Origin: a virus
IMG/VR virus record: IMGVR_UViG_3300005582_000088
Location: 1-25,780 of that record
DNA: 25,780 nt
Strand: one strand, 5' to 3'
Shown here: positions 1 to 25,780 of the stretch, one piece after another
How positions within the stretch are numbered: position 1 is the first letter of the stretch
How the letters are laid out: every line of letters starts with the position of its first letter
The notes under the pieces: model-generated
What the model was told of the DNA's origin: nothing
Database searches by the model: none
The model's input: the letters and a program-made list of their open reading frames with translations, nothing else
Made by a program: the position numbers and the translations under genes

Positions 1-1098
1 AATCCTATTAAACTTAAATACTCTGCAACATATCTGAGTTCTTCTGCATATGACGCGGGTATTACACTTAATAGGGGTGTAAATACAACCTATAATAGTA
101 GTTCTATTGAATTCCTTAACTATGCTTTAGTAAGACAATTATATTATCAAGAATATATTACAGGATCATTATTAAATTCAGCTAATTATTGGGATTCTTC
201 TTTACAATCTACTGCTGCAGAAGGAACATTTGATAATGATTATAGATATTTTCCAACAGAATCAAGTGCTATAGTAACTATACTTGCAATGCCAAGATCT
301 GTATTTGGTGAAAATATAGGAAGAAAAAGTTTAGTAATATCAGGAAGCACATATAGATTAGTTGATGATGGTAATGGTAATGTAGTAGATACATTCTATA
401 ATCAAAATAATCATGTAGGAAATGTGCTATACTCTCAAGGAGTCATCATTATTACAGATGTAGAATATCAATATGCTATGATTCCGTATTCGGGTCCTCC
501 AACTACGACTACTAGTACAACTACCACTACAACTACAGCAGTTCCTACTACGACTACTACTACCACTAGTACAACTAGTACAACAACAACGGCACCTCCA
601 ACTACTACGACAACTAGTACAACGTCAACAACTAGTACAACATCGACTACTAGCACAACTAGCACAACAACAACAGAGCCTCCGACTACTACAACTACTA
701 GTACAACTAGTACAACAACAACAGAGCCACCAACTACTACAACTACAACAACTAGTACTACTACGTCTACGACTACAGTAAATACTTATGTAGCTATTTA
801 CGCTAAAGACATTGGTACAGGAGGTAATGCAACACCAACATTACAATACACAGTTAACGGAGGATCACCAATATCACTTGGTAATGTTGCAACAAGTAGC
901 TGTACGAATTTATTCCAAATCAATGGATTGTCTAATGGTGATGCTCTAGTATTTAGTTTCACTCAAGTATACTCTATGGAAGGCGCATCAGGAGCTGGAG
1001 TATGCCCATCTACAACTAGTACCACTTTCTATAATTACAGCGTAAACACTGGAGCAAATACGATAAGTATTACTGTTGATAGAGATATCGTTCCATAA
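1..1098 (+). CDS. Virion structural / tail-fibre-like protein with Thr-rich linker (5' partial)
   Basis: The frame is open from the first base of the window to a TAA at 1096-1098, so the true start lies upstream; the ATG at 289 is internal. About 160 residues of Tyr/Ser/Asn-rich sequence come first (including FGENIGRKSLVISG and GNVLYSQGVIIIT, of a kind I associate with large structural proteins of Bacteroidetes phages). A linker of nearly pure Thr/Ser with occasional Pro/Glu/Ala follows (DNA about 499-780). The last ~105 residues are a beta-rich domain with two Cys and many Asn/Gly/Thr. It probably forms part of the tail, baseplate or fibre. The linker is mucin-like and the next three genes are glycosyltransferases, so it is a plausible substrate for them (inference). 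Structural role moderately sure; exact part unknown. Confidence 0.75.
   Translation, partial: NPIKLKYSATYLSSSAYDAGITLNRGVNTTYNSSSIEFLNYALVRQLYYQEYITGSLLNSANYWDSSLQSTAAEGTFDNDYRYFPTESSAIVTILAMPRSVFGENIGRKSLVISGSTYRLVDDGNGNVVDTFYNQNNHVGNVLYSQGVIIITDVEYQYAMIPYSGPPTTTTSTTTTTTTAVPTTTTTTTSTTSTTTTAPPTTTTTSTTSTTSTTSTTSTTSTTTTEPPTTTTTSTTSTTTTEPPTTTTTTTSTTTSTTTVNTYVAIYAKDIGTGGNATPTLQYTVNGGSPISLGNVATSSCTNLFQINGLSNGDALVFSFTQVYSMEGASGAGVCPSTTSTTFYNYSVNTGANTISITVDRDIVP
499..780 (+). repeat. Thr-rich low-complexity coding repeat
   Basis: Imperfect short repeats of act/aca/acg/acc and agt codons encode a run of Thr with interspersed Ser and small Pro-containing breaks (APP, EPP). Units such as ACTAGTACAACTAGTACAAC recur. 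The mixed use of Thr codons suggests selection for the protein sequence and not simple slippage alone, though copy-number change is likely between relatives. Confidence 0.9.
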
Positions 1099-1114
1099 AA
1101 AAATTAAAATTGTT

Positions 1115-2071
1115 ATGAAAAATCTACGTTATGTATGTGCTCAACCAAGGCTAGTTTACTATGCTTGGCAAGTTGAAGTTATGATCAATAACTTTATTAA
1201 GCACGGAATCAATCCAAATAATATTGACATTCTAGTTGCTTGGAATCCAAACGATGATACTAGTAAACCTGAAACTATAGAAATGTGGAATAAATTAGCC
1301 ACTCACTATAACATGGTTAGATTCTTTTTTTACGAAGATACTAGAGAAAAGCCAATTAATTATATATCGTCTATTAGACCGAACATAATTAAACAACACT
1401 TTAGAAAATACCCAGAGCTTCAGTATGAAGCGATATTTTATCATGATTGCGATATAGTTTTTACTAAAAAACCAGATTTTAATAAGTTTCTAGATGATGA
1501 TATATGGTATCTAAGCGATACTAATAGCTATATTAACTATGACTACATAATGTCAAAAGGTCAAGATGTTTACGATAAGATGTGTGAAATAGTAAAGATG
1601 CCTAAGATGATCCCTAAGCTCCTAAACGACCACTCAGGTGGAGCTCAGTATATAATTAAAAATATAGATTGGACTTATTGGGATAAGGTAGAAAGAGACT
1701 GTGAGAAGTTATTCTATGAAATTACACAACTAAATATTGAAAAGAAGACTGCAGATCCTTCTCACCATGAATTACAAATATGGTGTGCAGATATGTGGGC
1801 TGTACTTTGGAATGGGTGGATAAAAGGATTCGAAACTTTAGTAGTAAAAGAAATGGATTTTTGTTGGGGAACAGACTCTCCAAAGCGTTGGGAAGAAGTA
1901 ACTATATATCATAATGCAGGAGTGACTTGTGCATGTGGAGGAAAGTTTTATAAAGCAAATTATAGAGATAGCTTACCATATAATTTAAGTCTTAGAACTA
2001 AAGATGATAATTGCAGTCATTTATATTATCAAGAAATAAAAGAAGTTGAAGTAAAATCATGTCTAATATAG
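1115..2071 (+). CDS. Putative glycosyltransferase (GT-A-like, DxD)
   Basis: 318 residues from the ATG at 1115. That start is preferred because it follows the previous stop by 16 nt and has an A-rich leader; an ATG at 1076 would overlap the structural gene. Residues 107-116 read IFYHDCDIVF, a hydrophobic strand ending in a DxD motif (D111, D113) typical of metal-dependent GT-A enzymes. C-terminal features include several Trp and a Cys-rich stretch (around CACGG). No signal peptide or membrane segment is apparent, so it should be cytoplasmic. It is the first of three adjacent glycosyltransferase-like genes after a Thr-rich virion protein. I cannot name the GT family or the sugar donor. Confidence 0.7.
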   Translation: MKNLRYVCAQPRLVYYAWQVEVMINNFIKHGINPNNIDILVAWNPNDDTSKPETIEMWNKLATHYNMVRFFFYEDTREKPINYISSIRPNIIKQHFRKYPELQYEAIFYHDCDIVFTKKPDFNKFLDDDIWYLSDTNSYINYDYIMSKGQDVYDKMCEIVKMPKMIPKLLNDHSGGAQYIIKNIDWTYWDKVERDCEKLFYEITQLNIEKKTADPSHHELQIWCADMWAVLWNGWIKGFETLVVKEMDFCWGTDSPKRWEEVTIYHNAGVTCACGGKFYKANYRDSLPYNLSLRTKDDNCSHLYYQEIKEVEVKSCLI

Positions 2072-2811
2072 GAATAGCTATACTTGCTACAAATGCTTAT
2101 TTTGTTTTAGGAGTTCGTTTTATAAAGAAGTTTATTCATCATTATAAGGGAGACAAACAAATAGTATTTTATTTTTTTTCTGACACAGATCCTAGTCCAT
2201 TTATATCAGATAATATAGATGTAAGATTTTTTAAAACTAACCATGATAATTGGGTTGAAGGCACTAATGATAAATTTAATAGTATAATAAATTTAAATAG
2301 TTGTAATAGTGATTATCTATATTATTTTGATGCAGATACAAACGTATCAAGAGATTTTACAGAAGATTGGTTTTTGGGAGATCTTGTAGGAGGGGAACAT
2401 TTTGGTAATAGAACTTGGTTAAAAGACGGTGCGGGATTTGATAGAAATTCAATATCAAAAGCGTGCGTTCCTATTGATAGTCAATTGCCATATACTTATC
2501 ACTACGGTGCTTTTTTTGGAGGTAAAAAAGAATTAGTTATAGATTTTTGTAAGACTTTAATAGAATGGCAAGTAGAAGATAAAAAAATTCCTTATGAACC
2601 AGGATGTAATGATGAGAGTTATATAAATAAGTACTTTCATTTTAATCCTCCTTATACTGTACCATGCGAAAAATTTATGTTTGATATTAGTGATAAAGGA
2701 GGGATTGGAGAAACTAGAAATCCTAATTTAGAAATAGAGAAATATAAAATAGAAATGCTAGCAAATAAAGATTCTATATTTGATATAAGAGGAGGAATTT
2801 TATGCTGGTAA
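2059..2811 (+). CDS. Glycosyltransferase family 6 (ABO/alpha-1,3-Gal(NAc)-transferase-like)
   Basis: 250 residues, overlapping the previous gene by 13 nt. Visible GT6 hallmarks are YLYYFDADTNV (residues 86-96) with the DxD-type D91/D93, YHYGAFFGG (147-155) corresponding to the YYxGxFFGG segment of ABO transferases, and NDESYINKYF (184-193) corresponding to the HDESHLNKY acceptor/catalytic segment. A protein of about 250 residues without the vertebrate N-terminal membrane anchor fits the soluble bacterial and phage GT6 enzymes. Family members transfer Gal or GalNAc in alpha-1,3 linkage with retention; donor and acceptor cannot be told here. The neighbours suggest modification of a virion protein or of host surface glycan. 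Family call is strong. Confidence 0.85.
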   Translation: MSNIGIAILATNAYFVLGVRFIKKFIHHYKGDKQIVFYFFSDTDPSPFISDNIDVRFFKTNHDNWVEGTNDKFNSIINLNSCNSDYLYYFDADTNVSRDFTEDWFLGDLVGGEHFGNRTWLKDGAGFDRNSISKACVPIDSQLPYTYHYGAFFGGKKELVIDFCKTLIEWQVEDKKIPYEPGCNDESYINKYFHFNPPYTVPCEKFMFDISDKGGIGETRNPNLEIEKYKIEMLANKDSIFDIRGGILCW

Positions 2812-3425
2812 ATTTTAAAAATATTCCTTTTTACTATTTAAATTTTGAGGGATATACTGATAGGAAGGTTAGCATGGAAAAATTACTATCGTCTCTCAAT
2901 ATAAATAATTTAAGAATCTCAAACTCTTACCAATCAAATTTGAGGCAAGATAGGATTGCTTTTGGTGTAACTAAGCTTTTAAATACAGCAATAGAAATAG
3001 GAAAGTATCCTTTTATAATGATGGATGATGATATACAATTAATAAAAGAATTACCTGAATCAATATCCATTCCAGATACTGAAAGTCTTATATTATTAGG
3101 AGGGAGTTTATATGAAACTGGAGGTTACAAACCTAACATGTATTTAGAAGAGTATAATAAAGAGTACTATAGAATTTATTATATGCTATCTATGCATACT
3201 ATGGTTGTACCTAGTCCTAATACTGCAAATTTTTTATTAGAGTCTATAGAGCAATCATTTAATACCCATCAATTTTTAGATGTCGATTTAGCATTAAAAT
3301 CTAAAGAAAGACTGTATCTAACTCCAAAAAGTGGTCCATATTTTTATCAAGATAATTATAATGAGCCTGTCACAAGATTCTTATGGGAAGATGTTAAGGA
3401 TTCTTACATAGGTAAATATTTATAA
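2802..3425 (+). CDS. Putative glycosyltransferase, GT25-like
   Basis: 207 residues, overlapping the GT6 gene by 10 nt. The start is preceded by AGGAGG about 8 nt upstream, an unusually good Shine-Dalgarno match for this window. The N-terminus IPFYYLNFEGYTDRKVSMEK (8-27) resembles the opening strand and 'DR' helix of GT25/LPS-type transferases, and YPFIMMDDDIQL (69-80) has a DDD motif (75-77) at the place of the metal-binding acidic cluster. It is shorter than typical GT25 enzymes, with no membrane segment. It belongs to a three-gene glycosylation set; substrate unknown. Another GT-A family remains possible. Confidence 0.6.
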   Translation: MLVNFKNIPFYYLNFEGYTDRKVSMEKLLSSLNINNLRISNSYQSNLRQDRIAFGVTKLLNTAIEIGKYPFIMMDDDIQLIKELPESISIPDTESLILLGGSLYETGGYKPNMYLEEYNKEYYRIYYMLSMHTMVVPSPNTANFLLESIEQSFNTHQFLDVDLALKSKERLYLTPKSGPYFYQDNYNEPVTRFLWEDVKDSYIGKYL

Positions 3426-3428
3426 TAT

Positions 3429-3731
3429 ATGCCAATAGCTTATTCTCCATATACGATGTCTCTAAATGCAGAGACTACTATTTATCAAAATGAAGTAAGG
3501 TGTCGTGTAAATGAAAATGATTTTAATTATACATTGAATCCAAGTGCAAATAAAGCAGGAACTTCAGGTTCTTATATAGATGCTGTAACAGGATCAGACT
3601 TTCATCCCTATGCTACTACTGTAGGATTATATAATGATAAAGATGAATTATTAGTAGTAGGAAAACTTTCAACTCCGTATCCAGTACCTGAAAATACAGA
3701 TATGACGTTTGTAGTAAGGTGGGATAGTTAA
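3429..3731 (+). CDS. Small virion structural protein-like
   Basis: 100 residues, 3 nt after the previous stop. The central pattern VNENDFNYTLNPS, then YATTVGLYNDKDELLVVGKL, is a module I associate with C-terminal parts of structural (baseplate or fibre-like) proteins in myovirus genomes, including T4-like marine phages. Predicted all-beta, no signal peptide. It follows the glycosyltransferases and precedes a nuclease, still within the + strand late-like cluster. The exact virion location cannot be given. Confidence 0.6.
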   Translation: MPIAYSPYTMSLNAETTIYQNEVRCRVNENDFNYTLNPSANKAGTSGSYIDAVTGSDFHPYATTVGLYNDKDELLVVGKLSTPYPVPENTDMTFVVRWDS

Positions 3732-3741
3732 AAAATAAATT

Positions 3742-4197
3742 ATGAATAAATGGTTATATTTCGATCCTCTAGGAGTTACTAGAGAGTTTAATAGCGTAGA
3801 AGATTTTCCTCCACAAGCTGTAGGGTTTATATATAAGGTCACCAATATTGCCACCAGCAAATTCTATATAGGTAGAAAGGTTCTATATAACAATACTAGT
3901 AAAACATTAACCAAGAAGGAGATCGCGGAATGGGACAAACCTGGGCGCGTACCACGCAAACGAAAGATAGTTAAAGAGTCTGATTGGCTGTCTTACCATG
4001 GAAGTAATAAGCTTTTGAATCTAGAAAGGAAGGAATTCGGTGACGATATCTTTACTAGAGAGATTATTCAATTGTGTTTTTCTAAGAAGCAGTTAACCTA
4101 CTATGAAGTTTATTGGCAAATGTACTATAAAGTTCTACATATAGATTCATACAACGATAATATCCAAGGCAGATTTTACAGAAAAGATGTACAATAA
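3742..4197 (+). CDS. GIY-YIG endonuclease (Seg/homing-like)
   Basis: 151 residues. GFIYKVTNI (28-36) and FYIGRK (41-46) give the GIY and YIG elements. A basic stretch with PRKRKIVKESDW and YHGS follows, then FTREIIQLC and YYEVYWQ (120-126) with E122 as a candidate catalytic Glu. This order is familiar from phage-encoded free-standing GIY-YIG nucleases of the Seg type. Such proteins nick or cut DNA and often spread as homing genes between structural genes. No separate DNA-binding domain is evident. It is the last gene of the + strand block, 10 nt after the previous gene. Confidence 0.85.
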   Translation: MNKWLYFDPLGVTREFNSVEDFPPQAVGFIYKVTNIATSKFYIGRKVLYNNTSKTLTKKEIAEWDKPGRVPRKRKIVKESDWLSYHGSNKLLNLERKEFGDDIFTREIIQLCFSKKQLTYYEVYWQMYYKVLHIDSYNDNIQGRFYRKDVQ

Positions 4198-4224
4198 AAA
4201 AGCCCCAACAATTAAGTTGAGGCT
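4196..4224 (-). terminator. Rho-independent terminator between convergent blocks
   Basis: AGCCCCAAC-AATTAA-GTTGAGGCT forms a stem with a single A/C mismatch. On the - strand it is followed by a U-run (4200-4196), so it best fits the end of the leftward transcript; on the + strand the stem could still halt the rightward transcript. Confidence 0.75.
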
Positions 4225-4250
4225 AATTTATGCATGGGTTTTTGCAAGAG

Positions 4251-4556
4251 TTATTTTGTAGGGAGTACTCCTAGTTTAGCATTGGCTTCTGCCATTGCAC
4301 CTTCAAGAGCATCTAATCGTAAAGCAATTTTATTAAGGGCGCTTACCCATTCACTTTGTCCACTTTGACTTGCCATTGCATGAGCACTAGCTAATTCATT
4401 TCTAAAGGCTTCTAGATGATCTCCGGCCATCTGCCAGATATCTATATCTTCACTAATACCTTCCATTTCAACGCCGGATGAACTAACTGTTACTTCCTCT
4501 TCTATTTCTTGTAAGAGTGGATTGTTTGATGTGTAAGACTTAAAATTAAATGACAT
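4251..4556 (-). CDS. Hypothetical protein, helical C-terminus
   Basis: 101 residues, no family recognised. The N-terminal half is acidic (EEEVTVSSSGVEMEG). The C-terminal half is Ala/Leu-rich and helical (SALNKIALRLDALEGAMAEA), compatible with a short coiled coil. It starts 2 nt after the preceding gene's stop, so the two are co-translated. As the last gene of the leftward transcript it lies just before the terminator. Confidence 0.7.
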   Translation of the reverse strand: MSFNFKSYTSNNPLLQEIEEEVTVSSSGVEMEGISEDIDIWQMAGDHLEAFRNELASAHAMASQSGQSEWVSALNKIALRLDALEGAMAEANAKLGVLPTK

Positions 4557-4558
4557 AG

Positions 4559-5191
4559 TTAGAATTGTTTACCTTGCATTGCTGCGTTAACGTGGGCGTT
4601 TATAAACATTTTACACGCGTCTAATACATCTTCTGGTTCGAATCCGTCGTCAAGCAAAGATATAATACCTTGCTCAATTTGATCTCCACCAAGATCCATC
4701 ATCCTGTCGTCACTAGGAACAATAAAACCTTTGTCGTCCTCAGAATCGTCAGTAACATAGATTGACTTAGGCTTTTCTAATTCATTCGTAATAGCAGGAC
4801 CAAATTGAGAATCGTATTCGCCATCGTATTGATCTCCATTAGGATCTCCCTCTTCATTCATTCCATCAAGAAGTTCAGGATAGTAGTGCTGAATATCGGT
4901 CTCATCCATTCCGTAGAATTCACTTCTAAGATAGGCAAGGATATCTTCTTTCTTACCTGCTACTTGATAAGTTCCTGGACGTCCAGTTCCACCTGATACT
5001 TTAATATTATACTGTCTAAATGCTTCTTGAGCTTCAGCGTCTTCAGAATCATCCCATGCCATATCAAGTTCTATAGTCATAGAATTATCTACTTCCTCTT
5101 TAAGAGCTTGTAAATCTATGTAATTACCAAGGATGCCATGTGAACCAAGGTTGTGTTCTTTCAAATACTTTGCGATATTAAAATCTTTCAT
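4559..5191 (-). CDS. Hypothetical acidic protein
   Basis: 210 residues and strongly acidic (runs such as WDDSEDAEAQEA and DDSEDDKG). A central KVSGGTGRPGTYQVAGKKED segment looks like a small folded element, and a C-terminal helix EPEDVLDACKMFINAHVNAA closes it. No membrane segment, no known motif. Coupled to the 101-residue gene downstream. Low pI and loop-rich middle are the only notable traits; function unknown. Confidence 0.7.
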   Translation of the reverse strand: MKDFNIAKYLKEHNLGSHGILGNYIDLQALKEEVDNSMTIELDMAWDDSEDAEAQEAFRQYNIKVSGGTGRPGTYQVAGKKEDILAYLRSEFYGMDETDIQHYYPELLDGMNEEGDPNGDQYDGEYDSQFGPAITNELEKPKSIYVTDDSEDDKGFIVPSDDRMMDLGGDQIEQGIISLLDDGFEPEDVLDACKMFINAHVNAAMQGKQF

Positions 5192-5223
5192 TCTATTAAG
5201 TTTGACTATTAATAAATATCGGA

Positions 5224-5508
5224 CTACTTGTTAAATAATGTTCGAATACCTTGCCATAATAAAATCAAAGGAGTGACTATTAATGCTGAGATCGCACCTG
5301 CAAACATTGTCACCACAAGCGTAATAAAGATCAAACAGACGCATACAGTAATTAATTGTATACCAATCTCCATATCCCAAGGAAGCATAACCAGGCCAAC
5401 CCCAACGAGTCCTAGACATATTAATATGAAAGAAAGAACAAATCTAAATAGTTTAACTACTAAGAAGCAAATAAATAAAGATAATAAAATAATTAATAGG
5501 TATGTCAT
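5224..5508 (-). CDS. Small integral membrane protein
   Basis: 94 residues, almost wholly hydrophobic, with probable membrane segments near 2-18, 22-42 and 49-85 (the last possibly two helices with a tight turn). Charged residues are few (KLFRF near 20, IRTLFNK at the end). Its own TATATTTG box lies about 45 nt upstream. It could be an inner-membrane protein used in superinfection exclusion or lysis timing, but nothing in the sequence decides this. Confidence 0.65.
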   Translation of the reverse strand: MTYLLIILLSLFICFLVVKLFRFVLSFILICLGLVGVGLVMLPWDMEIGIQLITVCVCLIFITLVVTMFAGAISALIVTPLILLWQGIRTLFNK

Positions 5509-5551
5509 AACTGTTTTTTTTTCCGCAAAGGGCCTAAAAATATAGTATTTA

Positions 5552-5559
5552 CAAATATA
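5552..5559 (-). promoter_or_regulatory. Candidate promoter -7 box TATATTTG
   Basis: GTAGTATATTTGTAAA on the - strand matches the Bacteroidetes -7 consensus TAnnTTTG. It overlaps the end of the T5orf172 gene and would serve the membrane-protein gene starting at 5508. No clear -33 TTG is seen. Confidence 0.4.
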
Positions 5560-6066
5560 CTACTTATCTCTTTCTTGACTATCAAAATCCTTTGGAGTAA
5601 CTGTCAAAGAATCTCCTAGTCTCTCTATAATCTCAATTGCAACTTTAGATGAAATCTCGAATCCCTCACGCTTAGGGTTTATCCTGTACCCGTAATTCTC
5701 TAGTTGCCTATGAACCTCCTCTTCTAGTCTTCTTGAATTAATACACTTGTATTTGTAGACAGAGAACCAAGGTGTTATAACTCCGGTTGCAGAATTAATC
5801 TCCTTTACCCTTTGATTAACACTTGTACTTGTCATTCCTATCTTACAGATACCAGGCATGGACTTGTTCACTAGAACGTAGACCCACTCAGGTTTTTTTA
5901 TACTTAGGGTAGGATCTAGTATTCCTTCACCATAGTAAGTTACCTCTTCCCATCCAGGCTCGTTACAAGGTGTGAGTGAAAAGGCCACAGCCTTTCTCAT
6001 CTTGTTAGGGTCTTCTCCCTCTAGCCTAACATAGTACTTTGTTTCTTCTAGTGTTATCCTCTTCAT
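5560..6066 (-). CDS. T5orf172-domain nuclease-like protein (GIY-YIG superfamily)
   Basis: 168 residues from the ATG at 6066 (2 nt after the preceding stop); a longer start at 6120 would run into the neighbour. The core EWVYVLVNKSMPGICKIGMT, then VNQRVKEINSATGVITPW and a helix RLEEEVHRQL ending in NPKREGFEIS, is the T5orf172/MUG113 pattern: VYVL..PG..KIG for the GIY-YIG-like strands, RxxELxxATGVP, and a Glu in EEEVHR. The domain is a GIY-YIG relative found in phage and bacterial proteins, presumed to act on DNA. No extra DNA-binding domain is visible. Confidence 0.8.
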   Translation of the reverse strand: MKRITLEETKYYVRLEGEDPNKMRKAVAFSLTPCNEPGWEEVTYYGEGILDPTLSIKKPEWVYVLVNKSMPGICKIGMTSTSVNQRVKEINSATGVITPWFSVYKYKCINSRRLEEEVHRQLENYGYRINPKREGFEISSKVAIEIIERLGDSLTVTPKDFDSQERDK

Positions 6067-6068
6067 AG

Positions 6069-6476
6069 TTAGAATATAATAAATTCTCCATCTTTCCAGA
6101 TAAGTTTTCCGTTTTCCCACACTTCCAAAAGGAATTTAGGCTCAGTCTCAAGCTCCTTTAGAACCTTTTTTATATATACCTCAGAGTACTTAATGTTAGG
6201 TTGGTTTTGTATACCGTCAGTAAATACAAATTTCAAATTAGAACCACCAGGTTTTAATGTAAGAGGGTTCCTCTTGAATGATTTAACTGGTGCGTATTTT
6301 TTTATTTCTATTACAATATTGGACTTTGTAGTTTCAAACTCAACGAGATCTCCACTTTTTAATTTGTTAACCCTTACCAAGAATGAAGAGACTGAGAGCG
6401 GAAAGGCTTCTGTATTTGACTCTTTAGTAATAATGCACCAACCGAATACTGTAAATAGCAATTTTCCTTTTTTCAT
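6069..6476 (-). CDS. Hypothetical protein
   Basis: 135 residues with an even mix of beta-prone and basic sequence, KSGDLVEFETTKSNIVIEI near residue 40, and a C-terminal VLEVWENGKLIWKDGEF-like beta hairpin. The N-terminus is mildly hydrophobic (LLFTVFGWCII) but too short and too polar on its far side for a confident signal peptide. It is spaced 2 nt from the T5orf172 gene, so probably co-translated. No family recognised. Confidence 0.65.
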   Translation of the reverse strand: MKKGKLLFTVFGWCIITKESNTEAFPLSVSSFLVRVNKLKSGDLVEFETTKSNIVIEIKKYAPVKSFKRNPLTLKPGGSNLKFVFTDGIQNQPNIKYSEVYIKKVLKELETEPKFLLEVWENGKLIWKDGEFIIF

Positions 6477-6496
6477 AATTTTATATTTAAGTAAAT

Positions 6497-6589
6497 TTAG
6501 TTTTCTAAACTTTTAACTCCGTAATAGCCTATATTGTATCCTATTAAAAAACAGGCAAATATTTTAAATAGTGCGATAATGATAAACAT
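6497..6589 (-). CDS. Hydrophobic microprotein (30 aa)
   Basis: Thirty residues, MFIIIALFKIFACFLIGYNI then GYYGVKSLEN. It has an A-rich leader (AAAAAAAATAAAT) before the ATG like its neighbours. One membrane helix is likely (residues 2-20). It fills an otherwise empty gap between two genes and is intact, which supports it being real, but 30 codons can occur by chance. Confidence 0.5.
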   Translation of the reverse strand: MFIIIALFKIFACFLIGYNIGYYGVKSLEN

Positions 6590-6602
6590 ATATTTATTTT
6601 TT

Positions 6603-6860
6603 TTAGAATCCGTAATTTCCCCCGGACCCCGTTACTAGGTTTTCTATTTCTTTTTTATATTTTCCGGTTTCCAAATCTATAAGTAGATCGTAGTTGGCAT
6701 GGTGGATAGCAGAATCTAGATCTGTACCCTGCCTTACAAAGTCATTAACAAGATCAATAAACTCTAGTAATAGACCCGCATCATTTACTTTCTCAATACA
6801 AAATAAGGCTTCTTTAAATTCTGATTTCGATAAAGACTTAGATAGAGTTAGAATATCCAT
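6603..6860 (-). CDS. Hypothetical helical protein
   Basis: 85 residues from ATG 6860; a start at 6920 would overlap the upstream gene. Helix-rich (LSKSLSKSEFKEALFCIEKV and LEFIDLVNDFVRQG), ending GSGGNYGF. The Gly-rich tail is unusual among neighbours. No recognised family. Confidence 0.6.
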   Translation of the reverse strand: MDILTLSKSLSKSEFKEALFCIEKVNDAGLLLEFIDLVNDFVRQGTDLDSAIHHANYDLLIDLETGKYKKEIENLVTGSGGNYGF

Positions 6861-6871
6861 GTGTTTGTTTT

Positions 6872-7036
6872 TTAATATGAGTCGTAAGGGAAGTGGCTGA
6901 TGATATGTCTTCTCCACCACTTACTAAATTTAGATCTAGTGAATTTTGTTGCTATGCTGTCTCCTATTATTAGGAATACTATTAATATTACAGCAGAGAA
7001 GAAAAGCCACATAAGGATGTTGATAATTGTTTCCAT
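6872..7036 (-). CDS. Small single-pass membrane protein
   Basis: 54 residues from the internal ATG near 7036 (METIINILMWLFFSAVILIV...). A membrane helix spans about residues 4-25, followed by a basic, Trp-rich tail (KFSKWWRRHIISHF) that should stay in the cytoplasm. The longer start at 7111 is unlikely because it overlaps the preceding gene extensively. The layout of one helix plus basic tail is seen in phage inner-membrane effectors, but no family is recognised. Confidence 0.55.
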   Translation of the reverse strand: METIINILMWLFFSAVILIVFLIIGDSIATKFTRSKFSKWWRRHIISHFPYDSY

Positions 7037-7037
7037 G

Positions 7038-7301
7038 TTATTTCTTTTTATAATAAATAGCACTGTATCTGCCCTTTTCATTTCTGTACACACCACAAGA
7101 TCCTTTGCCATTTACCATGTAACCATTATAGGTTGTGCAAAAGTTTGTAGAGTAATAACCACGATCATCTGTTTTATAATTATAGATATAGTCATCTCCT
7201 TTAGTAATCTTTAGAACCTTCGCAATCATTTCTGTGTATCTGAAATCATTTCCATTAGCAAGCATGTGATCGACAAGTTTTTCTTTTACAGTCTTCTTCA
7301 T
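7038..7301 (-). CDS. Conserved-looking small phage protein
   Basis: 87 residues: a helical N-terminus (KEKLVDHMLANGNDFRYTEM) followed by an aromatic, Gly-rich part with two Cys, YYSTNFCTTYNGYMVNGKGS then CGVYRNEKGRYSAIYYKKK. The NGYMVNGxGxCGxYxNxKGRYSA pattern resembles small proteins I have seen in other Bacteroidetes phages, with no function attached. Very basic C-terminus. A winged-helix or nucleic-acid-binding role would be guesswork. Confidence 0.65.
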   Translation of the reverse strand: MKKTVKEKLVDHMLANGNDFRYTEMIAKVLKITKGDDYIYNYKTDDRGYYSTNFCTTYNGYMVNGKGSCGVYRNEKGRYSAIYYKKK

Positions 7302-7317
7302 TTTATTTACGTATTTA

Positions 7318-7486
7318 TTTTATTGGCTAAGTTGGAAAATTCCCCGGTGTGCAGGGCCGGTCAACGCGGGGCTCCCTGCTAGGGGCCCCCTATCTACCAT
7401 AACTAGGTCTTTGCCATGGTGCTAGTTGGATGCTAAAGAGCAGAAGCAAGGCACTAGCTGTCTGCTAGTACCCCGCCCCGAGACTC
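7318..7486 (-). ncRNA. GC-rich structured RNA candidate downstream of DUF932 gene
   Basis: About 170 nt without an ORF, clearly richer in G+C than the surrounding AT-rich DNA. On the - strand GGTACTAGC-AGACA-GCTAGTGCC (7472-7450) is a 9-bp hairpin with one G-U pair. AACTAG/CTAGTT (7427-7422 with 7406-7401) closes a second arm, and GCAGGG/CCCTGC (7379-7374 with 7356-7351) a third. CGGGGC at 7480-7475 can pair with GCCCCG at 7372-7367 inside the third arm's loop, a possible pseudoknot. GGGGCCCC at 7389-7382 is self-complementary. It lies immediately after the DUF932 stop, so it would be part of that transcript. No U-run follows, so it is not a simple terminator. It matches no RNA class I recognise. 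Confidence 0.5.
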
Positions 7487-8299
7487 TTAGTTAGCGTAAG
7501 CATCGGCTAGCTGCCATAGGCCTTGGTTCAGTACAAAATCCTCTATGGGATTCTTAATGGCCCTAGCTTGCCTATTGTTTAGTTGGAAGCCACCTTTGAT
7601 AAGGTTCTCTTGTACAGTATTGAATGTGTGCCATAGAGTAGGTTGTTCATCTACCTTACGCTTAGCATTGAGGATATCCATTACCTCGTACTGTTCTGGC
7701 TGACGATCTGAACTTAATCTCAGGGCTAATGCTTCTACAGCAAACTGATATCTTTCTTTATCAGTCATTTCTTTCTGAGCCCATTGACTGATCTTGCCTA
7801 CAACATCTTTGAGGCCTAAGACCTTTTGATCCATAAGATCCTTAAGCTCTTGGAAGGTGTACTTAGTGTGGCGCTCTCTAAAGGAGCCCATGTCTTGGTC
7901 CTTGATTACCAATCCATTCTCACAGACAAGCCTAAACATGCCCATCTCGAATTGAATCGGCCTTGTGCCGTCATGAGAGTTGATGAGTACAACCTCAGGC
8001 CTTGCTTCGATCTCACCCTGTGGGTTCTTGATGTAGAGGTCAGGGTGTTGAAACCTAGTAATGTGAATGCCCCAGTTCTTACGAAGCTCAACATTGGACT
8101 TAGACTGCTTAACTCCTGTGAGAGCGTAACCCATATCTTGCATGTGCTCGATAACCTCAAACGTAGGAGTGAACTGATACTTAGGGCTCTTGATTGTAGG
8201 AGCCGGGCTTGTAGCGAAGATTGCAGGTGCAAGATCCTTAGCAGTTTCGAGAGAGATAGAAGTGATAACGTTGTTCTTAAAATTTGTTGCTTTTGACAT
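7487..8299 (-). CDS. DUF932 family phage/plasmid-like protein
   Basis: 270 residues. The core NVELRKNWGIHITRFQHPDL, followed by FEMGMFRLVCENGLVI and a helical C-terminal half, is the DUF932 pattern (FRxxCxNG with preceding H/R-rich strands). Family proteins occur on plasmids and phages, often near replication and recombination genes; no reaction has been assigned to them that I know. It has its own promoter motif at 8326-8348, the leader AAAATAAAGGTTATG, and higher G+C than adjacent genes. The GC-rich RNA candidate follows its stop directly. Confidence 0.85.
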   Translation of the reverse strand: MSKATNFKNNVITSISLETAKDLAPAIFATSPAPTIKSPKYQFTPTFEVIEHMQDMGYALTGVKQSKSNVELRKNWGIHITRFQHPDLYIKNPQGEIEARPEVVLINSHDGTRPIQFEMGMFRLVCENGLVIKDQDMGSFRERHTKYTFQELKDLMDQKVLGLKDVVGKISQWAQKEMTDKERYQFAVEALALRLSSDRQPEQYEVMDILNAKRKVDEQPTLWHTFNTVQENLIKGGFQLNNRQARAIKNPIEDFVLNQGLWQLADAYAN

Positions 8300-8325
8300 A
8301 ACCTTTATTTTGTTTGATTGTATAA

Positions 8326-8348
8326 GTAAATATAAGACTTTTATTTGA
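8326..8348 (-). promoter_or_regulatory. Candidate promoter, TCAAATAA-N6-TATATTTAC
   Basis: TATATTTAC at 8334-8326 with TCAAATAA a few bases upstream, ending 27 nt before the DUF932 start. The same arrangement recurs before other leftward units in this window. Confidence 0.55.
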
Positions 8349-8371
8349 TATAGAAAAATTTATTTTTGGAG

Positions 8372-8569
8372 TTAGCCTTCCGTCCTCTCTACCATCTGGA
8401 GTAGGTACTCGACGTCCATGTACTCTTCACTATAGACTTTAACCATATTCTTTGCCCTAGTGTCCCTGTCCTCTTCAAACAGTCTGATCATCTGATCGAT
8501 TCTGTGAAGCCTGGTGTGGAGGGCATCTGAAAGGAGGGCGTGTTGCTTCTGTGTAAATTCGAGTGTCAT
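8372..8569 (-). CDS. Hypothetical helical protein (65 aa)
   Basis: 65 residues, almost all helix: LHTRLHRIDQMIRLFEEDRD and MDVEYLLQMVERTEG. It looks like a short coiled coil with many His/Arg/Glu residues. It has its own promoter motif at 8592-8615 and sits between two other single-gene units with similar promoters. No family recognised. Confidence 0.6.
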   Translation of the reverse strand: MTLEFTQKQHALLSDALHTRLHRIDQMIRLFEEDRDTRAKNMVKVYSEEYMDVEYLLQMVERTEG

Positions 8570-8591
8570 GCTTTATTGATTTGTTATCTAT

Positions 8592-8615
8592 GTAAATATA
8601 AGACTATTACTTGAG
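8592..8615 (-). promoter_or_regulatory. Candidate promoter, TCTTATATTTAC type
   Basis: AATAGTCTTATATTTACAT on the - strand, TATATTTAC at 8600-8592, 23 nt before the ATG at 8569. An upstream CAAGTAATA takes the place of the TCAAAAATA seen elsewhere. Confidence 0.5.
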
Positions 8616-8634
8616 AGATGGAGTTAACGGATTG

Positions 8635-8862
8635 TTAAAACTCACAGCCTACGTATGTGGTCACATTGGCCTGGATCTCCTTCCAGATCTGAGCTGGTGT
8701 ATTATCCACTGAACAGTGACGTTTAACGAAGTCAGCTTCTATCAGACCACCTACTGTTATGCTCTCATTGGCCAAGCTTTTGAAATAGTCTACACAGGCA
8801 GGCATTTTATTGGTCCTGAAGAAGTAAACGAGCTGGGCAAGATCCATTCTATTCATAGTCAT
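8635..8862 (-). CDS. Hypothetical protein (75 aa)
   Basis: 75 residues beginning MTMNRMDLAQLVYFFRTNKM; the ATG two codons in is an equally good start. Three Cys (C23, C50 and C73) and a helical N-terminus are visible, with IWKEIQANVTTYVG near the end. It has its own promoter motif about 17 nt upstream. No family recognised. Confidence 0.6.
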   Translation of the reverse strand: MTMNRMDLAQLVYFFRTNKMPACVDYFKSLANESITVGGLIEADFVKRHCSVDNTPAQIWKEIQANVTTYVGCEF

Positions 8863-8878
8863 GTTTGATTGTTATATA

Positions 8879-8887
8879 GTAAAAGTA
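8879..8887 (-). promoter_or_regulatory. Candidate promoter, TACTTTTAC variant
   Basis: GTCTTACTTTTACTATATAAC on the - strand is a variant of the TATATTTAC box, 17 nt before the ATG at 8862. The upstream TCAAAAATA element is not recognisable here. Confidence 0.4.
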
Positions 8888-8940
8888 AGACAATCCAGTG
8901 ACATAAAAAAATTTATTTTAACTATTTTCAAAAGTTTTTA

Positions 8941-9029
8941 TTGGCAATCAATCAGTTATAACGTATTGGTAATCAATTAGTTATATACGTATATACTTTC
9001 CCTAACTTGTTGGAAATCAATCACTTAGG
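8941..9029. repeat. Three TTGGnAATCAATnA repeats
   Basis: TTGGCAATCAATCAGTTATA (8941), TTGGTAATCAATTAGTTATA (8966) and TTGGAAATCAATCACTTA (9010) are direct repeats with starts 25 and 44 bp apart. The shared AATCAATtAGTTATA part also appears in the palindromic element at 13668 and 21090. They are probable binding sites for a repeat-recognising protein (regulator or replication initiator). Confidence 0.65.
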
Positions 9030-9068
9030 TGCCGCCGGCGTGATATAGGAAACACGGCTTAGTACCTT
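9030..9068. other. GC-rich stem-loop in the repeat gap
   Basis: GTGCCGCCGGCGTG...CACGGC...GTACC can fold into a bulged hairpin (GCCGTG against CACGccGGC on the - strand). It stands out in AT-rich surroundings. No U-run follows on either strand, so a simple terminator is unlikely. Confidence 0.4.
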
Positions 9069-9083
9069 TCTTATATATTGGTA

Positions 9084-9123
9084 TGACACAAATTGACACA
9101 AACTAACACTTCCTAACACTATT
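9084..9123. repeat. Four tandem 10-bp repeats (TGACACAAAT-like)
   Basis: TGACACAAAT, TGACACAAAC, TAACACTTCC and TAACACTATT follow one another head to tail with period 10, close to one helical turn, so they present the same DNA face. They sit just downstream of the stop of the gene at 9129-9320. Iteron-like by layout. Confidence 0.6.
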
Positions 9124-9128
9124 CTTTT

Positions 9129-9320
9129 TTATAACACATTAGGATCCTTAGTTATTCTTTGGAGTATCTCTATCCTATCCCCTTCTATGATTTCTATTAC
9201 AGACTTTAGGTGCATGAGGCAGTGGTCTCTATCATAGTCTTCTTGTAGTGCATAGTGTTTTATATATCCATGTATTATATTAAGTGAGAAGAGTGATTCT
9301 TGTTGTTCTTTCTTTGTCAT
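9129..9320 (-). CDS. Hypothetical protein (63 aa)
   Basis: 63 residues, helical with several His and acidic residues (NIIHGYIKHYALQEDYDRDH and LKSVIEIIEGDRIEILQRIT). Its start is 17 nt after the preceding gene, with an AT-rich leader. No recognised family. Confidence 0.55.
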   Translation of the reverse strand: MTKKEQQESLFSLNIIHGYIKHYALQEDYDRDHCLMHLKSVIEIIEGDRIEILQRITKDPNVL

Positions 9321-9337
9321 TATATATTCTTCTTATA

Positions 9338-9913
9338 TTATTCTGGATTATTATTATCTTCTTCTTTACCTTTAAAGTCTTGATTGATATAATGTTGGAA
9401 AGAACTGCTAGATACAGCAAGGTCTTTTTTAAAGCTTGGGAACAAAGTTTGTACGTAGTAGTCATATACATTCTTTCTCTTCTTATCTGCCGGTGACCAT
9501 GCCATTGCATATACCTTATCCATACCTCCAACCTTGTTAGCAGTATTCTTTACAGCTTGAACCACAGTAGCCAGAACTTTCAATACATCTCCAGCTCCAG
9601 TTTTAATATTGTACTTCTCCTCTTCATCATCAGGATCTTCACTATCAAGATCAGGAATAAAATCAGTCTTAGTACCTTGAGCAGTTTCATCAGGACCGAA
9701 TGCCACATAGAAAGTAAGTCCAGGATATTTTGGATTCTTCTGGGACATCACAGTAACTTCCATAGGATCTCCCTTAACATTAGTATAAGCGTACTTGTAA
9801 TAATCTCCGTATCCTAAATTTTTAGATGCTATCCTATCAAACTTATAAGCATCCTCTGGTTTTGGTATATTGAGTTCTGATAGTATTGACTCTAGTATCT
9901 TGGTTAGTTTCAT
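9338..9913 (-). CDS. Conserved-looking phage protein, function unknown
   Basis: 191 residues. A beta-rich N-terminal half (YYKYAYTNVKGDPMEVTVM, LTFYVAFG) is followed by an acidic loop (DLDSEDPDDEEEKYN). A helix GAGDVLKVLATVVQAVKNTA and then VYAMAWSPADKKRKNVYDYY follow. The G(N/D)xLKVxATVVxxVK helix plus a strand and 'Y..Y' helix is a pattern I recall in phage hypothetical proteins of several groups; a GNAT-like fold has crossed my mind but no acetyl-CoA loop is clear. The tail is polar (KGKEEDNNNPE). Confidence 0.7.
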   Translation of the reverse strand: MKLTKILESILSELNIPKPEDAYKFDRIASKNLGYGDYYKYAYTNVKGDPMEVTVMSQKNPKYPGLTFYVAFGPDETAQGTKTDFIPDLDSEDPDDEEEKYNIKTGAGDVLKVLATVVQAVKNTANKVGGMDKVYAMAWSPADKKRKNVYDYYVQTLFPSFKKDLAVSSSSFQHYINQDFKGKEEDNNNPE

Positions 9914-9945
9914 TATATTTCTTTGGAATAAATATCCCCCTCTTG

Positions 9946-10206
9946 TTACTTTATAGGGAAATCAATAATTTCAAATAGATGCCAAACAAATATTGAATCT
10001 TGCCAAGTTCCAATGTACTTTCTTTTAGTTGGGTCAAAGTCCTCTCCTGTACCTATGACCGAGAACATTCTTTTTTCTTTCTCGGCCTCTGGATCTACTA
10101 TAGCCCAAATACACGTATTAAATGAGTCTTGTTGTTGAACTGTTATGATCTTTGCTTCTTTAGGCATCTCAATAATGTTCTCTACTTTGAATTTCCAAAT
10201 TTCCAT
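9946..10206 (-). CDS. Conserved small protein, DUF7352-like
   Basis: 86 residues: IWKFKVENIIEMPKEAKIIT, VQQQDSFNTCIWAIVDP, FSVIGTGEDF, KYIGTWQ and VWHLFEI. The order 'WKF.L...EMPKGAKIL.VQ.....CLWA.VDP...GTG....YIGT.Q....VFHVFE' is widespread in phages and bacteria and, as I recall, is now called DUF7352. It looks like a compact beta-rich domain of unknown function. It starts after a 1-nt gap from the upstream gene's stop at 10208. Confidence 0.7.
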   Translation of the reverse strand: MEIWKFKVENIIEMPKEAKIITVQQQDSFNTCIWAIVDPEAEKEKRMFSVIGTGEDFDPTKRKYIGTWQDSIFVWHLFEIIDFPIK

Positions 10207-10207
10207 G

Positions 10208-10393
10208 TTATTTATTAATAGTTTTTAATTCGTCTTCTAACCACTCCTCTTTACTTTTTATTTCAAACAATTGAGCGGCTTTAGCAGCAGATGGAGTAAG
10301 TAACTTAATTAGATCTTCCTTTTCTTTGCTATAAGCTTCTTTAGCTTCATTGTAGTATTTATCTACATTTTCAAGTAGTTCTTGCTTTGTCAT
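10208..10393 (-). CDS. Hypothetical helical protein (61 aa)
   Basis: 61 residues, nearly all charged helix (YYNEAKEAYSKEKEDLIKLL, then LFEIKSKEEWLEDELKTINK), a likely coiled coil. It sits in a run of small co-directed genes with gaps of a few bases. No family recognised. Confidence 0.55.
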   Translation of the reverse strand: MTKQELLENVDKYYNEAKEAYSKEKEDLIKLLTPSAAKAAQLFEIKSKEEWLEDELKTINK

Positions 10394-10398
10394 TCTCT

Positions 10399-10608
10399 TT
10401 ATTTGTTATTTATATAGTCTTGTTCATTAGAGTAATTTTCTGCATCATTTATATGATTGCATTGAGCATCTGTATAGCCGGCATTATAATCTTTTATACG
10501 TTGCTCTTTCTCCATTGATTTGGCTTCTGTATATATTCCTTTTGGAACGAAGAACCCTTTTTTAATTAATTCATTTTTAAAATAATCTATTGCCGTTAGT
10601 TGTATCAT
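10399..10608 (-). CDS. Small phage protein of a recurrent type (69 aa)
   Basis: 69 residues opening TAIDYFKNELIKKG and continuing EAKSMEKEQRIKDYNAGYTD. The frame 'TAI(D/E)(W/Y)L...L......AKxMEKxQIIDAYxxG' is one I know from many small hypothetical proteins of Bacteroidetes phages. Helical, no catalytic motif, function unknown. Confidence 0.65.
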   Translation of the reverse strand: MIQLTAIDYFKNELIKKGFFVPKGIYTEAKSMEKEQRIKDYNAGYTDAQCNHINDAENYSNEQDYINNK

Positions 10609-10699
10609 AGTTTATTTGTTTATTTCTAATAAGAGTATGTACTTGTTGTTCTAATTTTCTTTGAGTCATTATAACTTTTAAGAAATTTTCGTACTTCAT
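10577..10699 (-). CDS. Possible small ORF (40 aa) overlapping next gene
   Basis: An ORF MKYENFLKVIMTQRKLEQQV... fills the 100-nt gap before the 69-residue gene and overlaps its start by about 32 nt in another frame. A shorter start at the internal ATG is possible. The A-rich leader before the ATG is acceptable. The long overlap and small size keep confidence low. Confidence 0.35.
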   Translation of the reverse strand: MKYENFLKVIMTQRKLEQQVHTLIRNKQINYDTTNGNRLF

Positions 10700-10709
10700 A
10701 TAGATTTTT

Positions 10710-11336
10710 TTAAAATTCATTTACTCCATCAAGTCTTTCTAACTCATCTTGCAAATCGTTTAATGAGAATCCTTTGTCAAATTTAGTATTAGGATCTAAG
10801 TCTTTGATCTGCTGTGCTAAATCTTCTCTGCGTCCTTGTTCATAGAATCTGTTTTCTATACTAGTAGCTAAATTCCACATTTGAGTATCTCCACTAATTG
10901 ATATCCGAAGATCATAATAATGCCATTTAGTCTTATAATCAAATATTATATATCTTCCAGTAAGATACATTAAAAAGTCATGTAGCACTCTATTTCTTAC
11001 TCTCACTATAGAATTATCTGATCCAAATAAGTGTAGGAATCTTAAGAACCACCTTGGACACCACTTAGGTTTTGCTTTATAGTCCATGAATACAATTAAA
11101 GGTTCCATTGCTTTAAAGATTTCGCCTTCCTCATTCCAAGGTACACTTCCTAAATAGTGGTACTTTTCATAGAAGTTTTTAGGAAAGAATACTGATCTAA
11201 TATCATCTAAGGTAATATCTCTAGTATGGATCATGCCTTTCTTTCTGCCTTTCCAGAATAGCAAACTTTGTGCAAAGCTAGTGGCTTTTACCTTAAAAGA
11301 TCTATTGTCTTTTAATGCAAACTTGCTTTTTTTCAT
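10710..11336 (-). CDS. Hypothetical protein, conserved-looking in Bacteroidetes phages
   Basis: 208 residues. The central block KPKWCPRWFLRFLHLFGSDN, then SIVRVRNRVLHDFLMYLTG and FDYKTKWHYYDLRISISGD, is striking: aromatic, basic, with a pattern I recall from other hypothetical proteins in this phage group. An N-terminal basic region (KSKFALKDNRSFKVK) and C-terminal acidic helices (LNDLQDELERLDG) flank it. The KWxWYDLRI strand would suit a beta-sheet core, but no catalytic signature is apparent. It has its own promoter-like box at 11356-11363. Confidence 0.7.
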   Translation of the reverse strand: MKKSKFALKDNRSFKVKATSFAQSLLFWKGRKKGMIHTRDITLDDIRSVFFPKNFYEKYHYLGSVPWNEEGEIFKAMEPLIVFMDYKAKPKWCPRWFLRFLHLFGSDNSIVRVRNRVLHDFLMYLTGRYIIFDYKTKWHYYDLRISISGDTQMWNLATSIENRFYEQGRREDLAQQIKDLDPNTKFDKGFSLNDLQDELERLDGVNEF

Positions 11337-11355
11337 AACTTATTGTTTGTTTATA

Positions 11356-11380
11356 TAAATATATAATAATCTTTTGAAAT
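11356..11380 (-). promoter_or_regulatory. Candidate promoter (TATATTTA box)
   Basis: TTTCAAAAGATTATTATATATTTA on the - strand combines a TCAAAA element with a TATATTTA box 20-27 nt before the ATG at 11336; spacing between the two is slightly longer than in the other copies. Confidence 0.4.
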
Positions 11381-11396
11381 AGAAAAGTATACCTTT

Positions 11397-11567
11397 TTAG
11401 TGTTCTCTCTTCTTTTTTACAGTCTCTTTACATACCTTTAATACCTCTTGCCAGTACTTAATAGTTTCAGGATCTTGGTCTTTTACATCTATAACGTCTT
11501 TAATAACTTTTATAGAGTCTTGCCCGTATCTCTCTATCAAAAATTGAGCCCTGTCTTTTACTGTCAT
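11397..11567 (-). CDS. Small phage protein (56 aa), YWQEVLK type
   Basis: 56 residues: MTVKDRAQFLIERYGQDSIK, then helical sequence ending YWQEVLKVCKETVKKKREH. It resembles, in outline, the 69-residue protein at 12458-12667 (both open with a short 'AQxKAxxLI' type helix and end in a (Y/F)WxEVK helix). I know this outline from small hypothetical proteins common in Bacteroidetes phages. It fills the whole gap between neighbours, which supports it. Confidence 0.6.
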   Translation of the reverse strand: MTVKDRAQFLIERYGQDSIKVIKDVIDVKDQDPETIKYWQEVLKVCKETVKKKREH

Positions 11568-11581
11568 ATATAGATTATTTA

Positions 11582-11812
11582 TTACTGTCCTCTATCCTCT
11601 CCCCCACAGTACTTACACTTTGGATTTATATTATTAATTAATATATCTGATATCTTATCATGACTCGCTTGATTCTGTTTATCTATATTATCTACTTGAG
11701 CATTTAGATAGCCGTGTATAAACCCATTTACCCAAAATTGCTTATCAACCTCAGGGAGATGACATCCTTCCCAAGCAGATTCAGCTAATTTTTCTATTTC
11801 TTTTCGTGTCAT
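11582..11812 (-). CDS. Hypothetical protein with C-terminal CxxC
   Basis: 76 residues, WVNGFIHGYLNAQ in the middle (a motif I associate with phage small proteins) and KCKYCGGEDRGQ at the end. The single CxxC could bind metal only in a dimer or with His residues elsewhere. Helical N-terminus (RKEIEKLAESAWEG). No function known. Confidence 0.6.
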   Translation of the reverse strand: MTRKEIEKLAESAWEGCHLPEVDKQFWVNGFIHGYLNAQVDNIDKQNQASHDKISDILINNINPKCKYCGGEDRGQ

Positions 11813-11824
11813 ATTAATATTTTA

Positions 11825-12205
11825 TTATGGATATGGAAGTTTATTAATCGATACAATATATTCATCTGCTACCCATCTATTCCTACCTATGTAGTAATTA
11901 TCGTTTAATTTAAATGCTCTATGTTCGCTTAACTCACCATCATAATCAACCTTAATAGTATATTGGTTATCTGGATTGAATCTAGTATGGAATACTTGAG
12001 TATCCTCTTCTTCCTTCAAACTCTCCTCATACACCCAACTCTTCTGAAGCCATTCAAACATATGAGCACGTTCGCTTTCGGTCATTTGCTCCCAATACTT
12101 GTCTGTTAGGCTTTGCCAAAACATAGCTCGAGCAATTGGACGCGGTGGTATACACGCCTCGGCTAGAAATGCTAATTCAAAGAAATCAATTTCAAATGTA
12201 CTCAT
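11825..12205 (-). CDS. Conserved-looking phage protein (126 aa)
   Basis: 126 residues. IDFFELAFLAEACIPPRPIA, then RAMFWQSLTDKYWEQMTESE, HMFEWLQ, VFHTRFNPDNQYTI and a C-terminal strand EYIVSINKL. The first half is an unusual, highly specific sequence I recall from phages of gut and aquatic Bacteroidetes, without a function. Start overlaps the upstream gene by 14 nt. Mixed alpha-beta, cytoplasmic. Confidence 0.7.
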   Translation of the reverse strand: MSTFEIDFFELAFLAEACIPPRPIARAMFWQSLTDKYWEQMTESERAHMFEWLQKSWVYEESLKEEEDTQVFHTRFNPDNQYTIKVDYDGELSEHRAFKLNDNYYIGRNRWVADEYIVSINKLPYP

Positions 12206-12461
12206 CTTGTTTTATTTTTTCAACTTCAAATAAATCATTAGGTAACTCTAAAAATAGATCTACTACATGCATTCCCTTTTGTTCCAATAATTCATATAAA
12301 TGAACACCATTTGGATAATGTGTTTCTGTATCATAGAAATATATATCTTCTGGTTTGAAATGTTTATTTACTACATGGTATATTGATCCTTTATGAATCG
12401 CCTTATCTGTTGGTTTAATACCATCGTTAAAGTAACTATCTCTAATTGCTATAACTTTCAT
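12192..12461 (-). CDS. Hypothetical protein (89 aa)
   Basis: 89 residues: beta-rich KVIAIRDSYFNDG, KGSIYHVVNKHFK, DIYFYDTETHYPNGVHLYEL and acidic end. The opening strand-loop-strand with a small KGxIYxV turn looks like an SH3-like barrel, which is only a guess. The ATG overlaps the preceding stop (ATGA), so it is coupled to the 69-residue gene upstream. Confidence 0.6.
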   Translation of the reverse strand: MKVIAIRDSYFNDGIKPTDKAIHKGSIYHVVNKHFKPEDIYFYDTETHYPNGVHLYELLEQKGMHVVDLFLELPNDLFEVEKIKQDEYI

Positions 12462-12667
12462 ATTTTTTCTATTTCTTGTTTTACTTCAACCCAAAATGAA
12501 TAACCACGATCCGCACCCATAAACCCTAATACCTCATTACAAGTTTCAATTGCTTGGCGTTTAGCAATACCTTTACGTTCATCCATTGTTAACTTACGTC
12601 CTGTTTCTGCTAACACTATTAACTCGTTCATTGAGATTAATTTAATTGCTTTCTCTTGTGCTGTCAT
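12458..12667 (-). CDS. Small phage protein (69 aa), FWVEVKQEIEK type
   Basis: 69 residues: AQEKAIKLISMNELIVLAET, then an AIETCNEVLGF helix and a terminal FWVEVKQEIEKI. This 'MTAxEKAxxL...AxxxxxEIL....(Y/F)WxEVKxEIEKL' outline is very common in Bacteroidetes phages, with no known role. It carries the leader AAATAAAAGTTATG. It shares its 3' four bases with the next gene (ATGA). Confidence 0.65.
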   Translation of the reverse strand: MTAQEKAIKLISMNELIVLAETGRKLTMDERKGIAKRQAIETCNEVLGFMGADRGYSFWVEVKQEIEKI

Positions 12668-12672
12668 AACTT

Positions 12673-12960
12673 TTATTTAGTTTTATAAAGATCTGCTGCT
12701 GTGAACGCGAATCCTATGGTATACTTTCTGTTAGATCCTTTAATTAAATACCTGCGACATCTACGTTTATTCGATGGTTTAGTTAAATTTGTCCAATGGT
12801 GGTTAAATGAACTGCTTTTCTGATAGGCAGGTTTTCCTTGGCAAACCACTAGATAGTGAGTGTCCATTTCTTTGTAAGAAACTTCACCATTAAGATATAC
12901 GAAGTCTAAGATTGACTGAGTGATCCAGCCGTGCTGTCCTTTTTTTAATCTTCTGTTCAT
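12673..12960 (-). CDS. Hypothetical basic protein, possible DNA-binding
   Basis: 95 residues, strongly basic (RRLKKGQHGW, SNKRRCRRYLIKGSNRKYTI). A helical WITQSILDFVYLNGEVSYKE could begin a winged-helix-like domain, the KRRCRRYLIKG strand being its wing; this is a guess from pattern. Several aromatic residues, one or two Cys. Own A-rich leader, 5 nt before the next gene. Confidence 0.6.
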   Translation of the reverse strand: MNRRLKKGQHGWITQSILDFVYLNGEVSYKEMDTHYLVVCQGKPAYQKSSSFNHHWTNLTKPSNKRRCRRYLIKGSNRKYTIGFAFTAADLYKTK

Positions 12961-12980
12961 AGCTTATTTATTGTAATATA

Positions 12981-13178
12981 TTAAAATTCTTGATCAGCAA
13001 AAAAATCATCTTCAAAGTCATCGATAATAGGTTGGTTGGCTTCGGCATTGAGTATGTCGATTGTCTGAAGTGCCATATCCTTGTCTACCCATCCTGAACC
13101 TTCTATGTCCACGAAGTCTCCGATGTAATACATTCCGTCTTGTTGCTTAAGGTCTTTGAGTTTAATTTGGTATGTCAT
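12981..13178 (-). CDS. Hypothetical acidic protein (65 aa)
   Basis: 65 residues: TYQIKLKDLKQQDGMYYIGD, then a helix MALQTIDILNAEANQ and a very acidic tail (DDFEDDFFADQEF). It starts right after the tRNA-like sequence, with the leader AAAATAAAAGTTATG placed 3' of it. No family recognised. Confidence 0.6.
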   Translation of the reverse strand: MTYQIKLKDLKQQDGMYYIGDFVDIEGSGWVDKDMALQTIDILNAEANQPIIDDFEDDFFADQEF

Positions 13179-13193
13179 AACTTTTATTTTTTG

Positions 13194-13286
13194 TAGTCAG
13201 GACAGGATTCGAACCTGTATGAGAGATAACCATTCCTTTATTCTCTCTATCTGTTAATTAGCGTCTACCAATTCCGCCACCTGACT
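13194..13286 (-). tRNA. tRNA-Leu-like gene with irregular anticodon arm
   Basis: The acceptor arms AGTCAGG and CCTGACT are perfectly complementary. The D arm reads GCG-GAATTGGTAGA-CGC and the T arm ACAGG-TTCGAAT-CCTGT, both canonical. The GGTGGCGGAATTGGTAGACGC part is strongly leucine-type, and a 6-bp GAGAGA/TCTCTC stem could be the long variable arm. The expected anticodon stem does not form: after the D arm, TAATTAACAGATA contains T-TAA (anticodon UAA) but the flanks do not pair. Total 92 nt, about 7 longer than a usual tRNA-Leu. CCA is not encoded. It lies between two - strand genes, in their transcript. tRNA identity strong, function doubtful. Confidence 0.75.
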
Positions 13287-13291
13287 GATGT

Positions 13292-13504
13292 TTAACAACC
13301 GACCATACGCTCATTATAGTCATCGATCTCGATCTGGATCTTCCTAAAGGAGTCGTAGTCATATTTAAGATCTAGCCAATTCTTGTCATCGGCCCATCCT
13401 TCTGGGAACATAGGTTCATAATCTTGGTTAGTTCTTTTGAACTCCTCTTCTTGCATCGTAGCAAGCCTCTCTAAATCTCTCATTTGTTTCATTAACATAT
13501 TCAT
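13292..13504 (-). CDS. Hypothetical protein (70 aa)
   Basis: 70 residues, starting MNMLMKQMRDLERLATMQEE and ending DDYNERMVGC. Trp-rich middle (PEGWADDKNWLDLKYDYDSF). Helical ends, probably a small coiled-coil-like protein. It is the first gene after regulatory module copy 1 and is followed within 6 nt by the tRNA-like gene, so the tRNA must be cut out of the shared transcript. No family recognised. Confidence 0.6.
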   Translation of the reverse strand: MNMLMKQMRDLERLATMQEEEFKRTNQDYEPMFPEGWADDKNWLDLKYDYDSFRKIQIEIDDYNERMVGC

Positions 13505-13689
13505 TATTGTTTGTTACATTGTAAATATACTAACTATTTTTGAACTGGGGGCACATTGGAGCCAACTATTTTAAAACTTTTTGTTTCGTTTAGTAAAACC
13601 TAGGTTTCTCTGAAGATTCTTTAGTGGATTCTAGCTTGTATTGAAGATTCTTCAATGGTTTTATAAGTGATTGATTATCAATTAGTTAT
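13505..13689 (-). promoter_or_regulatory. Regulatory module copy 1 (promoter plus palindrome)
   Basis: Contains TCAAAAATAGTTAGTATATTTAC (13543-13521), the strongest form of the promoter motif, a shared TTTTAAAACTTTTTGTTTC region, AAGATTCTT blocks and the palindrome ATTGATTATCAAT (13670-13682). The same elements in the same order and spacing occur at 20929-21110, with two blocks of at least 20 bp identical. It drives the gene at 13292-13504. Confidence 0.7.
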
Positions 13690-13719
13690 AAAAAAGGCCC
13701 AGGATAGAGATCCCAGGCC
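13690..13719 (-). terminator. Rho-independent terminator after the HTH gene
   Basis: On the - strand GGCCTGGGAT-CTCT-ATCCTGGGCC folds with eight of ten pairs (one 2x2 internal loop) and is followed by a T-run at 13695-13690. It ends the transcript of the HTH gene just before regulatory module copy 1. Confidence 0.8.
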
Positions 13720-13743
13720 GGTAACAATCAATGAATGCCTAAA

Positions 13744-13992
13744 TTAAGCGTCCAAAGTGGAAAGCTTAACAGCATTAGACATACGACCACGAGTTACGTC
13801 ATACGCTTCGTTGACGATACGCTCGTTAAAATGTTTACCTGAGATAACCTCTGAGGTATAATTAGGACTAAAGCCTGTTGTTTGTGCTACTTTAGTAACA
13901 TCTCCAGTACGGAGCTTACGGTTGATACGGCTAACTTTCTGAATGTAGCTCAACTTAGTGTAGCTAGACGGGCGGTTTGTGTTGTTTTGCAT
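13744..13992 (-). CDS. HTH DNA-binding protein
   Basis: 82 residues. TGDVTKVAQTTGFSPNYTSE (29-48) followed by VISGKHFNERIVNEAY is a helix-turn-helix of the kind 'G.VxxVAxxTGxSxxYVSxVLxGxRxNxxIVxAA' common in small Bacteroidetes and phage regulators. N-terminus polar and basic. It is a monocistronic unit: promoter at 14029-14052, terminator at 13690-13719. A small single-domain HTH like this usually represses or activates phage genes. The repeated palindrome next door is a candidate target (inference). Confidence 0.8.
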   Translation of the reverse strand: MQNNTNRPSSYTKLSYIQKVSRINRKLRTGDVTKVAQTTGFSPNYTSEVISGKHFNERIVNEAYDVTRGRMSNAVKLSTLDA

Positions 13993-14028
13993 AACTGCTT
14001 GTTTTTTGTTTTTGTTAATTGATATATA

Positions 14029-14052
14029 GTAAATATAAGACTTATTTTTGAA
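14029..14052 (-). promoter_or_regulatory. Candidate promoter, TCAAAAATAAG-N-TATATTTAC
   Basis: TTCAAAAATAAGTCTTATATTTAC-type sequence (TATATTTAC at 14037-14029) 37 nt before the HTH gene's ATG. It is the best match to the consensus shared by the promoters at 8326, 8592, 13521 and 20944. Confidence 0.6.
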
Positions 14053-14100
14053 CCTGTTAACATCAATCTTTAGAGTGGCTACTTTTTTCTACTTTTTATT

Positions 14101-15042
14101 TTACTTATAAGATTCTACCTTTCTCAGTCCTGAATAGTGGCAGAGGTTTTCACTCTCTCTAATTTTTAAGAGCGTAAGCTCTTTTGCTTTAGCTTCTATC
14201 ATGACGTCTGCTTGTACACCGTACAGGTTAGGTAGGGCGTTTACATAATCAGAATGAGCCTGAGGTTTTATCTTATTATCAGATTCATGTAAAGCCTTGG
14301 ATTCTGAATAGTGTACTACAGGTTTGATTCCTTCTGGCCAAGTAGAAGCGGCAAGCCTAAGTGCATCCTCTTCTGACATAGGGTCCTTCTGACACTTATG
14401 ATGGTGATAATCAAACACTATAGGGATTTTGATTCTCTCATGTAGGAACATAAGATCCTTAACTGTATAAAGAGATTCCTTATCATCATTCTCTATAGTA
14501 AGCCTAGATCTTACAGACCGGCTAATCCTTGTAAAGTTCTCAACGAACCTCTGTAAGCATGCTGTCTTGTCTCCATGTGTACCACCCATATGAATGTTGA
14601 TCTTATTATAAGGAGTTCTAGAAAGGCCCATAAGATCCATAACCTTACCATGTAGTTCAAGGTCTTTGATGCCGTCTTCTACTACTTTATTTTTTGGACT
14701 ACTAAGAGTGGTGAATGGACCCGGATGCATACTTAGTCTTATGTTATGAAACTTAGCAAAGTTTCCAGCTTTTTTAAGTTCTTTTGCAATCTTCTTGTAG
14801 TCAGGTAGTGTCTCTAGATCAATAGTATTGCCCCAAGGTATCATGTCGCTACTCATCCTAAAGAATGATATTCCGTTCTGCCTGTTCCACTCTAAAATAT
14901 AGATAAGGTCTGATACGTTTTGAAGAGCCAATTGAGATTGATACCCAATCCCCTTTTGGTCTAGAGTGGCCTTACGCATAGTTCTATTAGTGGTTCTTCC
15001 AGGTAGTGACATACAAATACAAGCATAACCAAGATTATTCAT
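14101..15042 (-). CDS. uvsE: UV damage endonuclease UvsE (UVDE)
   Basis: 313 residues, normal family length. Conserved features: FFRMSSDMIPWG (60-71), SMHPGPFT (104-111), INIHMGGTHGDK (148-159), LTIENDD (181-187), IVFDYHHHK (208-216), VVHYSES (242-248), QAHSDY (261-266) and DVMIEAKAKE (279-288). Candidate metal ligands H106, H151, E184, D211, H214, H244, H263 and E283 are all present. UVDE cuts 5' of UV photoproducts and other lesions, starting an excision repair route independent of UvrABC. A phage copy would repair sunlight damage to its own genome, which fits an aquatic or surface habitat (inference). Leader AAATAAAAGTTATG. G+C somewhat above the neighbours. Confidence 0.93.
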   Translation of the reverse strand: MNNLGYACICMSLPGRTTNRTMRKATLDQKGIGYQSQLALQNVSDLIYILEWNRQNGISFFRMSSDMIPWGNTIDLETLPDYKKIAKELKKAGNFAKFHNIRLSMHPGPFTTLSSPKNKVVEDGIKDLELHGKVMDLMGLSRTPYNKINIHMGGTHGDKTACLQRFVENFTRISRSVRSRLTIENDDKESLYTVKDLMFLHERIKIPIVFDYHHHKCQKDPMSEEDALRLAASTWPEGIKPVVHYSESKALHESDNKIKPQAHSDYVNALPNLYGVQADVMIEAKAKELTLLKIRESENLCHYSGLRKVESYK

Positions 15043-15067
15043 AACTTTTATTTAATTACTTAGTTTT

Positions 15068-15310
15068 TTATTTTAATAAATCGTCAAGTGATATTGCTTT
15101 TGCATTCATAATCTCATACAACTTAGTTCTAGTCTCATCTAGTACATCCCACTGTTCTTGAGTTAGAGACTCATTGTACTTGGTCTGACTCCTAAGATAC
15201 TGATCCATATCCCACAGAGCAAGACACAGATCTAGAGACTTCAGCATCCTTTCGTGTTCATTTCTATCTTCTGGTTCATTAAGATCAAATTCTAATATTG
15301 CCTTTGCCAT
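15068..15310 (-). CDS. Conserved-looking small phage protein (80 aa)
   Basis: 80 residues: AKAILEFDLNEPEDRNEHER, then LCLALWDMDQYLRSQTKYNE and helical TRTKLYEIMNAKAISLDD. The pattern 'xFDL.(E/D)..(E/D)......L....LWDxDQYLRxxxKY' occurs widely in Bacteroidetes phages including crAss-like ones. All-alpha apart from the first strand. No function assigned that I know. It is spaced 6 nt from the upstream gene. Confidence 0.75.
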   Translation of the reverse strand: MAKAILEFDLNEPEDRNEHERMLKSLDLCLALWDMDQYLRSQTKYNESLTQEQWDVLDETRTKLYEIMNAKAISLDDLLK

Positions 15311-15316
15311 ATCTTA

Positions 15317-15691
15317 TTATTTTTTTCTTTTAGTTTTATTCTTAAGCCAATCCCAATCCTTAGAACCATATACAATCTCTCCCTCTTCATTAATTGCCAT
15401 CTGTATTTGACCCTTCTCAACAAGATTATTTATAATTTCTTGTGTCGCTCTAAGGCTTGCCTCCTTATAGGTGTCTAGCATATCTCTTTCGTATAACCTG
15501 TAGTCATCAGCCTCTCCTTTAATGTAGAGAGAGTACCTCTCATTACAGGTCTTCCTTATCTCCTCAGCCCAGTACTTAATCAAATCCTCATGAAGTTCCT
15601 CATTTAAATCATCTGATGCTATTAGGTTATTAATCAAAATATCTGCATACTCGTCACCTGATCCAATACTGTAGTCTTCAAAATCTTTCAT
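15317..15691 (-). CDS. Hypothetical protein (124 aa)
   Basis: 124 residues, acidic and helical at first (DDLNEELHEDLIKYWAEEI), with a C-terminal beta hairpin (MAINEEGEIVYGSKDWDW) and a basic end. Start overlaps the DUF6165 gene's stop (ATGA), so translation is coupled. No family recognised. Confidence 0.65.
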   Translation of the reverse strand: MKDFEDYSIGSGDEYADILINNLIASDDLNEELHEDLIKYWAEEIRKTCNERYSLYIKGEADDYRLYERDMLDTYKEASLRATQEIINNLVEKGQIQMAINEEGEIVYGSKDWDWLKNKTKRKK

Positions 15692-16068
15692 TTGTATTCT
15701 TTATATGATTTTTCTTCAATTAGATTAGAACCTGTTAAAAGATTAATCTCCTTTTTGATCTCTGCTCTTCTATCATTTGTAATATACACAAGTCTGGCGA
15801 GTTGAATAAATCTCCCTTCAAAGTGCTGTCTTTTTTCGTACTCACGAATTTCATCCTCAATTTCCCACAGCTCTTCATTAACTTTAATGAGCTCAAGATA
15901 CTTAGAGTAGACCTCCTCCTCTTCTGTAAGCTCATCAGCTATAGGAAGTAATACATCTATTTCCTTTTGGATGTTTCTTATTTTATCCTCGTCTTCTATC
16001 CTAAACCCTTTAATCATTAGGATACTAAACTTATCTAGAATCTCAGCATTAGATACTTCAATCTTCAT
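15688..16068 (-). CDS. DUF6165 protein
   Basis: 126 residues from ATG 16068; the ATG at 16101 would overlap the microprotein upstream and loses the usual MKIEVSNxEILDK opening. IEVSNAEILDKFSILMIKGF opens the family. LWEIEDEIREYEKRQHFEGR, then FIQLARLVYITNDRRAEIKK and EINLLTGSNLIEEKSYKEYK form a long C-terminal helical part. I know this as DUF6165, whose bacterial members lie among glycosyltransferase and surface-polysaccharide genes. In this window it lies over 12 kb from the glycosyltransferases. Family call strong, role unknown. Confidence 0.85.
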   Translation of the reverse strand: MKIEVSNAEILDKFSILMIKGFRIEDEDKIRNIQKEIDVLLPIADELTEEEEVYSKYLELIKVNEELWEIEDEIREYEKRQHFEGRFIQLARLVYITNDRRAEIKKEINLLTGSNLIEEKSYKEYK

Positions 16069-16075
16069 AGTAATA

Positions 16076-16237
16076 TTATTTTGCAAATGTGTAAATAGCA
16101 TTTGCCAAGAAGAGGCCCAAACTTATAGATGAGAAGACAATCTTTATTGCCACTCCTCCCCACTTCTTACTTGGCCATACTAAATTTAATATTAGAAAAA
16201 AAAAACCTAAGACCATAACTACTGTACTTGGATTCAT
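16076..16237 (-). CDS. Two-helix membrane microprotein (53 aa)
   Basis: 53 residues: NPSTVVMVLGFFFLILNLVW, a short basic loop PSKKWGG, and VAIKIVFSSISLGLFLANAI. Two membrane helices joined by a positively charged loop, so both ends should face outward if the loop stays inside. It has its own TATATTTG promoter box, an A-rich leader and no overlap with neighbours. It resembles a phage hairpin-type membrane effector or small holin in topology only. Confidence 0.6.
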   Translation of the reverse strand: MNPSTVVMVLGFFFLILNLVWPSKKWGGVAIKIVFSSISLGLFLANAIYTFAK

Positions 16238-16259
16238 ATTCTATTTTTTTTTGTTTATA

Positions 16260-16275
16260 CAAATATAAGCCTTTC
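16260..16275 (-). promoter_or_regulatory. Candidate promoter, TATATTTG box
   Basis: AAAGGCTTATATTTGTATAAAC on the - strand, TATATTTG at 16267-16260, exactly the Bacteroidetes TAnnTTTG type, 23 nt before the ATG at 16237. Upstream AT-rich sequence lacks TCAAAAATA. Confidence 0.5.
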
Positions 16276-16345
16276 TTTTTATAGGGCTATTAATTAAAAT
16301 TGGAGTAGCCATGTTTCCAATTCATATATATATTTATGATATTTT

Positions 16346-16376
16346 TTAGGCCCTCGCGGAATGAGCCCCCGCCCGT
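16346..16376. other. GC-rich patch of unknown role
   Basis: AGGCCCTCGCGGAATGAGCC then CCCGCCCGTCG stands out in AT-rich intergenic DNA. On the - strand GCGG...CCGC and GGC...GCC pairings give only short, competing stems, and an A-run follows on the - strand where a terminator would need T. It lies after the stop of the gene at 16392 and before the promoter at 16260, so it may end that transcript, but I cannot show this. Confidence 0.35.
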
Positions 16377-16391
16377 CGTGTTTTCTTTTTG

Positions 16392-16529
16392 CTATTCCTC
16401 TATCGTATCATCATTTAAATCATCTTGGAATGATCTAATCTTTTGTAAATCTTTAACTATTTGATGATCATACACCATCTTAAATACTCCTGCTCCTAAT
16501 AAGATTACAAATATAATTGCTCCAATCAT
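16392..16529 (-). CDS. Membrane-anchored microprotein (45 aa)
   Basis: 45 residues: MIGAIIFVILLGAGVFKMVY, then a polar acidic tail (DHQIVKDLQKIRSFQDDLND). One N-terminal membrane helix and a cytoplasmic or periplasmic helix. Start overlaps the upstream stop (ATGA), supporting co-translation. No family recognised. Confidence 0.6.
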   Translation of the reverse strand: MIGAIIFVILLGAGVFKMVYDHQIVKDLQKIRSFQDDLNDDTIEE

Positions 16530-16792
16530 AAAACTTTATTTTTTTGTTGTTTAATAAATATATCATATTCTATCCAATGAGATTTATCTTCCACTCCTGT
16601 GAATTCCCAATCAGGAAAATATAATATAGTCTTTCCTTCTTTATCTTTTGCTATTGCTGTAAAACCGAATCCTTCGCAAATATAAGTAACATAGTGATCA
16701 TCTTTTAATTCACTTGCTATTTCCTCTATATCAAAATCGTGAGGCATCTCAGGATCATTTAATTCGCACCATTGTTTGCTAAAGTCTGCCAT
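16526..16792 (-). CDS. Conserved-looking small phage protein (88 aa)
   Basis: 88 residues: DFSKQWCELNDPEMPHDFDI, EEIASELKDDHYVTYICEGF, then GFTAIAKDKEGKTILYFPDW. The opening is a highly specific sequence I recall from hypothetical proteins in Bacteroidetes phages. Acidic, mixed alpha-beta. Its stop overlaps the following start (ATGA). Function unknown. Confidence 0.7.
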   Translation of the reverse strand: MADFSKQWCELNDPEMPHDFDIEEIASELKDDHYVTYICEGFGFTAIAKDKEGKTILYFPDWEFTGVEDKSHWIEYDIFIKQQKNKVL

Positions 16793-16796
16793 ATAG

Positions 16797-16988
16797 TTAT
16801 ATATTTTCTCCTGTAATTTGATATGCTTCCCAAAGATTTTTCATAGCTCTATCTATAGATTTCTGTATCTTATCATTTGCTGCCGGATGGTTGTAACAAT
16901 ATTCATCTAGATTTCCCATAATGATTGATAGTCTGTCTGCTAATTCAAAATAGTGTCCCGTACTTAAATCTTTATAGTCCTCTTCCAT
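16797..16988 (-). CDS. Conserved-looking small phage protein (63 aa)
   Basis: 63 residues: LSTGHYFELADRLSIIMGNL, DEYCYNHPAANDKIQKSID, then AMKNLWEAYQITG. The 'HY.ELADRL..IM..LD....NHPxxxxxxKIxxxIxxAxxxLWEAYQ' pattern is one I know from Bacteroidetes phage genomes, all-helical, no known activity. It is 4 nt upstream of the 88-residue gene. Confidence 0.7.
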   Translation of the reverse strand: MEEDYKDLSTGHYFELADRLSIIMGNLDEYCYNHPAANDKIQKSIDRAMKNLWEAYQITGENI

Positions 16989-16995
16989 ATTCTAT

Positions 16996-17160
16996 TTATT
17001 TTATATTTAAATACATTTTTGTTTTAGATAGTTTATTAACTTCTTCAATTAACTTATTGATAGTATTCTTCCACTCTTGATATTCTTTTTTCTTTCTTTT
17101 ATCAGGTACGTCAGTGAACATTTCTTCTATCCTATCAACTATATCAACTACATGTGCCAT
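16996..17160 (-). CDS. Hypothetical helical protein (54 aa)
   Basis: 54 residues from ATG 17160, which overlaps the upstream stop (TAATG); a longer start at 17220 would run through the neighbour. MAHVVDIVDRIEEMFTDVPD then basic helices (KRKKKEYQEWKNTINKLIEE). Likely a short coiled coil. No family recognised. Confidence 0.55.
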   Translation of the reverse strand: MAHVVDIVDRIEEMFTDVPDKRKKKEYQEWKNTINKLIEEVNKLSKTKMYLNIK

Positions 17161-17432
17161 TAGAAACGATTTGCAATTTTTATAATAAGCTCCTCTTCTT
17201 CTTGAGTAAGCATATTCCATTTGTTCTTGAGTTTATGAATTGCTGTAACATAAAAAAATTCTGGTGGAGAAAGAAGTCCGTATTGGTAAACTCCTCTGCA
17301 ATATTCGTTTAAGCATCCGTCTTCTATTAGAGCGTCAATAAGTCTATTCTTAGAGTACTCATTACACCCTTCAACATAATCTTCCGGATCTATTGACATT
17401 TCTACTTCTACGTCTTCTTTAAATGTTGGCAT
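17160..17432 (-). CDS. Hypothetical phage protein (90 aa)
   Basis: 90 residues. MPTFKEDVEVEMSIDPEDYV, then NRLIDALIEDGCLNEY and LTQEEEELIIKIANRF. The 'IDPEDYVxxCxxxEIxxLIxxLxxxG' part resembles other small phage proteins where Asp/Glu-rich N-termini precede two helices. Three Cys (C23, C40, C45). Function unknown. Overlaps the next gene by one base. Confidence 0.65.
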   Translation of the reverse strand: MPTFKEDVEVEMSIDPEDYVEGCNEYSKNRLIDALIEDGCLNEYCRGVYQYGLLSPPEFFYVTAIHKLKNKWNMLTQEEEELIIKIANRF

Positions 17433-17438
17433 AACTCT

Positions 17439-17732
17439 TTATATTTTTTCTTCTTTATTATAAAATGTACTATCAGATATTTTTAATCCACAATATAAAT
17501 CTAACATTCTTATTTCAAGATCAGCTAAGTAATTGTTATAACGTTTTTTCTTTTTTAACAATTTAATACCCCAATCTTTCCACTCTTTATTTTGATCTTC
17601 AGTCATTGTATATTCTTGGAACCAATTATCAGTTCTACCTTCAACATCTTCAAATTTAAGAGGATGGCCGGCAATTTCAAACATCTTATCAATTAATTCT
17701 TTTATTATTAATTTCTTTTTGTTCTCTTTCAT
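17439..17732 (-). CDS. Conserved-looking small phage protein (97 aa)
   Basis: 97 residues: LIIKELIDKMFEIAGHPLKF, EDVEGRTDNWFQEYTMTEDQ, then NKEWKDWGIKLLKKKKRYNN. The 'DKMFEIAGH..xYxDxxGRxDxWxxxxTMTxEQxxEWxxWGxxxLxKK' outline is one I know from many Bacteroidetes phages. Helical, basic middle, unknown function. Five nt downstream of the metallophosphoesterase. Confidence 0.7.
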   Translation of the reverse strand: MKENKKKLIIKELIDKMFEIAGHPLKFEDVEGRTDNWFQEYTMTEDQNKEWKDWGIKLLKKKKRYNNYLADLEIRMLDLYCGLKISDSTFYNKEEKI

Positions 17733-17737
17733 ACCAT

Positions 17738-18502
17738 TTATTTTACTGAATTGGTTCTTATTATACCGTCTTCTATTACTAGGTATTCTCCTGATGTGCC
17801 CATTGTGTCAATGAAGTAATATCTACCACCAGTGAATTTATCACTACCGTCTAAATCAATTCGTTTCATTCCTGTATGCCCTACAATTTGGATATAATCT
17901 TTCTTTAATCCTTTCTCATGTTTCTTATTAGAAGACATTAAAGATCTAGGTCTAATCCAAATAGGAGTTTGTGTTGAATTATCGCCGTAAGCATCAAATC
18001 CATTAAATTCAAATGCTTTAGGTTTATACCTAAACAATTCATTTAGGTCAACCACAACTATTTCTTTAGACCAACCATCTTTTCCAAACACTTGATCCAT
18101 AAACACAGGACTTACACCAGCGTGAGTAAATAGGAATTCTCCAAAGCCGTAAGCCATTTGTAGATGGTGTCTATTCTCATCTACGACTTGAGTAATTGAA
18201 GGTGCTATTTTATTTTGATACCCACTAGTACCTGTATACCCGATTTCGGGAAAGTAATGATGATCATGGTTACCAATCAACAATACAACTTCGGTCTTAC
18301 GTTGATTATCTTTACCATCATTTGTAAATGATGTTTCTTTATAATCTATGATCTCTTTAAAGTTATGTATCTGTTCTACTCCAGAAATATCAAATGAATC
18401 AAAGTAGTCTCCGATGAATATAACTCTGTCAGGGTTTTCTTGATGTACTGCTAATTTCCAATTAGATCTCCCGTGGGTGTCTCCTATTACTAATGTACGC
18501 AT
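17738..18502 (-). CDS. Metallophosphoesterase (calcineurin-like)
   Basis: 254 residues with the full metal-binding signature: GDTHG (7-11), GDYFD (31-35), GNHD (77-80), THAGV (126-130) and GHT (208-210). These are the five blocks of the PPP/metallophosphoesterase fold, whose two metals are held by D8, H10, D32, N78, H127 and H209. The order and size fit Ser/Thr protein phosphatase or Ap4A-hydrolase-like enzymes. A phage copy may reverse host kinase marks or clear nucleotides such as Ap4A; the substrate cannot be told. Upstream of a run of small genes, probably one operon. Confidence 0.9.
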   Translation of the reverse strand: MRTLVIGDTHGRSNWKLAVHQENPDRVIFIGDYFDSFDISGVEQIHNFKEIIDYKETSFTNDGKDNQRKTEVVLLIGNHDHHYFPEIGYTGTSGYQNKIAPSITQVVDENRHHLQMAYGFGEFLFTHAGVSPVFMDQVFGKDGWSKEIVVVDLNELFRYKPKAFEFNGFDAYGDNSTQTPIWIRPRSLMSSNKKHEKGLKKDYIQIVGHTGMKRIDLDGSDKFTGGRYYFIDTMGTSGEYLVIEDGIIRTNSVK

Positions 18503-18539
18503 AATACAAATTTAATTCTATTTTATAGAACAATATAAT

Positions 18540-18881
18540 TTATTTCCAAAGTACTTGAATAAGTATGATGACTATACTAAGAAGTATACACACTCCGGTT
18601 TTTGGATTGATTCCCTCTTTAAATAGAACCCAACTAAGAATACTAAATACTATAACTCCAATACCGAATCCAATTATTCTAGAAGGCCATTGTTGTCCAT
18701 CAAATGCACTAATAAAATAATATACACTCTTCATGAATGACCAACTAATAGGAAGGCCTAAAAACATAAGTGCTATACTGTATTTATCAATCCATCCCCA
18801 TTTAATACCTGCTTGTAATTGGATAAATGACAATAACTGTCCTACAATTCCCCATAAAACTCCTAAAACAAAATTATTCAT
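18540..18881 (-). CDS. Four-helix membrane protein, DMT/EamA-half-like
   Basis: 113 residues from ATG 18881, which has a good A-rich leader; the ATG at 18899 is less likely. Membrane helices near 4-22, 36-58, 68-86 and 94-112. Motifs such as WPSRIIGFGIGVIVFSILSW and FKEGINPKTGVCILLSIVII resemble the second half of small drug/metabolite-transporter proteins. It probably sits in the host inner membrane. Transport of a solute, as a dimer, is a family-based guess. Confidence 0.7.
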   Translation of the reverse strand: MNNFVLGVLWGIVGQLLSFIQLQAGIKWGWIDKYSIALMFLGLPISWSFMKSVYYFISAFDGQQWPSRIIGFGIGVIVFSILSWVLFKEGINPKTGVCILLSIVIILIQVLWK

Positions 18882-18905
18882 AACCATTTTTTTATTCATA
18901 GAACT

Positions 18906-19001
18906 CTAATACATTCCTAAAGTGTCTTTTACAACTCTAAGAATATTTTGACTCGTCTCTCCTTGACTTAAAAGATTTTCAATTGCCCCAAGAAGTTGAT
19001 C
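18906..19001 (-). other. In-frame ORF continuation after TAA (possible readthrough or broken gene)
   Basis: Directly after the TAA of the 97-residue gene the same frame continues 31 codons to a TAG: DQLLGAIENLLSQGETSQNI then LRVVKDTLGMY. This looks like real protein (amphipathic helices), but has no ATG start of its own in frame before residue 30. It could be a readthrough extension, a C-terminal part lost by a nonsense change, or a sequence error. Confidence 0.5.
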
Positions 19002-19295
19002 TTATTCATTAAGATCTATTTCTTCTTTTATTGGCATTGTAAGATCTGAGGACATATTGCCGCCAACTTCTTCTACTTGGTTTTTATGTAAAAGTTCATA
19101 CACTTCTTTCTTAATTTCTTTAAGAGCATCCATATATTCTTTTAGTTTTTGTTTTTCATCTGGAGTAAGTTCTGAAAGTCTTTCTTTCATAGTCTTCTTT
19201 CCTTTTACAGGAACTACTTCTTGAACTTCTGGCATTTCATCTTCCATTAAAGCTAAGATCTTCTTACTGTACGATACTGGGTCTACATAATTCAT
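19002..19295 (-). CDS. Hypothetical coiled-coil protein (97 aa), possibly truncated
   Basis: 97 residues. NYVDPVSYSKKILALMEDEM, then LSELTPDEKQKLKEYMDALK and EIKKEVYELLHKNQVEE, mostly helix with a short basic KGKKTMKER stretch. The stop TAA at 19004-19002 is followed by 31 further in-frame coding-like codons, so the ancestral or extended protein would be 129 residues. No family recognised. Confidence 0.65.
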   Translation of the reverse strand: MNYVDPVSYSKKILALMEDEMPEVQEVVPVKGKKTMKERLSELTPDEKQKLKEYMDALKEIKKEVYELLHKNQVEEVGGNMSSDLTMPIKEEIDLNE

Positions 19296-19306
19296 TTGAT
19301 TCTTTT

Positions 19307-19513
19307 TTAATAAATATTGCTTAAGCTAACAAGTCGTTTGCCAAGCTCAGGATCTTTGATAACATGAACTTCGAAGTCATTCTTAGATCCCGCTGCTACA
19401 ATACCTGTATATCGCGTAGATGTTGAATGATCTACACAAGTAGTTTGATACCCTAATTTAACACGGGCTTCTGGTATTAATTTTTGACATACAATGCAAT
19501 ACTTTTTATTCAT
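19307..19513 (-). CDS. Small Cys-rich protein, possible zinc-binding
   Basis: 68 residues. KYCIVCQKLIPEARVKLGYQ then TTCVDHS gives C6, C9, C26 and H29, a CxxC...CxxH arrangement fit for one zinc. VIKDPELGKRLVSLSN follows. The CxxCxxxIPExRxxLGYxxTCVxHS outline is known to me from phage hypothetical proteins, weakly like TraR/DksA zinc fingers. Function unknown. Confidence 0.7.
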   Translation of the reverse strand: MNKKYCIVCQKLIPEARVKLGYQTTCVDHSTSTRYTGIVAAGSKNDFEVHVIKDPELGKRLVSLSNIY

Positions 19514-19528
19514 AATTTTTATTTTATA

Positions 19529-20008
19529 TTACCAACTAGATGAATAATAAATGTCTCCTTCCAAATAAGAACCTCCATCAAGATCCTGTTCAAATAAAGA
19601 TTCAATAATCTTTACAGTATTTTCAAGATCTTTAAAATAGTCTAGATCATAGTTTGTGCTACCAAAGAAAAACCCGCTTTGCACAGGTAGTAATACGCTA
19701 GCCTTACCAGGATCTTTGTCTAGTATTAGTTTACAGGTCTCCAATAGATTTGCTAATTGATCCTCTTTAACTTCATACTCTCCACAATTATCTACGCCGT
19801 TTTGTACATTATCTACGAACCACTTGTGAATTTGGTTTGCCTTTCTCCAATATCCTACTTCCTCTACAACATATTTAATTCTATCATTTTTAATACTAGG
19901 ATGATGTTCTCCACCTTTAGTGACAACTATACTATCTTTTTTATCTTCATTGATATAATCTTCTGTATGGAGAAATGTCTTACGATATAAATACATGTCT
20001 AGTCCCAT
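19529..20008 (-). CDS. Conserved 'MGLDMYLYRK' protein
   Basis: 159 residues. MGLDMYLYRKTFLH opens a family I know from many phages and bacteria, with VEEVGYWRKANQIHKWFVDN, VDNCGEYEVKEDQLANLLET, and LLPVQSGFFFGSTNYDLDYF following in the usual order. No catalytic residues are established to my knowledge, though the Cys, His and Tyr pattern is strongly conserved. Leader AAAATAAAAGTTATG. Good family call, no function. Confidence 0.8.
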   Translation of the reverse strand: MGLDMYLYRKTFLHTEDYINEDKKDSIVVTKGGEHHPSIKNDRIKYVVEEVGYWRKANQIHKWFVDNVQNGVDNCGEYEVKEDQLANLLETCKLILDKDPGKASVLLPVQSGFFFGSTNYDLDYFKDLENTVKIIESLFEQDLDGGSYLEGDIYYSSSW

Positions 20009-20029
20009 AACTTTTATTTTATTTTGTTT

Positions 20030-20920
20030 TTATTTTGTTGCGAATCGAGTATTGAATCTCTCTGTCATTTTATCATTATGCTCTTTAGCTCTATCAGTTT
20101 GCCAATTGTACACTTGATCAATAAAGTCGTTAAATGATTTTGCTGTGACTATATGCTCTACGACCCTATCATCACCAAGAGTTACTTCTAAAGTAGTTTT
20201 ATATTTATTAGTCTTTATGACTTTGAAAGATTTAGCATATACATAATCCCACTTAGATCTACCTATTGATAATTTTATATTAGCAATATTTCCTTTCAAT
20301 ATGTATGGACGTCCTTTAGATGGATCTATTTCATCCGCTTCCCAATCCAATTCTATGTTTAGGGTTGGAATAACAGTGCAAAAGAATCCTTCTGTCTTGT
20401 AGGTATCAATACCTTCTTGTGTTATTTTCTGTTTGATATCCCTGATACCGCTCTCTATACTATAGATCTCGGATCGCATAAGGTCACATGGCTTGTTTAT
20501 TTCCATAAGCTTAGGTCTCCAATTATTTAAGAACTCGTATTCGATCCAGGCAAGTTTAGCTGCAACTGCACCAAAGATCCGAACATCATTCAATACATTC
20601 TCTTCTTGAGTGGTAGCACTAGATCCATACCAATTCATTTTTGCATATACTTTTCTGTCCTCAGATCTCCAATCGTTTTGTAAAGATACGGTGAGAGCAG
20701 ACCAAGAATTTGAATTGGAACACTTCATGATCTCGATACGACTTTCATCAAGCATGATACTTGGAATGAGAGCACATACATTATCACGAAGAGATTCTAA
20801 AACTTCTTGAGTCGCTGCTTTTAATGCGGGCTCTGATGTACACGTTTCATACGAGTCGCGGTCTGCTTTCTTAATGGCCAATTGGGATTCTAATGCTGAT
20901 AAGATGATTTGATTATTCAT
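20030..20920 (-). CDS. Hypothetical protein, coiled-coil and beta-rich (296 aa)
   Basis: 296 residues, no family recognised. An N-terminal helical third (ALESQLAIKKADRDSYETCT, EVLESLRDNVCALIP), a beta-rich first core (NSNSWSALTVSL, YAKMNWYGSS), a central helical part (EIYSIESGIRDIKQKIT) and a second beta core (DWEADEIDPSKGRPYILKGN, KTTLEVTLGDDRVVEH). It is the first gene after regulatory module copy 2, with an AAATAAAGGTTATG leader and higher G+C than adjacent small genes. Possibly an abundant early protein given the strong-looking promoter (inference). Confidence 0.7.
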   Translation of the reverse strand: MNNQIILSALESQLAIKKADRDSYETCTSEPALKAATQEVLESLRDNVCALIPSIMLDESRIEIMKCSNSNSWSALTVSLQNDWRSEDRKVYAKMNWYGSSATTQEENVLNDVRIFGAVAAKLAWIEYEFLNNWRPKLMEINKPCDLMRSEIYSIESGIRDIKQKITQEGIDTYKTEGFFCTVIPTLNIELDWEADEIDPSKGRPYILKGNIANIKLSIGRSKWDYVYAKSFKVIKTNKYKTTLEVTLGDDRVVEHIVTAKSFNDFIDQVYNWQTDRAKEHNDKMTERFNTRFATK

Positions 20921-20928
20921 AACCTTTA

Positions 20929-21110
20929 TTTGTTTGTTACATTGTAAATATACTAACTATTTTTGATCCAGAGCACTTTTTTTCAATCTTTTTTAAAACT
21001 TTTTGTTTCATTCAATAAAGTCTAGGTTTTATTAAAGATTCTTCAGTGAAATGCGGCCTGGATTGGAGATTATTTAGTGGAATCCTAACTGATTGATTAT
21101 CAATTAGTTG
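20929..21110 (-). promoter_or_regulatory. Regulatory module copy 2 (promoter plus palindrome)
   Basis: ATCAAAAATAGTTAGTATATTTAC type promoter (TATATTTAC at 20952-20944), a TTTTAAAACTTTTTG block, AAGATTCTT and the palindrome ATTGATTATCAAT at 21092-21104. The blocks tgtttgttacattgtaaata plus its 16-nt continuation, and TGATTGATTATCAATTAGTT, match copy 1 exactly; the spacing of the blocks is the same within a few bases. Confidence 0.7.
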
Positions 21111-21114
21111 TGAA

Positions 21115-21420
21115 TTAGCCGTATTTGGCTAGAAGAGTGTCGATTATTTGCTTATCTGAGGTCTCAAATATCTTATTATTCTGTATCTTCTTTATATAAG
21201 ATATGTGCTTCTCGAGCACCTGTGCGCGTGTGGCATATACTAAATGCGCTACTTTATTCTGTGTAACAAACTTAAATTCTTGAGTGAGGATTTCTTTAAG
21301 TATCTGTACCTTTTTTACGTAAGACTTTTCTTCTTCTTTACGATCAAAATGTTCTTTAGCTTCTAATGTTTTAATAAGCTTGTCTCCTATTTTGCTTAAA
21401 GAAAGTCTTTTGTAGTCCAT
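21115..21420 (-). CDS. Hypothetical helical protein (101 aa)
   Basis: 101 residues from ATG 21420 (overlapping the upstream TGA as TGATG); a GTG three bases earlier is an alternative. Almost wholly helical and basic (LIKTLEAKEHFDRKEEEKSY, YATRAQVLEKHISYIKKIQN). It is coupled to the holin-like gene upstream, so the pair may work together, for example a membrane protein with a cytosolic partner. No family recognised. Confidence 0.65.
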   Translation of the reverse strand: MDYKRLSLSKIGDKLIKTLEAKEHFDRKEEEKSYVKKVQILKEILTQEFKFVTQNKVAHLVYATRAQVLEKHISYIKKIQNNKIFETSDKQIIDTLLAKYG

Positions 21421-21710
21421 CACTCATTGTTTTTAACCATGTAAGTAAGTATGGTATTTTGAAGATCTTTTAACGCTTGTGTATTCTCCTTGATTAAGTA
21501 AGCCATTCTATCTCTCTCCTGAATTAACAATTGCATCATTTCGTCTTGCAATTTGTCTACTTTAAATTCTAAAGCGTCGTTCTTTTTTATTAATCTTTGA
21601 TACTGAGTCCAAGCAAAGTATCCTAAAAGAAATGCTAGGAGTCCTAAAACACCGTACTGTAGAAAATAATCTCTAATTCCAGATGCCTCTACTACTTGAA
21701 GTAATATCAT
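21420..21710 (-). CDS. Holin-like (BhlA/UviB-like) membrane coiled-coil protein
   Basis: 96 residues: a short N-terminus, one membrane helix at about 19-36 (YGVLGLLAFLLGYFAWTQYQ) and a long charged coiled coil (LIKKNDALEFKVDKLQDEMM, QLLIQERDRMAYLIKENTQA). This layout of one membrane helix followed by a coiled coil with 'NxxLExKV' is that of BhlA/UviB bacteriocin-type holins and of phage membrane anchor proteins. A lysis role would be an inference, since no endolysin is visible in the window. Moderately sure of topology, not of function. Confidence 0.55.
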   Translation of the reverse strand: MILLQVVEASGIRDYFLQYGVLGLLAFLLGYFAWTQYQRLIKKNDALEFKVDKLQDEMMQLLIQERDRMAYLIKENTQALKDLQNTILTYMVKNNE

Positions 21711-21795
21711 TTTTAATTTTAATTTACTGAGCTAAATATTTTTATATAATACCTTTATAAAACATTTAGATATAACATAACAATAAATATTAATA

Positions 21796-22185
21796 TTACT
21801 TGGAAGTTGTTATATTAAATACCTCTTTAAGGCATTTTTTTGTATCTTTTTTAGCAATTTTATTGGCTTCTATTTCCATAGGATTTTTACTATCTGATAG
21901 ATATAAACTAAGTATCTGATAATGTTTCATGTTTTGTTTGTAGTGAGCATATTCATGTATAACGCTATTTACTAATTCAGGCAGGTTATCATTCTGATCC
22001 TTATTAATATATATGACTGAATCTATCTCATCATAAAATGCCATACATCCTTCTGTATAATAGTCCTGCTTTTTAAACTCAATAACAGGGACAGTTTTAT
22101 TGAATGTAGATTTGCCATAATGTTTAATGCACCATTCAAATATCTGATTAACGTGTTTTCTTGTGGGCTTTATTTGATCTGTCAT
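21796..22185 (-). CDS. Zincin metallopeptidase-like protein A (HExxH)
   Basis: 129 residues. VNSVIHEYAHYKQ gives HEYAH (77-81), the zinc-binding and catalytic motif, and NPMEIEANKIA (101-111) about 25 residues later provides the third ligand Glu (E104 or E106), as in SprT-like or gluzincin folds. Short, no signal peptide, so cytoplasmic. It lies 2 nt downstream of a second HExxH gene. Could cut host or phage proteins, or have lost activity; substrate unknown. Confidence 0.8.
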   Translation of the reverse strand: MTDQIKPTRKHVNQIFEWCIKHYGKSTFNKTVPVIEFKKQDYYTEGCMAFYDEIDSVIYINKDQNDNLPELVNSVIHEYAHYKQNMKHYQILSLYLSDSKNPMEIEANKIAKKDTKKCLKEVFNITTSK

Positions 22186-22187
22186 GA

Positions 22188-22781
22188 CTATAAGTTTTCT
22201 TGTATAAATACCTTCTCAATTCTTTTTGGTGTTATTGAATAATCTGCCCTAAAGTATCTGGGCATTTTTTCTATTATCCTTTCATTTGTATATGGACTGT
22301 TTTGAGGAGTTGCCCATTTCCTAGTAGCCAATAGTCTGTTATAAAAAAACACGTACGCGTTAGCCTTTCTAATGTAATGGTCTATGTCTATGTCCAGATC
22401 AAACTTCTTAATTAATCTCACTGATCTTTTCTCATTATCTAATTCAAGATCTCTAGAAACTCCCAAGTGCTTCTTTATATTATGAACCTCTGTGCCACTT
22501 AACCAATCGTCAACTAGTGGCATAGAAACATTACAACCTTTCCAAAGATCGATTTGATCTACCCATTGTGTAAGGTGGCAGAATTCATGTGCAAGAATTT
22601 CTATTGCGTCTGGCCTATTCATTGAACAAACTAAAACCGGAACCTCTTCGTCAAAATATCCTGAGCACTTTATATTTTCTGATAGTTTAACGTACTTCGT
22701 ATTTCGTAGATCACATTTAACTCCGTACTCCTTACACTCACTCTTGACATATTTGATAAAGTCTTTAGTCTTTTTGTTCAT
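22188..22781 (-). CDS. Zincin metallopeptidase-like protein B (HExxH)
   Basis: 197 residues. AIEILAHEFCHLTQW has HEFCH (65-69); a later RDLELDNEKRS (110-120) offers a Glu as third ligand (E113 or E117). A basic N-terminus and a C-terminal part rich in Arg and Tyr (ATPQNSPYTNERIIEKMPRY) surround the core. It has no close sequence match to protein A apart from the motif, so the two are different zincin types, in the same operon. No signal peptide, hence cytoplasmic. Substrate unknown. Confidence 0.8.
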   Translation of the reverse strand: MNKKTKDFIKYVKSECKEYGVKCDLRNTKYVKLSENIKCSGYFDEEVPVLVCSMNRPDAIEILAHEFCHLTQWVDQIDLWKGCNVSMPLVDDWLSGTEVHNIKKHLGVSRDLELDNEKRSVRLIKKFDLDIDIDHYIRKANAYVFFYNRLLATRKWATPQNSPYTNERIIEKMPRYFRADYSITPKRIEKVFIQENL

Positions 22782-22806
22782 AGTAAGCCTTTTAAGTTAA
22801 GGGATC

Positions 22807-23130
22807 CTATGATAAATATGAAGACTTGATCTCTTCTATATGCTTACAGCTTCTTTTGTTTCCAGAAAATTTATACGAATAACAATTACAGGACCATGAG
22901 TCTTCATATAAAGCTACACTATATTTTTTATTATCAGATCCTTGAACTTCCCAATCTAGATCGATTTTAAATGCTTCATTCTTACCTCCTGGATATGGGC
23001 GTTTGAACCACTTAATATCTTTTCTAGTGGTTCCACTTGGAAGATCTCTTCTATTACCATCCTCGATGACATAAGGACCTACTCCATCAGTCCAAAAGAA
23101 AGGAACTTGAAAGCTATGAACGATTATCAT
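22807..23130 (-). CDS. SWIM zinc-finger protein
   Basis: 107 residues. YSVALYEDSWSCNCYSYKFS ends with C81 and C83, and GNKRSCKHIEEIK gives C95 and H97: a CxCx(11)CxH SWIM finger, which binds DNA or protein. The N-terminal part is beta-rich with PFFWTDGVGPYVIED and PYPGGKNEAF. It is coupled to the upstream gene (ATGA). The SWIM-with-beta-N-terminus form is one I recall from phage proteins. Confidence 0.8.
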   Translation of the reverse strand: MIIVHSFQVPFFWTDGVGPYVIEDGNRRDLPSGTTRKDIKWFKRPYPGGKNEAFKIDLDWEVQGSDNKKYSVALYEDSWSCNCYSYKFSGNKRSCKHIEEIKSSYLS

Positions 23131-23351
23131 AAGTTTACTAATTTAAGACTTTTTAATCTGTCAATAAAACCTAATTCCTCAGTAGACTTGAATAGTTTTT
23201 GAAAGTTATATTGAGAGTTTAGAAAGCCACTACGATCTTGTCCTTTGTACTTATCTACTCTACTACCTACTTTAAACATTTTACACCACTCATTAATATC
23301 TATAGACTCATTTGGTATGCAACTACTTTTTATTTTAATCTCTTTATTCAT
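23127..23351 (-). CDS. Hypothetical protein (74 aa)
   Basis: 74 residues, INEWCKMFKVGSRVDKYKGQ then helical FNSQ-like and LGFIDRLKSLKLVNL. Basic, two Cys. Its stop overlaps the SWIM gene's start (ATGA), so the two are co-translated. No family recognised. Confidence 0.55.
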   Translation of the reverse strand: MNKEIKIKSSCIPNESIDINEWCKMFKVGSRVDKYKGQDRSGFLNSQYNFQKLFKSTEELGFIDRLKSLKLVNL

Positions 23352-23353
23352 TT

Positions 23354-23608
23354 TTAAAATTTAATGGCTGTTATTAATAATCCTTTTGATGGAAGCTTTC
23401 CTTTTTTTGCAAAGTCACTAATTACATTCTCATGTAGATTTTGAACCTTTTCGTGGCTTCCATAATACCATTCAGTGTTCACGTCTTTTATAACTTCTAT
23501 CTCTTCAATTAGATCAACATTATTGCAGCCTCCCTCATAACCTTCTACTAATACAGGAAGCTCAGCATCATATTGACTAAGGACTTCTATAAGATTTTTG
23601 ACTTTCAT
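23354..23608 (-). CDS. Hypothetical protein (84 aa)
   Basis: 84 residues from the ATG at 23608 (A-rich leader; a start at 23629 would enter the upstream gene). KVKNLIEVLSQYDAELPVLV, then EGYEGGCNNVDLIEEIEVIK. The 'LI..L...(D/N)xE.PV.V.GYEGGxxDV' type of pattern is common in small bacterial and phage proteins. Mixed alpha-beta. Function unknown. Confidence 0.65.
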   Translation of the reverse strand: MKVKNLIEVLSQYDAELPVLVEGYEGGCNNVDLIEEIEVIKDVNTEWYYGSHEKVQNLHENVISDFAKKGKLPSKGLLITAIKF

Positions 23609-23615
23609 TTTATTT

Positions 23616-23975
23616 TTATTTATATCCAAAAAGTTTTGTGTCGTCTATTTCAGTCATACTGTACTCTACTCGAATTATCTTTTCAAGAGTTTTTTCTTTG
23701 ATAACTCCAGACTTTCTATCTTCAATCATAACTTGAGCAATACCATCATAGATGTCAAGCTCGATATCATTATAATAATCTTCTGCTTCTTTTAGTGTGT
23801 CAAAGGCTTGAGTAGCAGTATTGTCTCCAGTATACCCGTCTAAAAGAACTGCATCTCTATTTCCGTATTCATCTACTTCAAAGTAGTATGGTCCTGAGGT
23901 TACAAAGAACTTGTTTGGACTTTTGCCATCTCCTATGATCTCTGTTGCTAATTGCTTTGCTTCTTGATTTGTCAT
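23616..23975 (-). CDS. Hypothetical protein (119 aa)
   Basis: 119 residues: helical start (MTNQEAKQLATEIIGDG), strands KFFVTSGPYYFEVDEYGNRD and helices (FDTLKEAEDYYNDIELD), then a C-terminal basic helix (EKTLEKIIRVEYSM). Acidic overall. Leader AAAATCAAAGTTATG. No family recognised. Confidence 0.65.
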   Translation of the reverse strand: MTNQEAKQLATEIIGDGKSPNKFFVTSGPYYFEVDEYGNRDAVLLDGYTGDNTATQAFDTLKEAEDYYNDIELDIYDGIAQVMIEDRKSGVIKEKTLEKIIRVEYSMTEIDDTKLFGYK

Positions 23976-23993
23976 AACTTTGATTTTTATTGT

Positions 23994-24221
23994 CTATTTA
24001 TAAAGTGTTACAAATTCTCCAAAATGTTTATCGAATGCTTTAATCAAATGCTTATAGTCTCCGCTAGTCATTTCTGATTGAATCAATGCGCTGTTTAGCC
24101 CTAATTGTTTTGCTAATTTACTTGCTGTGCCCAATAAGTAAAACGCGTTTCCTTGTGGTCCTGTGAGGTCAATCTCTATAGTTGACTTGTTTATTAATCT
24201 CTGTTTTGTTTTAATTGCCAT
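23994..24221 (-). CDS. Conserved-looking small phage protein (75 aa)
   Basis: 75 residues: IDLTGPQGNAFYLLGTASKL then AKQLGLNSALIQSEMTSGDY, KHLIKAFDKHFGEFVTLYK. The 'IDLTGPQGNAFxLMGxAxxxAKQLGLxxxxIxxEMxSGDYxxLxxVFDKHFGxFV' sequence is known to me from many phages of Bacteroidetes and others. Helical. Leader AAAATAAAAGTTATG. Confidence 0.75.
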   Translation of the reverse strand: MAIKTKQRLINKSTIEIDLTGPQGNAFYLLGTASKLAKQLGLNSALIQSEMTSGDYKHLIKAFDKHFGEFVTLYK

Positions 24222-24226
24222 AACTT

Positions 24227-24526
24227 TTATTTTATATTATTAATTTCTCTTTTTGCTTTTTCTGTATCTGCTCCACTCATGCCTCCTATATGCCACTCTA
24301 TTTGTTTGTCTAGACCGATAGATCTGTATTCTTTCCAGTCATATACAGTAAACACAGTTCCATCCTGGCATTCAATATCCCACTCAAAATTTACTTTGTC
24401 TTCTCCTGTATTATCTTCAAAAGTAGGCTCTCCAAAGATCTGGATTAATTCATTAACTGAGGCATTTAAAGTGGTACCAAAAAAAGAAGTACCGGCTGGC
24501 GCATTTTCATTTTGTTTAAACTTCAT
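24227..24526 (-). CDS. Conserved-looking small phage protein (99 aa)
   Basis: 99 residues: AGTSFFGTTLNASVNELIQI, FGEPTFEDNTGEDKVNFEWD, then FTVYDWKEYRSIGLDKQIEW HIGG. The order 'GTSFxGxxxAxYxxLVxxFGxPxxxDxxKVxxEWxxxFxDGxxxxIYxWK...WHIGG' is a recurrent phage family. Beta-rich with a central helix. Function unknown. Leader AAAATAAAGGTTATG. Confidence 0.7.
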   Translation of the reverse strand: MKFKQNENAPAGTSFFGTTLNASVNELIQIFGEPTFEDNTGEDKVNFEWDIECQDGTVFTVYDWKEYRSIGLDKQIEWHIGGMSGADTEKAKREINNIK

Positions 24527-24538
24527 AACCTTTATTTT

Positions 24539-24808
24539 TTATTTATTATATGATCTAACTGAAGGTAATCCGCTATATGCACAACTTTTCATGTATGGAA
24601 GATTTTTATATTCAAAATCAAATAAACATGATTGTTGTTCCCATTTACCATTGACTAATACTTCAACTGTATAGTCGCCATTATATTTTCTATTCTCAGG
24701 ATGTGTAAGCCATACTTTATAACCTGGCTCTTCTATCTTAAGTTCATCTCCGTCCCAAGCTTGTTCGATCGTGTCTAAATTTTGTAAGTCTCTTTTTGTA
24801 TATTCCAT
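24539..24808 (-). CDS. Hypothetical protein (89 aa)
   Basis: 89 residues from ATG 24808, chosen because it has the AAAATAAAAGTTATG leader; the in-frame ATG at 24829 overlaps the upstream gene. EYTKRDLQNLDTIEQAWDGD, then beta strands (YKVWLTHPENRKYNGDYTVE, KWEQQSCLFDFEYKN). Two Cys near the C-terminus. No family recognised. Confidence 0.65.
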   Translation of the reverse strand: MEYTKRDLQNLDTIEQAWDGDELKIEEPGYKVWLTHPENRKYNGDYTVEVLVNGKWEQQSCLFDFEYKNLPYMKSCAYSGLPSVRSYNK

Positions 24809-24813
24809 AACTT

Positions 24814-25251
24814 TTATTTTATTTTCCACGCATGTTTGACGATACGTTTAGGTTTTAGAAGAAGATTTGCGTGATCTAAGATCTTACCATTATTAATTGC
24901 TAATGCGTGACCTGATACTAATACGTAATAATTGCCTATAGGATATTCTTTGGCAAAGGTACCTACTGTCATCTTACACACTACTTCTTTGTTGCTATGT
25001 TTAATGTGATACACTTTTTTGGTACCCATTTTATGTGCACGAAGTGTTTTAGTGAAGTAAGCGTCTAAAGTATTTGTGCGCACACCTTTTTTGCTTTTTC
25101 TTAGCCATATATTTTTAGCAATATTGTAGGCTTCATCATAAGACGCTCCTATTGTGGCTGCCAAAGCTAATACAGTACAATTGTTAGTGTCGTTATTTAG
25201 TTGCACTGCGGCTCCTTGCTTAATGACTTGATTGGTAATTGTTTCTTGCAT
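24814..25251 (-). CDS. Papain-like cysteine protease-fold protein
   Basis: 145 residues. NDTNNCTVLALAATIGASYD has a candidate nucleophile C25 at the start of the first helix, GNYYVLVSGHALAINNGKIL D has H115, and D126 follows on the next strand: the C-H-D order of papain-like and C39-like proteins. The compact size and 'N(D/N)CTVxAxA....xxxYxxA' opening match a family of phage-encoded papain-fold proteins known to me. It may be a protease or amidase; the substrate is unknown. No signal peptide. Confidence 0.7.
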   Translation of the reverse strand: MQETITNQVIKQGAAVQLNNDTNNCTVLALAATIGASYDEAYNIAKNIWLRKSKKGVRTNTLDAYFTKTLRAHKMGTKKVYHIKHSNKEVVCKMTVGTFAKEYPIGNYYVLVSGHALAINNGKILDHANLLLKPKRIVKHAWKIK

Positions 25252-25253
25252 AA

Positions 25254-25373
25254 CTATTTATTTTTAGCTGCGTTTACGTGCTTTAAGATTTGGCTATAAG
25301 TTAATCCTTTAGTGGTAATTCCTAATCTATGAGCCATTTTGATAAGATCTTTGTAGAGTATAAATTTAGACAT
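25254..25373 (-). CDS. Basic microprotein (39 aa)
   Basis: 39 residues: MSKFILYKDLIKMAHRLGIT then TKGLTYSQILKHVNAAKNK. Highly basic, helix-turn-helix-like in length but too short for a firm call. It fills the gap between two genes and begins 18 nt after the stop of the gene at 25392-25754. The start of the papain-like gene follows 2 nt after its stop. Confidence 0.5.
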   Translation of the reverse strand: MSKFILYKDLIKMAHRLGITTKGLTYSQILKHVNAAKNK

Positions 25374-25391
25374 AGCTTTGATTTTAGTTGA

Positions 25392-25754
25392 TTAATGGCA
25401 AACTGAGTCGCGCTCATTCCAATCGGTCTCAAGAAGATCATCAATTTGACGCTCGATCTCATCATCAGGCATATCGCTATCGCTTTCATACGGTCCTCTA
25501 TGCCATTTATTCATATACTCGTCCCAAGTCATACGACCCTCTTCATTAGCTATCTCGTCTTTTTCTTGATTCAGAGGCGGACTCATCATAAAATTGTCAT
25601 TGTCAATAACGAAGTTAACTTGACAGTCAGGAAATAATTCCCTAAAAGCCTCATGGTTGGCTTCTGCAATTGCATAGTCTCCGTTGACTTCGATTGTACT
25701 GTCAATGATTGTCTCGTGGGTCAGGTAGTTGAAAACGAAGATCTTAATAGTCAT
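25392..25754 (-). CDS. Hypothetical acidic protein (120 aa)
   Basis: 120 residues. An N-terminal beta-like half (TIKIFVFNYLTHETIIDSTI, EVNGDYAIAEANHEAFREL) leads to acidic helices (MTWDEYMNKWHRGP, DMPDDEIERQIDDLLETDWN). Opening strand-helix-strand pattern resembles a small ferredoxin-like fold. It is the first gene after the sequence that begins regulatory module copy 3. No family recognised. Confidence 0.65.
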   Translation of the reverse strand: MTIKIFVFNYLTHETIIDSTIEVNGDYAIAEANHEAFRELFPDCQVNFVIDNDNFMMSPPLNQEKDEIANEEGRMTWDEYMNKWHRGPYESDSDMPDDEIERQIDDLLETDWNERDSVCH

Positions 25755-25760
25755 ATTCTT

Positions 25761-25780
25761 TATTGTTCGTTACATTGTAA
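25761..25780 (-). promoter_or_regulatory. Start of regulatory module copy 3 (cut by window edge)
   Basis: TATTGTTCGTTACATTGTAA matches TATTGTTTGTTACATTGTAA of copy 1 at 19 of 20 bases. The expected promoter box would lie just beyond the window end. Confidence 0.5.

Follow-up and report, generated by a model that had tools for sequence, protein, structure and literature searches.

Recurrent pairing of poly-threonine virion-type proteins with phrog_4417 glycosyltransferase-like enzymes suggests that phages glycosylate their own particles

Why should a phage carry three glycosyltransferase (GT)-like genes in a row behind the gene of a virion-type protein with a long Thr/Ser tract, and could that tract be their acceptor? 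The question is raised by a 25,780-base IMG/VR virus fragment (the window, i.e. the whole stretch of DNA that was analysed), for which an earlier note had inferred that the phage may glycosylate its own tail or fibre protein.

The open frame at the 5' end of the window (positions 1 to 1098, plus strand) encodes an N-terminal domain, a Thr/Ser linker and a distal beta-type domain. Its 5' end lies outside the contig, and about 7 residues are missing at the contig edge as judged against the homologue in locus L002 (372 aa). The protein has no match in Pfam or PHROG and no family could be assigned to it. Its identity as a virion protein is inferred from gene context, since the homologues in IMG/VR (372-670 aa) are syntenic with structural-type genes.

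The linker, described in the earlier note as some 95 residues long, is real and comprises 94 residues (166-259 of the open frame; positions 496 to 777, plus strand), of which 67 are Thr, 13 Ser and 9 Pro. Thr and Ser thus make up 85% of the linker, the proposed O-glycosylation tract, and 22% of the rest of the protein. All four Thr codons are used (ACT 31, ACA 27, ACG 7, ACC 2) and Ser is encoded by several codons, which rules out a simple DNA microsatellite. A close relative of the protein (locus L098; 88% identical over query residues 2-132) lacks both the linker and the GT genes.

The first of the three genes (gene 1; positions 1115 to 2071, plus strand) gives a full-length match to the phrog_4417 profile (E 4.4e-63, gene 1 residues 18-325 on profile positions 2-292), a family annotated in PHROG as of unknown function. 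A TTG start at 1076, which would make gene 1 overlap the linker gene, was listed on mechanical grounds only and is rejected, since in alignments most of the relatives (318-321 aa) begin at the ATG at 1115. The two genes are therefore separated by a gap of 16 nt. Of the overlaps of 10-13 nt reported in the earlier note, those among the GT genes stand (13 nt between genes 1 and 2, 2059-2071; 10 nt between genes 2 and 3, 2802-2811), and the one between the linker gene and gene 1 does not.

An AlphaFold2 model of gene 1, built from an alignment of 52 sequences, reached a mean pLDDT of 96.6. The closest solved folds, glycogenin, LgtC, UGGT and LARGE1, are all of the GT-A type, and glycogenin superimposes with Z 15.2 and an rmsd of 3.4 Å over 229 residues. 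A DXD motif is present (D111-x-D113) with both Asp residues invariant in the 52 sequences, and the test for a GT-A fold with DXD of the GT8/glycogenin type was met. The corresponding sequence-family test was not, since gene 1 had no Pfam match at E≤1, and its identity to glycogenin and other GT8-type protein GTs is only 8-9%. From the model we are confident that gene 1 encodes a glycogenin/GT8-like enzyme of the GT-A fold, and we describe it as sharing that predicted fold without filing it as GT8. In comparisons with five relatives dN was 0.05-0.16 and dS above 1 where computable, indicating that purifying selection acts on gene 1, albeit from sequence comparisons with dS near saturation. For the three GT genes together dN was 0.05-0.22 and dS about 0.8 or more where computable, again near saturation.

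Gene 2 (positions 2059 to 2811, plus strand) is, by its sequence, a clear member of the GT6 family, which includes the ABO transferases (alpha-1,3-Gal/GalNAc-transferases), BoGT6a and the GT6 of cyanophage P-SSM2. It scores 40.3 bits against Pfam PF03414 (Glyco_transf_6; gathering cut-off 25) and matches the profiles of BoGT6a (1.8e-16) and the ABO transferases (8e-16). Its DAD motif, invariant in 16 sequences, aligns with the DVD of ABO; the DXD is thus as in the mammalian GT6 enzymes, whereas the bacterial BoGT6a has NXN. Membership of the family 6 glucosyltransferase subfamily NF041524 of NCBIfam was ruled out (62.6 bits, cut-off 250).

Gene 3 (positions 2802 to 3425, plus strand) is linked only weakly to a PHROG family (phrog_24091, E 1e-11) and has no Pfam GT25 match. 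Its model (pLDDT 73.5) is shallow because relatives are few, at 4-7 loci, with none found in annotated phages. The model superimposes on the GT25-type domain of human ColGalT1 with Z 14.6 and an rmsd of 2.7 Å over 168 residues, and the other best fold matches were mimivirus R655 and a chlorovirus enzyme, a glycosyltransferase with a part in glycosylating the capsid. We assign gene 3 as a GT25-like GT-A enzyme with moderate confidence. The earlier reading of three GT-like genes is thereby borne out, for gene 2 by sequence, for gene 1 by a high-confidence model, and for gene 3 only by its weaker model and the PHROG link. As modelled, the folds of genes 1 and 3 are nearest to those of protein glycosyltransferases, namely glycogenin and collagen galactosyltransferase. 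The 3' border of the cassette is set by a conserved gene of about 100 aa (cluster c1; positions 3429 to 3731, plus strand), found at the same position in about 35 relatives and followed by a GIY-YIG endonuclease gene (3742-4197).

Is the neighbourhood of a Thr-rich virion protein and gene 1 peculiar to this fragment? With tblastn, homologues of gene 1 were found in 74 annotated records, mostly phages of Lactobacillus, Enterococcus, Staphylococcus and Lactococcus, and also in Chryseobacterium phage MA9V-3. We examined 23 annotated neighbourhoods, with Lactococcus, Lactobacillus, Enterococcus, Staphylococcus and Chryseobacterium as hosts, for poly-Thr, defined as six or more consecutive Thr/Ser residues, five or more of them Thr, in any forward frame no more than 1.2 kb upstream. 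These hosts belong to different phyla. Of the 23, 21 had poly-Thr upstream of gene 1; among 166 control windows, 2 had it. In the two neighbourhoods without it, 521B and LP65, there are Thr-rich repeats interrupted by other residues.

The gene directly upstream typically encodes a major capsid or major tail protein with a C-terminal poly-Thr tail, as in the phiFL1A major tail protein (ending ...NGTTTTTSTTTTTTSSTTTTTTTQASSK), the 4995_1 capsid (...GTTTTTTKPTTTTTTTQA) and 1706 (...VTTTTTTTTTTHHD). Several genomes encode two or three virion proteins with such tails: phiFL1A (gp45 and gp50), iLp84, R3.3, CHPC971 and 1706. Throughout the bIL285 genome, (ACN)6 matches are confined to two sites, the ends of the capsid gene and of orf50. 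The phages of Gram-positive hosts have gene 1 without obvious extension genes alongside.

The same association was observed in environmental phages. We retrieved 80 IMG/VR loci with gene 1; poly-Thr was found upstream in 30 of 34 close relatives (controls, 11 of 624) and in 11 of 32 more distant ones (controls, 7 of 526). Two further sets of loci were picked independently of gene 1. Among 120 viral loci with (ACN)8, 12 had homologues of gene 1, and among 117 with (GGN)8 none did (p=3.7e-4). The other set started from 80 loci selected for c3, the structural protein upstream, and yielded 47 distinct and fully assessable loci, of which 7 had both linker and gene 1, 36 neither, 3 gene 1 only and 1 the linker only (Fisher p=1.4e-5). 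Because related sequences enter these tests as if they were independent, the p-values err on the optimistic side. With independence overstated to that extent, the linker and gene 1 are gained and lost together.

Exceptions were sought in particular among relatives with all three GT genes and no Thr-rich linker, a combination that would have spoken against the earlier proposal. One such locus (L085) was found, and it lacks the linker merely in the adjacent gene: a 980-residue frame with a poly-Thr linker lies a few kb upstream on the same contig. Three loci (L021, L024 and L026) are partial exceptions to the pairing. They keep gene 1 without the other two GTs, and the adjacent structural protein ends before the linker, without poly-Thr; the contig of L024 encodes a long fibre-like protein with Ser/Thr/Gly repeats instead. 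Conversely, the poly-Thr linker is present in L489 with gene 1 absent nearby. A search for Thr-rich patterns in the 142-kb contig of L061, a gene 1 locus, gave no match.

What follows gene 1 is far less constant. In the closer half of the gene 1 loci, c2, c3 and the linker protein precede gene 1, behind which come one to several variable genes and then c1 and c5, so that of the cassette sought in related phages, gene 1 with poly-Thr recurs and the downstream genes vary. The variable genes include GT6 (c12), gene-3-like (c29), GT2 and GT32-type genes, FkbM and other methyltransferases, and the slot also holds an NAD-dependent epimerase, a radical SAM protein and unassigned genes. Glycosyltransferases, methyltransferases and sugar enzymes replace one another behind gene 1 in the Bacteroidota-type phages.

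Such variability leaves room for another explanation, in which gene 1 acts on virion proteins and its neighbours serve other acceptors or merely occupy a general cargo hot spot. The radical SAM and unassigned genes in the slot fit this explanation, as do the Gram-positive phages in which gene 1 stands alone. We consider it unlikely, given that the assignable cargo consists mostly of GTs and methyltransferases, with one epimerase, and that the genes in the window show short overlaps of a few bases, like those of co-translated genes.

The GTs might instead act on the surface of the host, on LPS or capsule, as in superinfection exclusion, the linker being a mere flexible spacer. It is well known that some phage GTs alter the O-antigen of the host, and in a second group of loci (L043-L079) gene 1 lies apart from any linker gene, together with a methyltransferase-like protein and a conserved one that is unassigned. 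Elsewhere on several of the longer contigs of this group, however, Thr-rich proteins are encoded; poly-Thr tails of capsid and tail proteins adjoin gene 1 repeatedly in Gram-positive phages, and linker and GT co-vary at loci picked by another gene. On this evidence a host-surface role seems still less probable than cargo of mixed function. That the GTs glycosylate phage DNA, giving hypermodified bases, is very improbable as judged from gene context and fold alone: DNA-modifying phage GTs are known (Pyle et al. 2024, as cited in PMC12619734), but the present genes lie in a structural operon beside poly-Thr tracts and their closest folds are protein or saccharide GTs.

We therefore return to self-glycosylation of the particle, which is the best reading, because the gene 1 family follows poly-Thr virion genes in unrelated phages and co-varies with the linker; the inference of the earlier note is supported to this extent. 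The recurring pair strongly suggests, on comparative grounds and with the chemistry inferred, that such phages sugar-coat their own particles. For the segment itself we put the probability of a virion-glycosylation module, with gene 1 initiating on the Thr/Ser tract and genes 2 and 3 extending, at roughly 0.77, in the absence of glycan, mass or activity data. In the proposed mechanism the acceptor would be the Thr/Ser tract of the structural protein, to which the cytoplasmic GT-A enzyme encoded by gene 1 would attach the first sugar, before or during assembly. Further sugars would be added by the GT6 enzyme of gene 2 and the GT25-like enzyme of gene 3, and the product would be a mucin-like glycosylated spacer carrying the distal domain. 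Observation covers the tract, the modelled folds, the gene order, the linkage with its joint gain and loss, and the purifying selection on gene 1. The catalytic activity, the identities of the sugars, the order of the steps, the assumption that the protein is part of the virion, and the purpose, whether host adhesion or shielding, are all inferred.

The proposed module works like the glycosylation of Ser-rich repeat adhesins (GtfA/GtfB) and of eukaryotic mucins, where a Ser/Thr-rich tract is served by an initiating GT and variable extension GTs; the enzymes in those systems are not known to belong to the families of this cassette. In relatives of the present phage the first enzyme is retained and the proposed extension genes are exchanged, so that related phages would bear different glycans.

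A broader hypothesis, to which we would give even odds, is that phrog_4417 is a dedicated family of poly-Thr O-glycosyltransferases, and that poly-Thr tails and linkers are a portable tag on major capsid and tail proteins of Bacillota and Bacteroidota phages (and of one phage recorded from Arcanobacterium), sometimes added by ribosomal frameshifting. Through the exchangeable downstream genes, each lineage of Bacteroidota-type phages would then have a distinct coat of glycans, the equivalent on virions of O-antigen variation in bacteria. Gene 1 also has longer homologues, of about 480-590 aa, in chromosomes of Sphingobacterium, Pedobacter, Mucilaginibacter and Chitinophaga. Several of them lie close to GG-leader peptides, one of which has a TTTTTTSS core and a weak TIGR04149 match. 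These neighbours would fit an enzyme family acting on Ser/Thr of peptides and are only a lead.

Virion glycosylation as such is known from mycobacteriophages. In Che8, Corndog and Myrna, phage-encoded GTs glycosylate capsid and tail-tube subunits, with glycans reported at the C-termini, according to PMC12363180 and PMC12619734, which cite Freeman et al. 2023 (Cell Host Microbe). No mycobacteriophage was among the 74 annotated records, which come from a sequence search only, and in Che8, the only mycobacteriophage compared, the C-termini of the capsid and tail proteins have no poly-Thr tail, unlike those of the gene 1 phages. No description of poly-Thr tails in phages, of "pi2 protein 34" or of O-glycosylation of phage capsids or tails was found in the literature, with most subscription journals outside the search. 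One near match was a survey of jumbo phages from aquatic habitats, whose core genome includes GTs. Within the reach of that search, the combination of the phrog_4417 enzyme family and a poly-Thr tag appears to be undescribed.

With this proposal, a phage protein family whose annotation is "unknown" receives a function that can be tested, and phages that carry the pair can be cultured, among them Lactococcus phage bIL285, Lactobacillus phage iLp84 and Chryseobacterium phage MA9V-3. A poly-Thr tail together with phrog_4417 would serve as a sequence signature for predicting glycosylated virions and, if the proposal is true, glycosylation of the particle would be far more common among tailed phages than one would judge from the mycobacteriophages.

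Directly 3' of the glycosyltransferase cassette, the gene of about 100 codons at window positions 3429-3731 encodes a protein (cluster c1) which, when the patterns were compared by eye, resembled the C-terminal domain of c3, the structural protein encoded upstream. The c1 profile also matched longer proteins in several of the loci selected by c3. Two genes for GIY-YIG-type endonucleases, one SegE-like (3742-4197) and one of the T5orf172 type (5560-6120), are likewise located just 3' of the cassette. The first of these matched phrog_447, which carries the label 'NAD synthetase', probably a mislabel.

In three loci (L060, 4372-5985; L419, 7057-9999; L249, 936-2675) small Cys-containing modules of the YYRL..C type alternate with poly-Thr linkers. 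The domain distal to the linker varies among relatives, and may represent an exchangeable adhesin tip.

A contig carrying gene 1, the GT-A enzyme proposed to initiate glycosylation, but without a poly-Thr linker (L422) encodes a fibre-like protein (11912-14845) in which (GSSGTSG)n repeats form long stretches, a possible alternative acceptor. Thr-rich proteins in two further loci (L231, 639-1181; L238, 216-3335) are followed by genes that resemble other glycosyltransferase families, as judged by eye from their N-termini, and enzymes outside the gene 1 family may therefore serve such tracts. In Sphingobacteriales/Chitinophagales chromosomes (L115-L128; e.g. L125, 5609-5857) GG-leader peptides and LanC-like proteins were found near gene 1 homologues, where glycosylated RiPPs are a possibility.

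Several phage virion proteins appear to acquire their poly-Thr tails from a reading frame other than that of the main gene. In the capsid gene of Enterococcus phage 9183 (L398, 2240-2400) a -1 slippery sequence, C_CCA_AAA, precedes the stop codon and poly-Thr is reached in the -1 frame; the arrangement in phage nattely (L408, 1690-1890) is similar. The tail protein genes of phages SA2 (L399, 2190-2430) and TPWB06 (L400, 2150-2430) end with CCC TAA, and a long poly-Thr stretch is reached in the +1 frame. Programmed frameshifting could cap the number of subunits that bear the poly-Thr tag. In Lactococcus phage bIL285 (L409, 1700-2010) NDKTTTTTTRHD lies beyond the stop codon of the capsid gene and in the same frame, whereas the orf50 protein has the C-terminal end TTTTTTTTTRHD; this is consistent with either readthrough or a recent nonsense change.

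Follow-up and report, generated by a model that had tools for sequence, protein, structure and literature searches.

Introduction

The closest described relatives of the enzyme treated here are the glycosyltransferases of CAZy family GT6, that is BoGT6a of Bacteroides ovatus and the vertebrate ABO and alpha3GT enzymes. The sugar acceptors used by known GT6 enzymes are set out in PMC3961637, and in the accessible part of that source a bacterial GT6 of Parachlamydia with a DXD motif is metal-dependent, DXD accompanying metal dependence in this family. GT6 in two cyanophages has already been published (PMC3961637, same part) and nine records of named phages carry a relative, so that a phage GT6 is in itself not new. 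In some actinobacteriophages, a phage-encoded glycosyltransferase is known together with glycosylated virions (Freeman et al. 2023, as cited in PMC13313380); the accessible part of that account makes no mention of a Thr-tract rule, of phrog_4417 or of GT6. Poly-Thr tracts in prokaryotes and phages have been treated generally, in the accessible part of PMC6821194 without a link to phage glycosyltransferases, and the accessible parts of PMC9863714 and PMC7077304 yielded nothing on virion glycosylation. Among titles and abstract openings of the open-access literature, no description of phage Thr tracts with glycosyltransferases, or of a pairing of GT6 with phrog_4417, was found.

In the present study, an IMG/VR virus record of 25,780 bases was analysed; this whole stretch of DNA is called the window. 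An earlier note on it had reported the GT6 gene. That gene stands, and GT6 alone proved too narrow a story once the link between phrog_4417 and Thr tracts emerged: the Thr-rich protein, phrog_4417 and a third enzyme form one unit with it (Table 1), which was absent from the earlier finding. We consider it probable that the GT6 gene is part of a virion-glycosylation cassette whose target is the Thr-rich, putatively virion-borne protein.

Table 1. Features of the cassette and its borders in the window
Feature	Position	Strand	Evidence
Putative tail protein, Thr-rich and mucin-like, truncated at its 5' end by the contig border	1..1098	+	translation; tract composition; complete homologue L002 2397-3515
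phrog_4417 GT-A transferase, proposed Thr/Ser initiator	1115..2071	+	phrog_4417 profile, model, invariant DxD
GT6 glycosyltransferase (finding of the earlier note), proposed extender	2059..2811	+	Pfam PF03414 above cut-off; BoGT6a Z 24.3, ABO Z 23.8
Third cassette enzyme, transferase-like (phrog_24091)	2802..3425	+	phrog_24091 E 1.1e-11
100-aa ORF, far part of tail gene split by cassette	3429..3731	+	43% to immuto gp105 257-356, E 1e-22
SegE-like GIY-YIG endonuclease, right-hand locus boundary	3742..4197	+	Pfam PF19835 E 2.7e-24; 39.6% to immuto gp100, syntenic

Results

The GT6 ORF is intact by translation (250 aa, ATG at 2059, end at 2811), and its assignment to GT6 was borne out by profile, sequence and fold, which agree. 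The Pfam profile PF03414 (Glyco_transf_6) matched it with 40.3 bits (E 2.2e-10) over a gathering cut-off of 25; this profile was above cut-off in the window's own record and in 0 of 14 control genomes. The protein belongs to phrog_3317 glycosyltransferase in PHROG (E 1.3e-14), and phmmer against the PDB returned BoGT6a (4ayj, E 1.5e-10), bovine alpha3GT (from 5e-7) and ABO transferases (about 2e-6). The AlphaFold2 model (mean pLDDT 95.3, pTM 0.92) was aligned by VIA-align to BoGT6a of B. ovatus with Z 24.3 (rmsd 2.1, 213 aligned) and to human ABO transferases with Z 23.8, and all of the 50 rows listed were GT6 enzymes (GT-A fold). The ORF at 2059-2811 is a member of the GT6 family.

The three segments named in the earlier note (DxD, YxYGAFFGG and NDES-NKYF) are all present, as D91-A-D93 (FDADTN), Y147-HYGAFFGG-155 and N184-DESYINKYF-193. 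Residues D91, D93, G150, G154, G155, D185, E186 and S187 are invariant in 36/36 aligned viral GT6 proteins, as is K213; one further match (L178, 5001-5732) contains a stop codon and was excluded from the alignment. The DAD of the window aligns to the NAN of BoGT6a, so that the DXD/NXN metal/UDP site is present, and E186 aligns to the catalytic Glu, E192, at which the E192Q mutant chain reads Q. The alignment with the BoGT6a sequence ends at residue 201, short of K213, the candidate counterpart of the UDP-stabilising C-terminal Lys of BoGT6a (Lys231). Compared with BoGT6a and the vertebrate ABO and alpha3GT enzymes, the window protein is alike in profile, fold, position of the catalytic Glu and GG motifs; it differs from them in its identity of 22-25% in structure alignments, in its DAD in place of the NAN of BoGT6a, and in belonging to a phage cassette that also encodes a Thr-rich protein. 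YGAFFGG presumably resembles the GTB motif. Reading the donor sugar from it was dropped; residue 268 has no part in donor choice, according to the accessible part of PMC4202792.

The word rare, which the earlier note had applied to GT6 in phages, suits the named phages, where 9 of 50,697 records match; in IMG/VR, 396 stretches encode relatives. The named-phage matches belong to cyanophages and marine viruses, apart from a single faecal record and a single uncultured one. Two of these phages, P-SSM2 and DSL-LC02, carry the GT6 gene within a large sugar cluster that includes sugar-nucleotide genes, and no annotated virion protein adjoins it; in this setting a host-surface or other target is possible for them. 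The Prochlorococcus phage P-SSM2 shares with the window a GT6 with a DxD-type motif (FDVDMG in P-SSM2; 26.6% identity), but its gene lies among epimerases and other transferases and not, as here, beside phrog_4417.

In the window, the phrog_4417 ORF opens at a TTG at 1076, ahead of the ATG at 1115; it lies upstream of the GT6 gene and overlaps it by 13 bases. Among the 15 closest relatives of the locus, phrog_4417 stands directly before GT6 in 14, and the full order of a Thr-rich ORF, phrog_4417 and GT6 is found in 12; the exceptions are L006, which is cut, L007, whose tail protein is without the tract, and L008, with an unrelated neighbourhood. The complete Thr-rich gene is present on L002, a contig nearly identical to the window (99.1% over 4037 bases). 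The third enzyme of the window matched no Pfam family above cut-off, and in one of the eight members of group A5 (L012) a methyltransferase takes its place. A large polysaccharide locus was rejected, no sugar-nucleotide genes being found among the 21 window ORFs that were profile-scanned (of 79 listed).

The Thr-rich protein consists of an N-terminal domain (window positions about 1-495), a Thr/Ser tract (496-777) and a C-terminal domain (778-1095). Of the 94 aa of the tract, 67 are Thr, 13 are Ser and 9 are Pro; in L002 it is 86 aa long. Immediately upstream in L002 and L005 lie genes that match gp107 (76%), gp106 (50%) and gp109 (38%) of Flavobacterium phage immuto, which lie two genes on from an annotated baseplate wedge protein gene. 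Immuto gp105 gives a short match to the Thr-rich protein in its L002 form (47% over 34 aa, E 7e-5), and its C-terminal part is the match of the separate 100-aa ORF in Table 1; protein 517 of Mel-JY01 gives both matches too. These two gp105 matches indicate that, in the lineage of the window, the tract and the enzymes lie between two portions of a single tail gene. In immuto, annotated tail fibre and tail spike genes lie between gp105 and the GIY-YIG gene. None of the Thr-rich and tail-module proteins was named by PHROGs or Pfam profile searches. From the synteny with immuto we infer that the window Thr-rich protein is a virion (tail or baseplate) protein, and the tail module appears to point to Flavobacterium-type phages as the setting of the window phage. 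One Chitinophagaceae bin (L109) has a similar cassette.

The protein upstream of GT6 matches phrog_4417 with E 4.4e-63 over residues 18-325 of 331 aa (PHROG). No Pfam profile was above cut-off in 43/43 members of this family, and a profile search found no sequence relative among PDB sequences. An AlphaFold2 model was obtained from 43 sequences (mean pLDDT 95.1, pTM 0.93), and the top match in VIA-align was glycogenin (Z 15.6, rmsd 3.5, 229 aligned), followed by LgtC (14.8), Skp1 galactosyltransferase (14.4), UGGT (14.3) and LARGE1 (13.6), rows within 1 Z being counted as tied. Foldseek gave WbbM first (5.8e-9), UGGT next and LARGE1 in ninth place. The DxD keeps its two Asp unchanged in 43/43. 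By its model, phrog_4417 is predicted to fold as a GT-A transferase near glycogenin, LgtC and UGGT. Glycogenin and related retaining GT-A enzymes are its nearest folds (Z 13.2 to 15.6), but with 6-14% identity in the structure rows and with no PDB-sequence or Pfam profile match. Glycogenin primes glycan synthesis on itself, at Tyr, whereas the proposed acceptor of phrog_4417 is the Thr tract. We take GT8 and GT24 to be the family numbers of the glycogenin-related enzymes (GT8 is also given in one VIA-align row); on the question of GT8, the predicted fold is nearest to GT8 members, UGGT and others are close, and the lack of a Pfam profile extends to all 43 members. The plant Hyp/Ser arabinosyl- and galactosyltransferases, considered as possible relatives, were not among the structural matches listed, which is not decisive.

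In Chitinophaga, Pedobacter, Mucilaginibacter and Sphingobacterium, the phrog_4417 domain forms the N-terminal part of proteins of 480-580 aa. Such enlarged relatives were seen in L110, L113, L115, L118, L120, L123, L125 and L126 (Bacteroidota genomes), and the C-terminal part of the L110 protein matches Glyco_transf_7C (Pfam). Several of them stand near short GG-leader-type peptides and C39-type or LanC-like proteins, labelled by eye; in L123 one peptide has TTTTTT after GG.

A total of 142 phrog_4417 loci was collected (80 out of a larger number in IMG/VR, 53 from bacterial genomes and 9 from named phages) and scored for an upstream Thr run within 1500 bases, defined as 8 residues with at least 6 Thr and at least 7 Thr plus Ser. 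The run was present in 56 of 78 scored IMG/VR loci (at least 80 exist), in 7/9 named phages, in 33/35 Firmicutes loci and in 3/18 loci of the Bacteroidota set (L109-L126; nearly all Bacteroidota, L112 being titled delta proteobacterium). After clustering at 90% identity and with short tails included, the tract was found in 39/47 IMG/VR clusters, 8/9 named phages, 31/32 Firmicutes and 3/18 of the Bacteroidota set, leaving 8 IMG/VR and 15 Bacteroidota clusters without a nearby tract. Of the two named phages that miss the rule, 521B has PTTVAPTTV repeats, and in bIL285 (L024) a TTTTTT stretch follows the stop of the major head protein in the same reading frame. In 15 records the neighbour of phrog_4417 is without a tract; (ACN)8 is absent from the entire record in nine of these, and most are fragments. 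In L040, L041 and L007 the cassette is kept and the tract lost from the same tail protein. The Thr codons are mixed, three or four of the four being used in 94/99 loci. In L062, at about 2904, a Ser run lies in a + frame upstream of phrog_4417; it is probably non-coding, since a longer acidic ORF lies opposite on the minus strand.

The 35 Firmicutes loci hold 76 tracts of at least 5 Thr, all on the strand of the gene, 75 of which end at most 12 codons from the stop. At least one C-terminal Thr tail was found in 35/35 of these loci, at least two in 28 and at least three in 10. Profile scanning of 72 of the 75 tail-bearing proteins (start codon present, at least 80 aa) gave matches to many different families; the tails stand mostly on major tail proteins, of phrog_88 (22 members), phrog_7440 (7) and phrog_238 (6), and major head proteins, of phrog_10 (21), phrog_617 (11) and phrog_840 (6), some matching more than one family; Pfam concurs (Phage_TTP_1 22, Phage_capsid 20). 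Within one prophage, similar short C-terminal tails are borne by head and tail proteins that are unrelated and encoded kilobases from each other. Five further named phages with phrog_4417, namely Lacticaseibacillus R3.3, Enterococcus nattely, Enterococcus 4995_1, Staphylococcus RQ1 and Lactococcus CHPC836, have tails in 5/5, and CHPC836 has one on its capsid protein and one on its major tail protein. In phi9183, SA2 and TPWB06 (L025 3770-3889, L026 3688-3897, L029 3741-3923), the end of a head or tail protein gene holds a long tract in a shifted frame, and nattely and RQ1 have tracts at the same place; a frameshift would append the Thr tract to some subunits only. The occurrence of phrog_4417 with poly-Thr C-terminal tails on Firmicutes capsid and tail-tube proteins makes the tract look like a portable acceptor tag.

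As a control, phrog_88 major tail proteins were searched in 299 Bacillales genomes. Among the best 30 loci, a Thr run and phrog_4417 occurred only in the seed genome, both being absent in 29/29 others, and none of these 29 tail-protein loci without phrog_4417 has T5. In 397 other Bacilli genomes phrog_4417 was found once, and there the gene just upstream, a phrog_88 major tail protein, bears the tail. In four whole genomes, 14 of 19 (ACN)7 matches fell inside the phrog_4417 region, and DUF932 control loci had a tract in 0/13 scored (of 16). A blind scan with (ACN)8 gave at least 80 loci, of which 47 code Thr runs and 33 do not; among those listed, phrog_4417 was present in 7/47 coding loci vs 0/33 of the others, and it was the gene directly downstream in 5/41 rows examined. 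Thr runs away from phrog_4417 nearly all finish just before a stop codon, as the tags do. As background, 98/883 other ORF starts in phrog_4417 loci have a run within 800 bases, and in Firmicutes T5 lies within 150 bases of 36/312 other ORF starts.

For GT6, 80 loci were taken, 70 of which were scored, the other 10 having too little upstream sequence. A tract at most 2.5 kb upstream of GT6 was present in 20/31 loci with an adjacent phrog_4417 vs 1/39 without; the Fisher p of 8.7e-9 is too small, because the loci were not dereplicated. Of the 11 loci with phrog_4417 that lack the tract, 10 are one bog group by match values; L179, L183 and L189 of this group have a long repeat protein as their upstream neighbour, with IPT/TIG domains in L189 (Pfam). 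In the 597-kb virus record of L233 (4071-5747), phrog_4417 and GT6 are fused into a single 559-aa protein, encoded behind a Thr-rich ORF. This fusion suggests, as the strongest single sign, that GT6 works in the phrog_4417 pathway.

Discussion

The best reading of these data is that phrog_4417 would start O-glycans on virion Thr tracts and that GT6 would extend them. The phage makes a protein with a mucin-like stalk of Thr and Ser, putatively part of the tail or baseplate. The glycogenin-like phrog_4417 would attach the first sugar to Thr or Ser in the tract, with which it is associated across loci, and GT6, which has a DxD of the metal-binding type, may add an alpha-linked Gal or GalNAc to the first or a further sugar; the third enzyme or the methyltransferase may add more. 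The particle would in this way get a hydrophilic, possibly blood-group-like coat, by which the stalk may be stiffened, shielded from proteases or changed in its stickiness. As in the actinobacteriophages with glycosylated virions cited in PMC13313380, a phage-encoded glycosyltransferase is concerned. The link between enzyme and virion genes is given by gene order and by the tagged head and tail proteins, and in the window by synteny.

The earlier note had left the target open between host surface and virion glycans. The virion protein is now favoured over the host surface because of the gene order, the association of phrog_4417 with Thr tracts of capsid and tail proteins, and the natural fusion. 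It seems unlikely that GT6 acts on the host surface (LPS or capsule), for instance as a block to superinfection, with the Thr-rich neighbour being incidental. The sugar clusters of P-SSM2 and DSL-LC02 speak for such a role, as do the 39 of 70 scored GT6 loci without an adjacent phrog_4417, which also indicate that GT6 works in other settings too. In the lineage of the window, however, GT6 overlaps phrog_4417 inside a split tail gene, the tract tracks the neighbours of phrog_4417 (20/31 vs 1/39), and L233 has both enzymes in one ORF.

An exchange or mixing of the roles, in which the glycan is initiated on Thr by GT6 or the third enzyme and extended by phrog_4417, is highly improbable. Enzymes with a similar GT-A fold do take sugars besides protein as acceptors, LgtC (Z 14.8) being an example, but Firmicutes phages and prophages have phrog_4417 and Thr tails with no GT6 found by name search or profile, so that initiation there calls for another enzyme than GT6; moreover, the known GT6 enzymes use sugar acceptors, according to the accessible part of PMC3961637. 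The tracts could also be mere flexible linkers or repeat expansions, phrog_4417 and GT6 acting elsewhere, such as on DNA bases or a small molecule. Thr runs without phrog_4417 in the retrieved stretch, at 40/47 loci among the (ACN)8 matches listed, would fit this, as would the repeat-like difference in tract length between near-identical contigs (94 vs 86 aa). Against it stand the similar short tails on unrelated head and tail proteins kilobases apart in one prophage, the absence of tails from the 29 tail-protein loci without phrog_4417, and the mixed Thr codons (three or four of four in 94/99 loci), and we consider the linker explanation highly improbable.

Beyond the window, we see an even chance that phages of Bacteroidota and Firmicutes share a portable poly-Thr glycosylation tag, which phrog_4417 would recognise and glycosylate. 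Virion proteins with no relation to each other (capsid, tail tube, tail-tip stalk) would have gained the tract at the C-terminus or internally, sometimes only by way of a frameshift or stop-codon read-through, and extenders such as the ABO-type GT6 would finish the mucin-like coat; the Bacteroidota would use enlarged relatives in peptide gene clusters. These enlarged bacterial relatives fit, by a faint hint, a peptide-modifying family. If the Thr tract is the acceptor, genomes would predict which phages have sugar-coated capsids or tails, and on which proteins. The pair of tag and enzyme, if true, would be a handle for bacterial O-glycosylation, and an enzyme of the blood-group family finishing a mucin-like phage protein would bear on phage persistence in water and on antibody recognition.

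Some further features of the window were observed. The gene at 3742-4197 falls into phrog_447, which is labelled 'NAD synthetase', as is immuto gp100; Pfam gives a SegE-like GIY-YIG endonuclease, and the label of phrog_447 and gp100 looks like a propagated error. A T5orf172 (GIY-YIG type) nuclease-like gene lies on the minus strand at 5560-6120, a tRNA-Leu (cag) gene at 13193-13286, and a homologue of the UV-endonuclease UvdE at 14101-15042 (PF03851, E 1.4e-67).

Follow-up and report, generated by a model that had tools for sequence, protein, structure and literature searches.

The stretch of minus strand that fills the gap between the stop of a DUF932 gene at 7487 and the next same-strand gene, which begins at 7301 (ATG 7299-7301), is a real and conserved element of ~150 nt, present in 24 distinct IMG/VR sequences, every time just 3' of a DUF932 gene, and described in no catalogue searched here. 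The sequence analysed, hereafter the window, is the whole 25,780-base IMG/VR virus record IMGVR_UViG_3300005582_000088. We tentatively read the element as an iteron-type cis-control region linked to DUF932, whose transcribed edge would form a hairpin in the 3'-UTR (probability about 0.45). This is the simplest account of the RNA-type and the DNA-type evidence together; computation supplies for it the conservation of the element, its linkage to DUF932, its single copy, the pairing of the hairpins P1 and P3, and the helical spacing of its motifs. Coordinates are collected in Table 1.

Table 1. Features of the element and its neighbourhood, in positions of the window.
Feature	Positions	Strand	Basis or remark
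DUF932 gene	7487..8299	(-)	Pfam PF06067, 105 bits; constant neighbour of the element
P1 hairpin, 16 bp	7443..7479	(-)	MFE and covariation; begins 8 nt after the DUF932 stop codon
Left part of the RYTAGYR lattice	7422..7468	(-)	YTAG at 7468, 7457, 7436, 7425 (spacing 11, 21, 11)
Conserved core, 36 nt, YTAGCRYCnnGSCAAAGnnnTAnTTnTnGTAGAYAG	7390..7425	(-)	alignment A4
P3 hairpin, UAGGG/CCCUA	7379..7393 (pairing 7380-7392)	(-)	covariation; built from two lattice sites
GC box CACACCGGGGAATTTTCC	7334..7351	(-)	conserved in alignment A4; possible upstream promoter element
Promoter-like TAAATACGTAAATA	7304..7317	(-)	just before the ATG of the next gene

Portal, major head and terminase families found together in one 162-kb record assign these uncultured phages, whose hosts are presumed to be Bacteroidota, to the T4-like myoviruses. 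The DUF932 gene is single-copy in each phage record searched, and the small genes on either side of it make up a repertoire that changes between phages, so that DUF932 and the element, with its promoter-like end, form the constant unit of the locus. The first 160 nt after DUF932 have a GC content of 57%, against 35% for the locus, which bears out the GC-rich non-coding stretch in AT-rich DNA that had been noticed by a sequence-only reading of the window. A protein-coding interpretation was considered, as the frame KxLIVVDRG... looks protein-like, yet it was dropped because an in-frame TAG lies just upstream in every homologue read and the position of the downstream stop shifts; on this check, made by eye on homologous sequences and with no script, the element is judged to have no coding capacity. 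In L161 (7083-7454, minus strand) a GTG-started frame extends without a stop from the core into the following gene, and an annotation pipeline could call it as a false N-terminal extension. No tRNA or tmRNA was found in the element, only unrelated tRNAs; a tRNA-Leu (CAG) lies at 13193-13286 of the window. The window of this T4-like phage also contains a DNA repair gene, that of the UV endonuclease UvdE, at 14101-15042 (PF03851, 228 bits) and, at ~505-790, a low-complexity threonine/serine-rich stretch (TTTTSTTTT) within an ORF running off the end of the sequence.

The linkage to DUF932 is strict. Among the many relatives found by searching with DUF932, the element immediately follows the stop codon in those at least 56% identical to the reference protein, and those at ~36% identity or less are without it; the same holds for Flavobacterium phage immuto (DUF932 36-41% identical), in which no element was found and the next gene overlaps the DUF932 stop codon. 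The core, searched as DNA regardless of DUF932, returned the same loci together with one extra DUF932 locus (L170) and chance matches; scanning 84,980 bacterial and archaeal genomes for the core gave chance matches only, and the INPHARED isolate phages gave no DNA match. Outside the DUF932 context, the element was found neither by pattern scans of viral and genome collections nor by a covariance model. The latter detected a single copy per record, both in 19 phage records and in G001, G002, G003 and G006, and no copy in immuto or at loci whose DUF932 genes are distant; since the searched sequences include those used to build the model, these results speak for single copy and not for independent discovery. 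Rfam 15 at the gathering score yielded no match in the window, 14 homologous loci gave only tRNAs away from the element, and permissive scans of four homologues (E up to 5) gave matches at chance level. Regarding conservation, the core has a mean identity of 74%, compared with 41% at the fourfold-degenerate sites of DUF932, and is the higher of the two in all 136 homologue pairs (136/136); selection at the nucleotide level therefore maintains the element.

Part of the evidence is of the RNA type. In P1, which is further closed by an outer helix (7483-7486 with 7438-7441), 94.3% of cells are paired among 16 distinct homologues, against 30-51% for slid partners, and covariation in the same set reaches 0.521 vs 0.397 in shuffled alignments (0/500). 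With bulged bases excluded by hand, 40 G-U cells contrast with only 2 A-C cells; the four YTAG positions could produce a similar bias through C/T variation on one side, but setting them aside as well still leaves about 30 vs 2. An excess of this kind is what one expects if the sequence is read as RNA in the DUF932 sense. The 5' part of the element has a mean z of -3.40 over 22 homologues. Covariation and G-U bias thus point to P1 being transcribed, and it is probably the messenger-end structure of the DUF932 transcript.

Taken as a whole, the minus strand (that of the DUF932 transcript) folds better than shuffled sequences (z -2.18) and the plus strand does not (z +1.06); the DUF932-sense strand is the better folder in 18 of 22 homologues. 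P3 also covaries (0.412 vs 0.287 shuffled, 0/500), with 86.7% of its cells paired. The core taken as a whole shows no stability above shuffles (mean z +0.28, 22 homologues), and a weak pairing signal between its columns 27-30 and 70-73 appeared in one scan. Of the three hairpins proposed from the sequence alone, the first arm corresponds to P1 and is strong and covarying, while the middle arm varies among homologues and finds no support; the self-complementary GGGGCCCC hairpin holds only in its shorter UAGGG/CCCUA form (P3). A proposed pseudoknot is not conserved, only 60% of its cells being paired across 14 homologues. The suggestion of a structured RNA of no described class stands for the RNA part, which covaries and has no Rfam counterpart at the gathering score; because covarying pairs, the check that had been proposed for it, do exist in P1 and P3, the absence of covariation cannot be held against that suggestion.

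In this sense, a serious possibility is that the whole stretch acts as RNA, either as the DUF932 3'-UTR or as an RNA processed from the DUF932 messenger; a protein, possibly DUF932 itself, would bind the YUAGC motifs and P1, affecting messenger stability or acting in trans. The covariation of P1 with its G-U excess, that of P3, the better folding of the sense strand and the strict linkage to DUF932 all argue for it. The element resembles in this respect the structured RNAs of phages and metagenomes in Rfam, which are also conserved intergenic hairpins with compensatory changes; it differs from them in matching no model, and in having a core conserved in sequence rather than in structure. Against such an RNA stand the lack of extra stability in the core, the spacing of the motifs, and two natural variants, both described below.

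The RYTAGYR motif, counted as YTAG, is found 92 times among the 1509 nt that make up the homologous 5' parts, where shuffles have a mean of ~11, and 44 YTAG pairs are spaced 10-11 nt, against 9 expected under random placement. Eight copies spaced 11, 11, 10, 11, 10, 11 and 11 are found in L074, and a missing copy usually leaves a spacing of 21, with the phase mostly kept. In an exploratory period analysis, conceived after the spacing had been seen and with statistics inflated by the non-independence of the homologues, the positions of all TAG sites in 23 homologues, counted from the motif immediately preceding the core, gave a best period of 10.5 (R 0.546), compared with 0.343 at 11.0 and a null maximum of 0.236. 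The helical repeat of B-DNA is ~10.5 bp. At a period of 10.5, TA steps fall in phase, with the G+C runs in antiphase; the TA phasing at the element is the genome maximum in G003 but falls only within the top 7% of windows in G001. The reference element has its main TAG sites at -43, -32, -11, 0, +32 and +43, the last two being ATAG at 7393 and CTAG at 7382 in P3, and out-of-phase sites at +19 and +28. By these positions, the two arms of each hairpin, P1 and P3, fall on adjacent lattice sites and, as the RYTAGYR motif is near-palindromic, some of the hairpin pairing comes free. Evenly spaced short direct repeats, and their being kept at the same place after DUF932 in 24 distinct sequences, are two features that this array shares with iteron arrays of the T4 oriE type.

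The two variants, known from one sequence each, bear on how far the array depends on the transcript. L079 (IMGVR_UViG_3300005805_001950) carries at ~630-675 a canonical terminator, GGGGGAGCC-UUCG-GGUUCCCC followed by a U run, between the DUF932 stop and the array; L013 lacks, immediately downstream of its DUF932 stop, the 5' arm of P1. Both retain lattice and core, so the array and core can be maintained in the absence of P1, or where they are probably separated from DUF932 transcription. A purely RNA-based explanation, as advanced by the sequence-only reading, does not account for a motif spacing that follows the DNA helical repeat or for the core kept in L013 and L079, and no result here speaks for the decoy RNA suggested along with it. 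The cis-control reading, on the other hand, is suggested by a core of strong sequence conservation and no excess stability; a pure DNA-binding array would not be expected to show the G-U bias seen in P1 or compensatory change in P3, and the covariation of P1 on its own would suit an RNA element.

The 3' end of the element contains a plausible candidate phage promoter. Across homologues, a TATAWWTAC-like sequence lies ~18 nt after the GC box and is followed by a start codon; the enrichment of TATAWWTAC was tested for some variants only. Upstream of genes, ATATTTA ranks first or second among the enriched 7-mers in the four records G001, G002, G003 and G006 (7-12 fold), and it is this enrichment that makes a promoter at the 3' end of the element plausible. 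Similar sequences occur elsewhere. Both L068 and L079 have a second copy of the GC box (CCGGGGAATTTT-like) further downstream, before another AT-rich promoter-like site; in L068 the second copy precedes TATAAATAC. Within the window, TATATTTAC is found at 8326-8334 (minus strand) upstream of DUF932, and AGTCTTATATTTAC also before the gene at 8372-8569; TATATTTAC/AGTCTTATATTTAC is probably the common promoter of the phage.

Under the cis-control reading, we infer that the RYTAGYR motifs, which face the same side of the DNA helix, and the core are most likely the joint target of a protein from phage or host, so that array and core would be bound as DNA rather than as RNA. The resulting nucleoprotein complex would form just upstream of the promoter-like sequence, and its output may be in transcription or in replication: it would either control the promoter or open the DNA for replication, as iteron arrays do. 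The DUF932 messenger would enter the array, and its 3' end would fold into P1.

A special case of the cis-control reading, unlikely as it stands, is an iteron-type replication origin, in which an initiator would bind the phased repeats, the AT-rich end would open, and a transcript or primase would start replication. The model is T4 oriE, which has evenly spaced 12-nt repeats of undefined role, lies near a promoter and is conserved between related phages (PMC3016281). The element likewise has evenly spaced short direct repeats near a promoter-like site, belongs to a T4-like phage (by its portal, major head and terminase families) and is kept in relatives; its AT-rich end and single copy also fit. 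It differs from oriE in its repeat (10-11 nt and TAG-centred, vs 12 nt), in containing a covarying transcript hairpin, and in being linked to DUF932 and not to repEA/repEB, and is a candidate origin only. A coding-strand switch located ~3.3 kb from the element in the window and in G001 could be taken in favor of an origin; however, this switch is convergent, none is found near the element in G002 or G003, the GC skew has no turning point at the element, and no recognised replication gene lies beside it. A more elaborate version would be a transcript-assisted T4-like origin, with the phased array binding the initiator, the DUF932 transcript folding P1, its G-rich continuation staying paired to the DNA as primer, and DUF932 as partner; we hold this to be very improbable, and we know of no origin type combining iterons and RNA described for T4-like phages.

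It is improbable, too, that the element is a degenerate transcription terminator or a protective 3' hairpin and nothing more. P1, which comes immediately after the stop codon, has a strong GC-rich stem, and no terminator-like stem in the scanned part of the window is longer; in L079 the corresponding position is occupied by a canonical terminator. Nevertheless, no U run directly follows the P1 stem, whose tail is TGCTCTTTAG, while the same phage seems to use canonical intrinsic terminators elsewhere in the window (13719-13696 and 4224-4201, minus strand, with tails TTTTTT and TTTTTA). Furthermore, unlike an intrinsic terminator, the stem sits within a phased array of repeats, and the conserved lattice and core would be left unexplained. 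The protective 3' structure once proposed for the region may apply to P1, but not beyond it.

The least probable reading, a strong gyrase-type or other DNA-wrapping site in which phased TA steps and GC stretches would wrap the DNA round a topoisomerase, fits the layout, in which ~47 bp of lattice are followed by a 32-bp gap and then by further lattice, with TA and GC in antiphase, but has no need of an invariant TAG or of covarying hairpins. The gyrase motif spans 130 bp, with a 36-bp centre, two 47-bp flanks and a 10.75-bp GC periodicity (PMC6379681). The strong gyrase site of phage Mu and the E. coli gyrase motif share with the element a length of ~130 bp, helically phased AT and GC, and one occurrence per genome; the element departs from them by its sequence-specific TAG motifs and covarying hairpins, and by a periodic GC score that is inconsistent between members. 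By this crude score, flank GC periodicity is in the top 0.03-0.8% of locus positions in six members and ordinary in others (high in L010, L007 and L079, ordinary in L003, L013 and L076), the annotated Mu gyrase site itself being in the top 2.6%. T4 oriE and the gyrase motif are the closest known designs to the element.

As for DUF932 itself, a good AlphaFold2 model (pLDDT 88.6) gave no significant PDB fold match, no solved relative was found, and the papers naming DUF932 yielded no function. The modelled fold, three strands followed by a long helix, may recall single-strand annealing proteins, which is only a lead; RAD52 is among the fold matches only insignificantly (E 0.44). With the element, this family without known function gains a conserved nucleic-acid neighbour for binding tests, one that has no Rfam entry and is kept down to 56% DUF932 identity while the genes on both sides turn over. 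If the element were an origin, it would also bear on the question of what the iterons of T4 oriE do.
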